This document shows positions 1-64,000 of a stretch of 64,000 bases of DNA, one piece after another (positions within the stretch are counted from its first letter, which is position 1; the number at the start of each line of letters is the position of its first letter). A program made the translations under genes and the position numbers. This stretch comes from Nakaseomyces glabratus. Its lineage: Eukaryota > Ascomycota > Saccharomycetes > Saccharomycetales > Saccharomycetaceae. Location of the stretch: assembly GCF_010111755.1 (NCBI RefSeq), contig NC_088954.1, positions 603,901-667,900 on the forward strand, in the 5' to 3' direction. Under the pieces are notes generated by a model. It ran no database searches and was not told where the DNA came from. It saw only the letters and a program-made list of their open reading frames with translations.

Positions 1-588
1 GTAAGTGGTGCAGAATTAGTGCAGAAGTATATCGGTGAGGGTTCCCGTATGGTCCGTGAACTGTTTGTGATGGCCAGAGAACATGCACCATCCATCATCT
101 TCATGGATGAAATCGACTCCATAGGTTCCAGTCGTGTTGAAGGTGGTGGTTCCGGTGGTGGTGACTCAGAAGTGCAAAGAACGATGTTAGAGCTACTGAA
201 TCAACTAGATGGTTTTGAGACTTCCAAGAATATTAAAATCATCATGGCTACAAACAGACTGGATATCCTTGATCCAGCTTTGCTGAGACCCGGTAGAATA
301 GATAGAAAAATTGAGTTTCCACCACCAACCGTAGCCGCAAGAGCAGAGATTCTACGTATTCACTCCAGAAAAATGAATCTGACCCGTGGTATTAACCTCA
401 GGAAGATTGCAGAAAAGATGAATGGCTGCTCTGGTGCAGATGTGAAAGGTGTATGTACAGAAGCAGGTATGTATGCTTTGAGAGAGAGAAGGATCCATGT
501 TACTCAGGAAGATTTTGAGCTTGCCGTCGGTAAAGTCATGAACAAGAACCAAGAGACTGCCATTTCTGAGGCCAAGCTGTTCAAGTGA
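1..588 (+). CDS. RPT6: 26S proteasome regulatory ATPase Rpt6 (3' part)
   Basis: C-terminal part of one of the six AAA+ ATPases of the 19S regulatory particle base, which unfolds ubiquitylated substrates and feeds them into the 20S core. The frame is open from base 1 (starting [10 protein letters not shown]), so the N-terminal half, with the coiled coil, OB domain and Walker A, lies left of the window. Visible are the Walker B segment [11 protein letters not shown], the arginine-finger region [13 protein letters not shown], the C-terminal helical domain ([15 protein letters not shown]), and the tail ending in KLFK, typical of Rpt6. An internal GTG at base 19 is not a start. It is followed on the same strand by an eIF4G gene, and TYW3 lies beyond on the other strand, the same order as S. 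cerevisiae YGL048-YGL049-YGL050. Identity is nearly certain. Confidence 0.96.
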
Positions 589-1618
589 TTTCACTAATTT
601 TATGTGACTCATTATATTCATTGAAACTATTGCATCTGTGCTGCATTAGCACATGCATCGGGGTCAAGTAGAGCATTAAAACCATATTTACAATACTAAT
701 ATATATAGACCTGTATCTGTATAACCATAACGTGAAAATATATGAAAAAAAATAACATAAAAATATTTCACCCATGAGAGGGGCAGCTTGATAGCAATCT
801 AGATTTGCTATTGCGTCAGCATTATTCGTATACTCTATTGCTTGTAAGGCTTGCCAATATTGCCTCTCGTTCGATACTCATCTCAAACGAAATCAAGGAC
901 GCTCGCCTTTGAACTCCCGGACGTTCTTTCAATTCGAAACAATGGCAGTCTCATGTAAACTGGTGTCATAGAGAATAAAGGTCTGGCACCGTTATACCAT
1001 ACAATTTAACGGGTCTCATAGCTATACTTGATTTCTAAGGAAAACAACCCAAGGCTCTGAACCATAGTTCTAATCATTGATCATCAAAAGCGATCAGGAC
1101 ATAGCTGCATAGAACTTACACAGCAAAAGGCAATCAAACAGAAGCAAGTATTCTAGTTTCAGAACCAAGGCGTTATTTTTCCCCCAATTCTGGTGAAAGT
1201 ATCTATACACTGCAGAGCAATTGGCGATTATCGTGTGATTCTTTTACAGTACTCAGAATCGACACTAAACCATAGCAAAATAGCTGCACCACTGAAAGTT
1301 GAAAGAACGGTTCTCAGAACGCGTTTTTGATTCAACTTTCCATAGGAATTGATCAGGAATTTAAACAGCTGAGACGGTGAAATCATTGTGCTCAAACATA
1401 GATTGATCTCAACGGACATTCAATATATTGATCCAAAAGAAGAGTACCGAACCATACTTTTTTTTTTTAAAATCTGAACCATCCTTCTTATTAAGACCTA
1501 TTTGCATTTCCTGTTAAGTTAACTTCTTTAGACATCTGAGCAAGACATAAGCTGCATTTTTTTTCAAAATCATACTTAATTAATAATTAGAAAGATTGAC
1601 ATTAATAAAACTTGCAAC
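589..1618. other. Intergenic, RPT6 3' flank and TIF4632 promoter
   Basis: About 1 kb without a credible gene; the short frames inside are small and show no domain. It holds the RPT6 3' end (AT-rich, near 700-770) and the eIF4G upstream region, with short T/A tracts near 1459-1470 and 1556-1564. No RNA gene is recognisable. Confidence 0.6.
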
Positions 1619-4600
1619 ATGACAGAACAAGAAGCTAACGCTATAAAGAATGAGGGAAGTAATGATTCTATCCAGACTACCAAAATGCAAAATGAAAATC
1701 CTGAACCCAGTAAGGAAGACAATACTAATACTTCTTACACCAATGGTAATGATAAGGTAAACAATGGAGGAAACAACTATAACAACTACAACAATTATAA
1801 TAATAGAAATTCCTACCACAGCAATAATTACTCCAGAAATTATCAACAAAGAAATACTGGAGGGAGGTATAATAACCCAAATAAGTTTAACAATGGGGGG
1901 ACTCGTGTCAATTCCAAAAATGTTAACCAACAAAATAATTATAACAACTACAACGCATCTGGGACCAATAGATACATGAATAACTATAATAAGCACAACA
2001 GAAACCAAAAAGGAACTCCGGGAATAAACCCAGCTGCTGCAATGCAATGGGCCGGCTATTATGGTAATCAAATGTACTATTTCCCACAAGGTATGGCTGC
2101 CATGGGTAACCCAGCTGGTATGGATATGGCTGCTATGATGGCTGCACAACAAGGTATGATGACTTCACCACAACCAGGTGTCACAGCATCTGAAACACCG
2201 TCTCCACCCCCTATAAAGATTGAAATAACAAAGAAGACTGGTGAACACTTAGACCTTGATGAGATTCGTGCACAACATAAGGCAGCAGCGGCAAATAAGG
2301 AAAAATCCCCCTCTGCAAGCATTGAGAATGATGTGGCTGACAAAAAGGAGTCGGAGAAAGAAGGCAGTTCCATTGTAGAATCGAAAGACGAAGAGAAAGA
2401 TAAACAAGAAGTTAATGCTACAAAACCAGAACCTGAACAAAAAGAAGACGCCTCGGAGGTTAGACGTTTGTTTCTTGAACAGGTTAAGCTACGTAAAGCC
2501 GCTATCGAAAAAGCGAAACGTGGAGAAAGTACAGAGGCATCTGAGGCATCTGATTCTACTGATAAAGCTGTAGGGAACAATGAACCTTCTACCGATGAAT
2601 CTGATTCTAATAATAAAGATGCAGAAAATAGTGAAGACCAAGACACATTTTTTGACAGTAAAGACACCATAACTGAGAAAGATAATGAACTAGAATCAGG
2701 ATCCAAGGATTCTTCACCAAGGCCTTTGACTTTTGCAGAAAAGCTAAAATTGAAAAAGAAACAAACAGAGGAACATAAAGAAGAAGACTCTAACAAAGAA
2801 GAACATGAACAAGTTAATATCGACACTACAGAAAATTCTGGCGATAACAATCAGCATGTCAACGAAGTCGAATTGGAATCTAAAGAAAAGAATGAGAGCG
2901 ATGTTCCGATAATAAAGAAAGTTACTTTGGAAGAACCAATCAAAGATACTACAGAAACTGTCGAGGGAGTTACTAACGATGAAGAGAATGTTACTGGACC
3001 GCTTGCCAAGCAGCCAGCTGACATCTTGACCATGACTGAATTTTTGGCAAAGTTAAAAGAAGTTGAACCAGTCGATGACATCTATACCTTCACATACCCA
3101 CCTGAATTTGAGGAACCAGATCCAAAATACAAAAAACAAACGGTTAAATATACATATGGACCAAGCTTTTTACTACAATTCAAAGAAAAAGCTAGAGCCT
3201 TCCCAGATGATCCTTGGCAATTAAGCACCGCAGCTAAAATTGTCATCCCACCAAGTATATCAAAGTCTAAATCAAGAGATTCCAATCGTTTTAACAATGG
3301 TCCATCTGGTCGTATGGGTGAGTTTAGAAACGGATCAATGAGAAATATGGATATGCGTAGCGGTTCTAAGGTTTCATCCAAAAGAAAATCCAAGAGAATG
3401 GATGATAGGAAGTCAACTAGAACATCTTACACATCAAGAAAAGACCGTGAAAGGATGGCTGAAGAAAACAGAAGGGATGAACCTAAGGTGGAAGTGGCTC
3501 CTCTTGTACCAAGTGCTAACAGATGGGTTCCAAAATCCAAACAGAAGAAAGAAACTGAAAAGAAGTTGGCACCAGATGGCACAGAGCTACTAGATAAGGA
3601 AGAGATAGAAAGGAAGATGAAATCCTTGTTGAACAAGTTAACCCTGGAGAAATTTGAACCTATCTCTAACGACATCTTAGCCATGGGTAACCAATCGAAA
3701 TGGGAAACTGAAGGTGAGACCTTGAAGCTAGTCATTGAACAAATTTTCCTCAAAGCTTGTGACGAACCACATTGGTCTTCCATGTATGCACAATTATGTG
3801 GTAAGATTGTGAAGGAATTGGACGCTTCCATTTATGATAATACCAATGAGGGTAAGACTGGTCCAAAGCTGGTTTTGCACTACTTGGTTGCAAGATGCCA
3901 CACCGAGTTTGAAAAAGGTTGGACTGATAAATTACCAACTAAGGAAGATGGTAGCCCATTGGAACCTGAAATGATGTCTGATGAATACTACCAGGCAGCT
4001 GCCGCTAAGAGAAGAGGTTTAGGTCTAGTCAGGTTTATTGGTTTCCTATACCGTTTGAATCTGTTGACTGGAAAAATGATGTTCGAATGTTTCCGTAGAC
4101 TAATGAGGGATCTTACTGGTAACCCATCAGAGGAGATTCTAGAATCTGTTGTCGAACTATTAGAGACTGTTGGTGAACAATTTGAAACCGACAGCTTTAG
4201 AACGGCTAACGCAACGCTTGAAGGCTCTGCATTATTGGATAGTCTATTCCAAATCCTACAAAGCATTATTAATGAAGGCAAGATATCAAGTAGAATTAAA
4301 TTCAAATTGATCGATGTTAAGGAATTGAGAGAATTAAAGCATTGGAATAGCAGTAAGAAGGATGCTGGTCCAAAGACTATACAACAAATTCATGAAGAAG
4401 AAGAGAGGCAACGTATGTTGAAGAGTAATTCTAGACAAAGTTCAAGACGTGTAAATAACAATTCCATGGGTAACCATAATAACAGAGATAGAGGCTTTTA
4501 TAGAAGAGAAAACACCATGAATTCGAGAGACAATTTCCAGTCTACACGCTCTCCATCCACCAGATATAACTCAAAAGATACAAAAGAAGATCAAGCTCCA

Positions 4601-4657
4601 GCTCCGAAAACTACGAACATGTTTAGTGCGCTAATGGATACAGATGAAGAAGAGTAG
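1619..4657 (+). CDS. TIF4632: Translation initiation factor eIF4G
   Basis: Scaffold of the cap-binding complex eIF4F, joining eIF4E, eIF4A, poly(A)-binding protein and mRNA. The 1012-residue product has an Asn/Tyr-rich N-terminus, then a conserved block around residues 199-212 (IEITKKTGEHLDLD) in the Pab1-binding region. An acidic, lysine-rich linker follows, then the eIF4E-binding motif YGPSFLL at 513-519. An Arg/Ser-rich RNA-binding stretch lies near 545-620, a MIF4G/HEAT domain at about 660-920 (with KACDEPHWSSMYAQLCG), and an Arg/Ser/Asn tail ends NMFSALMDTDEEE. S. cerevisiae has two duplicated copies, TIF4631 and TIF4632. The neighbours RPT6 and TYW3 match the TIF4632 locus, so I use that symbol; sequence alone would not separate the two. 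The product is slightly longer than either yeast protein. Confidence 0.93.
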   Translation: MTEQEANAIKNEGSNDSIQTTKMQNENPEPSKEDNTNTSYTNGNDKVNNGGNNYNNYNNYNNRNSYHSNNYSRNYQQRNTGGRYNNPNKFNNGGTRVNSKNVNQQNNYNNYNASGTNRYMNNYNKHNRNQKGTPGINPAAAMQWAGYYGNQMYYFPQGMAAMGNPAGMDMAAMMAAQQGMMTSPQPGVTASETPSPPPIKIEITKKTGEHLDLDEIRAQHKAAAANKEKSPSASIENDVADKKESEKEGSSIVESKDEEKDKQEVNATKPEPEQKEDASEVRRLFLEQVKLRKAAIEKAKRGESTEASEASDSTDKAVGNNEPSTDESDSNNKDAENSEDQDTFFDSKDTITEKDNELESGSKDSSPRPLTFAEKLKLKKKQTEEHKEEDSNKEEHEQVNIDTTENSGDNNQHVNEVELESKEKNESDVPIIKKVTLEEPIKDTTETVEGVTNDEENVTGPLAKQPADILTMTEFLAKLKEVEPVDDIYTFTYPPEFEEPDPKYKKQTVKYTYGPSFLLQFKEKARAFPDDPWQLSTAAKIVIPPSISKSKSRDSNRFNNGPSGRMGEFRNGSMRNMDMRSGSKVSSKRKSKRMDDRKSTRTSYTSRKDRERMAEENRRDEPKVEVAPLVPSANRWVPKSKQKKETEKKLAPDGTELLDKEEIERKMKSLLNKLTLEKFEPISNDILAMGNQSKWETEGETLKLVIEQIFLKACDEPHWSSMYAQLCGKIVKELDASIYDNTNEGKTGPKLVLHYLVARCHTEFEKGWTDKLPTKEDGSPLEPEMMSDEYYQAAAAKRRGLGLVRFIGFLYRLNLLTGKMMFECFRRLMRDLTGNPSEEILESVVELLETVGEQFETDSFRTANATLEGSALLDSLFQILQSIINEGKISSRIKFKLIDVKELRELKHWNSSKKDAGPKTIQQIHEEEERQRMLKSNSRQSSRRVNNNSMGNHNNRDRGFYRRENTMNSRDNFQSTRSPSTRYNSKDTKEDQAPAPKTTNMFSALMDTDEEE

Positions 4658-4903
4658 TTATATTGGAATGTCAATCTTCTTACTATATTCACCGCTTTTA
4701 AGACTACCTACCTTTGCATTTTATTCTTGTACGATATATATATATATTTATATGTATGCCTTTTATGTTAATGCTAGCCTCATATTGAGGATCAACATTA
4801 TAAACACGATATCATTATTTGAATACTCAATGCCATAACACCCATTAGGAAATTAGATATTACTTCTCAAGGTTGGTTAAATTCTACCAAATATCATATA
4901 CAG

Positions 4904-5713
4904 TCATTTGCCTATCTGCTTCTGTTGAAGAAGACGTTGTTTCTCAAGTCCCTCTCTTCTTTTCCTTTCACGGCGCTCCTCTTTTGTCTCCTCTTTCACT
5001 TGTGTATTTACATCTTTTGGTGATTCAACTATCTCAGATTTTATCTTGGCAAACAAGACTGTCATTTTCTTTTCGTTTTCAATAAATTTTGCCTTTGTGA
5101 TTCTATCAAGAACAGTAATGTAGGAGGGATCAACAATTAACGCCAGATGGCCATTTTCCTTAACGTATCCAATTGGAACATCAAGCTTTATATTTATTCT
5201 AATCGCAACAATAAAATTTGAGCCAATACCACTTTCTCTAAAGCCACACGCCATTGCAGTGTTATAAAGTTTTGATGCACTTTCAAAATCACGACATTTC
5301 ACATGCAATATGAAGGGCTCGTATTTGTATAGGATCATACTGGAACTGCCATCATCGTTGATGTCCTTTGTATTAGAAGCATCTATGACCCAGTTAAGAT
5401 TCTTGGAAGCAGTAGTTCTGTCAAACCAATTATCAATATCCTTGAACTCATGACTTACAAAGAGCCAAACACCTCCGTCACCTTTACCACCAACTTTTAC
5501 ATCTCCGTTAATAGCTTTTTGACCTTCAATAAATACACTGATTCTACCTGAACAAGATGAAGTTGTAACCATATCAGGTGAACTATTTATTAGATCGATT
5601 ATTGGTAAACATAACACATCTATAGTGCCTTTGGGTGACAGATCAAGCTGATCTGAGTTTATTTCCTGCAGGATCGCTAACTTCTTCTGGTCAAAGGCAT
5701 TCTGTTTAGACAT
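4904..5713 (-). CDS. TYW3: tRNA wybutosine-synthesising protein 3
   Basis: S-adenosylmethionine-dependent methyltransferase that carries out the N4-methylation step in making wybutosine at G37 of tRNA-Phe. At 269 residues it is about the usual yeast length. It shows the family blocks NAFDQKKLAILQEINSDQ at the N-terminus, VTTSSCSGRISVF, and KVGGKGDGGVWLFVSHE, and it ends in a lysine/arginine-rich tail (KEERRERKRREGLEKQ). It lies tail-to-tail with the eIF4G gene, with about 250 bp between the stop codons. It is the last member of the YGL048-050 synteny block; beyond it the matching S. cerevisiae order breaks. Confidence 0.93.
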   Translation of the reverse strand: MSKQNAFDQKKLAILQEINSDQLDLSPKGTIDVLCLPIIDLINSSPDMVTTSSCSGRISVFIEGQKAINGDVKVGGKGDGGVWLFVSHEFKDIDNWFDRTTASKNLNWVIDASNTKDINDDGSSSMILYKYEPFILHVKCRDFESASKLYNTAMACGFRESGIGSNFIVAIRINIKLDVPIGYVKENGHLALIVDPSYITVLDRITKAKFIENEKKMTVLFAKIKSEIVESPKDVNTQVKEETKEERRERKRREGLEKQRLLQQKQIGK

Positions 5714-6040
5714 CTTTCAGTATTTTAAACCTGCAGTAACCCTGTAGTCAAATTTTTAAGCAACAATAAACGTACTAGCTCAATAAAATATCCAATATTT
5801 TACAATTCTGACTAGCCTCTAATCAATAAATATTTGCAAATACGAGCCCAGAAACTTCCCGTCTGCACAATTTTTTAAAGAACAGTAAAACTGCTTTCGA
5901 GATCACAATGCTATTCAGATAAACTCTAATTCCTACAAGCAATTGTTCCTGCATCATGCTCTGTATTCAACTTTTGCACTATTAGTGCTGATATGGGCAA
6001 TGCTCATCGCATATTTTCAAAAAAAAATTTGAAGAAGTTT
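5714..6040. other. Intergenic, TYW3 upstream region
   Basis: AT-rich upstream region of TYW3 up to the tRNA terminator. No gene and no retrotransposon LTR is recognisable, although yeast tRNA genes often attract them. Confidence 0.5.
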
Positions 6041-6050
6041 AAAAAAAAAA
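6041..6050 (-). terminator. RNA polymerase III T-run terminator
   Basis: A run of ten A on the + strand, hence ten T on the transcribed sense strand, begins one base after the 3' end of the tRNA-Arg gene. This is the normal Pol III termination signal. Confidence 0.9.
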
Positions 6051-6051
6051 G

Positions 6052-6123
6052 CACTCACGATGGGGGTCGAACCCATAATCTTCTGATTAGAAGTCAGACG
6101 CGTTGCCATTACGCCACGCGAGC
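6052..6123 (-). tRNA. tRNA-Arg (anticodon UCU)
   Basis: The 72-base minus-strand gene folds as a full cloverleaf. The acceptor arm GCTCGCG pairs with CGTGAGT (two G-T pairs), with G as discriminator. The D-arm is in the A-box region (TGGCGTAATGG) and the anticodon loop is CTTCTAA, giving UCU. The T-arm and B-box read GGGTTCGACCCCC. It has no intron. It reads AGA codons, the favoured arginine codon in yeast. It sits at the join between two blocks of different S. cerevisiae synteny. Confidence 0.97.
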
Positions 6124-6869
6124 TTAGTAATTAATATAATAAAACATATAGGTACTAGAAACATATCTAGCAGGTCCTCTAAAAAAAAGAAATGTGAAAA
6201 ATGCACTGGGAACAATGCAGCTAACTCATATTTAGTGCCAAACACAAAACTTGAGTATTTAGCAAAAATGGCAAATATACCAAGAATTCTACATAAATTG
6301 TTAAATATGATCTAAAAATACCACATATCGACCCTAAATTCCCATAGCGGTGACACATTTAGTTTTACGTATAGACCTTGGTTAGTAAAGTCCGGAGTTC
6401 TTCCACTGGGGGAATTTCCATTTGACAGCAATTTAGATTGGCAAAGAAATTATTAGAAGCCAAGCACATTTAACTTGCGTTGGAAATGTTCCTCACTCTC
6501 GGAGTTTTTACGTAGAAACTCGGACTACCCAAATTGGAATTTTTAGGTTTAGGTAATATTTAGCTTGACTTGCCAATGTTATCTATTGGCAGAATTATAA
6601 CTTGAGAGAGTCTATACTATTAACAAAATTTATATGAGTACTTACATCCTAGAATCAAATACTTAGCAAAACAGTATTGCTAATATCAGTCTCGAGTGTT
6701 GGACTCTGAATTTTTGGAAACGTATAAATAGGCGTCGAGGTTCAGGAATTTTCCATTACAATCCATATTCCATTATAAACTCTTTCTCTCTCTCACATTA
6801 TATATTTTTATATATATTTATTTTAATTCTTATAACATAACAAGAAATCAAGGAAAGCTACTAAGAGTC
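6124..6869 (+). promoter_or_regulatory. Promoter region of the secreted-protein gene, with TATA box
   Basis: About 750 bp of non-coding sequence. A TATA element TATAAATA lies at 6723-6730, about 140 bp before the ATG. Two copies of TTACGTA, a core resembling Yap-type bZIP sites, lie at 6365-6371 and 6508-6514, and CGGAGTT/AACTCGG-type motifs flank the second. A short frame overlapping the tRNA is not a gene. Binding by any factor is inference from motif shape. Confidence 0.45.
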
Positions 6870-7913
6870 ATGAAAGTTTCTAATATCAACTCCGTTTTAT
6901 TTCTCGCTTCTCAGTTGGCTTCTGCCGCTGGCGGTGAGATTGTCACTGTGACTGAGACATCTACAGTCTGCTCCACCAAGACCCTAACAGTGCCAATGAC
7001 TGTCACAGTCACGCCAAAGCCGGCGCCTCCTGTGCGTCCTTCCAAAGTCGCGAAGCTCGCCAATGAGATGAACTTCATCTTCAACATGGCTGGTGCCATC
7101 AAGTCGTGTCTGCCTGACTCTGGCATAACTGTGCCACCCAGCTGGGCGCGCGTGCAATGCACATTCTATGTGTTCAACCTGATGCTTTCCCTAACCATTA
7201 ACATCATTGGTGGTAAGGACCACCACGAGTTTTGGAAGAAAAGGCAACAGCAATGGAGGGAGTGGGAGGAGAAGTACTGGCAAGAAGCGGGCGACGGCGA
7301 AGACGAGGGCGATTGCTCTGATGAGGAAGAGAGCTCCACTGACCCTCACGGGAATGCGGTGGCCACCAACGACAACGCTTTGCTATCTTTCAAGACCACG
7401 AAGATGCTCATGGACAAGCTCGGTGTGCAGGTGTACCCTTACATGAACGAAACCACTTTGCAAGAGTGTGTGCACTACAAGTTTGTCAAGGACCGCTACA
7501 AGGACTTACTGGGCCAGGACCTGGTCGAAGGCACCGTGTGCTTGTCTCAGCATGGATTAGCAACTTTTGTGAAGTTGCCAGACAACAGTGCAGAAGACAC
7601 AGAGGACGGCAAAGACAGCGGTACTGGTGCTACGGGTGGTGAACTCTTGGACTACCAAAGCTTCATGAACAAGTTGCGGCCACAGATGTACGTGAAGAAG
7701 TTCGACAAGTACCTGCACAACATCAAGCAGGCCAAGTTCATGACCACCTGGCAGCTCATCAACTTCAAGCAGTACTCCAAGGACATCATGCGCGAGCTCG
7801 CCTATGTGACGGACCAGCTGCGGGACCCCGACCACAAACACATCTCCTTCGAGCTCAAAAACAAGGAGGACCCAGCGGATCTCACACCAATGATGAGTTT
7901 CAACATATTGTGA
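6870..7913 (+). CDS. Predicted secreted protein of unknown function
   Basis: 347 residues. The N-terminus (MKVSNINSVLFLASQLASAAG) is a good secretion signal. A short Thr/Val-rich stretch of the VTVTETSTV type common in yeast wall proteins follows. The middle segment, residues about 110-170, is highly charged with tryptophans (EFWKKRQQQWREWEEKYW) and an acidic run. I recognise no catalytic domain. There is no hydrophobic C-terminal tail, so no GPI anchor is predicted; the protein ends PMMSFNIL. The ATG at 6870 directly precedes the signal peptide and has a TATA box upstream. The coding sequence is markedly richer in G and C at third positions than TIF4632 or TYW3. It lies between the tRNA and MET17, where the S. 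cerevisiae counterpart has no such gene as far as I recall, so it may be lineage-specific. Confidence 0.75.
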   Translation: MKVSNINSVLFLASQLASAAGGEIVTVTETSTVCSTKTLTVPMTVTVTPKPAPPVRPSKVAKLANEMNFIFNMAGAIKSCLPDSGITVPPSWARVQCTFYVFNLMLSLTINIIGGKDHHEFWKKRQQQWREWEEKYWQEAGDGEDEGDCSDEEESSTDPHGNAVATNDNALLSFKTTKMLMDKLGVQVYPYMNETTLQECVHYKFVKDRYKDLLGQDLVEGTVCLSQHGLATFVKLPDNSAEDTEDGKDSGTGATGGELLDYQSFMNKLRPQMYVKKFDKYLHNIKQAKFMTTWQLINFKQYSKDIMRELAYVTDQLRDPDHKHISFELKNKEDPADLTPMMSFNIL

Positions 7914-8261
7914 AGAACACGGACTTAAATGCAAGGACTCTATGTATGGGGGGGGTTACTTATACTCTTTTACTACATGTACTTTGATAATACTATATAA
8001 AATATAAAAACGTTACTATGCAACCAGCGTCTACAAAAACACCATGTGACTTTCACGTAGGTAAATATAGAAATATATACCACATATACACCCATACACC
8101 CATACACCTATACACCACAAAGTAAAACGTACAGTCGAGGAGGAAGACCACACTGTAGAGCAAATACAACGTGACTCGCTGTGGAGCAGCCAAGGGAAGG
8201 GGAACTGCACGCTCGATAGCGCTCGGGACGACCAAAAAGAAAGTGTGACAAGGTGCAGCCA

Positions 8262-10131
<1,870 letters not shown>

Positions 10132-10428
10132 GTATAGTAAAAGCACATACCAAGCATGCAAATATGTATGCCAATGTAAACCTTCCACAGAAGCACACAT
10201 GCACTCTAATACACTGTCTCTAAGAATCATATTTTTGAACAATGTATTAGAAAGAGTTACGGATATTTGAGATGTTCTTAATTCTATGTAGTATTTGTCA
10301 TTTACCATTTCTGTTTTAATTGTTATGTATATTTTTTCATTGTAAGTATAAATTCTAATATCGTATCATTTTTAATATAAGCTACATCATTCAGACGTTA
10401 TATCGTTTTTGAATATAGGGAAGAAAGG

Positions 10429-10459
<31 letters not shown>

Positions 10460-10936
10460 TCGATGGACTAACCTAGTCAATCATGCTTACATAAGAAAGT
10501 TAGTTTTTGAGTTAAGTCCAGGAATATTAATTAATTGCCCAATAAAATTAGGTTAACAGAAATAAATAAGTTTGTTCATATAGACAATATATACTATTAT
10601 CTTGATCCCAAATTGCAAATTCTAAGAATAAAATATCAATCAGGGTATATTAGTATTGGGAATGAAATAAATACAGTTTTCGATTATGTCTAGCTCGATG
10701 CATGCGGTCTTGAAACCAAACTAGGATGATAAATACAGCGGAAGTAAAAAGGTGACAAATTACTTTAATGGAAAATGAAATGAAAAAACAATAATAAATA
10801 AATAAAGGTAGTCAAATCATGGCATACTAATAAAGTTTACCAATTGGTCCCACATTTGTTTTAAACAAAAAAAGACAAGACGAGTTGCTAAAATGTCTTT
10901 ATTAGAAGTCCCATTTAATCAATTTTTTTCGTTTGC
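10132..10936. other. Convergent 3' region MET17/ACO1
   Basis: About 800 bp between two convergent stop codons. It is AT-rich with polyadenylation-type TA-rich stretches and a (CA)10 microsatellite at 10429-10448. I see no gene in it. Confidence 0.6.
10429..10448. repeat. (CA)10 microsatellite
   Basis: Ten uninterrupted CA dinucleotides in the convergent 3' region, followed by TATACACACACT. It is likely length-polymorphic between strains. Confidence 0.9.
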
Positions 10937-13270
10937 TTAAGCTTTGTCAGCCTTAATCTTGTTTAGAGCAGAACCGTACTTGAACCATTCGATTTGCTCG
11001 CTGTTGAAAGTGTGAGTCAACTCACAGTCCCAAGCTTCACCGTTCTTTGGATGAACTCTCATGGTGACGTTCTTACCTGGAGCAAGCTCGGTCAATCCTA
11101 GAATATCAATCTTGTCATCTGGGTTAATCTTGTCGTAGTCAGCTGGGTTCTTGAAGTTCAATGGCAACAAACCTTGCTTCTTCAAGTTAGTTTCGTGGAT
11201 ACGAGCAAATGACTTAGTAATGATAGCGAAACCACCCAAGAATCTTGGTTCCAAAGCAGCGTGTTCACGAGAAGAACCTTCACCGAAGTTCTCATCACCA
11301 ATAACAACCCACTTAATACCTTCGTCTCTGTAGTCTCTGGCAGTGTCTGGAACACCCTTGTATTCACCAGTGTAGACGTTTCTAACACTGTTGGCCTTCT
11401 TGTTTTCAGCATTGATAGCACCAATCATGTAGTTGTTAGAAATGTTTTCCAAGTGACCTCTGTACTTCAACCATGGACCGGCCATAGAGATATGGTCAGT
11501 GGTGGTCTTACCCAAAGACTTGATCAAGATTGGCATGTTTAGAGCATCCTTACCATCCCATGGCTTGAAAGGCTTTAGGACTTGTAGACGGTCGGAGGTT
11601 GGAGCAACCTTAACATCAACAGCGTTACGGTCCTTTGGTGGAGCTTGGTAAGTGTTCTCACCTGGGTCGTAACCACGTTCTGGCAAACCGTTACCGAATG
11701 GTTCCTTCAACTTGAATTCGTTACCATCCTTGTCCTTCAACTTGTCAGTCAATGGGTTGAATCTCAAGTCACCGGCAATGGCGAAAGCAGTAACAATTTC
11801 TGGAGAAGCAACGAAAGCGTGGGTTTGTGGGTTACCATCGTTTCTGGAAGTGAAGTTTCTGTTGTAAGAAGAGACAATAGTGTTCTTGTCACCCTTCTTG
11901 ATGTCTTGACGGTCCCATTGACCAATACATGGACCACAGGCGTTAGCCAAGACAATACCACCGAATTCCTTGAAAGTTTCCAATTGACCATCACGTTCAA
12001 TGGTGGCTCTAATTTGTTCAGAACCTGGGGTAACTGTGAAGATGGACTTAGCCTTCAAACCGTGAGAGGCAGCATCCTTGATGATAGAAGCGGAACGAGA
12101 CATATCTTCGTAAGAAGAGTTAGTACAGGAACCGATCAAACCGACCTTGACTTCCAATGGCCAATTGTTTTCGACAGCAACTTCCTTCATCTTAGAGATT
12201 GGAGTGGCCAAATCTGGGGTAAATGGACCGTTAACGTATGGTTCTAGAGTGTTCAAGTCAATTTCAATGACTTCATCGTATTCAGCACCTTGGTCAGCGG
12301 ACAATAGATCCTTGTGGTACAATTGAGCGAATTCGGCGATCTTGTCACGACGAGTAGCCTTCAAGTAGTCAATCATAGACTTGTTGAATGGGAAAACGGA
12401 AGTGGTAGCACCGATTTCAGCACCCATATTACAGATAGTACCCATACCAGTGGCGGAGAAAGTGTCAACACCTTCACCGAAGTATTCGACGATCTTACCA
12501 GTACCACCCTTGACAGTTGTAATACCAGCCAACTTCAAGATGATATCCTTTGGAGAGGTCCAACCGTTCATTCTACCGGTCAACTTAACACCCAAAATCT
12601 TTGGAGCCTTTAGTTCCCATGGTAGACCAGCCATGACATCGACGGCATCAGCACCACCGACACCGATAGCCAATTGACCTAGACCACCAGCGTTTGGAGT
12701 GTGGGAGTCGGTACCGATGATCAAAGCACCTGGGAAAGCGTAGTTTTCTAGAACAATTTGGTGGATAATACCAGAACCTGGCTTCCAGAAACCGATGTTG
12801 TACTTAGCGGAGGCAGAAGCCAAGAAGTCGTAGACTTCCTTATTTAGGTCGACGGCTCTCTTCAAATCCTTCTCACCACCAATTTGGGCTTGGATCAAGT
12901 GGTCACAGTGGACTGTGACTGGTCTAGCTACTTCTGGCAAGCCAGCGGACATGAATTGCAAGATGGCCATTTGGGCGGTAGCATCCTGACATGCGACACG
13001 GTCTGGTCTTAGCTTCAAATAGGAAACACCTCTCTCGATCTGTTGTCCGTGTGGGTCGTCCAAGTGACCGTACAGGATCTTTTCAGCGTAGGTCAATGGT
13101 CTGCCTAGCCTCTTTCTCACTATGTCGACATACTCGATGTTTTGCTTGTAATTGATGAAAGAATGGTCCTCCAACAAGTTCTGGTTGACCTTAGAGTCTC
13201 TAGTCAAGTTAGAGACTGTAGCCAGTCTCCTGACACCAGTGTTTCTCACCACTGTTCTAGCAGACAACAT
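10937..13270 (-). CDS. ACO1: Mitochondrial aconitate hydratase
   Basis: TCA-cycle enzyme interconverting citrate and isocitrate in the mitochondrial matrix; in yeast it also associates with mitochondrial DNA nucleoids. The 777-residue product opens with an Arg/Ser-rich presequence ([20 protein letters not shown]). The three [4Fe-4S] cysteines are present: C382 in [10 protein letters not shown] and C445/C448 in [14 protein letters not shown]. The C-terminal swivelling domain carries [19 protein letters not shown], with the catalytic serine region. Length and motifs match the family throughout, and codons are highly biased as in strongly expressed genes. Its upstream region carries HAP-type CCAAT boxes, which fits respiratory control. 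Confidence 0.97.
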
Positions 13271-14334
13271 TTGTTATAGTGTATTGTGTATGTATATTCC
13301 TCTCAACCTAGAAAAAAAACAAAAAGAATATTATAGCTTTGTCTTGCTCCTTTTGTATTTCAATTTACCAACGTAAACTTCCCTTCTTCCGGCTGTAGGC
13401 GAGTGTCCTGCTCTGTGTTGTATATTATATACTCAGCTATAGTGCTCGACAGCGCCTAAAGTCGAAAATCCCGAGAAGAACGAGAACGGCGAGTTTCCAG
13501 GCCCTTTTTATACTTCAGGGAACTGCGAAATGCTACTCCTTCCCCCCTCCAACGGGCTCCTACCTTCCCCCCCAGGCCACGATTATCAAATCCCTGCGCA
13601 GATACACTGCAACTGCCATAACGCTCAATTCCCACTTTCATGGCCTAACCACACGCACTACGCCATTTTACTGCACAAACTGGAACTCACACCGCAAACT
13701 CGCTCCAGTGTCCTTCACTGTGCCCAGCAAATAGCCGCAGAGCCCGCTCTGCCTGAAAGCAAAACGGAGTTCCTGCCGGCGTTTCTCTCGTAATTCGACT
13801 GTTCTCGTACCTTATTGGTCCATTCCTCGCTAATAGTTGCTCCCTTTCTTTGTTCCCATTCGCTGCTGTGCAGCTGTTTCTGCGGTGGGGGGGGGCAGGA
13901 CGACCGATCACTCCCTTCACTGTACGTTCCATTTGTCCGTTGTCTCTGTTATCGTGCAGCACGTCTGTGCTTTCATTGGTCTCATTGGTCTCATTGGTCT
14001 CATTGGTCCCTCCCCGTCCCCCGTCCCTCTCTGGTGCGAATTCGCGGCCACTGCTGTTCCTGGCACCGACAGCCCAGCTGGGCCGAGTTCTCGGTGATTA
14101 CGCTGTTTATCCCCCGACGTGATCACTCTCTTGGCGGGAAGCGTCACGGTTGAAGACGTGGGTTTTCTGGCGTTCGCAAGCAGAAGCCGAGATTTCGGGT
14201 TTTCCAGAACCTCGGACTTGGCATCGCAACTAGAATCGGAACTGCAATTGTAACAGCAATTGTAACAGCAATTTGGACTACTAAAAAAAATTAGGGCTAT
14301 GAATTATTATGAAAAAAGAGAATGCTACTTAGAT
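13271..14334. other. ACO1 promoter and STT4 3' flank, GC-rich
   Basis: About 1 kb between the ACO1 start and the STT4 stop. It is unusually GC-rich for this genome, with C/G runs (near 13543-13576, and a 9-G run near 13885-13893). It contains CCAAT boxes for ACO1 and three tandem-like GCAATTGTAACA/GCAATTT repeats near 14243-14274. Several frames of 75-112 codons overlap here on both strands, but this reflects high GC content and none has a recognisable domain. Confidence 0.55.
13812..14007. promoter_or_regulatory. HAP (CCAAT) box cluster upstream of ACO1
   Basis: Four perfect TCATTGGT elements (the TNATTGGT form of the Hap2/3/4/5 site) start at 13973, 13982, 13991 and 14000 at an exact 9-bp period. 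A fifth, TTATTGGT, lies at 13812-13819. All lie 540-740 bp upstream of the ACO1 ATG. ACO1 is a known target of HAP-dependent respiratory control in yeast. Binding here is inferred. Confidence 0.65.
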
Positions 14335-17300
14335 CTAGTATGGGATACCGTTGGTGATACGTTGGAACTCGTCGTAACCCTTTGTGAACACGGACTCGTA
14401 ACTCTTGTTGATCAGTTGTTTCATGTAGTTCGCTGCCTCTTGGTCTGTGCGGTGCGGTTGGAACCGGTTCTCCAGGTTGCGCATTGTCTTGCTGCCTTTG
14501 AAACAGGGCAACCCGCTGCCTAGCATGGGCTCGACACACGACAGAATCATGTCCATGTGCGGCCTAGCCGCTAGGTACGCCTTGATGCACAGCTCCTCGA
14601 AGTCCTGGTACGCTTGCGTGTTCTGCGAGCCACCCATGACGCGCACCATCTCCTTCGTAAGCTTGAATGGTACTGCTTCGAATTTCACACCACCGGGAAC
14701 AATGTCAAAGATAAAACCGAAGTCAATGTGCAGACAGTGGCCATCCCCATCATACATAATGTTACCATTGTGACGGTCCTTAAATTGCAACAGATAAGAG
14801 ATAACACTGTAACCAGCTAGAGACTTGACAAAATTGGTGCGCGCTTTCTGAAACTCAATGGTGTTCTCATGGCCGAACTTTGACACGAAGTACTCGTATA
14901 ACCCATTCACAGCTTCACGGCCAAGCATGTCCCTCGATATACTGTTCGGCAACACATCGATAACACCACACCCAGGTGCAGTAGCAGTCACCCTGTTAGG
15001 ATAGACGTACACGTCAAGCCCAATACTGGACCATATGGTCTTGAAAACGGAAATCAATTGCAACGCCAACACATCTTGTCTACAATCATCACCTACTTTG
15101 AAAATGGCTGCTTGCCAGTTCTCAACAGTAATACGATCACCAGTCTTAGAGTCTTGCAACTCCTTTTTGATCTTAAATGTAGCCATAAATGGTGCTTTGG
15201 CATGGGATTGCAAAGGCTTACCACTCTTCCTATCTATGTCAATAACAATACCATCAGGGTTCGATGGCAGATATACACCTGGCTTAACGACAACCTTGCT
15301 CATCTCTTCATCGATCTTCTTCTTCTTTTCGGCTTTTGTCTTCTTGATATATGGCTTCAATTTACCTGAAATACCAGTGACTTCATTGAAGAAAGAAAAT
15401 TCCTTTTGATATAGCTCCAATGCGGGCTGATCAAATTCGGATACCATATGTGTACGTACCCGATCCAATATGGGCTTGATGTCATCCTCAATGATACCCT
15501 CATCATCTTTGTAGCAGTTAGCAAGCATGTTCCAAATAATTTGGTGTGAGAATAACATACTGATCTTTGCAGTCTCCATGATTAACCTCTCTACATATCC
15601 TGTTTTATCATATCTCAAACATTGAACAATCTGAGGAACATAAAAGAACGTCAAGTTAACATCATGTGATTCAAGGGCAAAAATACTGTATTGCAAAATA
15701 AATTCATTCTGATTCCAATTCGGCAAAAAGAGATTGATAGCTTTTAGAGGAGCAACAGGTACCCAGTATAGGATGTGATGTAAATCGGAGTTTTTGTTTA
15801 ACCTTCTTTCATCCAAATACAAGCTTAACGCAGATGCAGTAGTAACGGATTTTAATGGCTCCTTGATTATCATATCAACTAATGCTTGATCCAACTTCTT
15901 ACTCTGATATCTTTGCGCAATATTGAGAGCTAAATCAGGATTAATATCAAAAGCTGTTTGTAGCATATTCAGTGGCAAGTCATTACTATTTGCGCCTTGA
16001 ATTTTATCCAAAGGCGTTAACCAAACCTGTATTTGCTGTATCTCATGGGCAATAAAATACTCAAACAATTTGAAAGACTTACCAGAGTGTTCTGAGAAGA
16101 CTGAACTTAGAGAATCAGTCGCTTTATAAACGTCACTCAAAATTGACAGATCGGCCCTAATTTTTAATTCATTTGAACCGAAAGGCCATGAGAATGGCTT
16201 TCTAAACCATTCTAGACCGGCATTAATGATTAAACGACATAAAGATGACACTGTATTCGTATTTCTTCTAACATTAGCCCTTAAAATAGATATACCAAAA
16301 AGCAAATATTCGTTTCTAATCAGACGAGCAAAGGGATGTAATGAGGCCTTTGAAAACTCTTGAACACCATAAATGAAGCAAGTCGTGAACAGATTCAGTA
16401 GATGATCACTTTGGTGTTGAGTACCAGCAAAGTGTGAAGAAAAGAACTTGATAATATGTCTGTGTGGCTCAAAAGTACTAGATGCAATTCTTGCATCTCT
16501 ATCAATTTTGACTTTATCATATGGTGCATACTCCATCATTTGATAATCTTCCGGTAGTAAATCATGCTCACGATCGAATAAACCCTTCTTTGAAATTATA
16601 GACTCCTTCCAACACAAGATCACATCACTTAAAATAACATGAGCAAGGTCAGGTCTTTCAGTTATAACTGTTAGCCAAATGTTTGTTGCGCTTTTCATTG
16701 AGAAAGATGTGAAAACTTCGAAAGGGATACGCACTAGATTATACAATACCGACTTCCCATTATAATTACCAATGATTAGAAGAGCAGCACAGAAGTCAAG
16801 CAAATCAGATACTTCCTGGCCTGAAACAAAACGTTTTGCTTGAACTTTCACTCTGATATCATCAGCTTGCTTTTGAATTTCATCAGCAAACACCTCAGGA
16901 GTAAATGAAATGCTAGTATCGGCAAGGAACTTGGATCTCCAAGATTGCTGTGATATAAAACCTGCAACTGCATTTGGTCTTTGGAAACCTCCAAAAGACA
17001 TTTTACTTAGTTCTCTATCGGCATTTAAAATAGAACCCGCCATTTCAATCGCAAAGGATACACCATATTCAATTGTATTTGATCTATAAAACTGTGCGAC
17101 ACCAGAAATGTATGTATTCAACAAAATTTTCGAGTTTTGATTAGCTGTCTCCAAAATTATCAATAACCAAGTCCTGGCAGATTTATGTAACCTTGCCAAA
17201 GTCTCCTTTCTCCAATATATGGAACCCGGTAGTAATACTCTCACTTGTGAGTATTTTAATAAAAACTCATAGTTCGGATCAAATTTTGTTCTTTCACAGT

Positions 17301-20043
17301 CCTCAATACTATCAAAAAGTGTAGTTAGTAAATCCAAAAGAGTGTATAACGAGTGATGATGCAACAATGAAGATGGAATACTCTTGATAAATAGATCACA
17401 AGCTTGAAATGCTATATTCTGAAGGTTTTCATCTCTATGAGCCAGACACAATAGAAGATTGTTCAGTTGGTCGGCAATACGAGTAGAATTGAATTGTTCA
17501 GTAGTTTCTCTTTTTGCTATTTCAGCATATTTTTTAATCATCGCAATTGTCATAAAGCTAATGCAATTTTCAACAGAGCTAGAAGTCATAGCTGGATCTG
17601 ACAAGTATTGGACAAGCTTAGAGCAATCCCCAACCTCGCATCTGATTGTTTCTAGAAGTTTAGCAGCGGCTAAAAACATCACTTTTGGAGTAGAAACTGT
17701 TCTGGCTTGTACAATGTTCGAGTTTAGATATTCTGATATTGATTGTCTTTGCTGTTTAATATTTGCACTTGAAGAGCTTCTTCTCAAAATTGAGTTTAAG
17801 TCAATAGAAAGTTCCTTATTATTTGATGGAAAATCTGAAGTCAAAGGAGGACTATTAATTGCAATTCTTTGAAGTTGGTTATAGTTGATTTTCACTATGT
17901 CAGATTCAAAATAAAAACCATGAATTACCATATTGAACCATATATTTCTGAACATAGTCGTTGTCTTAGCATCTGTAGAAAGATCCAATGGTTTCTGACT
18001 GATGGGGGGAAGTAGTGCAGCCAAAGGCTTCAGATAAATTACAATTTGATCTGCAACTCGGGTAATTTCAGATTGTGTACGATGGTGATCTGACCTTTCA
18101 ACATCTCCACTTGAGGTGATACTCTCGAGCAAGTCGTGTAAATAGAATTTATAATGGTCAGTATTAAAGGACTTTTCTAGTAAGACAGCAGATAAAGTAA
18201 TTTTTGATCTTATCAAACAATTGAATAAGGCTTCATTGTTTTGCTTAATTGCTGCATTTTCCGTTAATTTTAAAAATTTCAAGAACAGAGTGAATTCATT
18301 TACCCCAATGTATGGAGCAAGTTTAGCCATCGACTGCAGAATAATATCATCTAGCTCCTTAGAGACAACATTCACTTTTTGAGAAAGAACTGAGATTGTT
18401 AACGCTGTGATTGACTGTGTGTTATAATGAGAGGCAATCCTTGTTATAGCAGTGACACAGTTTCTAAAAAGCATTCTGTGGTATGTAGCCGGTGTCCCTG
18501 TTAAATCTTGCACGGAAGATTTAACCGGGTGGATAGATGCTGTTGTTGCTTTCAAATCAAAACCTTCTAATATGTGAGCTGATGGTTGATTAAGCACTTC
18601 TCTGTCACTGGAGGAAGTAATCGTCTGCTTTCTTTCCTTAATAATTGGCATTATCAAACCATCTTCTGTTAGAGCAAGCAGATTGTTGATCGAGTAGATT
18701 GTACTAACTATAGCATCTTCGCTTAGAGGTTTTAAACCCATACTGAAGTTTCTAGTTACATTTGCAATTATATCCATACTAATATGCTGAGATGCAATTA
18801 AAATTGGGAAGAAACGTAATTGAATTAAGGAAACCTCTTTAACAAAATAGTTTAGGATAGAGCTCACAGATATCAGAGTTTTGATCAGAAATGGGATGGA
18901 TTCTTCAAACAGTAGATTTTTTTCAAGACCTGATGAAACCATCATAACCACCACATCCATAAAACGCTCTCTATTTGCTTCAAAATCTAAAAATGGAATA
19001 ACTGATAACATCTGTAGCAAATAAGCATCAGTTCCAAAAGTGTAATTAGATCTAGTTTCATTAGATAAATCGTAGTATTCCTTAGCTTCATAAGCACTCA
19101 AAGAAAACTGACATAATGACAACAACATCTTATGGTTGTCTCTTAACAACCGTTTGAACTTTTCAAACTTTGCCGATTCTTTACGTTCAGAAACTGGCTT
19201 ATGCATATCCTTAAAATGCTGATATTGCAAATCCAATAAATATTCAGAGACCAATTCATAACTTTCTGGAACTTCCAACATTGTTCTCAATATTTTGACC
19301 TGCATGGAGGACAGTAACTCCCAGAATTTGACAGAGGAAATTTCGGCTCCCGCATCAAAGTATTGAATCAATAGAGATTTATCGAACCCATTATTCGAGG
19401 ACAAGACATTATCCAAGTCCTTAAAGAAGTTTTGATTGATAAAGAAGTTGGACACTAAATCCCATACGATGTAACTCAACTTTAGAGGAGTTTCTTCCAA
19501 TATGAAAGCATTCAAGAACCCCAGCAGTGAAAATAGACATGTGTTGTTATCGAAGATAACTTCGGTAACAGATGCAACAAATTGCGCAAACAGTTTTTCA
19601 ACCACTGGAACTACCTCTGGGAACTTTCTAGCGCTTCTGATCAGAAATCTGGTCAATTCAAATGTACACAATTCGTTTGGGTTTTTCAATGATCTCATTC
19701 TGAACTTGGAGTACATCAGATCAGAGATACGTTGCCTTGGTGAATGCAAGAAGTATGGTGCCACTGTGTTCTCCAAGATTTCAAGAGTCCTCGATAGTGA
19801 ATCCGGAACAGAGGCACATATACCAACGATGATTTCCCACTCATTCATATTTAATGGGATGGTATACAGCTTTGCAGGAGATGTAGAGTAGTAAATTGGC
19901 AGTGCCTTAATGATCATCTCCAAAGTGTCATCAGCGTCATTCATATCATTTTTGGTAGTATCAGTGTGCACATTCGAAGAGCCTACGCATTGCGCCAGCT
20001 TCTTCAAGGCCTCACCACGCAAAGTCCTAGTAGCAATTGCCAT
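14335..20043 (-). CDS. STT4: Phosphatidylinositol 4-kinase STT4
   Basis: Type III-alpha PI 4-kinase making PI4P at the plasma membrane, required for the PKC/cell-wall pathway and ER-plasma-membrane contact. The 1902 residues equal the usual yeast length. A long helical-repeat N-terminal region precedes a PIK accessory domain (about 1330-1500), and the catalytic domain occupies about 1590-1902. Visible motifs are GDDCRQDVLALQLISVFK near 1648, the catalytic loop DRHNGNIMYDGDG near 1753, the metal-binding HIDFGFIFDI, and the C-terminus GYDEFQRITNGIPY. It starts head-to-head with UBC12, as in S. cerevisiae YLR305-306. The last hundred or so codons (14335-14660) are clearly richer in G and C than the rest, continuing the GC-rich intergenic DNA beside them. 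Confidence 0.96.
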   Translation of the reverse strand: MAIATRTLRGEALKKLAQCVGSSNVHTDTTKNDMNDADDTLEMIIKALPIYYSTSPAKLYTIPLNMNEWEIIVGICASVPDSLSRTLEILENTVAPYFLHSPRQRISDLMYSKFRMRSLKNPNELCTFELTRFLIRSARKFPEVVPVVEKLFAQFVASVTEVIFDNNTCLFSLLGFLNAFILEETPLKLSYIVWDLVSNFFINQNFFKDLDNVLSSNNGFDKSLLIQYFDAGAEISSVKFWELLSSMQVKILRTMLEVPESYELVSEYLLDLQYQHFKDMHKPVSERKESAKFEKFKRLLRDNHKMLLSLCQFSLSAYEAKEYYDLSNETRSNYTFGTDAYLLQMLSVIPFLDFEANRERFMDVVVMMVSSGLEKNLLFEESIPFLIKTLISVSSILNYFVKEVSLIQLRFFPILIASQHISMDIIANVTRNFSMGLKPLSEDAIVSTIYSINNLLALTEDGLIMPIIKERKQTITSSSDREVLNQPSAHILEGFDLKATTASIHPVKSSVQDLTGTPATYHRMLFRNCVTAITRIASHYNTQSITALTISVLSQKVNVVSKELDDIILQSMAKLAPYIGVNEFTLFLKFLKLTENAAIKQNNEALFNCLIRSKITLSAVLLEKSFNTDHYKFYLHDLLESITSSGDVERSDHHRTQSEITRVADQIVIYLKPLAALLPPISQKPLDLSTDAKTTTMFRNIWFNMVIHGFYFESDIVKINYNQLQRIAINSPPLTSDFPSNNKELSIDLNSILRRSSSSANIKQQRQSISEYLNSNIVQARTVSTPKVMFLAAAKLLETIRCEVGDCSKLVQYLSDPAMTSSSVENCISFMTIAMIKKYAEIAKRETTEQFNSTRIADQLNNLLLCLAHRDENLQNIAFQACDLFIKSIPSSLLHHHSLYTLLDLLTTLFDSIEDCERTKFDPNYEFLLKYSQVRVLLPGSIYWRKETLARLHKSARTWLLIILETANQNSKILLNTYISGVAQFYRSNTIEYGVSFAIEMAGSILNADRELSKMSFGGFQRPNAVAGFISQQSWRSKFLADTSISFTPEVFADEIQKQADDIRVKVQAKRFVSGQEVSDLLDFCAALLIIGNYNGKSVLYNLVRIPFEVFTSFSMKSATNIWLTVITERPDLAHVILSDVILCWKESIISKKGLFDREHDLLPEDYQMMEYAPYDKVKIDRDARIASSTFEPHRHIIKFFSSHFAGTQHQSDHLLNLFTTCFIYGVQEFSKASLHPFARLIRNEYLLFGISILRANVRRNTNTVSSLCRLIINAGLEWFRKPFSWPFGSNELKIRADLSILSDVYKATDSLSSVFSEHSGKSFKLFEYFIAHEIQQIQVWLTPLDKIQGANSNDLPLNMLQTAFDINPDLALNIAQRYQSKKLDQALVDMIIKEPLKSVTTASALSLYLDERRLNKNSDLHHILYWVPVAPLKAINLFLPNWNQNEFILQYSIFALESHDVNLTFFYVPQIVQCLRYDKTGYVERLIMETAKISMLFSHQIIWNMLANCYKDDEGIIEDDIKPILDRVRTHMVSEFDQPALELYQKEFSFFNEVTGISGKLKPYIKKTKAEKKKKIDEEMSKVVVKPGVYLPSNPDGIVIDIDRKSGKPLQSHAKAPFMATFKIKKELQDSKTGDRITVENWQAAIFKVGDDCRQDVLALQLISVFKTIWSSIGLDVYVYPNRVTATAPGCGVIDVLPNSISRDMLGREAVNGLYEYFVSKFGHENTIEFQKARTNFVKSLAGYSVISYLLQFKDRHNGNIMYDGDGHCLHIDFGFIFDIVPGGVKFEAVPFKLTKEMVRVMGGSQNTQAYQDFEELCIKAYLAARPHMDMILSCVEPMLGSGLPCFKGSKTMRNLENRFQPHRTDQEAANYMKQLINKSYESVFTKGYDEFQRITNGIPY

Positions 20044-20515
20044 TGCCCTTTATCTATTGTTAATTAGTTGCACTGCGTGATGTAATTGCTTGAAACTCTT
20101 TTGGAGGGGAGGGAGAAAGGAAAAGTAGAAATTACAGAAGAATAGCCTATTAAAGATCCAAACTATTGAACTAAAATTCTATAGAAGGCAAATACAATTG
20201 AGAGAATGCGCCATGCAGATGCACAGTCCAAAGAATCATCATACCTTCCATTCACTGAGCTAGAGTGAGCCAGTGCTCGGATTCTTTTTTTCCAAATTTT
20301 GGCGTTGCCAGTGCACTGTAGCAGTGTTGTGACAAACGGGAAACCATATGAACCGGCAAGCAGATTACCAATATTGTCTCGTCTCCCCAAAAAAAGGGTC
20401 ACGTGCCATGTTGACATCGACGAGACAAAAACTATTTGGAATTTTGATTCTCAGCATCACATGCCATTTACGTATACAATGACAGGATCATGTGATAAAA
20501 CACCCATACACTTAT

Positions 20516-20523
20516 CCGGGTAA
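20516..20523. promoter_or_regulatory. Reb1-type site
   Basis: CCGGGTAA, an exact match on the reverse strand to the TTACCCGG consensus of the general regulatory factor Reb1, in a divergent promoter where such nucleosome-clearing sites are common. Confidence 0.5.
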
Positions 20524-20613
20524 CGTATGATCATTGTGTCTATGTGTGTGTGTACGTAACTTGATACGTAGCTATTGGCTATTTGCTGCTTCTTTCTTTT
20601 TTCTACGTAATGG

Positions 20614-20633
20614 GAAGAGTCACGTGACTCTTC
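20614..20633. promoter_or_regulatory. 20-bp perfect palindrome with CACGTG core
   Basis: GAAGAGTCACGTGACTCTTC is a perfect 20-bp palindrome. Its centre is the Cbf1/bHLH E-box CACGTG (20621-20626). The flanks overlap it as GAGTCA and TGACTC, each a Gcn4-type half-site, so bHLH and bZIP proteins could compete here. Confidence 0.6.
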
Positions 20634-21193
20634 TATTGTTCTATTTTTCTCCTTTCTGTTTTTAGTTTTCTTCCTTTTTTTTTTTTTTTTTGAAAAAAGA
20701 AATTTGTTTCTACGAGCGTTTCTGTGTGATTTACACTAAAATGAGTGTAGTGCAGAGAATTGAAGAATTTCAGAAGAGAAATCGAAGCTTTTTTCTTTCC
20801 CTTCTCTTCCCATCTGTTGCCCATTTGTCTTCGAGAGTTTCTCTTTGTAATCACTTTTACTTACAAAATGTATTTGCAATAGTTCTGAACAATGGGAAAC
20901 TACCTTATTATTGGTTTCAAAGTATCATTCCACCCATTTGGTTCTGCCATTTGTGAAATCTTGAAATTACAGGTTCTCAAGTTTTTCTGTGTAGTGGGCT
21001 TTATTTTTACCCAATACAATCACTCTCTGTGCTTTCATTTGCGATCCTGAATTCACTACACAGCTAGAAACAGCTTTATATTATCCGGATTGCCGTCAAA
21101 ATCACTGCTGTTATTTTCATAGTTACATTTCTTTATTCACTACTGGGCTTGCAAATAGTATACCCTCACCCGATATCACATTCGTAACTACAC

Positions 21194-21757
21194 ATGTTGA
21201 AACTACGCCAATTGCAACAACAGAAACAGCAACAACTTGCTAAAAATGCTGGTTCAAGTGTCAAGGCCAATACAAATAGCACATCTCCAGCAAAACTTAG
21301 ACTACAAAAGGACATCGAAGAGTTAGAGCTGCCACCAACCGTTAGGGTCAACATTATCTCTCTAGATAACCACAAAGAAATGTCACTCAATATAATAATA
21401 ATTCCAGATGAAGGTTTCTATAAAGGGGGCAAATTTAGATTCACAGCAACCTTCTTGGAAACTTATCCAATAGACCCTCCGAAGGTCATCTGCAACAACA
21501 AGATCTTCCATCCAAACATTGATCCTCATGGCAAAATTTGTCTCAATATCCTCAGAGAAGACTGGTCACCAGCACTTGATCTACAATGCATCGTGTTAGG
21601 GCTACTCTCTTTGTTCCAAGAACCCAACGGTAATGATCCACTCAATAAAGAAGCTGCAGAGGTCCTTAATAAGGATAAGCTAGAGTTCGGAAACTTAGTA
21701 AGACTGGCTATGTCAGGTGCAATGGTTGGCAGCACATACTATGAGTGCGTCATATAA
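21194..21757 (+). CDS. UBC12: NEDD8/Rub1-conjugating enzyme E2
   Basis: E2 enzyme that receives the ubiquitin-like protein Rub1 (NEDD8) and passes it to cullins such as Cdc53. The 187-residue product opens MLKLRQLQQQKQQQ, the N-terminal extension characteristic of Ubc12 that docks on the Rub1 E1. The UBC fold follows, with FHPNIDPHGKICLNILREDW and active-site Cys116, then LDLQCIVLGLLSLFQEPN. The frame is continuous from the ATG; from memory the S. cerevisiae gene has an intron near its 5' end, and none is needed here. It is in the same position next to STT4 as YLR306W. Confidence 0.95.
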   Translation: MLKLRQLQQQKQQQLAKNAGSSVKANTNSTSPAKLRLQKDIEELELPPTVRVNIISLDNHKEMSLNIIIIPDEGFYKGGKFRFTATFLETYPIDPPKVICNNKIFHPNIDPHGKICLNILREDWSPALDLQCIVLGLLSLFQEPNGNDPLNKEAAEVLNKDKLEFGNLVRLAMSGAMVGSTYYECVI

Positions 21758-22081
21758 ATTATAACTCATCACAAAGAATGCTTATAGAATATTTGGTGTT
21801 AATTTGCCTACTTTTCTTAAACGTCTGTAAGTTTTCGTCAAATCCTCAGAAGTTTAATGTTTCATCGGATTAGACACAAAAGGCAATCAACGAAAATTTA
21901 CTGAAGAATTGGAAACATATTAATGTCTAACTGAACAATTAAATGTATGTGTGCTAAAAACATGCTATGTTCGTATTTACTATGCAATTTTTCGTTTGGA
22001 TTTCATTTGTGCTTGCGACACGCTGCTTATACAAGCACTGTTGTTTTTCACGTTAAAATCAAACTATACTCATTTCATGCC
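21758..22081. other. Intergenic UBC12/CDA2
   Basis: About 320 bp between same-strand genes. The CDA2 frame extends back into it to an ATG at 21947, but that extension does not look like secreted-protein sequence and is taken as untranslated. Confidence 0.45.
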
Positions 22082-23011
22082 ATGCTGATCAATAAAATGA
22101 GAGAGTTATTGGTTTATAAACTTTTAGTGCTTACAACTATATCAAATTTGACCAAAATTGTGACTGCTTACAGTGTACTTAACAAAATGAACACAGAATT
22201 AGAACAACAATTCTCTAAAGCCCCCTTTCCCGAGTGGCTTGCTCAATTTACACAATTACAGGACTGGCCTGGAATGGACCCGCCATATATACCATTAGAT
22301 TTCATTGATTTTAGCAAAATACCCGAAGCAACCCATTACAATCAATTACAGTGTGAAACGGTACCAAGAGATATATGTTCCTTTGATTGCCATAAATGTG
22401 TTGCAACCGACGATATATTAAGTTGCGATTCTCTCACTCAGACTTTTGATGATGGACCAACACCTGCAACTACAGATCTATTAGGGAATTTGAATCATAA
22501 GGCAACCTTCTTTACTCTAGGAATCAACATAATAAACTATCCTCAAATTTATAAAGCGATTATACAAAGGGGGCATGATGTTGCCTCACATACTTGGTCA
22601 CATGCACATTTGCCATCATTATCTAATGAAAAGATTATTGCACAACTACAGTGGAGTATATGGGCTATGAATGCTACTGGAAATCACATACCTCGGTACT
22701 TTAGACCTCCATTTGGAGGTATGGATAACAGAGTCCGTGCTATAGCGAGGCAGTTCGGCCTTCAAGCAGTTTTATGGGATCGAGACTCATTTGACTGGCA
22801 ACTTTTAACTCCCAACCCGAAAACGGAAGAAGACATTCTTAAGGATGTGTGTCTTTGGAAAAAGCATGATGGAAGGGGCATAATTCTAGAACATGATACT
22901 ACTAAACAAACAACAGATCTGGCAATCAAAATTGAAAGAATAATTGGCTTGTCGCAAAAGACCGTTGCACAATGTGTTGGAGGTTCAAATTACATTCGAC
23001 AATTTCAATAG
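22082..23011 (+). CDS. CDA2: Chitin deacetylase
   Basis: Secreted polysaccharide deacetylase converting chitin to chitosan; in S. cerevisiae Cda1 and Cda2 build the chitosan layer of the spore wall. I chose the start MLINKMRELL, giving 309 residues with a hydrophobic signal (LLVYKLLVLTTISNL). An ATG 15 bp later would serve equally, and one at 21947 would add 45 odd residues. NodB-domain motifs are in order: QTFDDGPTPAT (metal Asp), SHTWSHAHLPSLSNEK (metal His pair), FRPPFGGMDNRVRAIARQFG, LWDRDSFDW, and IILEHDTT. S. cerevisiae has two tandem copies, CDA1 and CDA2; only one is present here and it is equally related to both, so the symbol is a choice. This lineage has no known sexual cycle, yet the gene appears intact. 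Confidence 0.88.
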   Translation: MLINKMRELLVYKLLVLTTISNLTKIVTAYSVLNKMNTELEQQFSKAPFPEWLAQFTQLQDWPGMDPPYIPLDFIDFSKIPEATHYNQLQCETVPRDICSFDCHKCVATDDILSCDSLTQTFDDGPTPATTDLLGNLNHKATFFTLGINIINYPQIYKAIIQRGHDVASHTWSHAHLPSLSNEKIIAQLQWSIWAMNATGNHIPRYFRPPFGGMDNRVRAIARQFGLQAVLWDRDSFDWQLLTPNPKTEEDILKDVCLWKKHDGRGIILEHDTTKQTTDLAIKIERIIGLSQKTVAQCVGGSNYIRQFQ

Positions 23012-23282
23012 AAATAAAAAAATGATTAATGGTTTGTAAAAGAATCCTTTCATACCTCTAAACGTATCTTTGCTTATAAATATCGATCAAAGAAATGACA
23101 CATTGCTTCCGTGGTACTAAACAGGTTTTTATTGTATTAGAAATGCAAAATAAATATTAATTAAACTAATATGCAAAGTAATTTATAGCTACAACTCCCT
23201 ACAGGGACGATATTTTTAGATATAGGCCGACTATAAATTTGCCAGCTAAAAAATAAATTAGGTAGTATATCAATGCCCTTGA
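23012..23282. other. Convergent 3' region CDA2/CDC25
   Basis: About 270 bp of AT-rich DNA between two convergent stop codons, with no gene. Confidence 0.5.
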
Positions 23283-26200
23283 TTAAGATGCATCGGTTGA
23301 AATACTACGAGATTTTCTAGAGCCAAAGAATCTGAATCCTGAACTCTTTTTCCTTGATTTTTCTTTACCTTTATTGACAAGAACCTTATTTTCTGGATTT
23401 TTAGATTTCATATGAAAATGCTTTCTTATTCCTTTCTTTGGTGTCTGTTGACTCTCTTCCTCCTTCTTGACATCAACGATAGTGGCTGTGTCGCCAGATG
23501 AAGATGTAGAAGTACTTTTTGATCTAGGCTCCAACTGGAGTGACAAGTGATACTGATTCTCAACATCCGGCACATTTTCAGCTACATTCATGATATGGTG
23601 TATTATATCTAAGTCTGCTTTGTATTCATATTTCACCTTCTTATAGTGAAAAATTTCCTGAATAATATCAAAAATCCGAAATCTTTTTGTAAAATTTACT
23701 GTTCCCCTGCTTTTATCAACATAATCTGGATTCCCATTGTGTGTGAATAATAAGTCTGAAAGATATACTCCAAAAAATGGAATACATGGTCTGTTACCAA
23801 CATTCTTAAGCGTCAATCTGTACTTCAAAAAATTTTTCGTAGATATCATCAAGTCATCAAGCTCACGCAAGGTGTTCTGTAATTCTCGAGATACCAACTT
23901 CCAGCTTTCATGTAAACGATTTACTGGCGATGCATAAATACCTGAGATGATAGCAGTCATACTAGAGAAATTATTAATTTCATAGCTAATACGAGCGACC
24001 TTAATGAAATAACCGATGGCCTGTCCTCTTTTGGCTGCTGTATCATATTGTAAAATTTTATAAGACACATATTTAGTGATGCTATTCGCAAATGAAATAA
24101 ACTCACTAATATTCTTAGAACCTCCGAAATCACATTGCTTACATCCCCACACGCGGTCAAGACAATCAAATATTGTAATTTTTTCGTAAAGATTTTCTTC
24201 AATCAAAGCTAGTTGCTGAGCAACGTTTTCAGCTGGTATATCTAATATTGACTCATAGACATTAGCTGTAAACTTTGCATCATGCACAAGGTTTGAGAAT
24301 CCTATCCGCTTCAAATCATTATTATATTCAAGGATTTCGGTACTAGGCTCTAACAATGACCAGTAGCTATATTCAGAAGTCTGATTGTTAGCTTTGATTT
24401 CATTCAAAGATGTGTAAAGTTCATTAGCATAGGCGATATTTTCACGCTGTGCAGTTTTAATACAGTTCTCCAATAGTGCTACAGGAAAATCCATATACCG
24501 TTCATTCCAAAAAAATGTGAACAGTTTCCATAATAGATAAATTACCCGTTCTTTGTTTGGTAAGTATTTTTTTTCAATCCAGTCGTTATACTCTTCATAA
24601 CTCAGATTTTCTGGTGGTGCTTCTTCAAATCTCTCAATTATATTAACAATAAATTCAGTAGAAGTAAATATTGTCCTAAAAGTTATCAACATAGTTATCG
24701 CAAAAGGCATATCGAGAGATGAGGATTGAAACAAATATTCAAACAAATCTCTCTTATTAGCTCCTTTCATTCTTCCTTTTGAATCAAAAATAACTTCGGC
24801 GGTATAGTTTGGCTGAAGGTACCATGGCACAAACTCAATTTTATCATCGGGACATACGACTACATTGGACTCATTTTTATAATAGCTATCCTCCTCTTCA
24901 ATATATTCATTTATTTCCTCATCTTCTAGTAATTTTGCAACAAGCTCACTTTGCATCGTCCTTGCGGCATAATTAAGGATTTTGTCCCTTTCCTCAACTA
25001 GTTTTGAAACAACGGCACAAGCTGCGTCTGCCATTTCAACATACTTTTGTCTAGCATCTCTAAAATCTGCACATACTGAATAGTAAGTGTCATAATTAAA
25101 TTCGGCATCTTCCCTCAAAAGTCTTTCGTATAGACTTTTTCTGATAATGTCCTCTTTCTTTAACAAATAAGAGCCATAGGCGCTTATATCTGCTTTCGAG
25201 CATATTGTCAAAGTATCAATTGAAATTGGATCCAAGGCACCCACAGGGTAATTTGATTTCATTGTCGAAAATACATATGGATCTTCTAGAGTTGTGTGTT
25301 GAGAGCACATAATTAGTCTCATTGCAATGTCATGAAAGGTTTGTTTTATTTTGTAAAATTCCTCAACAGAATAAGCAACAGAGACAAGAGTATGTCTCAT
25401 CAAGTCCTGATATTTCTCAAACTCCCAACCATAAATACCACCATTCACTACTATATGTCTCATTTTTGTAAACATCGTTAGATCCAAATTTTCCAATATA
25501 TTAATAATCAGAACGGTTGTATTTATCTCTTTGTAAGTCCGGAAATTGGCCTCTAAGCTTTGTATGACCTTCGATCTCGATGGGGCTGTGGATGTCATAG
25601 TCTCAATACTACTTGGTTTTACGGGAATATCTTCTTCTTCGTTTTTATCCAATTCATTAAACTCGCTGAAACTTACATGTATCTGACCCTTCCTCTTTTC
25701 CAAGAGTTCCAGCGTGTCTCTACTCAAAGGAAACTTTCCAATCTTATTATCATAATTCTTGAACTTATCTTTGCAAGCATTAATATTGGAAGGATTAACA
25801 ACAGGATAATTCTTGTTTGCATGAAGATATTGAGCAAATAGACCAGTGCTTTTACGAGAGGGTTTATCTGTGTGCTTTGATGTTGTCGAGAATGATCCAG
25901 CGCTAGATCTTTGCTGCCCAGCAGCAGATAAATTTCCTGACGAGCTGTTGCGTGAACTACCTAGAGAGTTAGTTCCACTGAAAGGAGACGACAGTACAGA
26001 ATTTCTCCTTTTATTTCTGTGATAACCAGAAGTGCGCCCCAGTACATTCTCGATAGCAGGTGGATAGTAGCTAGATATCGGATTTTGACTGGCAAGTTTA
26101 TTTGGAGGCAAAAGGAATGGGTTGGACCACGATCCTCCGTTAAATGACAATCTCATGAATCTCGGGAAAAGCTGAGGAATGATGAATGATTTATGCCTCA

Positions 26201-27209
26201 CAGAGAACTCATTTAGCATATCAAACAGAATATTAAATTGATCATGAATCTTATCAAAGCTCTCGAGGGCAACATCGTAACATCTTGAAATAATGAGTGT
26301 TTTATCTATATCTGTATCATTGGTACTATAATTTCCTTGCTGATGACTGGAACGTGAATAACTTGTATAATATGAATGGTTATACCAAACATGTGCCGAC
26401 TCAGAAATGACACCTAGACAATGTATGAGATCTTCACTTAACAACTTTATCACCTTGTGTTTCTTTACCGGGTCAATAGTCTCAGGGGGGGTCGATTCTT
26501 TTAGTATTTCACAGGCTTGTATTAGATACGTAACATATGCCCCCAGAAGGGTATAATTATACCTGAACTCCGGCCTATAGCTTTTCCTCTTTTCGCTTAT
26601 ATGACTTACTTCATCATAGCTCTTGGTAAAGCATTCTTTCGTCTTGTCAAGATAATGATTCAACACCACAAATAATTGATTCCAAGTCACAATATCACTG
26701 TCGTTTAGGTAGAACAGGTTGCGGTCTGCTGGGATATAATATGAAGTTGCATCATCATAGCATTCAGGGTCTGGTTTCAATTTTGCCGCCTTAGGTGCTT
26801 CATTAATCATTGATGTAATAGAGTTTCGTAGTTTTTCCGTGTTATTCAAGACTGATATGTCTGGTGTGATAATTTCAGGCACAACTTCAGTACCAGAGTA
26901 TATTGAACCCGGTTTGTTTGCTGTATCTGTGGTGAGAATCAGCGACCTCACATAACTTGAAGGTAACCATCCCCTGACCACAGAGCCAGTCTTGGATCCT
27001 CTGGAAGTGTAGACTAGGTTATCCTCAACCAGGACACCGTCCCACCATCCGGAGTCTAATTTGGTGACAATGTATATTATATCTCCTTTGAAAAAAGTGA
27101 GCTTGTTGTGGTCTTTGATTTCGTCGTGGATATAATAGTCACTTATGGCTCGTACTATATCTATGGGTTTAAACCCTACTTCGGGTTTGGGTGTGTTGGG
27201 TGTGTTCAT
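23283..27209 (-). CDS. CDC25: Ras guanine-nucleotide exchange factor
   Basis: Exchange factor that loads Ras with GTP and thereby drives adenylate cyclase and PKA in response to glucose. The 1308-residue product has an N-terminal SH3 domain at about 18-92 (AISDYYIHDE...GWWDGVLVEDN...GWLPSSYVRSL). A long Ser-rich middle follows, then a Ras-GEF N-terminal (REM) domain from about 805 and the catalytic CDC25 domain at about 1003-1213. The latter contains KRIGFSNLVHDA-type lead-in sequence and CIPFFGVYLSDLLFTHNGNPDY. A basic C-terminal tail (KSRKKSSGFRFFGSRKSR) may contact membrane. S. cerevisiae has two copies, CDC25 (YLR310C) and SDC25 (YLL016W); this gene is flanked by partners of both, so it is their common counterpart. 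It is shorter than yeast Cdc25 and close to Sdc25 in length. Confidence 0.93.
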   Translation of the reverse strand: MNTPNTPKPEVGFKPIDIVRAISDYYIHDEIKDHNKLTFFKGDIIYIVTKLDSGWWDGVLVEDNLVYTSRGSKTGSVVRGWLPSSYVRSLILTTDTANKPGSIYSGTEVVPEIITPDISVLNNTEKLRNSITSMINEAPKAAKLKPDPECYDDATSYYIPADRNLFYLNDSDIVTWNQLFVVLNHYLDKTKECFTKSYDEVSHISEKRKSYRPEFRYNYTLLGAYVTYLIQACEILKESTPPETIDPVKKHKVIKLLSEDLIHCLGVISESAHVWYNHSYYTSYSRSSHQQGNYSTNDTDIDKTLIISRCYDVALESFDKIHDQFNILFDMLNEFSVRHKSFIIPQLFPRFMRLSFNGGSWSNPFLLPPNKLASQNPISSYYPPAIENVLGRTSGYHRNKRRNSVLSSPFSGTNSLGSSRNSSSGNLSAAGQQRSSAGSFSTTSKHTDKPSRKSTGLFAQYLHANKNYPVVNPSNINACKDKFKNYDNKIGKFPLSRDTLELLEKRKGQIHVSFSEFNELDKNEEEDIPVKPSSIETMTSTAPSRSKVIQSLEANFRTYKEINTTVLIINILENLDLTMFTKMRHIVVNGGIYGWEFEKYQDLMRHTLVSVAYSVEEFYKIKQTFHDIAMRLIMCSQHTTLEDPYVFSTMKSNYPVGALDPISIDTLTICSKADISAYGSYLLKKEDIIRKSLYERLLREDAEFNYDTYYSVCADFRDARQKYVEMADAACAVVSKLVEERDKILNYAARTMQSELVAKLLEDEEINEYIEEEDSYYKNESNVVVCPDDKIEFVPWYLQPNYTAEVIFDSKGRMKGANKRDLFEYLFQSSSLDMPFAITMLITFRTIFTSTEFIVNIIERFEEAPPENLSYEEYNDWIEKKYLPNKERVIYLLWKLFTFFWNERYMDFPVALLENCIKTAQRENIAYANELYTSLNEIKANNQTSEYSYWSLLEPSTEILEYNNDLKRIGFSNLVHDAKFTANVYESILDIPAENVAQQLALIEENLYEKITIFDCLDRVWGCKQCDFGGSKNISEFISFANSITKYVSYKILQYDTAAKRGQAIGYFIKVARISYEINNFSSMTAIISGIYASPVNRLHESWKLVSRELQNTLRELDDLMISTKNFLKYRLTLKNVGNRPCIPFFGVYLSDLLFTHNGNPDYVDKSRGTVNFTKRFRIFDIIQEIFHYKKVKYEYKADLDIIHHIMNVAENVPDVENQYHLSLQLEPRSKSTSTSSSGDTATIVDVKKEEESQQTPKKGIRKHFHMKSKNPENKVLVNKGKEKSRKKSSGFRFFGSRKSRSISTDAS

Positions 27210-27598
27210 AATATTGTTGTGAGTGGGCTTGCTATATATGCAGCGCTTACATTCACATACAAATATGCAGTGCGGTGTTAGTTGTATATCCTGTTGGTGA
27301 TATATGTTCTTTTCAAAGTTGCAAATGCTAGTACTGCTTTCTATTATATATATAAGGCTCTGTTGATCGAATATGGGCCGGCCTGTGTGTAATCACATCG
27401 ATTTTCCATCACTATGAGCAGTTCACGCCGAGAAAACTGAAGATCATTACATATTAGGGGCACCATGATGTAATTTAGGCACCTTCCTTAAATAGAATGT
27501 TTTCTTAAGAACCATAAGAAGGTATCTTGATAGGGAAAAAGGGTATATCAATGAATAAAGGATGACTTCACCATTTGATCAGGGCGTTCCATGTACAA

Positions 27599-27615
27599 CC
27601 CCCCCCCCCCCCCCC
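27599..27615. repeat. Homopolymer run of 17 C
   Basis: Seventeen consecutive C. This is likely length-variable and error-prone in assemblies. Confidence 0.9.
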
Positions 27616-27661
27616 TTCTAAGGTCATGGCGAGTGATGGATAAGGGACATAACAAGTATCC

Positions 27662-27725
27662 CATCAGGATAAGGCTTGATCAGGATAAGAATCAACCAGG
27701 ATAAGAATCGATCAGGATAACCATC
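27662..27725. repeat. Four 16-bp tandem units with GATAA cores
   Basis: Four contiguous 16-bp units: CATCAGGATAAGGCTT, GATCAGGATAAGAATC, AACCAGGATAAGAATC and GATCAGGATAACCATC. Each has the CAGGATAA core at the same position, and a further GATAAG lies shortly upstream near 27639. GATAAG is the site of GATA zinc-finger factors (Gln3/Gat1 type in yeast), so this may be a nitrogen-responsive element. That role is inference. Confidence 0.7.
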
Positions 27726-29599
27726 GCTGCTAGTGTTAAGGATCAACCCTATTAGCAAGGCTCCAGAGTGAAAAGAAAAGCATGGAGGGCAATAAACTCA
27801 AACTAGCGATGTGGGCATGTTAATATCGAATGATAGCCCACAAAGGCGGGGGGTGTTACAGAGGACCCTTGCGCATGAGAACAATGGGGGGGGAGGGTGA
27901 GAGGGATAGCGCCTAGTACTAAAGTTGGCTTGACAGCGGAGAATATCCCGCAGGAGCATTGTATTTTTTAGGGGTACCTCCCTCACCTCCAAGTTGGCAA
28001 ATGCTGTTTAGATAGACTTCTGTGCATCTAAGTGTGTGCGTGTTTGTTCTGAGGACTTCAGGGGGGGCGGAGAAGTACCTGCACAAGGCGGAACACTGTG
28101 ATCGAATGCTGGGAGATGCAGAGAAGAAGCTGGTTGATAATGTGTAGCTACGCTAGTTGTCTGCGGAGGCAATGCTAAACGTGTCGGCTGGGCAGTGGGA
28201 AATGAAAGATCCGGCTGCTGTACGTAGGAGTCTGTGCCGCAGAATGACTGGAAAATGCCTTTCACACGGGTATTGACGACATGGCAGGAAAATACCTGTA
28301 GAAGAAAGCTGCAGAGCACCATCCCTGTATATCTGCCGTGGACTTGTAGTGAATCGGGGGGAGGAAGTGGAGCGTCTTGTATCAGATGTGGGTGGTGAGA
28401 TGTGTACTGTCTTTTCTACGGCTGTTTGTGTATTTTTCTTCTTCTCACCCTCACTGGCTGCTAACCAAGGGAGTGCGGGAGGATGTCCCTACACGGGTTT
28501 TAATTCTTCTTCCAGTTGCAAGAGAAACAGCAAAAAAAGGCAGGATCTTGAGAGAATAACTACGGTTGTACGGGTTATTGTGTGGAGGGCATCTCAAAAA
28601 TATGTATAATCCCGATGCACATGCCCGTTCCACTTGAGTTCTCTGTCTAATTTACTTTTCACGGAGTTATACAACCACGCTATCCCGGAACTGCCTCTCT
28701 TCTGCGCTGCATTCCTGCGTGTATTCAAAGAGAAGGCCAAGTGAGGCAAGGGAGAGGACAGTCACCGTTGGGATCGAACACTAGCAATCCACACGCGCAG
28801 CCGCAGTGGCACAGGCAGTGTAGGACCCACTTTTCCGATTCCGGCAGTTCCGCGGTATATTCCACTTTCGAAAGCACTGGCGTGACTCGGAGATACTGCA
28901 CAGTGCTCCCTCTACCCGCTCTACTCTTCGCACGACTGACGTTGCAGACAGTACCAGTAAAGCCGAAAATGCAGCGAATAGGCTCAGCTATCGAGGTTCC
29001 AGCGATGTCATGACATTGTAGTAATACGCATTGTGATCTACAAAAAATATAAAAGTATATTACAACTGTCGTCAACTTGTGAATATATTGACATCAGTGT
29101 ACAGTTATGAGCCGACATTCGCTAATTCTATTTTTAAATGTGATCAAATAGATTGCTGTTGAAGAAGTTAGAATTACCACCATAGAAGTTGATTAGCAAT
29201 GACGTCTTGCCAAAACCGTAACAGTCACCAGCAATTGAGTTTGTAAACAACCGGTAATATATTACAATAATACCAACTTTGTTGAAACATATGTATCTAC
29301 ATTTTAAGATAGTCCTTTGATTTTTGTGTATTGCATGTGACTGAGACGTCTCATATTATAAGTTTTTTTTTCACGATTTTTTTATGTCACTTTTACTCAG
29401 AACTTAGCTGTTCCCACCAATGCCCGGCGATGAGCAATAATCCTTGCCAGGATTGCAACGTTAAGAGCTCTCGAATATGTATGTAGAATGCCTTATTCGA
29501 ATGGTAACTCAATTGTAATTGCAATTAAATTGGTTTTTTTTTTTTTGGATTTGATTTGTAGATTGAAAATTACACAGCATCACATACCCTAATATAATC

Positions 29600-31261
29600 A
29601 TGTCTGCAGAAGAAGCTAAAGCTGCCTCTCCAGAAGCCCCAAAGGAAGTTATCCTAGGTGAAGATGGCCAACCATTGTCTAAGAAGGCCCTAAAGAAGTT
29701 GCAAAAGGAGCAAGAAAAGCAAAAGAGGAAGCAGGAACGTGCCGCTCAGCTAGAAGCCGAACAAAAAGAGCGTGAACAAGCCAAGGCTAACGAAGTTGAC
29801 CACTCTGCTGAGAACTATGGCCCAGCTCCATTCGTCCAATCCCAATTCCGTACTGGTGAAAAGCGTGTTAAGTTCGAGGACCTAAGCAAAGAAGATGCCG
29901 ACAAGGAAGTTCTATTCAGAGCTCGTGTCCACAACACCAGACAACAAGGTGCTACTCTAGCGTTCTTGACCCTAAGACAACAAAGCTCTTTGATCCAAGC
30001 ACTAGTCAAGGCTGACAAGGCCGGCGAAAAGATCTCCAAGAACATGGTTAAGTGGGCTGGTTCTTTGAACCTGGAATCCATTGTCCTTGTCCGTGGTATT
30101 GTCAAGGTTGTTGACGAGCCAATTAAGTCCGCTACTATCCAGGACCTAGAAATCCACGTCACTCAGATCCACACTATCAGTGAAACTCCAGAGACTCTTC
30201 CAATCTTGATTGAAGATGCCTCCAGATCTGAGGCCGAGGCCGAGGCTGCTGGTCTGCCAGTGGTCAACTTGGACACAAGATTAGACAACCGTGTCATTGA
30301 CTTGAGAACCGTTACCAACCAAGCTATTTTCAGAATCCAACACGGTGTCTGTGCTTTGTTCAGAGAGTTCTTGGCCAACAAGAAGTTCGTTGAAGTCCAC
30401 ACTCCAAAGATGTTGGGTGCTGCCAGTGAAGGTGGTGCCAACGTTTTCGAAGTCACTTACTTCAAGGGTAAGGCCTACCTAGCCCAATCTCCACAATTCA
30501 ACAAGCAGCAACTGATTGTTGCCGACTTCGAGAAAGTGTTCGAGATCGGTCCTGTCTTCAGAGCCGAGAACTCCAACACCCACCGTCACATGACTGAGTT
30601 CACTGGTTTGGATATGGAGATGGCGTTCGAGGAGCACTACCACGAAGTGCTGGATGTTCTGAGCGAGCTGTTTGTGTTCTTGTTCACTGAGCTGAAGAAG
30701 AGATACGCCAAGGAGATCGAGCTTGTCCGTAAGCAGTACCCAGTGGAGGAGTTCAAGTTGCCTAAGGACGGCAAGATGGTGCGCATCACATACAAGGAAG
30801 GTATCCAGATGCTGAAGGAGGCCGGCAAGGACATTGGCGACTTCGAGGACTTGAGTACCGAGAACGAGAAGTTCCTGGGTAAGCTGGTGCGCGAGAAGTA
30901 CGACACCGACTTCTACATCCTGGACAAGTTCCCACTGGAGATCAGACCATTCTACACAATGCCAGACCCAGAGGACCCACGCTATTCCAACTCCTACGAC
31001 TTCTTCATGAGGGGTGAGGAGATCCTGTCTGGTGCGCAAAGAATCCACGACCACAAGATGCTGATGGAGAGGATGAAGGTTCACGGCTTGGACCCAGAGG
31101 ACCCAGGTCTGAAGGACTACTGCGACGGTTTCAGCTACGGCTGTCCTCCACACGCCGGTGGTGGTATCGGTCTAGAGAGAGTCGTGATGTTCTTCTTGGA
31201 CTTGAAGAACATCAGAAGAGCCTCGTTGTTCCCAAGAGACCCTAAGAGATTGAGACCATAG
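29600..31261 (+). CDS. DPS1: Cytoplasmic aspartyl-tRNA synthetase
   Basis: Class IIb synthetase charging tRNA-Asp in the cytosol. The 553-residue product has the yeast-specific lysine-rich N-terminal extension ([19 protein letters not shown]) that binds tRNA, and the OB-fold anticodon-binding domain at about 90-200 ([20 protein letters not shown]). The catalytic domain has motif 1 around [17 protein letters not shown], motif 2 [20 protein letters not shown], and motif 3 [18 protein letters not shown], ending [10 protein letters not shown]. The second half of the gene uses more G/C-ending codons than the first, at the edge of a GC-rich stretch reaching into KNS1. DPS1, COX19 and KNS1 are collinear as in S. 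cerevisiae YLL018-019. Confidence 0.97.
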
Positions 31262-31357
31262 TTTCGTTGTCTGCGCTCTCTGCGCTCTCTGCGCTCTCTC
31301 TGTATACCGTTTATACTTGTTCTACTACACTACATACGAGTATCACAATACACGTCT

Positions 31358-31383
31358 ATAATAAAACACACACCAAGAACACG

Positions 31384-31414
<31 letters not shown>

Positions 31415-31433
31415 ACAATATATATATACATAG
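31358..31433. repeat. CA/CG-rich simple repeat upstream of COX19
   Basis: A run of CACACAC, ACGCACACGC and CACACAC units ends in TATATATATACATA, lying between DPS1 and COX19. A CTCTCTGCG triplication also lies just after the DPS1 stop (31271-31300). These are low-complexity promoter or 3'-flank sequence. Confidence 0.8.
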
Positions 31434-31484
31434 TACATGTATAGGGAGAGGGAAGGAAACTAAACAAGACAAGCAAATAGCAAA

Positions 31485-31745
31485 ATGTCTAGTGGTAACC
31501 CTGGAGGAGCACTGAGGGCGCTGTCGCCCACGCCGCCGGAGCGCGGGTCGTTCCCGCTGGACCACGACGGCGAGTGCGCCGAGTACATGCAGAAGTACCT
31601 GCAGTGCATGCGCCTCGCAGCCAACGAGAACGCACACAACTGCCGCCTGCTGGCCAAGGACTACCTCAAGTGCCGCATGGACCACCAGCTCATGGACAAG
31701 GACGAGTGGAAGAACCTCGGCCTGCCCCCAGATGACAAGCAGTAA
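31485..31745 (+). CDS. COX19: Twin CX9C protein required for cytochrome oxidase assembly
   Basis: Small copper-related assembly factor of the mitochondrial intermembrane space, imported by the Mia40/Erv1 disulfide relay and needed for cytochrome c oxidase. The 86-residue product has exactly two CX9C motifs, [11 protein letters not shown] and [11 protein letters not shown], forming the expected antiparallel helical hairpin. Its N-terminus ([21 protein letters not shown]) resembles Cox19. The position between DPS1 and KNS1 matches YLL018C-A. It is a little shorter than the yeast protein at its C-terminus. The coding sequence is very GC-rich for this genome. Confidence 0.93.
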
Positions 31746-32400
31746 ATACCTTTCCCCCCCCCCCCATAGCCCATAGCCCATAGCCCAGTACATAGTAAAT
31801 AGCAAGAACTACGAAATAAATATCACATGACACATCACCTCCCACAATAAAGAAAACGTTCCAGACCCGCCAGAAAAGCAGTTTTGGGCCCTCTCCGCAC
31901 CTGCCCCCCCATCGCCGGCCCTCCGATCACTCCCCCCAGAACAGCCCCCAGAACAGCCCCCAGAAAAAGAAAAAGATAAAGGAAACCCACACACCACCAG
32001 AACTCGAGCGGGGCTGTCCCGACTCCCACTGCCGGTCAGAACAGCAACACGACTGATCTGGAAGAACAACACGCACAAACAGCCAGAGGGCCAGCGATCC
32101 CCCGGGGACTTGCACCTGAGCACAGAGCGAGCACAGAGCGGGCACAGAGCGGTGGGCACAGGGTACTTTGGGAGTCACCTATCGTCACTCTTACAACGTA
32201 TGTGGGCCCCGGTGCATATGGACCCCCCCCAGCTCATCTCAAATAGTATATTAATGAACCCCCCCATAGGAAAAAGAAAACTGATCTAATTAAATGGGAT
32301 CAATAAAGCAGATATTGGGAAATTCGGTATATATTATATTGGTGGGAGACAGGATCCTTCAACTGGGGACCTTATAGACACCTACGAGAAACCAACACAA
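31746..32400. other. Intergenic COX19/KNS1, GC- and C-run-rich
   Basis: About 650 bp with C-runs (31754-31765, 32223-32230), repeated ACAGCCCCCAGA-type units near 31940-31965, and GCACAGAGCG repeats near 32120-32150. A TATA-like sequence TATATATTATATT lies at 32328-32340, close to the KNS1 start. I see no gene. Confidence 0.5.
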
Positions 32401-34578
32401 ATGCTGGGGTTCAAGAGGAAACGGACGAACACCAACAACAACAACAACAACACGATGAATTTCGCTCCAGACTTGCTGGATGATCTGATGCTGGATGACC
32501 GCTACTTGGACGAGAACGCTATCCTGGATGACTACGACACCGCCGAGGCCGCCCTCGACCCCGTGCGGTACAAGAAGCAGCGCACGGTGTCCTTGCCGCA
32601 GCTGCCACACTCGCGGCTCTCTTACTCGTACTTCGTCAACACCCTGGACGGCTCCAACAGCGCTGCGATGACTCACGCGACTGCGAACTTGAGCTCAGCA
32701 AACATGGGCACAGCAAACCAGGGACTGCCACACCAGGCACTGGGAAGCGCGTACACACACCACAGATACCCGGCCGACGACAACGATATGTCCTCGCTCC
32801 TGGACGCATCGCTGTACATGGGCCAGAATGCGCACGCAGCGCTGGCACAGCCGGCGCTCAAGTCCGGAAACTGGGTCACCCCGCCAGCACGCATACAGAA
32901 CGACGACGAGCTGCTGCACTTGACCGGCTCTTCAAGCAAGACCCTCGAGGGCAACAGAAGCGTGCAGCTGAAGGTGGCCCACAGCGTCTCCCCTTTCACA
33001 AACGAGAACTCAACGGGCGCCGCCTCAGGAATAAGCGCAGGTTTCAAAAATAGCTTCAAGAGACTTCTCTCCCATGAACAACAACCATACGACGATAACA
33101 TACCAAGACGCAGCAGTATCGCGTCCAGAAGACGCAGCAGTGTGAAAAGGGTGCAGGACGCCCAAGGATCACTTCCGAATATGAACTACTTCCAAACAGA
33201 CAAAGACGGTCACTACATATACCAGGAAAACGACGTGTTTGGCTCAAACGGCCAGTTCGTCGTTAAGGAATTGCTGGGGCAAGGCACCTTCGGGAAAGTC
33301 TTGAAATGCGTAGATACTTACTCCCCAAATAACAAATTTGTGGCAGTGAAAGTCATAAGAGCTGTAGACAGATACAGAGAGGCAGCCAAAACAGAATTAA
33401 GAGTGCTAAGCACTATATTAGAAAATGACCCAGTAGGCCAATTCCAATGCTTACTGCTTAGAGATTGTTTTGATTATAAAAATCACATATGCCTGGTAAC
33501 GGACCTGTACGGAAGATCGGTATACGACTTTATGTGTTCTAATGGTGTGGCTAGATTTCCTGGGTCCCACATACAGGCAATAGCTAGACAGTTGATCAGA
33601 TCTGTATGTTTCTTGCATGATATGGGCATTATACATACTGATTTAAAACCGGAAAATATCCTGTTGGTGGACGAATCTTATGTGGAGTATGACCTTCCAC
33701 AAAACGTGATAGATTCTATGAGTAACAGAAGGCGAGCTGCCTCTCAGGGAAAGAGAAAGATACTGACCAATCCGGAAATTAAGATTATTGATTTTGGAAG
33801 TGCAGTTTTTCATAAGGAATATCACCCACCAGTTATATCAACAAGACATTATCGTGCTCCAGAAATTGTTTTAGGTCTGGGGTGGTCTTTCCCATGCGAT
33901 GTTTGGTCAATAGCATGCGTATTGGTGGAGCTAGTAATTGGAGAATCTCTATACCCAATTCATGAAAATTTGGAACATATGGCGATGATGCAAAGAATTA
34001 ACGGTACTCCTTTTCCTACAAAATTGATCGATAAGATGTTTTACAAGGTAAGACACAAACTAGGAAATTTGCCATCAGATCTCAATACCACGGTTGTTAG
34101 ACACTTCAATAGACAATCACTAACTTTGCAGTGGCCAGAAAAAAATAAGCGGGGCGAAATAGTTACTACAGAAAAATCAATGAAAAGAGTAATGGAGTCT
34201 TGTGATAGATTGGATGTCTATATATCAAGAGTCCTAAAACAAGATTATGGTGAACGACTAAGTATAAACTGGAACCTTTCACCCGATAAAAATTGGAGTT
34301 TAGTCAGTTCAAAACTTTTATGGAGGGGTCATCAGCATTATGATGGCAACATCTACGAGGGCTCTCATATGTTCCCTCCACAGCATAAATTAGATAAGGA
34401 CTCTTTCTTGTTCTGGTACTGGTTTGTCGATCTATGTCGTAAAATGTTTGAATTTGATCCAACTAAGAGAATTACAGCGAGGAAGGCATTGGATCATGAA
34501 TGGTTCAATTTGGGAATTTTTGATGAAGGTATTACAAACTTTGCAAATCCAAGAGCAAACTATAGAAACTCCATTTAA
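32401..34578 (+). CDS. KNS1: LAMMER-family dual-specificity protein kinase
   Basis: CLK/LAMMER kinase, in yeast acting downstream of TORC1 on Pol III transcription. The 725-residue product has a low-complexity N-terminal region with Asn runs and the block KKQRTVSLPQLPHSRLSYS shared with yeast Kns1. The kinase domain covers about 280-710: glycine loop LGQGTFGKV, ATP-binding K317 in FVAVKVIRAVDRY, catalytic D414 in HTDLKPENIL, D464 in IDFGSA, and the signature EHMAMMQRI at 525-533, this lineage's version of EHLAMMERI. The first ATG is used; another at 32455 is possible. The N-terminal third is GC-rich while the kinase domain is AT-rich, with the change near 33.2-33.4 kb. Confidence 0.95.
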   Translation: MLGFKRKRTNTNNNNNNTMNFAPDLLDDLMLDDRYLDENAILDDYDTAEAALDPVRYKKQRTVSLPQLPHSRLSYSYFVNTLDGSNSAAMTHATANLSSANMGTANQGLPHQALGSAYTHHRYPADDNDMSSLLDASLYMGQNAHAALAQPALKSGNWVTPPARIQNDDELLHLTGSSSKTLEGNRSVQLKVAHSVSPFTNENSTGAASGISAGFKNSFKRLLSHEQQPYDDNIPRRSSIASRRRSSVKRVQDAQGSLPNMNYFQTDKDGHYIYQENDVFGSNGQFVVKELLGQGTFGKVLKCVDTYSPNNKFVAVKVIRAVDRYREAAKTELRVLSTILENDPVGQFQCLLLRDCFDYKNHICLVTDLYGRSVYDFMCSNGVARFPGSHIQAIARQLIRSVCFLHDMGIIHTDLKPENILLVDESYVEYDLPQNVIDSMSNRRRAASQGKRKILTNPEIKIIDFGSAVFHKEYHPPVISTRHYRAPEIVLGLGWSFPCDVWSIACVLVELVIGESLYPIHENLEHMAMMQRINGTPFPTKLIDKMFYKVRHKLGNLPSDLNTTVVRHFNRQSLTLQWPEKNKRGEIVTTEKSMKRVMESCDRLDVYISRVLKQDYGERLSINWNLSPDKNWSLVSSKLLWRGHQHYDGNIYEGSHMFPPQHKLDKDSFLFWYWFVDLCRKMFEFDPTKRITARKALDHEWFNLGIFDEGITNFANPRANYRNSI

Positions 34579-35152
34579 AATTAAAATGGAAATTCGTAGG
34601 AGTTCTCAACATCTGATAGTTAATAGGCGCAATAAGAAAAAATAGTTACTATTCCCACCCCTTTAGTCAAGTATTTGGATTAAATTTTAAGAGATCATGA
34701 AACATATTAGTCAATATTCCTTTAATTGTATGAGTTTGAACCTAAGATACGTAGTAGTAGTAAATGTTTTTAATATTCTAAATCAGTTAGTTAATGTGAA
34801 GAATTCAATATTACATTATATTTTATCATTTTGTATTATTATCCACTTTTTTCAACGAACTAGCTCTATCATTAGATGAGTTGATGCAGAAACAGAAGCA
34901 ATTTAAAGGGTATACACTTTCCAAAAATAACAAATAACATAAGTACTGCTCCTATGAAGTCAAATCCATTCGTGCTCGCAACTGATGCAAAGAGGATTAT
35001 TAGTATTGATAGTGAATAGCAACCAATCAAAATTACAATAATACATATAATAATACATTAGGTATAACCTTTTAACTTAAAATAATAAAGAACAAGTTTG
35101 TAAACAGATGGAAGCTGTAAAGACGCAAAAAAAATTTCCTAGAAAAGGTCAT
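34579..35152. other. Convergent 3' region KNS1/SPA2
   Basis: About 570 bp of AT-rich DNA between convergent stop codons. No gene or repeat is recognisable. Confidence 0.5.
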
Positions 35153-38100
35153 CTATTTTAATCTTGCATTGAGATAGTCAATTTCTTCCTTCAAACTTGC
35201 CTCCTCAACAGTTTTCACCAATTCCTTTGTACATTTGGCCACATCAAAGGCAATACCTGCTAATCTTTGTTTAAAGTTCTTATCAGCATAATCACCATCA
35301 TTATCTTCATGAATTAGAGTACCATTCTTGTTTAACTTACACAAAACTGTCAATCGCATAGCACAATCTTGCAAACTTTGAACAACCCAGCTACCATGCT
35401 CTTTTAGATTAGCGTTACGGCTTTGGTTCATAGAAATACTTGTTGCATCAACCATTTGTCCTATAACTTCATTAATAGCATTGGATTCTGAACGTAGGTT
35501 TCCTTTTGTTGCTTGCGGTTCCTTTATGGATGTCAAGAGACTTTGAATTGTGGATATAACTTGCATTGTTTGATGTTCTAGATAGAGTAACAACTCAGAT
35601 AAAGTATTATCGGGGTTTTCAATGTCAAACGCATCAATATCAAAATTTATATCACTAGCATTTTCATTGGCATCCTCATCCTCATCCTCATCCTCCTCAT
35701 CGTCTTCGTCTTCATCGTCTTCGTCTTCATCGTCTTCTTCATCATCATCTTCGTCTTCATCGCCGGCCTCGTTGTCATTGCCGTCCTCTTCTTCACTATC
35801 GGTTTTTGTTTCAGCATTCTTACTGGTGTGAATGGTATTTTGTTGAGGACTTTCAATAACAGAATTCAGAGTATCTGCTGTGGTTATACTGGAAACTTTT
35901 TTGACATTGTCTTTTTTAATATCCTCAATAGTTTTTGTTGGCTCATCAGGCTTCTTGATGTCAACATTCTTTTTTATTGAGTCAACTGCCATTAAGTTTT
36001 TTGTCTCATGAGAGGTTATTCCTTCCATGGTATTTGGCCCAGCTCGAATGTCATCCTTTAGGCCTGAATTATTTGCAGTTCCTTGAGACTTTGTAAGCGG
36101 CTCATATTGCACACTATCATCACCTTCAAATGAACTTCTTGAGTGAGATTCCGAATCTGATTTAGGAGCTAAGGAACTTTCTTTTGCAGATGTAGATTCG
36201 AACTTTTTAAGTTCTATAGGGTGCTGATCTTTAGAAATGTCAGTATCCCTTTTATTTTGCTCTCCGCTGAGATCTACCTTTCTTAGTGATGACTTCGTGA
36301 AGCTACCCATTAGCGATAGTCCTTTTGGAGGTGATGGTTTTTCTATAGAGGGTTCTGTTAATTCTGTAGAGCTTGGGTCTGGTTTCAAATTATTCATAGA
36401 AGAAGTCGGCTCTGTAGCAACTCGACTAGACTGCACCGTATCAATAACAGGTTCAACTTCTGACTTTTTATTCGTTGAAATAGGAGCAGGTTCTGCTTGG
36501 AGTTGAAATGTATTATCATTTGTCTTGTTCGAGTCTGTCTGATTTTTCAATTCAACGACAGGAATAGATTTACCAGCAATGTTTGGATCAACTGAACTTG
36601 CAGGGTTAGATGTTTTCGGGTTATTATCTATGTCCTTAGTTACATCCTTTGATGGAGTTTTAATCTCTAAATGTCCTGATTCTTTAACGTCTCTTGAAAT
36701 TTTGGAAGGAGTTAAATCAGGTCCATTGTTTTCTTCTTTCCATCTACTTAGAGTATCCACAGATTTGCTCTCAATTTTTAGTGAAAATAAGCCTGTCCCT
36801 GAAGGCTTTCTTGAAGTTGATGCCGGGGTTAGTTTTGGACTATTTATTGCTTTCTGTGTAATTTTCAAAGGTTTTACAGGCGATTCCTCGTTTTGATCAA
36901 GAAAGGAATCCAGTTCACCTGGCTTTTGGAAGAAGGGCGTCATTTTCTGCTTTTCATCTACAACTGGTGTTGAAGGAAAGGTGGGCAATTTTGTTGATTC
37001 AGATTTTGCCATGTTATTTGTGTTATCACTGTTTAACCTTGCAATTTCTTTACCATCATACTTAATTTTGGCACTTTTTATTAATGTACAAAAAGAAAAC
37101 AGTATTTCAGTAATAGATGCCTGTAGAGTAACAACCGGTATAAGTGGACCATAAGTGGTATAATATCTCAAAGTTGTAATAGCATGTGAAACTGCTGCCT
37201 TAACAATTACATTCTGGTCATGAAACTCAGGAAGTTGTAGCTCAGACAACACTCTTGAAATTGCATCAGAAATGTAAGCCAAATACTTGAACAAAGTTTT
37301 ACCCTGTACATCAAAATGCTCTTGTTCTGACTTGTAGTTTGCATAGATAGTAGAATATATCAGATTCACATTTTTTCTAACTGTATCTACATGTTCAAAA
37401 GAAATGTATCCATTAGGATCGAAGAATTTTTGCAAATTATCAGAATCGTTAAGAAGATTATCTTCCATTAAGTTTTTAAGTGTTTTTTTGGTATCAACTG
37501 GAGGCAAATATGTTTCTCTCTTTACAGATTTTGTTGGTGATTTCATCTCTAACTCAAGTTCAGATATACGCTGTTTAAGCTGTTCATTCTCAATGGAAAG
37601 ATCCCTTATTTGAGAGTTTAGTTGGATGAAGTCCTTTTGATACCTATGTTCAATGTGATTAGAGGAGTCATCACCGTTACCTAATTCAAGAGATTGATCA
37701 CCTTCTTTGACATCTGAAATATCTTCCGCAGATCTGTATAAAGAAGAAAAGTCATTTGTACTGCTATATACATCTTGTGGTTGGTCAAATTCAAACAGTT
37801 TTGAAGCTAAATTGTTCTTCTCTTCATTACTATTCTTTGTTACCGGGGTATCATTGAGATTAAAGTCATCATTATCAGTTGAGCGAGTAGACATCTTATT
37901 ATGGGCTTCCTCTTCTTCTTCTTGTACTGCTTCAGCATTGTTGAAAGTCTTCTCAATCAAATCAGATAAATTGGTAGATTCATTTTTAGTATTACTTGTA
38001 ACATCGTCAGTCTCAGTAATTGGTTTGACTTGCTTCGTAATACCATCTAAATTTTCATTATTATCTTCTTCTTCTGATGACCAATCAATAGAGGCTTTTT

Positions 38101-38695
38101 TGGGGATGACTACTATAGGCTGTACTGTAGTTGATGTTGTAGTTTCATTGTTAGAGCTACTATTTTCATCAGTATTGGAATGCCGGTTTACGGTATTATC
38201 GCCGTTATCATCAACTCTGTTATAATTATCAACTGTGTCATCTTTAGGATCAAAAGGCATCTCTGATTTAGTACTTTGTTTCTCGTTTCCAAAATTATCA
38301 AAACCATCTGGCTTTTTAGTCGAACCGTTATGATAGTCTCTTCTATAAATCTCAAATAATATGTCGTCTATGAGATCGTTAAATCTAGTTTGGGACAACT
38401 TTGCAAGTTTCTGTCTTGCTTGGTTTCTTTTCACATGGAAGTTTGTCTTAGGTAAAAGATATTCCGGCTGGTCCTGGTCCTCATTAATACGCCTATTTAA
38501 TTCATCGGATACGTCAGTACTCAGTTCATAAAATTGAGACGGACTCAATTTTAATAACTTGGCTCTAGCTTTTTGAGCTCTAGAAGAGCTCGACCTATCT
38601 TTATTTGAGTTTGTAGCATTGAAGAAAGTTTTCAAAGCTACAAAATAGCCTTTAATGTCCTCCAATTGAGATTGTGTGAGCTCAGACATGTTCAC
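35153..38695 (-). CDS. SPA2: Polarisome scaffold Spa2
   Basis: Scaffold of the polarisome at bud and projection tips, binding Bni1, Bud6, Pea2 and cell-wall MAPK kinases. The 1180-residue product (shorter than the ~1466 of S. cerevisiae) begins with two Spa2-homology repeats: SRAQKARAKLLKLSPSQFYE near residue 38 and RNQARQKLAKLSQTRFNDL near 92. A coiled coil follows at about 340-390, then the conserved SHD-II and SHD-V type regions. The C-terminal FDIENPDNTLSELLLYLEHQ and YADKNFKQRLAGIAFDVAKC match Spa2 rather than its shorter paralogue Sph1. An almost pure Asp/Glu run near residues 977-1006 is encoded by a TCATCC/TCGTCT microsatellite at about 35675-35762 and is probably length-variable. The paralogue Sph1 lies next to CDC25 in S. 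cerevisiae, while SPA2 lies by KNS1 as here. Confidence 0.95.
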   Translation of the reverse strand: MNMSELTQSQLEDIKGYFVALKTFFNATNSNKDRSSSSRAQKARAKLLKLSPSQFYELSTDVSDELNRRINEDQDQPEYLLPKTNFHVKRNQARQKLAKLSQTRFNDLIDDILFEIYRRDYHNGSTKKPDGFDNFGNEKQSTKSEMPFDPKDDTVDNYNRVDDNGDNTVNRHSNTDENSSSNNETTTSTTVQPIVVIPKKASIDWSSEEEDNNENLDGITKQVKPITETDDVTSNTKNESTNLSDLIEKTFNNAEAVQEEEEEAHNKMSTRSTDNDDFNLNDTPVTKNSNEEKNNLASKLFEFDQPQDVYSSTNDFSSLYRSAEDISDVKEGDQSLELGNGDDSSNHIEHRYQKDFIQLNSQIRDLSIENEQLKQRISELELEMKSPTKSVKRETYLPPVDTKKTLKNLMEDNLLNDSDNLQKFFDPNGYISFEHVDTVRKNVNLIYSTIYANYKSEQEHFDVQGKTLFKYLAYISDAISRVLSELQLPEFHDQNVIVKAAVSHAITTLRYYTTYGPLIPVVTLQASITEILFSFCTLIKSAKIKYDGKEIARLNSDNTNNMAKSESTKLPTFPSTPVVDEKQKMTPFFQKPGELDSFLDQNEESPVKPLKITQKAINSPKLTPASTSRKPSGTGLFSLKIESKSVDTLSRWKEENNGPDLTPSKISRDVKESGHLEIKTPSKDVTKDIDNNPKTSNPASSVDPNIAGKSIPVVELKNQTDSNKTNDNTFQLQAEPAPISTNKKSEVEPVIDTVQSSRVATEPTSSMNNLKPDPSSTELTEPSIEKPSPPKGLSLMGSFTKSSLRKVDLSGEQNKRDTDISKDQHPIELKKFESTSAKESSLAPKSDSESHSRSSFEGDDSVQYEPLTKSQGTANNSGLKDDIRAGPNTMEGITSHETKNLMAVDSIKKNVDIKKPDEPTKTIEDIKKDNVKKVSSITTADTLNSVIESPQQNTIHTSKNAETKTDSEEEDGNDNEAGDEDEDDDEEDDEDEDDEDEDDEEDEDEDEDANENASDINFDIDAFDIENPDNTLSELLLYLEHQTMQVISTIQSLLTSIKEPQATKGNLRSESNAINEVIGQMVDATSISMNQSRNANLKEHGSWVVQSLQDCAMRLTVLCKLNKNGTLIHEDNDGDYADKNFKQRLAGIAFDVAKCTKELVKTVEEASLKEEIDYLNARLK

Positions 38696-40053
38696 TTCAA
38701 GGGAAGTATGGTTGTGCTAACCAATTATTTGTCACCTGGTATAGTTGTAAACTTGAAGTTGTATGGTTACTTGTTCAATCAATTTGACGGTCTATAGTTA
38801 TTCCTATAGTAAATATGGAATAAATAAAACGCGTAAAAAACGGCACAAATTTATGTCAATTTCAAAAGGAACCTGTTTTTTGAAACACTATTGGATCCTA
38901 TGTGTCAGTATTGATTTAGATGGTGTAATTGCTACCGGTTTGAGCAATTGAATAGAGTATAGTCCTTAGCTAGGGCGGACCTATTGTCTCAACAATGTTT
39001 GTGCTGATAGGAGCAATGCAAAATGCTATAAGGTCCTCAAAGCAATTGTTTTATGCCTCATCTACATTAAAGTAAGGAAATATATAAAGACAATAAAAAT
39101 ATTAACGAAGCTGAGACTATTTATTAAACTGAATATACTCACAAAAGAAAGAAAAATCTCTTCGTCGAAGCATTCGATGAATAACCTTTGTCTCCAAGGT
39201 TAGTCCCGAACTGCTACAATGTCTTTCATAGTTGATGTGGAAAAAAAATGTCGTTTTGGCGTACGCAAAAATCGTCCATCCTTCCACGTAACTATTACGG
39301 TAAATTCCCAATGAACAAACACGTAAATTATCATTAGCATTTGGACGTTCCCGGTTTTGAAATTCCAAAGTTCATCACTTAAATTTTGTATTTTTCCTGA
39401 AAATATTTGTTCATTATTGAAGAGTAATGCTGCTGGATAGTTCTTCTGTTGCACTTGCGATTCTCCTCTCTGTCATCTATATCACAACCAATTATAACTT
39501 ATAAATCTTATGGTTTAATTATATATTTCTTAACTTATGAAATGTTATTTAGTTAGTTTAAAGAGTTAGACTTATCTCTCTTTCACTTTATGAAACCCAT
39601 CACTACCCATTGGCTAAATGGTTGATATGATATTGCTGAATTCCCGTTACGCTTGGTGTTAAGAGTAGCAAAAGTACTAAATACATAGAGTACATAGAGT
39701 ACACAGATTGCTTGCCACACCAACAGGTTCCTCTGTCGGTCTGTATAGCTTTCCTGTTAACGTGGACAATACTTGCATCTCATTAAGCCGGGTAACAAAT
39801 ACACCAACGCGATGAGCCCGAAAGATGAGCATTTCTTTGTTTACATTAATATTATGTGGATAATAGTATGCGAAAGATAGCAATAAAAGAAGGCTTTATG
39901 CAATAGCAAAGTATCTCAGCCATTAGAAACAAATCAGGCACTGTTCTAACAAGGTCTCGGATCAGAAATATCTAGTATTCTCTACTTTCCAACTTGGTGA
40001 TTTTATGCTGGGCATAGAAAATTTTACAAAATTCATAATATAAAACAAGATAG
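38696..40053. promoter_or_regulatory. Divergent intergenic SPA2/NUD1
   Basis: About 1.36 kb between divergent starts, AT-rich, with no gene. A Reb1-type site CCGGGTAA lies at 39788-39795, about 260 bp before NUD1. A short tandem TACATAGAG duplication lies near 39684-39703. The join between the YLL block and the YOR373-374 block falls in this interval. Confidence 0.5.
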
Positions 40054-42756
40054 ATGAATAATACCGATACTAGTCTTCTGGGTAACATGCTTTTGCCTAG
40101 GGGGAATGGCACAAAGGCTTATGTTACTAACAATGAGTTTTCGGACTCTAAATTCATGTCACAACTAAAAGAGGAGGATGAAATTGAGGATACTGGTATT
40201 GATGACGGGTTAAATAGTAACAGTAGTAACAGCGATAGTGTACAGAGGGGAAATCAAATGGAAAATGAAAACGAGAATAGTGTTATGTATGCAACGGTAC
40301 AACAGAGGTCCAAGAAATATAACTCTTCCAATGATGATATACCACAATTCAGAGCCTTTTTAGGGAATCCTAATGATCAACAAAATCATAACAATACACA
40401 TGTGACAATGGATTTAACCAGTTCGAACATAAATAATGATATAGAGATCAGGAAAGAATTGCCTAATGAACTAGTAGTTACCCAAGCACTGGATGACATA
40501 TCGGGTTATTTGAATACAAACACATTTAAGAGACATGATAAACAGAATATAGGGAAAGATAAGAGAGTAGAAGAGCACTCTAATATATCTGCACATTATA
40601 ATGACACTGACCCAGCGCTGGAAGCTGTAAATATATTTCAAAATGTCCTGAAAAATCAGAAATCTAATTACGCCTTTAATGAGAGAATTGTTAGCAATCC
40701 CACCGTATCAGATTCCAGTTATTCTGATGATCTTAGCGCTAGCCGTTTGACACGTTCCAATGGCATTAACGCTGACCATGTAAATATTTCCAGACAAGAA
40801 GTTACTTCTGCTAATAAGCCTTTAGGAGGAAAGAAGCAAAGTAGGCCTGAAAGTGAATACCATCCGTCTGATAGAAACAATTCAAGCTCAGAATCTTTAT
40901 CTAATATGTCAACATCTTCCCAAACTCCGCCAACATCAGCAGAAAATTACACAAATGTTACAACAAGCCGAAAGCCAAAACCTCAGCAGATAAGTGAGCT
41001 GCCTTTAATTACTCCAGAATCTATAGGATTAATCTTTAATCAGGAGAATGGTGTTTGGCAAGAACCAGATTCACATAATCATGATATTACAAATAGTCAT
41101 ACAGTGGAAAACACAACTTCCAATTCAACGACGCAAAATACTGAAGACTCTTCGATTCACATAGATACTCATTTGGCTGAAAATTCGAATGAGGATATTC
41201 GTGTTCATAGAAGAAGAATTAATTCAAGAATTCTTCAAAGAGACGATCAATCTTTGCAAATTCGTGGACCAGTAAAGCCGAAATTTCAGAACATACATGA
41301 AGAAGATGAAGCAGACTACTTATCTGATGACACTCCACTTGATCCACCTAAAATAAATAAAAAGTTTTTAAGGAAGCATAGTGATTATTTGCAAGAAGGT
41401 ATTCTAACTGGAGATCGCAAGATATACCAAGATGTTGATTATAGAGAAACGCAATTTACTGAAGAGGAAAATATTAAGTTTAATGAAAACCTGGAAAGGT
41501 TGACATCCAGTCAAGAGGGGGGGATTGCTAAAAGGTCATCTTCACCTTTACATCATCCAGGTGATTTATCTTACCGGCAAAACAAAACAGACTTAGTCTC
41601 AGTCTTAACTGACAAATTAAAAGATATCAGTGATTGGGAAGCTGTAAAGGAAATAGTATTGAGTGAAGAAAACCTTCCTAGTGTTGTTGGCTTGAATGCA
41701 TTTTTACCTAATCTGAAACACTTTGAAATCTGTAATTCTAGATTATCAACATTAGAAGGTACACCAGAAGGCGTAGTCGAACTGTTTGCGTCCAAGAATT
41801 GTTTGTCCAGTACCCATATTTTATCAACTAAATTCAACCACCTGGAGGTCATTGATATTTCATTTAATACAATCAGTTCCTTATACCACTGTTTTGATGG
41901 GTTACTGCACTTAAGAAAAATAATAGCACACCACAATAATATTAGTAGTATAGCGGGTCTATATGATATTCCAAGGTTACAATGTCTCGATCTGTCCCAT
42001 AATTCATTTGAAGGTGTAATTGATTTTTCGATGCTTCAGGACTTAACTGGCGAGTATCCTTCCTGGATGAATTCACTAAAATTCTTGGATTTTTCAAATA
42101 ACCCCATTTCAGATATGAGACGAATTAATCATTTGACAGCACTCGAATCTTTAGATATTACAAATACAAACATCAAGGAATTAGAGTGCCAAAATACATA
42201 CAGCTCTACCAATTTAACTTCGATTTATTTTGATGCGAAACTAAGCATAGAGAGATGTTTATTTAACAATAGTTTCTCGTCTGTCATTAAGTTGATCGTA
42301 TCAGGAACTCCAAATTTTCAGCTATCTGATATTCCAAAACATATCCAAAGACTTGCAATACGAGGTGAAAGTAAAGATCAATTGGATAACAGTAAACTAT
42401 CAGAGTTCATGGGGTATATTGATGGCCAAAGTTATGATATTAAAACTACGGATAAGATTTATCACGGTAATGACAGCAATCCTCTATTAGTGCATTTGGA
42501 GATTACAGGTCATTTGAAACTAAATAAGCTACCTGTAACTTTACAGCAAAAGCTTCCGTTTTTGAAGACACTAAATTTGGATTCGAATGCACTTGATAGT
42601 GCCTACAATATAATTGAATCAATCCCGACTACATACATACAGGATTTATACCTGACAAACAATAGCCTATGCTCCCCTTTCTCATCATTAAGTTCATCAA
42701 AATTGGAAGAAGCTTTAAGAATTGCATGTCCAAACATTAAGGAAGTGTTAATTTAG
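40054..42756 (+). CDS. NUD1: Spindle pole body leucine-rich-repeat scaffold Nud1
   Basis: Outer-plaque scaffold of the spindle pole body that anchors astral microtubules and recruits the mitotic exit network (Tem1, Cdc15, Mob1-Dbf2). The 900-residue product has a long Ser/Asn-rich N-terminal region, including NTNTFKRHDK and QKSNYAFNERIV, segments with counterparts in yeast Nud1. Leucine-rich repeats then run from about 540 to the end (LKHFEICNSRLSTLEG, LEVIDISFNTISSL, LQCLDLSHNSFEG, LKFLDFSNNPISD, LKTLNLDSNALDS). The identity rests on this architecture and on the neighbour ALD4, matching YOR373W-YOR374W. Confidence 0.9.
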   Translation: MNNTDTSLLGNMLLPRGNGTKAYVTNNEFSDSKFMSQLKEEDEIEDTGIDDGLNSNSSNSDSVQRGNQMENENENSVMYATVQQRSKKYNSSNDDIPQFRAFLGNPNDQQNHNNTHVTMDLTSSNINNDIEIRKELPNELVVTQALDDISGYLNTNTFKRHDKQNIGKDKRVEEHSNISAHYNDTDPALEAVNIFQNVLKNQKSNYAFNERIVSNPTVSDSSYSDDLSASRLTRSNGINADHVNISRQEVTSANKPLGGKKQSRPESEYHPSDRNNSSSESLSNMSTSSQTPPTSAENYTNVTTSRKPKPQQISELPLITPESIGLIFNQENGVWQEPDSHNHDITNSHTVENTTSNSTTQNTEDSSIHIDTHLAENSNEDIRVHRRRINSRILQRDDQSLQIRGPVKPKFQNIHEEDEADYLSDDTPLDPPKINKKFLRKHSDYLQEGILTGDRKIYQDVDYRETQFTEEENIKFNENLERLTSSQEGGIAKRSSSPLHHPGDLSYRQNKTDLVSVLTDKLKDISDWEAVKEIVLSEENLPSVVGLNAFLPNLKHFEICNSRLSTLEGTPEGVVELFASKNCLSSTHILSTKFNHLEVIDISFNTISSLYHCFDGLLHLRKIIAHHNNISSIAGLYDIPRLQCLDLSHNSFEGVIDFSMLQDLTGEYPSWMNSLKFLDFSNNPISDMRRINHLTALESLDITNTNIKELECQNTYSSTNLTSIYFDAKLSIERCLFNNSFSSVIKLIVSGTPNFQLSDIPKHIQRLAIRGESKDQLDNSKLSEFMGYIDGQSYDIKTTDKIYHGNDSNPLLVHLEITGHLKLNKLPVTLQQKLPFLKTLNLDSNALDSAYNIIESIPTTYIQDLYLTNNSLCSPFSSLSSSKLEEALRIACPNIKEVLI

Positions 42757-45712
42757 TTTTACAGGAATTTTATACTTCTTATTTACAGACTCTAATTTGT
42801 TGATAACAGTTTTCTAATCATTGCATTATTCTCAAATATAGTTTAAAGTCTCTTAAGTTTGTTACCATTATTTTTTTCAAAGTATGAGCTGTCTGAAAAT
42901 GTTTGTTTTCTTCATTTTATACAAGAGACATTCTATCGGGACGTATTTATTAGAAGTATAATTTTTCGTTTAAATCTATAGTTAGTATTAAGTGAAACTC
43001 TCGAGATATAAAACTGATCTGAAGGTATTAGTCATATAGGCTTCTTTTCGTCTACATTTCTGTTGATGGTGCTCTACGATCTAAAAATAACCGCTTGAAA
43101 CCGGTTGCAATCAAACTTGAGAAGTTACATTTAGTGAATCTATAGTAATGACACTATCACTCGTCATAGATTGAGACATTATTGCCCAAGTCATCTGCTT
43201 ACCAACCGATCATCAGCCTATTCAAATGATAGACGTACCATAAGGACAATAATCCAATCGTCAGCTTTTTTCTTTTTCATAACTTCTTTGTAGTTTTTCC
43301 GCGTTACCTATCCACTAAAACAGCGTGCGGTAACATGTTGAAGAACGGCTGATATTTGCGAAAGGTTTGATTTAGATCCGGAATCTATTTTGCCCCTCAC
43401 TTTTTTCTCACAACGATCCTAGTGTTATGGGGGTCTAGAGATTCATTTTATCTCTATTATCACTAGGTTCTTCATAGGAATGATCAGTGTAGTCGAGAGA
43501 TTGATCTAAACAACCCCCGCAAAAGCTATTTGTGATTTGCAATTAGCATACTCGTATTTATTATAGAGTTCCACGATAAACTAACATGCATTTATCGGAT
43601 TTGGGCACGACACTAGATGATGGTTATAATTGGTATAGATAGCTTACCCGCTACGTCATTATTTACATAATGTTTGCTGACGCTGAGCATTGAGTAAGGG
43701 AATGGAATATAGTCCCCAAATAATTATATGGTTATCTTGGGTTGTTCAGAGATACGGGTAAAATAATATCACGGAAATCTACATACCAATATAATGAATA
43801 GATTTGGCAGCCTATGATTATATCATTAATTTGCTACAATTTAAACTACTATGCACAATTGTCTTAGTGTACTATTTAACTACATTGTGGCTTTGGTGAT
43901 TAGTATACTCCATTGGTAAAAGCTCTTGGGAATAGTATGGGAAATCCTTCTTCACTTGAAGATCAAAATTACTGATCTATCATGGTGAAGTTAGGAAATC
44001 TACAGCCTATCTGAACTCGGACTAAAGCAGGTTATGGTGTCTTGATCATATCAAATAGTATTGCATGTGTGTATAGTTCCTGCTGAAGGCCCACATCAAC
44101 AAAATTGCGATAGATATCTGGACAGGCAATGTGGTATAATATTTTTTCAGAGATTATCAAGAATGTGAACTTCTGCCCTATAGTCCAAAGAGAGTGATAG
44201 CATAAGCGGGTCAGATATAAGAGGAGATTAAAGTTTTCTATCCAAAGTGCACCACAAAGTGTCATCCTGGAATAGCTGCTATCATTTTTATGTAGAAGTA
44301 TGAAATATCTGTGTAAAGAAATGACCAAAACTCCGCCAGACAACAAACATATGCTCATAAAAATAGATGAAGATGTATAAGCTAGCCTTGATAATAAAGC
44401 AGCAAATATCAGCAATCGCTGATGTTTGGCATGACAAATTACATGCCTACAAAGTGAAATGCACACCGTTCAGAGGTTTCTTGAGATTATGGATGCTCCA
44501 ACAGAAGAGGCCTCCGTTGGCAGTTGTACCCCACTTATTAAAGTTTACTCCAAGTATCATGCTCTGAAGTGATTGAGGCTCACTAGATAGTTAAAAAAAA
44601 ACTGCTGGAGGGTACAGGAGAACCAATGTTACATTTTTTGTTGGAACATTATAATCAAAAGACTCTCATACCTCTGAGAACGGTATTGAGAGAAGAAAAG
44701 TCATCGTCACATATAATACAATCTTCAAGGGTCCTTTCCCTTTCTTGTTGAATCGATATTCGCAGACTGAAAAACCAGTAGCATATCTAATCTAGCACTT
44801 TTCACATCTGATACACCCCCTTCGCAAGGACGAAATTCAAAGAACAATCAAATGATGTTACAAGAAAGAAGGGATTACAACAAAATCCTTCTTCATCTGC
44901 CTCATATTATTTTAGTTTTTCTAATTGTCCCGCACTACTTTCTCGCATGACTCCCCCTTGAGAGACAAACAAGTCCCTCACTCTAAAGAGTTAAGAACAT
45001 CGAAATAAAGAGGGGTCGATTCGGGAGGAAGGTTTGGGACAGAGTTAGGCCAACTAAACATCGTTAGAAGGCAAAGGGAGTGTGGAGTTTGTGCGATGAG
45101 GTTGATATTTCAATGAGACAAGAAAATGTCTGTACCCTTCTCTAATCCGATACTTTTCCCTTTAGTGGCCCCCAACAATGACGAGTTTTCTGTTTTATGA
45201 TGATTCTTGTTACCCCTCTTTATTTTGACCTTTCCCACACCCACATACATACAACGTATTGTTTCTCATTTGTAATGCTAGCCTATTCATAAGTGTGTGT
45301 GTTCGCAGATGAATGCGTTTGGAAAGTGCTAAGCACTTAACTGGCTCTCAGAGAATGAGCAGAGATCGTCCTTTTTAATACTAACACTAACTTTCTAAAT
45401 AGTACTAATTCTGGTTTCAGCTGGAGCACATCCCTGAAAACTAGAATACTTTTGATAAGCTGTATATAAAGAGATGCGTTTAGCGATGAGGCTTTATTTT
45501 TCTTTCCTTGTGTGGTTACTTCGACGTAATATCTTATCTCTCAATTTGCCTATTCTGCTAAAGGAAACAAGGCGCAATCAGCTACTAAAATCATTTGACT
45601 TTGGCGGAACTATTTTTGTGTGCAAAAGTTTCCTGTTGTTCATTTATTTGTACTTTTGTTGCTACTTATTCACTTTAAAATCAGTTGAACTTTTATTAAA
45701 ATATTCGACAAG
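42757..45712. other. Long intergenic NUD1/ALD4
   Basis: Almost 3 kb between two same-strand genes, the longest gene-free interval in the core part of the window. It is AT-rich with a few CCCCT-type stress-element cores (near 43394, 44949, 45213), a Reb1-like TTACCCGC at 43644-43651, and TATATAAAG near 45463-45471, about 240 bp before ALD4. One 144-codon frame on the minus strand is listed separately with low confidence. This may be an extended regulatory region or the site of a lost gene. Confidence 0.5.
44032..44466 (-). CDS. Doubtful hypothetical protein
   Basis: 144 codons, rich in hydrophobic residues and cysteine (for example SSSIFMSICLLSGGVLVISL). It is the longest frame in the NUD1-ALD4 gap. 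I recognise no family and no signal peptide at the start, and codon choice looks random. It could be a chance frame in AT-rich DNA or part of a relic; treat as unlikely. Confidence 0.15.
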   Translation of the reverse strand: MCISLCRHVICHAKHQRLLIFAALLSRLAYTSSSIFMSICLLSGGVLVISLHRYFILLHKNDSSYSRMTLCGALWIENFNLLLYLTRLCYHSLWTIGQKFTFLIISEKILYHIACPDIYRNFVDVGLQQELYTHAILFDMIKTP

Positions 45713-47287
45713 ATGTTTAGATCAACTACGTCAAATGTCTTGACGAGGGCTCTGAGAACCAGAAATGCTGGTGTCTCTTCTGTAATGGTCCTCAGAGCTT
45801 ACTCTCATTTGCCTCTACATGTTCCAATTAAGTTGCCTAATGGCTTGGAGTATGAGCAACCAACTGGTTTGTTCATTAACAATCAGTTTGTCCCTTCAAA
45901 GCAACACAAGACTTTTGAAGTGATCAACCCAAGCACAGAAGAAGAAATTTGTCACATCTACGAAGGTAGAGAAGATGATGTTGAATCTGCTGTTCAAGCT
46001 GCTGACACGGCTTTCAAAAATGGTAGTTGGACTGACATAGACCCATTTGAGAGAGGTCAAGCTTTATACAAGTTAGCAGAGTTAATTGAGAAGGACAAGG
46101 AAATCGTTGCATCCATTGAATCCTTAGACAACGGTAAAGCCATCAACTCTGCTAGAGGCGATGTCCAGCTAGTTATCAACTACTTGAAGTCATCTGCAGG
46201 TGTCGCTGATAAGATTGATGGCAGACTAGTCAATACTGGTTCCAACTACTTCAACTATGTCAAGAAGGAGCCATTGGGTGTCTGTGGTCAAATTATCCCA
46301 TGGAACTTCCCACTTTTGATGTGGGCTTGGAAGATCGCACCGGCTTTGGTTACTGGTAACACAGTTGTATTGAAAACAGCTGAATCCACCCCATTGTCCG
46401 CTTTATATGTTTCAAAATACATCCCTAAAGCTGGTATCCCACCTGGTGTAATTAACATCGTTTCTGGTTTTGGTAAGATCGTTGGTGAAGCCTTGACTAC
46501 TCATCCAAAGATTAAAAAAATTGCTTTCACTGGTTCCACTGCTACTGGTAAGCACATCTATTCTTCTGCTGCTCAAACATTAAAGAAGGTAACTTTAGAA
46601 TTAGGAGGTAAGTCTCCTAATATTGTCTTCGCCGATGCTGATTTAAAGAAGGCTGTTCAAAACATTATATTGGGTATATACTACAACTCAGGTGAAGTTT
46701 GTTGTGCAGGTTCAAGAGTTTATGTAGAGGAATCTATCTACGATGAGTTTGCTCAAGAGTTCAAGACAGCATCCGAAGCGCTAAAAGTTGGTAACCCATT
46801 TGATGAATCTACATTCCAAGGTGCTCAAACTTCTCAAATGCAACTAGATAAGATCTTGAGTTATGTGGAAATTGGTAAGAAGGAAGGGGCAACCTTGATT
46901 ACTGGTGGTGAAAGAATCGGTGAAAAGGGTTACTTCATTAAACCAACTATTTTTGGTGATGTTACTGAAGATATGAGAATTGTTAAAGAAGAAATTTTTG
47001 GTCCCGTTGTTACTGTTACAAAGTTCAAAGATTTGGATCATGTTGTTCAAATGGCTAACGACTCCGAATATGGTTTGGCTGCAGGAATTCACACAACCAA
47101 CATAAACAGTGCCGTTAAGGTTGCTGATAGATTAAAGGCTGGTACAGTGTGGGTTAACACATATAACGATTTCCACCAAAATATTCCATTTGGTGGTTTC
47201 AATGCTTCTGGTTTGGGTCGTGAAATGTCCAAGGAGGCATTGGACGGATATCTACAAGCAAAGGCTGTCCGTGTTAAACTGGATTAA
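45713..47287 (+). CDS. ALD4: Mitochondrial aldehyde dehydrogenase
   Basis: NAD(P)+-dependent oxidation of acetaldehyde to acetate in the mitochondrion, a step of ethanol use and acetate supply. The 524 residues begin with a typical presequence ([20 protein letters not shown]). Active-site residues are E296 in [11 protein letters not shown] and C330 in GEVCCAGSR; the cofactor-binding [11 protein letters not shown] and the C-terminal NPFGG-like [15 protein letters not shown] are present. By synteny with NUD1 it corresponds to ALD4 (YOR374W); the related mitochondrial ALD5 cannot be excluded from sequence alone. Codons are biased toward preferred ones. It is the last clearly conserved core gene before the subtelomere. 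Confidence 0.93.
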
Positions 47288-47811
47288 TGTGCTAAACTTT
47301 AAGGCCATTAAAGTTGTCAGCTTTGTCAATCTATGTCTAACTGAGATGAGTCTCAATCATTTCTGTACTATTATGGTTGGAACTTCATTCCAATGGAGGT
47401 TTAACTAATAGAGGAAAAAAGTCGTCGGTGTGTGCATATTAGGAGAGCATCGAGGTGAGTAGTGATACATCCCATGTTGCGATGGGATGTATCATTTGCC
47501 TAAATAGATATCCTATTATTATGCAAATAGCAATAATATATTCTTCAAATTGAGATAATGATTTTACTTCAACTATAAATATATCATTCATATATATTCT
47601 TAAAAGTATATTCAACATAAGTGCTTTATTTATTCTCCTCTTTATATGAAGTATCAAGGTTGTTCATGCTTCACTTCAAGATGAAAGAATAAAAAAGGTT
47701 ATGGGTACTACTATATGAGGAGGATATGAGATTTACTTATGTATTACTTTTTTGTTTGACTAAGAATATATAATTTGTAATGTATGTTACGTAATTAGAT
47801 ATAACCTTTCT
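47288..47811. other. Intergenic ALD4 / unknown gene, with hairpin
   Basis: About 520 bp of AT-rich convergent 3' sequence. Its only notable structure is the perfect inverted repeat listed separately. Confidence 0.5.
47463..47494. repeat. Perfect 13-bp inverted repeat, 6-base loop
   Basis: TGATACATCCCAT at 47463-47475 and its exact reverse complement ATGGGATGTATCA at 47482-47494 are separated by GTTGCG. It lies about 175 bp after the ALD4 stop, so it may fall in the 3' UTR or mark the transcript end. Confidence 0.8.
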
Positions 47812-48957
47812 CTAATCCAGATGTAAATCGCTATTACACAAAGCTAGCTCTGGTTGACAAAAGAGTTTGTGTTCGGACTTACCATTTATGTCAAAAAGGA
47901 ACGCGTTTGTATCAAGAAGAAAATCATCTTGGAAATTATTCTCTATTATCTCAGGAAGCTTAATTTTCCAATTGTCATCGATAATGTTTGCAAACATTTT
48001 AGGAATAAATAATTCGAGAGTTGTAAAACGCTTGTGAAAAGGCATTGCCAAGAAAAAACGCTTGTTGGAATTTGCCGAATCAGGTCGTTCACTATAAACC
48101 AGGATAGGTTCATCTTTTTTCTTTGCTATCAAAAACATCATTTGATCAATGTAATTTTTACCCCAATAGGACAAAGTCATAGGCTTGATTATATTCGGAA
48201 ATGCTATGAAAACATCTGATATTAATGTATTAAGTTCTTCAGATCTACTAGGGTCTAAGTTTCGTAATTTCAAAATGCATTCATTAACATCGTTCTCCAA
48301 GTTAATTTGGTTGCCATCATCTCTCCAAAAGCAAAGTTCTGATAGGTTAAATTCTCGATAAAGCAATTCTAGTCTACTCTTAAAATTCTCTGGTAAGCCA
48401 ACATCTGTATGTGTTATAATTCTACCATGTAACTCGTTCCAACCCTCATCAAACAATCGTCCAATTACTATGTCATGTCTAAAATCATTTGGTTGTTCAT
48501 TCCGTCTATATATACTCAGTACGGAATATAGAATATAGCATTGCCTTTTAGAAAGCCATCGAACAGAAATGTGATTTACATTATAATCAATGCTTTCTAA
48601 GTCGATTGATTCAAAAAATATTCTCATTTCTAAATCTAAATCCACATCATAATGCAATACATTATTTATTAATTCTCTTATATTGGGCTGGTTCACTTTA
48701 TCTTTCAAAAATTCAATACCCATGTCCCTCTGTGCTAGAGTTCCTATTGAGAATATATCACTTTTGCTCTTCGCTGTAGTCTCACACAGATCAAATGCAG
48801 ACACATTTGAACCCAAAACTGGATATATAGTCAAAAGTATCAAGGATAATAAGAATATCTTGCTTATGTTGACTCTAGAATTTGACGAGGTCACAGAACG
48901 ATTTATTGCATATGCCAACTGTCGAATTAAGTAACCAGTCAAAGCATGGCTTTTCAT
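47812..48957 (-). CDS. Subtelomeric predicted membrane or secreted protein, unknown
   Basis: 381 residues that I do not recognise. A hydrophobic segment at about residues 32-49 (IFLLSLILLTIYPVLGS) is preceded by a basic stretch, suggesting a signal anchor, or a cleaved signal if translation starts at a later methionine. The remainder is soluble-looking, with few cysteines (CETTAK, KRQCYILYS, LCFWRDDG, VNECIL, FCQPELALCNS) and no GPI-type C-terminus. It is the only intact gene between ALD4 and the adhesin, transcribed toward ALD4. An unbroken 381-codon frame in AT-rich DNA makes a real gene likely. The S. cerevisiae neighbour of ALD4 (GDH1) is not here. Confidence 0.7.
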   Translation of the reverse strand: MKSHALTGYLIRQLAYAINRSVTSSNSRVNISKIFLLSLILLTIYPVLGSNVSAFDLCETTAKSKSDIFSIGTLAQRDMGIEFLKDKVNQPNIRELINNVLHYDVDLDLEMRIFFESIDLESIDYNVNHISVRWLSKRQCYILYSVLSIYRRNEQPNDFRHDIVIGRLFDEGWNELHGRIITHTDVGLPENFKSRLELLYREFNLSELCFWRDDGNQINLENDVNECILKLRNLDPSRSEELNTLISDVFIAFPNIIKPMTLSYWGKNYIDQMMFLIAKKKDEPILVYSERPDSANSNKRFFLAMPFHKRFTTLELFIPKMFANIIDDNWKIKLPEIIENNFQDDFLLDTNAFLFDINGKSEHKLFCQPELALCNSDLHLD

Positions 48958-51291
48958 GATACATAGGATTTGGGATATCGATCAAGCATCAATTGTCAAA
49001 TGTGTTCATACAGCTAACTCACTATAAATGGTAGTTTTCATATAGCGTTTTCTTTTAGTAAGCAGTCGATGCATGTACACAGCGATGATTTTATATAACA
49101 CGATTGAGCGAGAAAAAGTTTAACAAGAAACAATTTTCTTGAATGGCAAGTTAATACGGCTTTCAGATAAAGTAGAGAAAAAGCTAAAAAAAAATCAATG
49201 AGCTGAATAAAATCCTATTTGAAGACATAGTTTTATATGACTTCGAATATATAAGCTAACTTTGGTACAATAATTTCTATACCAACTATCTTTGAATGTT
49301 TATCTTGAAAATTTTTTAAAATGCTGTGTAGTTGGAAATAAATTTTGATATCTTCTCTCTAGTTATCTTGTAGCATCAATACCAAAACATTAACTTCAGG
49401 TTCTTATTTAAACACCATCATCAATTTATAATGATTTGGTGCCAGTCACAACTATTACCTGTGGAATATAAAAAATTTTGGTAACCCAAGGTATATTTTA
49501 CAAAATTCAACATTGTTGTTACTTGCATTGAAACATTTTACTCCAATATGACCATAATTTAAGCCTACCCAAGTACAACGTAAGCTGTCTGTACAAGATA
49601 TGATAAAGCACTGGAATTCTATCCTAGAATACATAATTTTAAACTCTACGTATAGCGCAGTTATTGAACATAAAAGTTGCATTACCATTACAGTGAACTG
49701 ATAAAATGCCCATGCCTGAGACACATAAAGTTTAGCGTACTGAAAAAAACACAATAATCCACATTAGGAAAATCTATAATTCAACTGGAGACAAACGTTT
49801 CCCAAATATGCATTTCTCACTTCAACCGCAAATATTCATATATCGGTTAATCTACATGTATAAAAATATTCACAGATTTTGGTTTTTGCCTCTATGGAAC
49901 ACCTTTGCTTTTATTTCATTTCTAATGCGTAGAATTCCTGTATTGTCCTATGAAACTCTATACAATTTCAGCAAACAAATAAATATTGTGGTCTTGTCAT
50001 AATAATTAGCAATATTAATATTGACACATTATCATTTTGTTTAATCTATTGGACTAATTAATAATAACAGCCTGAGGGTATTCATCAAGAACAGTTTAGC
50101 TTTGACATCAATAACATCGGAAATAATCTCCTCAGATAACTATCACCACTAATATGCTATTATATCATGCTACCGAATACCTTAATAAATTAATACTGTT
50201 TGATCCCTCGTGGTGACAAAATACTGTTGTCTTTATCAAAATTATGTTCTTCCCATAAGCCCACAACCTGAGTTAGCAGTTATCATGAAAAATCATGATC
50301 ATATATTCTACTACAATAATTGTTGAATTGGTGCAAGAGATTTTTTCAAGTTCTCAAAAAAAAAAAACCTTCCTAAAGAGAAGAAAAGTACCTGCAATAG
50401 CAATAGCATAACATTGCACATGATATTAAATATTTTATGAAGGGAATCTTCTTAAAATATAGACGAGCAACAAAATTTTCAGAAGTTTGAGCCAATAAAC
50501 CTCAATACTAACCAAATGTCTAATGGATCGAATAATACACATACAATATCCCAGTAAAATATAAATACCGATCCTATTATAATGTCAAATATTGAAATAC
50601 CAATAATATGGAAATTTTAAGTGACTGCCAGCTAATCAGAAACACAAAAAAACTGTGCTAATAACAACGAGTTTGTTAGGCAATTATAAATCCTGGCTAA
50701 TATTCACCATCAATAACAAACCAAATTGCACACATTGACTTCATGAGCATCCAATTGAAAAATTTTCAACATTATTGTATACTTGAAAGTATACGCTAAA
50801 CTGACAAACAAAGAGAACATCTATGACTAATTCCGCAAATCCGATACCATTATTCAATTGCTTTTCAACTGGGAGTTCTAATCCTTAAATCATGTCCTAA
50901 ACACCACTATTTAATTCAGATAACACCTTCTATGAATGACACCTGTGTAGCCAACTACACCTATCAGTTGAAACAGTCACAGCGGAACTCTTGGTGTTGT
51001 TTGTACATTGTTGTATCAAGTAAGGACTCGGGCGATGGTGGTTTATCCTTTAATGATACTACACAACCATAACTCAAACCAATCTTAAACTGAATGTATC
51101 AATTGGTCTCCATAAGCTTTCATTCTAGATGTAGTCAATAGAAGAGAGCTCTCTAACGAGAGTGGAATCCTCCTTTTTAGCTCTAAACATGTGCGTTCTA
51201 GAAACAATTTGAGGCAGGGTAATTTCATACCCACAATTGGATAATTTTAATCAGATGATCCACGTATCTTATTATATATCTTTTTTTTTGC
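48958..51291. other. Gene-poor subtelomeric DNA
   Basis: About 2.3 kb of very AT-rich sequence. The longest frames (99 codons at 49455-49754 minus, 64 codons at 49808-50002 plus) have no domain or codon bias and appear to be chance. No tRNA, LTR or tandem repeat is evident. The 3' part leads into the wall-protein relic. Confidence 0.5.
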
Positions 51292-51544
51292 GTAACCATA
51301 ACTGCTGCCAATGCTGGCTCTAAGGGTGATACTCCAGCTGCAGACGCTGGATTAGCTGTTGTAGCTAAGGACTTCACAAGCAACTCAGTTGCTGTGCAGC
51401 AACAATACAGTGTAAGGAGCACAAGCTATTGCTTCTACCGCACCAACAGTACATCAAATAAACAAGATTACTGCTTTATCCATGAAACAATTTAAGTTTA
51501 GTGTTAATACAATTGTGACCATTTTGATGTTAACTATTTTTTGA
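51292..51544 (+). pseudogene. Relic of the 3' end of a GPI-anchored cell-wall protein gene
   Basis: In one frame from 51292 the sequence reads VTITAANAGSKGDTPAADAG, continuing in an Ala/Ser/Val-rich style like wall-protein stalks, to about 51412. Around 51412-51425 the coding shifts by one base. The new frame (from 51416) reads GAQAIASTAPTVHQ and then FKFSVNTIVTILMLTIF, stopping at 51542-51544. That ending, a small-residue stretch followed by a hydrophobic tail right before the stop, is the form of a GPI-attachment signal. No upstream domain or start remains. The frame is broken, so this is a dead fragment, probably of an adhesin like the intact one downstream. Confidence 0.55.
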
Positions 51545-52526
51545 ACTAAATATTCTTCTACTCTCAAAATAAATATGTAAAATATAGATTAATTTATAAC
51601 AATTCCTCCATGTTTAGCGTATGCAAGTAACAGATATTATATGCTTATACTACTAACATCTTTCTCATTGTTGTTTGTATTTCAGTGTCAACACTAATGT
51701 TAGTTATGTGTTCACAGCCATCTTTTTCAGTAAGCATTTGAAAAGAATAATTAAAATTTATGTAAACCAAAATACCATTGGTCTTGCTCCTGTTGACATA
51801 TCTACAGAATATTGGTTTTGTACTGAAAAAACTGTACTATTTTACTTTCGCAGTATTAGTGTTATTAAAAACAATTATATTTAAAATTCATCTGTCAATG
51901 TCACGACTGTCACCTCATATAATTGCTGTTTTAGTTTAGTTAAATCATTATTATATGATAATATGTACTCTGAAGTAGTACATCCTCTATGAGTATCGCC
52001 ATTAAGGCACAAACTATTTGCCGAAGTGTTTCTTTTTTGTTTAGAACCTCTAATATTCCTTAGGATAGTTGTCTGAAATATTTATACAATAAATGGCGTA
52101 GTTTCGTTTACATTCGGAAGATATGGCAAATTAGATGTCAATAAATAAAACTATGTTAGTGTGCAAATTGGTGTAAGATTGAATCTTGATTATCTTATTA
52201 AAGGAGTTTCGATTGAGCAATACAGAGTATATTATAAAAGTTCTGAAAAATAAAACAAAATCCAAAACTATAAAATTTTCCGGCTGATGTCAATTTCGAT
52301 ACTTCATCTGTGTTTTATTCTTCCAATTGAATAGCAATCCGTCAAAAATTCACGAGGATACACATACATGAACAGTGTGTGAACTTATAATGTTGTATCT
52401 TCAAGCGCGTAGAAGCGTCAATTGCAACTAAAAGGTATTGTGTAACTGCAAGATTCTGACCGGTACATACCTTAGTAAGTGCGACGTTGTCTACTTTTCT
52501 CAAAAGTCCTTCAAATCGATAAATAA
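51545..52526. other. AT-rich subtelomeric DNA
   Basis: About 1 kb with no supported gene. The short frame at 51675-51884 lacks features. Near 52450-52526 another frame has coding-like content leading into the decayed frame that follows. Confidence 0.45.
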
Positions 52527-53036
52527 TTGTTTCTTGAAGTCCGCAAAGAGGACGATGGCGACAAATATTTTGAACTGCTCAACAACCTTGATTGGGTTAT
52601 TAACAAGTTACTTGTAGTTGAGGATTATGTAAGCAAGTATTCTTCTCCATATTGGAGGATATTTGAGAAATACTACCTATTCTACTGTGTTGAGTTTCAC
52701 ATTGTAGTCAACGAGTTAGTCGATGGTGAAGCAGAAACAATCATTACATTAGATACTATAGATCTTGAAAAAACATTCCAGAACACTTTGGTCAAGGACT
52801 GTGGCTTTAAATGGAAAGAAACGTAGACAGTTATTGACCCACAGAAGAGAATATTATTTAAAGGTTATCTGAATTTAGTTGTAAACAAAAAAACAACACG
52901 GTTTGGAAAATTACAAAATATGGAGTTCATAAGTTCAAAGATCGTTCTATTCTTCCACAAGCAAATGGCAAGAACTTATTACTATTATAAGGTACAAAGA
53001 ACTGCTCTCGAATGTTCAGTTAGCAAGTTAAGGTAG
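52527..53036 (+). pseudogene. Decayed open frame of unknown origin
   Basis: A single reading frame runs from 52527 to a TAG at 53034-53036 (169 codons) with only one internal stop, TAG at 52824-52826. It is preceded directly by an in-frame TAA and has no ATG start. The adjacent upstream frame (about 52424-52520) is also open and cysteine-bearing, suggesting a frameshift near 52540. The residues (for example ELLNNLDWVINKLLVVEDYV and DLEKTFQNTLVKDCGFKW) look protein-like, but I cannot name a family. It is probably a disabled subtelomeric gene; chance is not excluded. Confidence 0.35.
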
Positions 53037-53856
53037 CTGCCTATTCAAGTCAGACAAAGATTCTACTTGTGTTCTTTAGACGTTTTCTGAACTTACTGAA
53101 AATAGACTAAGCAATTGGATATCTGTTATAGACGAATAGGTGAGAAGACTTATGGTATATATTGAAATGCAATGAACCTTAAGGCCTTGATCCTAATGCT
53201 GTCTCCTGAAAACAAAGTTCCAGGTGGCATACCTGACTATGTTATTGTTCTCGCCAATGACAAAAACTGTTCCAACTTTCGGGCAGCCTTATAGGACAAT
53301 TATGAAAGCCGAATTACGTCGGCCATCTGATCTTCTGATCAATAAAGTGATCCACATTATCAACAAAAGCCAAAAAAAACCTCGAATAAAACGGAAGCCC
53401 ATTGTTTCCAAATGAAATGCAGATAATGGTTTGAATCATATGTGTCAGGATTTTCCAGAGCTTGATTTTCCGATCATGATTTTCCACTCACAAGATTATT
53501 TGGAACTCTAAGGCTCTTATATTTGCGGTAGCCTATTATGTGGGTGCACAAGAGATAGTGGAATTTCTTGTTTTACGAAGGTGCTGGACGAAAGGTTCTT
53601 ATTTCAACAATTTACATAAGATTTTCTTTCCACTTTCTGTGGAGTAGTTGGGAATTTCCGTGATTACCTTGTGTAAAATCGCATTAAAAAGAAATAATGG
53701 AAGAAGTCTTCTAAGGGATGAAAGTACTGACCAACTAGCTGGGGTGCATGGCCTTAGAACAAAAACTAGTCAAGTGTTGTTCATAGAAACCTTGGCGATC
53801 GCAAAGTGATAGCCAACGTTTATTTAACAAGATAGTTGGATAGTTGTCAATGTTTC

Positions 53857-53894
53857 AGGTAAATCCCAAAGGATACCCCCTTTGGGATTTACCT
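53857..53894. repeat. Perfect 16-bp inverted repeat, 6-base loop
   Basis: AGGTAAATCCCAAAGG at 53857-53872 is exactly complementary to CCTTTGGGATTTACCT at 53879-53894, with loop ATACCC. No gene end lies next to it. Confidence 0.85.
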
Positions 53895-54221
53895 CGCTAT
53901 ATTCAAATGCCCTTGCGGGATATCTTTCCCCGACATCTCGAATGAGCAGTAGATTGAACTTCTATGACCAGATTGTGAAGAGTATGACTGTTGCCCCTTG
54001 ACTTTCCGGGCACCCGTGACCCATTTTAAAGCGCAGGCGCAAGTGTTTCTACTGAAGCCTTCGGTAAGATCCTCAAGGATCCCTCACACTGTTTCCGGAA
54101 TTCGCTTAAATGGGAATATCACGCCATTTCGGATCATTTGCTCAATTAGGCAATACTTACTCTGATGCCAATAAATCACCCGCACCCATAGTTCCCGGTC
54201 GACGGGAGATTGGCGATATGA

Positions 54222-54307
54222 GGAAAAGTGGGCCCATTTTCCCAATCGGGAAATTGGGTGGCTGGGAAAATGCGGAAAAGTGGGCCCATTTTCCCAATCG
54301 GGAAATT
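54222..54307. repeat. 34-bp direct repeat, two copies 52 bp apart
   Basis: An identical 34-bp sequence, beginning GGAAAAGTGGGCCC and ending CAATCGGGAAATT, occurs at 54222-54255 and 54274-54307. Inside it, TTTCCC-AATC-GGGAAA is itself a hairpin. A third, partial GGGAAA element lies between them. Confidence 0.8.
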
Positions 54308-55312
54308 AGATGACTGATGAGATGCGGGATTTTCAGATTTCCTATGATTTTCTATGAAACTGCCGAATGTTTGGGACAGTTTTATAGGTCCTTCGAGAAA
54401 AAGAAACAACAGTGCACTTACTAATGCATGTACCGATCACAACCTCATTGTGGCAAGAGGGGGGGGGGGAGGTATGCTTTTGTGACGCAGACAACGCTGC
54501 ATTGAATTACAGGTCCACATATTACTTTGTCGAGTCTATCATTTGCAAGCCCTTAACAGATTACTAAACATGTACTTGGCAATTCTATCGGGAAAGTGCA
54601 AGCTTTATTGAATCCATAAATTGCTGCTCAGTACGTTGTATGCTTAAAGAATTAATTTACTAAATCTTTTAGGAATGATAACCAAGTAGATTGAAACTTT
54701 TCTTTTTACTTGGGTGTTACCATATATTTATCCTATTGAACCATTATCTGTTATCTTTGCGGACTTCCCCATTCTAGAATAGATGCCGGGTATTCCCACT
54801 TTGTACTGTACCATTACTAACTTTCTGATACTCTGTGGCATCTATGAAGTGGGTAACAAACATTCAGAACGAATAGGAGTGGGCATGAATTATATGCAAA
54901 TCCCGAAATTTAAACAACGGTCAAAATAACTTGGGGGTCAATCTTTTGATCCCTCCATTAACTGCCTAAGATGCGAAGTATCAATGCAACTGTGCAAAAA
55001 TATTTATATATAAAATCAAAGTCAGTTTCCATTTTCTTTATGTTGAACCTGATACTCATCCTCTCTCCCTGCAACATCTCAAAAATTTTAATAACTTTTT
55101 TTCCAAAAAAGTGGCAACAAACTATTAATACAAAATAGCGATCAAAGTTTTCCTAATTTTGTGATTTTAGCCTTTCACTTCATTAACACAATATAATACG
55201 ACAATAACGGTAATATTTGCAAGTTAAAACAACATCAGCGAATACAGAATAAAACGTTATAAATAGAAGGATCCTCTGACATCCCTTCCTCAACAATCAA
55301 ATTTTAAAAAAA

Positions 55313-58300
55313 ATGTTTTCCTTTTTTTTGCACTTCTTATTATATTTCGCATGGGTTAGAAGCAGTAATTCTGATTTATTTCATCTGGCAAAGAGAGATA
55401 TAACACCAAATATAGAGAGCCACCCACAAGGGTGTAGTCCGGTAGACACCTCTGGGATAAAACCAGGTTTAAAAATGGATTTATACAGGTTCCCTATTAC
55501 TCCACCTGGTACTGGCTGCTGGAGTTGGGATTGGCTCACAGTTACTCCGGACTTTCCCCGCTCGGGGTATTGGAAATGGCCAAAGATTGCAGAGGTAGAT
55601 GGAGTTGTTGGCCCGTTACATCTCGACAGCGGACATCCAACGTGTGATCCTCTTACAAGTGTATTGCCACATGGATTTAACTATTTGCAATCAATCACAA
55701 CCACAAACTTTACTATGGTTCTTCATGGCTACTTTGTTCCCAAGCAGAGCGGTAAATATACTTTTGAATTCAAAGCTGATGATGCTTTACTACTAAATTT
55801 AGGGGCTGGAAATGCATTCAGTTGCTGTGACTATAATAATTCACAATACAATCAAGGCGAATATCTTGCATATGCAATATGGTCAAAAAATAATCAAACG
55901 GCTACACTGTATCTTGAAAAGGGTATATACTATCCTATAAGAGTGTTCTATCATAATAGATGCTGTGGAGCATACATGGATGTTGTTTATTATTTCAATG
56001 ACTCGCCAATTCCTAATAGAGATTTCTCTGGTCTGCTGTTTTCTATCCCAGACAGTGACAGTTGTGATGCTAATATTGGATTTGATGAGACATGTTCTAG
56101 CATCAATACTATCACTACTTATAGCACACAATATATCACTACTTCCCCTCCAAGTGGTAGTACTCCTATTACCAGTACAATCTACTATATTGCTACACCG
56201 TGCAATAACACACCAGAGAAACCTAGGTGTCCCACTGGTTTTTATGATCCATTTAATAATGTTTGCTATATTCCAGATTATACCACAACATTTACATCTG
56301 ATGGTCACACCATTACAGAGGTGGTATCACATATTACCACAACAGATTCGAACAGAAAAACAGTTACATACACCACAACAATGATGTCCTACGCAGAAAA
56401 CGGTCCAGGACTATATACATCGTTCGGCCCTGCACCTCCAGTGGAGACGCACACGGTTGTTCTTGAGAACAACATGACGAACTACGAGGTTGTATCTTAC
56501 TGGACCACCACCAACGAGGTTGGAGGGTTGATCACGACGAGCAGCACCAGCACGTACAGCGCTCCACCTTTGACAGTGACGGCCACTACTGCGTCTGACT
56601 ACATCGAGTCGGACTGGATCTCGTTCTTCATCACCACGAATGACAAGGGGGACATCATTACTGACAGCACTCTGTTCAATGCTACGCGTGACTACAACTT
56701 GCCTGAAGCCCCACACACTTCGTTCGGCCCTGCACCTCCAGTGGAGACGCACACGGTTGTTCTTGAGAACAACATGACGAACTACGAGGTTGTATCTTAC
56801 TGGACCACCACCAACGAGTTTGGAGGGTTGATCACGACGAGCAGCACCAGCACGTACAGCGCTCCACCTTTGACAGTGACGGCCACTACTGCGTCTGACT
56901 ACATCGAGTCGGACTGGATCTCGTTCTTCATCACCACGAATGACAAGGGGGACATCATTACTGACAGCACTCTGTTCAATGCTACGCGTGACTACAACTT
57001 GCCTGAAGCCCCACACACTTCGTTCGGCCCTGCACCTCCAGTGGAGACGCACACGGTTGTTCTTGAGAACAACATGACGAACTACGAGGTTGTATCTTAC
57101 TGGACCACCACCAACGAGTTTGGAGGGTTGATCACGACGAGCAGCACCAGCACGTACAGCGCTCCACCTTTGACAGTGACGGCCACTACTGCGTCTGACT
57201 ACATCGAGTCGGACTGGATCTCGTTCTTCATCACCACGAATGACAAGGGGGACATCATTACTGACAGCACTCTGTTCAATGCTACGCGTGACTACAACTT
57301 GCCTGAAGCCCCACACACTTCGTTCGGCCCTGCACCTCCAGTGGAGACGCACACGGTTGTTCTTGAGAACAACATGACGAACTACGAGGTTGTATCTTAC
57401 TGGACCACCACCAACGAGTTTGGAGGGTTGATCACGACGAGCAGCACCAGCACGTACAGCGCTCCACCTTTGACAGTGACGGCCACTACTGCGTCTGACT
57501 ACATCGAGTCGGACTGGATCTCGTTCTTCATCACCACGAATGACAAGGGGGACATCATTACTGACAGCACTCTGTTCAATGCTACGCGTGACTACAACTT
57601 GCCTGAAGCCCCACACACTTCGTTCGGCCCTGCACCTCCAGTGGAGACGCACACGGTTGTTCTTGAGAACAACATGACGAACTACGAGGTTGTATCTTAC
57701 TGGACCACCACCAACGAGGTTGGAGGGTTGATCACGACGAGCAGCACCAGCACGTACAGCGCTCCACCTTTGACAGTGACGGCCACTACTGCGTCTGACT
57801 ACATCGAGTCGGACTGGATCTCGTTCTTCATCACCACGAATGACAAGGGGGACATCATTACTGACAGCACTCTGTTCAATGCTACACGTGACTATATAGA
57901 TGCGCAAGCCCCATTTACGTCATCCTCAAGTTATTTGAAATCCGAAGTTGAAGAGTCAGATTACACCACGACGATCGATAATGGCAATGGTGACTTCGAG
58001 ACAGACCTTGTTTCGCACATCACGACCAAGGACTCTGACGGCAAGCCTACCACGATCACCACCACCATCCCATTGAAGCCAAGTGATGCCGGCGAGGCCG
58101 ACTACACCACCACCATTACTTCCGACGGTCACACCATCACAGAAGTAGTCTCCCACATCACCACCACTGATTCAGACGGTAACACTGTTACATACACCAC
58201 CACGATGGCCTCCTTCGATCAGGTAGGCGACGGCGTGTACACGTCTGCTCCACCTTACTCACAGCCACCAGTTGTGACAACCACTGTGACGGAGGACGAC

Positions 58301-59614
58301 GGTAGTAGCAAGACAGTTGTGATCTCTTACTCGCCATCTGAGGGCGAGGATGGGGTTACCCGTACAGGTACGACCACTATCTCCACCATCACTGCTAGCG
58401 GCGAGGCCGACTACACGACGACGATCGACAAGGGCAACGGTGACTTCGAGACAGACCTTGTTTCGCACATCACGACCAAGGACTCTGACGGCAAGCCTAC
58501 CACGATTATAACAACTGTGACTTTAACAGAAGAACCAGATTACACATCTGTGTTTGTTTCTGATGGTCACACGATCACAGCTGTTGTTTCTCATGTCACA
58601 ACGACCAATGATATCGGTCAGACTGTCACCACTACAGTGACTGTTATGTCATATGATCAAGTAGGTGAGGGTGTATTCACTTCGGCTCCTGCTTACTCTC
58701 AGCCTCCAGTCACTACGACAACTGTGAGTGCAAACACTGCTACAGCCACTGTCGTAATTTCGTATTTCCCATCTATTGGCGACGATGGAGTCACCGGGAC
58801 AGGAACAACTACCATTTCCACGGTATCTGTCGGAGGTGAAGCCGACTACACTACAACAGTCGACAGGGGCAATGGCAGTACCGAAACTGATGTCATTTCG
58901 CATATCACCACTACCGACTCCAATGGTAATCCTACAACAATAACCACCACGATCACCAATGCACCTGCACCTTCGAATTCTAAAGCAAATGTGGGGTCTG
59001 ATTACACCACCACTGTGGTTTCTAACGGTCACACAATAGTTTCTAAAGTGACCCAAACCGTAGGTGGCCAGAGTCATGGAAACACTGTTTCAAGTGCAGC
59101 ACCAGTCACAACTGTATCCGGTGCTAGTTTTAATGCTCCTGGAACAGCAGGTGTAGGTGGTATTGTCAATTCTCAGAAATCTCAGTCACAATATGTGGCT
59201 GGCCAAGGGTCTGGCAACGAAAAACCAACACAAGCTGCTGGCACAGCCGGTGGTAGTGGCTCTGGGTCAGTTCACCAATCGGCAGGCAATATTGTACCAT
59301 CTGGATCTCCATCTGTTCAGAGTGCAAAGGGTACTGCGTCTCCAGTCAGTGGTATTCATAGTAGCCAAACACCACACTCTGTACCTTCCCAAGCCCAACA
59401 ACAAGGACAAGGACAAGCACAAGCACCATCATCACTTCAACAGGCTGCCACGACTGTTCTATTACCATCTGGTTCCTCTGTTAACAACATCGGCAGTGGA
59501 TTCAACAGCACGCAAACAGCTTCTGTCCTACAGGGTAAGGGTGCTTCGATTAAAGTCACTTCAATTAGTATTTTATTCTCCATTATTACAGTAATAGTTG
59601 TCGGTATGATCTAA
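55313..59614 (+). CDS. PA14-domain GPI-anchored adhesin (EPA/PWP type)
   Basis: Large cell-wall adhesin, 1433 residues. A signal peptide covers about 1-18 (MFSFFLHFLLYFAWVRSS). A PA14 lectin-like domain covers about 55-265, with paired cysteines (CSPV, GCWSW, TCDPL, FSCCDY, RCCGAY) and the Asp-Asp pair D156-D157 in FEFKADDALLLN that serves calcium and sugar binding in Epa proteins. A Ser/Thr-rich stalk begins near 275. It contains five 100-residue repeats (about 370-860), then YTTT-type and VVSHITTT-type units, then a Ser/Gly/Gln-rich spacer. The C-terminus has a GPI signal (SISILFSIITVIVVGMI). Such genes mediate host-cell and surface adherence in C. glabrata and are typically subtelomeric and subject to silencing. 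I cannot assign a specific EPA or PWP name. The lectin part is AT-rich, while the repeats are GC-rich. Confidence 0.92.
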   Translation: MFSFFLHFLLYFAWVRSSNSDLFHLAKRDITPNIESHPQGCSPVDTSGIKPGLKMDLYRFPITPPGTGCWSWDWLTVTPDFPRSGYWKWPKIAEVDGVVGPLHLDSGHPTCDPLTSVLPHGFNYLQSITTTNFTMVLHGYFVPKQSGKYTFEFKADDALLLNLGAGNAFSCCDYNNSQYNQGEYLAYAIWSKNNQTATLYLEKGIYYPIRVFYHNRCCGAYMDVVYYFNDSPIPNRDFSGLLFSIPDSDSCDANIGFDETCSSINTITTYSTQYITTSPPSGSTPITSTIYYIATPCNNTPEKPRCPTGFYDPFNNVCYIPDYTTTFTSDGHTITEVVSHITTTDSNRKTVTYTTTMMSYAENGPGLYTSFGPAPPVETHTVVLENNMTNYEVVSYWTTTNEVGGLITTSSTSTYSAPPLTVTATTASDYIESDWISFFITTNDKGDIITDSTLFNATRDYNLPEAPHTSFGPAPPVETHTVVLENNMTNYEVVSYWTTTNEFGGLITTSSTSTYSAPPLTVTATTASDYIESDWISFFITTNDKGDIITDSTLFNATRDYNLPEAPHTSFGPAPPVETHTVVLENNMTNYEVVSYWTTTNEFGGLITTSSTSTYSAPPLTVTATTASDYIESDWISFFITTNDKGDIITDSTLFNATRDYNLPEAPHTSFGPAPPVETHTVVLENNMTNYEVVSYWTTTNEFGGLITTSSTSTYSAPPLTVTATTASDYIESDWISFFITTNDKGDIITDSTLFNATRDYNLPEAPHTSFGPAPPVETHTVVLENNMTNYEVVSYWTTTNEVGGLITTSSTSTYSAPPLTVTATTASDYIESDWISFFITTNDKGDIITDSTLFNATRDYIDAQAPFTSSSSYLKSEVEESDYTTTIDNGNGDFETDLVSHITTKDSDGKPTTITTTIPLKPSDAGEADYTTTITSDGHTITEVVSHITTTDSDGNTVTYTTTMASFDQVGDGVYTSAPPYSQPPVVTTTVTEDDGSSKTVVISYSPSEGEDGVTRTGTTTISTITASGEADYTTTIDKGNGDFETDLVSHITTKDSDGKPTTIITTVTLTEEPDYTSVFVSDGHTITAVVSHVTTTNDIGQTVTTTVTVMSYDQVGEGVFTSAPAYSQPPVTTTTVSANTATATVVISYFPSIGDDGVTGTGTTTISTVSVGGEADYTTTVDRGNGSTETDVISHITTTDSNGNPTTITTTITNAPAPSNSKANVGSDYTTTVVSNGHTIVSKVTQTVGGQSHGNTVSSAAPVTTVSGASFNAPGTAGVGGIVNSQKSQSQYVAGQGSGNEKPTQAAGTAGGSGSGSVHQSAGNIVPSGSPSVQSAKGTASPVSGIHSSQTPHSVPSQAQQQGQGQAQAPSSLQQAATTVLLPSGSSVNNIGSGFNSTQTASVLQGKGASIKVTSISILFSIITVIVVGMI
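56420..57919 (+). repeat. Five in-frame 300-bp tandem repeats in the adhesin
   Basis: Copies start at 56420, 56720, 57020, 57320 and 57620, exactly 300 bp apart; the fifth diverges after about 57892. They are almost identical at base level. One base differs, NEVGG in copies 1 and 5 versus NEFGG in copies 2-4 (GTT versus TTT), plus a synonymous change near the end of copy 5. Each encodes 100 residues beginning SFGPAPPVETHTVVLENN with three N-glycosylation-type sequons. Confidence 0.97.
57989..58506 (+). repeat. Second internal duplication in the adhesin stalk
   Basis: A segment of about 68 bp encoding GDFETDLVSHITTKDSDGKP is identical at 57989-58056 and 58439-58506, an offset of 450 bp. Flanking YTTT/VVSHITTT units are similar but diverged. 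Confidence 0.85.
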
Positions 59615-60069
59615 AGTGTATTTGTTCTGTGAATGCCCAACATGTACAGTAATACAAACGTTCGTCCAGCCATGATTTTTAGATAGGCTGTTACTTTCAA
59701 ATATGAATATTGATAAAATGGATTGATTCTAGTCCAACAAAACAAAAAAAAACTGAAAAAACACTAAAGTAAAAAAAAACTGAAGCTCCCCGTTTATATT
59801 TATTGTTCGTAATTTGGGGCTATTATTTTTGTTCCACGTAATGTTTTCTATATCTCATATTAATAATGTGAGCAGTATTATTCTGAAGAGTTTTTGTATA
59901 TATTATTAATTATTAGTTAACAATTTAAGTACTTTTCTCTTCTAAAAGTTTCATGTTGTTTTATGTATTTATTATTGTATTGTGTGCGTCTTCCTGTTGT
60001 CGATGTTTCTTATAATATCTTGGCTAACCATGGATTTGAACCTGTGGTCTGAAATTGAACTTCAAATGC

Positions 60070-60992
60070 TGCGAAAAACGCGAGATGTGATAATGCACGG
60101 TGGTAGTCATCTGATAAGTTAAGTTACCCTGTTCAACAATCTGCTTTAGTTGTTTGACGAAAAATATCGTGACCAATCGAAGTTACCCAGCCACCATCTC
60201 CACTACAGTGCATCATACGATGTATGTTCAGATGACCTTTGATATATCGATGAAGGAGTACTGACTTTCTCACTAACATCTAGGGAAGGTTTCACAGGGT
60301 TGGCAATTAGGTTGAAGGGAGGTGTTGGAAGAGTTTTGTTAGAGTGCGCACTTCAGCACCCAAACATGAATCTCAAAATTTGTGATCTTCAGTTGTTTAA
60401 ACATATATGAATGTCGGAATAGAAATAGTAAATATTAGTTACGGTACATGATTTTACCAGTCAAAACTTATTGGTGAGTTTTTACTGATGATATTGCTTT
60501 TTATGTGCGTAATAGCTTGTATTGTAAATCCATATTTGGAGCTGTTGCGTAAACTAAACTGAAATAATTTAAAATTTTGTTATAAATACCTGAAAGAATA
60601 TAGTGCTGGACATTTCAAGATCACGTTACTTAATTGACGAAATTTACACTTGAACACAGAATCGTACAGCACCTGCTAAAAGATAAACAGAAAGGGTTGT
60701 TTATTCTTATTTACAAGCAACATTGATCGAGTATGTATCTAATATGTGCCTCATACATGCAGCTATTCTTTTATTTACCATTTTCTCCTACAAAAAAAGC
60801 CCTGTCTGAGATGGTGGAATCACAGTAGCATGTCTCTGTTCTGAAATGCTATTGTTTTGACAGTGGGCCAAGCTCAGTCCTGCAAGTTCAGATATCTAAG
60901 TTGCGAAAAACGCGAGACCTTGCGTTCTACGAGACAGTCGACAAAGCAATTTGATTTACCCAGCCTGGCTGAGAGTTGCGAAAAACGCGAGA
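60070..60992 (+). repeat. Three copies of TGCGAAAAACGCGAGA
   Basis: The identical 16-mer lies at 60070-60085, 60902-60917 and 60977-60992, all in the same orientation. The first and third are followed by TGT or TGTTGTG. It joins a GCGAAAA core (similar to SBF sites) to an ACGCGA core (similar to MBF sites). The role is unknown. Confidence 0.85.
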
Positions 60993-61630
60993 TGTTGTGT
61001 TCAACGATGCGTTGTTGAAGTACAAGAATCCACTCTTCCCTAGAACAACAGTTCTTCCTGAAATGTTGCAGTTCATCTGGTTGAATCTGAACTGACCAAT
61101 ATTCATTGATCGGATTGATGGTGGGAGTTAGACATACAGGGTTTCCATTGTGAGATGAATTAAAACTATGTATGTATCAGGATTTTAGTGTACTACTGTA
61201 ATCTTGTAAGAGTGGAAATCTTTGAAGTACTCAAGACTTCTTATACTGTACTACATCATTGATTGAATACCATGCAGGAGGATGAAATGAACAATCCAGT
61301 CTATTTTATGAAGTTTTCTTGATTACCATATATGCCTTGATCACTTGTCACCAGTATTTACTTTATCAACATTTACTTCACAATGATCATGAGATGAAGT
61401 TGTTATCATGATGTAGTTATAATGACCTTGTAGGATTCCCAAATGTATTCCTGAAACAATGAGTTCCTCCACAACACAACACAACACATATCAATGCAAC
61501 ATCATGTGTGATTTATAAATGCTTATGAATATGGTAATATCTGTGCAGTACTTTTACCAGACTGTTGCGTTTCTGTGAAGAGCATTTTTGTTCGACATAA
61601 AACATCTTTCAAGAACAGATTTTCATTTTT

Positions 61631-61754
61631 TTAGGGTTACATAGGGTATGGTAAAGTTCTTAGGGCTGCATTAGGGTTCGTGTTTCATTCATTTGTCTGG
61701 GTAAGTAGGGTTTGCAGTTGTTACAGTTAGGGTTAAATAGGGTTGTGTAGGGTT
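61631..61754 (+). promoter_or_regulatory. Cluster of TTAGGG-type sites (Tbf1-like)
   Basis: TTAGGGTT lies at 61631-61638, 61671-61678 and 61727-61734, and TTAGGGCT at 61660-61667. Further TAGGGT/TAGGGTT cores lie near 61642, 61706, 61738-61744 and 61748-61754. In S. cerevisiae, TTAGGG repeats in subtelomeres bind Tbf1 and act as boundaries against silencing. All sites here face the same way. Confidence 0.7.
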
Positions 61755-62430
61755 CCAATAATATATATTTTGGTAATGAGGAGAGGATTTCTGGTAGTAA
61801 GTCTAAAATGAGCTATCAGAAACAGGTTAACGTGCACCACAATGAGTCCTGAATATCATGTAGATAGATTAAAAAGTTCACTGTACATATTTCATGCCGT
61901 ATATCTACATTCATGAAAAGACATTTGTAGAGTATATGATATGTCCATATATATCTAAGGCTCCACTATAAATGGGATTTAAGATTACTAGTTAATACAA
62001 GATCCAAATGACATATGAAAGAGAATAAGAGCTATAACAATATCAATCTATACCTTTGAATAGATGATTAAATGTCTTTGTAGACTATCATACACTATAA
62101 TATACAAGTATACCAATATGATAATGGTAACTGTTTAGTAACCAATATATGACAACGAATAACAAAATGAATGGTATACAATATATATGTCAACTACATG
62201 ATGAATGATAATTTACAACTACCAAATATAATTCAATGAAAGTGTATTGTTTATAGGTTAGTATGTAAATGGTGTCACATATAAAATCTTTGGGATACCT
62301 GACATTTGTGTGAAGTAACTGTCATATGATCATTGCCAATTACCAATTATTTATTAGAATAATAAATGAAAAACATATAATAACAAATATACATTTATTA
62401 TGGTTCTAAAGCAACCTAAAATATAGGTAA

Positions 62431-63198
62431 TGGAGTGTAGTGTGGTTGGAGTGTGGTGTGGGTGGAGTGTGGTGTGGGTGGAGTGTGGTGTGGGTGGAGT
62501 GTAGCCTGGGTGGAGTGTAGTCTGGGTGGAGTGTAGTCTGGGTGGAGTGTGGTGTGGGTGGAATGTGGTCTGGGTGGAGTGTGGTCTGGGTGGAGTGTGG
62601 TCTGGGTGGAGTGTGGTCTGGGTGGAGTGTAGTCTGGGTGGAGTGTGGTCTGGGTGGAGTGTGGTCTGGGTGGAGTGTGGTCTGGGTGCTGTGGGGTCTG
62701 GGTGCTGTGGGGTCTGGGTGCTGTGTGGTCTGGGTGCTGTGTAGTCTGGGTGCTGTGTAGTCTGGGTGCTGTGTAGTCTGGGTGCTGTGTAGTCTGGGTG
62801 GAGTGTAGTCTGGGTGCTGTGTAGTCTGGGTGGAGTGTAGTCTGGGTGGAGTGTAGTCTGGGTGGAGTGTGGTCTGGGTGGAGTGTGGTCTGGGTGCTGT
62901 GGGGTCTGGGTGCTGTGGGGTCTGGGTGCTGTGGGGTCTGGGTGCTGTGGGGTCTGGGTGGAGTGTGGTCTGGGTGGAGTGTGGTCTGGGTGCTGTGTAG
63001 TCTGGGTGCTGTGTAGTCTGGGTGCTGTGTAGTCTGGGTGCTGTGTAGTCTGGGTGGAGTGTAGTCTGGGTGCTGTGTAGTCTGGGTGGAGTGTAGTCTG
63101 GGTGGAGTGTAGTCTGGGTGGAGTGTAGTCTGGGTGGAGTGTGGTCTGGGTGGAGTGTGGTCTGGGTGGAGTGTGGTCTGGGTGGAGTGTGGTCTGGG
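62431..63198 (+). repeat. Variant 16-bp telomere-like repeats (48 units)
   Basis: Forty-eight units kept in perfect 16-bp register. All but the first few end in GTCTGGG or GTGTGGG. The first half varies: TGGAGTGTAG, TGGAGTGTGG, TGCTGTGTAG and, in patches, the canonical TGCTGTGGGG. The outermost units are the most diverged (TGGAGTGTAGTGTGGT first). A block of eight units is duplicated 256 bp apart (62735-62862 and 62991-63118). Confidence 0.95.
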
Positions 63199-63986
63199 TG
63201 CTGTGGGGTCTGGGTGCTGTGGGGTCTGGGTGCTGTGGGGTCTGGGTGCTGTGGGGTGGGGTGGGGGTCTGGGTGCTGTGGGGTCTGGGTGCTGTGGGGT
63301 CTGGGTGCTGTGGGGTCTGGGTGCTGTGGGGTCTGGGTGCTGTGGGGTCTGGGTGCTGTGGGGTCTGGGTGCTGTGGGGTCTGGGTGCTGTGGGGTCTGG
63401 GTGCTGTGGGGTCTGGGTGCTGTGGGGTCTGGGTGCTGTGGGGTCTGGGTGCTGTGGGGTCTGGGTGCTGTGGGGTCTGGGTGCTGTGGGGTCTGGGTGC
63501 TGTGGGGTCTGGGTGCTGTGGGGTCTGGGTGCTGTGGGGTCTGGGTGCTGTGGGGTCTGGGTGCTGTGGGGTCTGGGTGCTGTGGGGTCTGGGTGCTGTG
63601 GGGTCTGGGTGCTGTGGGGTCTGGGTGCTGTGGGGTCTGGGTGCTGTGGGGTCTGGGTGCTGTGGGGTCTGGGTGCTGTGGGGTCTGGGTGCTGTGGGGT
63701 CTGGGTGCTGTGGGGTCTGGGTGCTGTGGGGTCTGGGTGCTGTGGGGTCTGGGTGCTGTGGGGTCTGGGTGCTGTGGGGTCTGGGTGCTGTGGGGTCTGG
63801 GTGCTGTGGGGTCTGGGTGCTGTGGGGTCTGGGTGCTGTGGGGTCTGGGTGCTGTGGGGTCTGGGTGCTGTGGGGTCTGGGTGCTGTGGGGTCTGGGTGC
63901 TGTGGGGTCTGGGTGCTGTGGGGTCTGGGTGCTGTGGGGTCTGGGTGCTGTGGGGTCTGGGTGCTGTGGGGTCTGGGTGCTGTGGG
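63199..63986 (+). repeat. Telomere, canonical 16-bp repeat
   Basis: Three units of TGCTGTGGGGTCTGGG, then one expanded 27-bp unit with extra GGGGT (63247-63273), then 44 perfect units (63274-63977) and a partial unit ending TGCTGTGGG. The sequence equals the known C. glabrata telomerase product, with the G-rich strand running toward the chromosome end. Confidence 0.96.
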
Positions 63987-64000
63987 TCTATCTCTCTCTT
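63987..64000. other. Non-telomeric 14-base tail
   Basis: After the last telomere unit the sequence reads TCTATCTCTCTCTT. It does not fit the repeat and may be a read-end, adapter or basecalling artefact of the assembly, or the true edge of a further element beyond the window. Confidence 0.5.

Follow-up and report, generated by a model that had tools for sequence, protein, structure and literature searches.

Structure of the right end of contig C4

The window, that is, the whole stretch of 64,000 nucleotides analysed here (contig C4:603901-667900), forms the right end of contig C4 (667,900 bp; C4R hereafter), and belongs to a genome of 12,726,212 bases in 13 contigs with 26 contig ends. The outermost long open reading frame (ORF), with the telomere beyond it, is an adhesin-like gene on the plus strand (55313-59614), a 1433-aa ORF with matches to the Pfam families Hpf1_C, GLEYA and PA14 above cut-off. 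Inside this ORF lies a 300-bp tandem repeat (56420-57894; 4.9 copies, 99% match), to which a stretch near the left end of contig C9 is related at about 80% identity. A subtelomeric element common to other contig ends occupies 60800-62430, where the inner limit is approximate, and a longer part of it, reaching to about 58400, is common to fewer ends. The edge of this element is marked by a degenerate junction unit, or stub (TGGAGTGTAGTGTGGT; 62431-62446, plus strand), with which a variant-repeat zone begins (62431-63198, plus strand). The zone is followed by the canonical telomere, composed of TGCTGTGGGGTCTGGG repeats (63199-63989, plus strand) and including one aberrant 27-mer (63247-63273), and by the 11 last bases of the window, a contig-tip sequence, ATCTCTCTCTT (63990-64000, plus strand), which we take to be probably the start of a PacBio hairpin adapter. 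C/T-rich adapter-like tails are found at 7 of the 26 contig ends, including C4R, so that some contigs probably extend to the true end of a molecule. Both features expected of a C. glabrata telomere, the 16-nt unit and the 19-nt telomerase RNA template, are present and indicate Candida glabrata (Nakaseomyces glabratus), and the C. glabrata telomere motif given in the available part of PMC3847288 is TGCTGTGGGGTCTGGG in another phase and on the other strand.

Parsed in 16-base steps from 62431 to 63198, the C4R zone consists of 48 consecutive units with zero register slips. It had been described in a first-pass annotation as 48 variant 16-mers in unbroken register; the number of units and the register hold, but six of the units are canonical and 42 are variant. 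The canonical units inside the zone lie at 62687-62718 (n=2) and 62895-62958 (n=4), both on the plus strand. With canonical units written as a dot and the variant types coded as C (TGCTGTGTAGTCTGGG), c (TGCTGTGTGGTCTGGG), A (TGGAGTGTAGTCTGGG), G (TGGAGTGTGGTCTGGG), g (TGGAGTGTGGTGTGGG), a (TGGAGTGTAGCCTGGG) and N (TGGAATGTGGTCTGGG), the string past the stub unit reads gggaAAgNGGGAGGG..cCCCCACAAGG....GGCCCCACAAAGGGG in full. The unit types form a chain of steps, from canonical through c, C, A and G to g, in which neighbours differ by 1-2 bases.

An order of eight unit types seen from 62735 had been said to recur from 62991, and the recurrence is exact: the block CCCCACAA (TGCTGTGTAG four times, TGGAGTGTAG, TGCTGTGTAG and TGGAGTGTAG twice) is present at 62735-62862 and again, 256 bp distal to this first copy, at 62991-63118, both times on the plus strand. 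Counted with their flanking bases, the two copies are identical over 148 bp (12 upstream plus 136). The two 256-bp stretches of the zone agree at 240 of 256 positions; among the other in-register 256-bp window pairs in the zone (n=153), however, the best agree at 241 of 256, so that base identity alone carries little weight and the signal is the order of types. Similar runs and canonical units do follow both blocks, as first described, but past the shared eight units the run lengths differ, with no further A, two G and four canonical units after the first copy versus an extra A, four G and three canonical units after the second. The units preceding the two blocks differ as well (..c versus GG). 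The fraction of units that match at lags of 13 to 19 units is 0.29, 0.29, 0.21, 0.34, 0.32, 0.37 and 0.31, respectively, and falls to 0 at lags of 8-9 units; the matches form a broad hump at 13-20 units, and 256 bp is therefore a spacing and not a precise period. What remains of the proposed 256-bp higher-order repeat is the recurrence of eight units in two unequal blocks, with no sharp period and moderately beyond chance.

For the comparison with chance, a repeat had to span 8 or more units and include 3 or more switches of type. It was equalled in 8 of 20,000 free shuffles, in 29 of 20,000 shuffles that keep runs and in 156 of 20,000 that keep neighbour counts, as well as in 1,126 of 20,000 Markov simulations based on the whole zone and 1,595 of 20,000 based on a model trained without the second copy. 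The C4R repeat thus exceeds the shuffles, modestly so under the neighbour-keeping and Markov controls, and the Markov matches at 6-8% imply that a run-making process alone can occasionally imitate it. Only C4R, among the zones scanned, repeats more than 5 mixed units within the same end. With some 19 zones taken into account, the repeat is suggestive, not overwhelming by itself, and other ends give stronger evidence.

Exchange between contig ends

A telomere is present at all 26 contig ends, and at 19 of them variant units, in zones of 48 to 787 bp, sit between subtelomeric DNA and the canonical terminal array. The seven ends without a variant zone are C3L, C3R, C5R, C6L, C8R, C12R and C13R. 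The DNA on the inner side of the C4R zone had initially been taken for unique, which proved wrong: it is the subtelomeric element, common to 21 of the 26 ends, with mutual matches of at least 500 bp at 82-100% identity in the last 1-1.5 kb. Of the remaining five ends, C3L pairs only with C3R and C12R only with C13R, and C5R has no match; C3L, C3R and C5R are without both the element and a variant zone. Compared over up to 10 kb, the C4R flank is matched for about 1.65 kb by 12 of 13 other ends and to about 4 kb, towards the adhesin-like gene, by 8 of the 13, with identical stretches of 295 bp in C8L, 242 bp in C2R and 195 bp in C6L and C8R. The best partner of many ends switches between 200-bp steps, often at 95-100% identity, and this mosaic testifies directly, at the level of sequence, to exchange between ends near the telomere. 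The degenerate stub follows TAATGGA, in one form or another, at 10 of the 26 ends, and in C6L and C8R it is followed directly by canonical repeats.

In some cases, units and flanks are shared together. The flanks of C4L, C12L and C7R are identical, over 2,345 bp for C4L and C12L and over all 1,366 bp fetched for C7R, and their zones all start with ggAggA, one further unit and GG. C12L and C7R agree in this seventh unit, which in C4L is a 17-mer; after GG, C4L becomes canonical at once, C12L has one more G, and C7R has one canonical unit and one G. The same flank and the same first units, combined with differing outer units, indicate that the inner units came with the flank and that the outer edge changed. 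In C9R and C11L, the final 167 bp of flank are exactly the same (overall, 151 of 1,414 columns differ), and both ends have arrays of type C, with 12 units (one altered) in C9R and 22 in C11L. C8L and C4L have one difference in the last 147 bp of flank, yet their unit strings differ. Among the ends of this one genome, string and flank are therefore linked in C4L/C12L/C7R and in C9R/C11L, and not in C8L versus C4L. Shared unit strings between ends, which had been named as a sign of recombination, do occur at some of the 26 ends, and they do so together with the flanks. The description of the zone as a fossil record of telomere recombination is justified in part, since the outermost variant units differ among C4L, C12L and C7R despite their identical flanks, and C8L has another string than C4L.

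Unit order alone is a weaker guide at these ends. The ggAggA string of C4L and C7R is equalled in 72 of 200 neighbour-keeping shuffles. In C8L, a unit with a one-base deletion, found at no other of the 26 ends, is present in two places between the same neighbours and so suggests an independent block duplication; judged by unit order alone, 26 of 500 free shuffles and 116 of 500 neighbour-keeping ones equal this repeat. Since shuffles often match both the C8L repeat and the ggAggA string, it is the flank that carries the proof there. Higher-order repeats of several units are seen in C4R and C8L, and are modest against neighbour-keeping controls. A six-unit string common to C4R and C7L was also considered as evidence of exchange and was set aside, as 16 of 200 free and 44 of 200 neighbour-keeping shuffles match it.

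In our view, the variant units are very probably old ones that have been spread by subtelomeric recombination and amplified locally. In this model, telomerase would rewrite the outer tract only, and the inner tract would act as a minisatellite of 16-bp units. During repair of one end from another, by break-induced replication or conversion, old variant units would move along with the subtelomeric element; individual ends would subsequently duplicate or lose them in blocks, for which unequal sister-telomere exchange, telomere self-invasion and replication slippage are conceivable routes. The two CCCCACAA blocks would then represent one such duplication, followed by small changes in run length.

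The first reading of the zone had combined block duplication with exchange between telomeres. The flanks fit exchange, but the CCCCACAA string is absent from all other contig ends (26 ends searched), and the duplication looks internal. Its absence elsewhere favours a duplication within the C4R telomere over import, though the units before the two blocks differ, and we regard a within-telomere origin of the second block as rather likely. Import, in which the second block would have been copied from another telomere by break-induced replication, is possible but doubtful: it agrees with the exchange between ends seen in the flanks, with the differing units before the two blocks, which are unexpected from a simple tandem duplication, and with the rare unit TGGAATGTGGTCTGGG held by both C4R (1 copy) and C7L (2 copies), and it is opposed by the lack of CCCCACAA at any end from which the block could have come among the 26.

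Composition of the variant zones

Variant types occur in runs, and the type that forms the run varies from end to end, the longest being A x16 in C2L, C x22 in C11L, G x21 in C9L and G x16 in C10R. The number of identical variant neighbours is 177, versus maxima of 143 in 2,000 within-end shuffles and 70 in 2,000 pooled shuffles; these counts leave out poly-G errors, and C3R and C8R, which have no real zone, are still flagged in them. The identical-neighbour count, above every shuffle, indicates that the variant zones have undergone local homogenisation into runs, and the initial statement that types recur in blocks and not at random is well founded, with types that differ by end. Four types, each of them present at as many as 12 ends, account for 260 of the 316 non-canonical units, a total that includes at least 4 indel errors in C3R and C8R. 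T stands at position 8 in 299 of 301 variant 16-mers. The four dominant types and the common T suggest that the variants are one family that spread, and not the product of many independent decays. Across the 26 ends, most substitutions lie in the unit half CTGTGGGG, and the half TCTGGGTG is nearly untouched save for one position.

It is very unlikely that an error of assembly or polishing created the unit order or count. Evident consensus errors, in the form of poly-G runs and 15-mers, are present in the canonical tracts of several ends, adapter-like tails have been left in contigs, and C12R and C13R are identical over 2,500 fetched bases, all of which would suit an artefact. Against it stand the 48 units of C4R without a slip and the zones of the same style at 18 other ends; in addition, the two blocks differ in run lengths and are therefore not one segment pasted twice. 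C12R and C13R, identical in their last 2,500 bases and with only 446 bp of canonical telomere, are possibly one sequence placed twice. Both are presumably rDNA ends; a scan of the final 2.5 kb of these two variant-free ends gave no rRNA. In Arabidopsis, rDNA ends have few variants, according to the available part of PMC11406999.

Likewise very unlikely is decay in place, by which canonical units abandoned by telomerase would have mutated point by point, with an accidental order as the result. Divergence from canonical is somewhat greater inward (Spearman -0.21, for 386 non-independent units that include some poly-G errors), and free decay is named as the usual source of new variants in section 9 of PMC11406999, as far as the available text goes. 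Decay is, however, difficult to reconcile with four types of several changes each that make up most non-canonical units at up to 12 ends, with runs that exceed every shuffle, and with canonical units that sit between units differing from them at three places.

Telomerase RNA template

A half-template pattern search of the genome led to a 19-nt template match at contig C9:422598-422616, with the RNA on the minus strand, which encodes CTGTGGGGTCTGGGTGCTG. It is located within about 2.5 kb without an ORF of at least 80 aa and adjoins an snR161 gene (Rfam match); S. cerevisiae TLC1 has snR161 and PDX3 as neighbours. From template, length and context, we infer that this locus is the telomerase RNA gene. 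No Rfam telomerase RNA model matched at the template locus, and the partial ORF beside it gave no Pfam family. Its 19 nt fit the relative value of 1.19 given for template length in the available part of PMC8211666. The C9 template specifies nothing but the canonical unit and so would not produce the variants, which agrees with the earlier argument that telomerase copying one template would not give such a pattern.

Other searches for a template were negative within their scope. Exact-boundary patterns (the 19-mer of PMC8211666 and one other phase) gave no template match in the genome, and no canonical 20-mer with up to 1 mismatch was found beyond the fetched ends, a count that also misses the 19-nt C9 template. 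The variant 24-mer TGGAGTGTRGTCTGGGTGGAGTGT is absent outside the fetched ends, in a search that would miss a shorter second template. Two half-template patterns also gave candidates at C12:953745, C11:417351 and C13:160471, which were rejected because their match to the telomere unit is only 12-13 nt each; the candidate at C12:953745 is additionally inside an open reading frame and has no Rfam match. At C9:422593-422616, the template continues with UACCC past its 3' end. A telomere ending in GGGTGCTG could pair over 8 bases with this extension, with one G-U wobble, and copying of that U would yield GGGTACTG, which is absent from all 26 telomere tracts.

It is also very unlikely that another or older RNA template wrote the variants and that the zone records a change of template: the step chain of 1-2 base differences and the RNA paralogues reported in other yeasts, three of them in Z. 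sapae (PMC8211666, available part), would fit, whereas the template found here is canonical, TGGAGTGTRGTCTGGGTGGAGTGT was not seen beyond the fetched ends, close relatives are reported with repeats identical to those of C. glabrata (PMC3847288, available part), and strings such as CCCCACAA, mixed and recurring, would not be expected from a template.

Telomere-length control

The canonical tract has a mean length of 846 bp (SD 121, 24 ends). Total tract length rises by 0.76 (95% interval 0.54-0.98) per base of variant zone across 24 ends, on a scale where 0 means that variant units are fully counted and 1 that they are not counted. The regression leaves out C12R and C13R, sets C3R, C8R and C6L to zero variant length, and counts C4R from 62463, with its first two units left out. 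With the two longest zones omitted, the slope becomes 0.75 +- 0.36, and on the 6 contig ends recognised in this regression as adapter-tailed it is 1.05 (n=6). As a tentative suggestion, variant units might be largely ignored by telomere-length control. One caveat is that the canonical part falls somewhat with variant length (p 0.038; Spearman p 0.10). Another is that the same slope would be expected if assembly had halted at a fixed depth within the canonical tract; the slope of 1.05 at the six adapter-tailed ends (n=6) argues against this. A third is that the half-unit TCTGGGTG is the whole telomere unit of Naumovozyma castellii (PMC12408736, available part), and, with most substitutions outside it, protein sites may be largely intact. 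If variant units indeed go uncounted, the natural telomeres of one strain would provide a dose series for which repeats the length machinery reads, and the same data make such variant-blind control testable.

Relation to known systems

A 16-bp unit allows a telomere to be read unit by unit, and one yeast genome thereby offers 19 records of telomere-proximal copying and loss. Where strings are shared along with flanks, exchange between ends can be recognised and breakpoints can be placed. C. glabrata adhesin genes adjoin chromosome ends, and a 2021 study by Xu et al. is said, by its title, to deal with subtelomere exchange in this species. Telomerase-negative C. glabrata survivors are described in the available part of a review (PMC8305976) as having telomeres of heterogeneous length, possibly via recombination. 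The variants may already be in print; among the matches listed for literature on the variant sequence in this species and on degenerate and higher-order telomere repeats, the titles and abstract starts contained no account of these C. glabrata variants.

Variant repeats within telomeres are also described in human cells, where telomerase and recombination are discussed as sources (PMC3919612, available part), but the units there are hexamers. A closer parallel among yeasts is telomerase-negative N. castellii, in which higher-order repeats at the ends are made by recombination and a subtelomeric element lies next to the telomere; there, however, a 325-bp block with the subtelomeric element spreads in identical form to all ends (PMC12408736, as far as available). 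The blocks in C. glabrata, in contrast, consist of telomere units only and are end-specific, a canonical telomerase template is present, and no block that recurs with its subtelomeric element at all ends was found across the 26 ends. The strongest likeness is to Arabidopsis, where, in the available text of PMC11406999, variants between subtelomere and canonical telomere, runs of single units, end-specific patterns, higher-order repeats with and without changes and interspersed canonical units are described, and slippage and unequal crossing over are proposed as the cause. The Arabidopsis data comprise 74 accessions and units of about 7 bp (PMC11406999, same part), whereas here one yeast genome was analysed, with a 16-bp unit and a mosaic flank element shared between ends. 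The C4R zone thus resembles structures already described at plant chromosome ends, here in a yeast with a canonical telomerase template.
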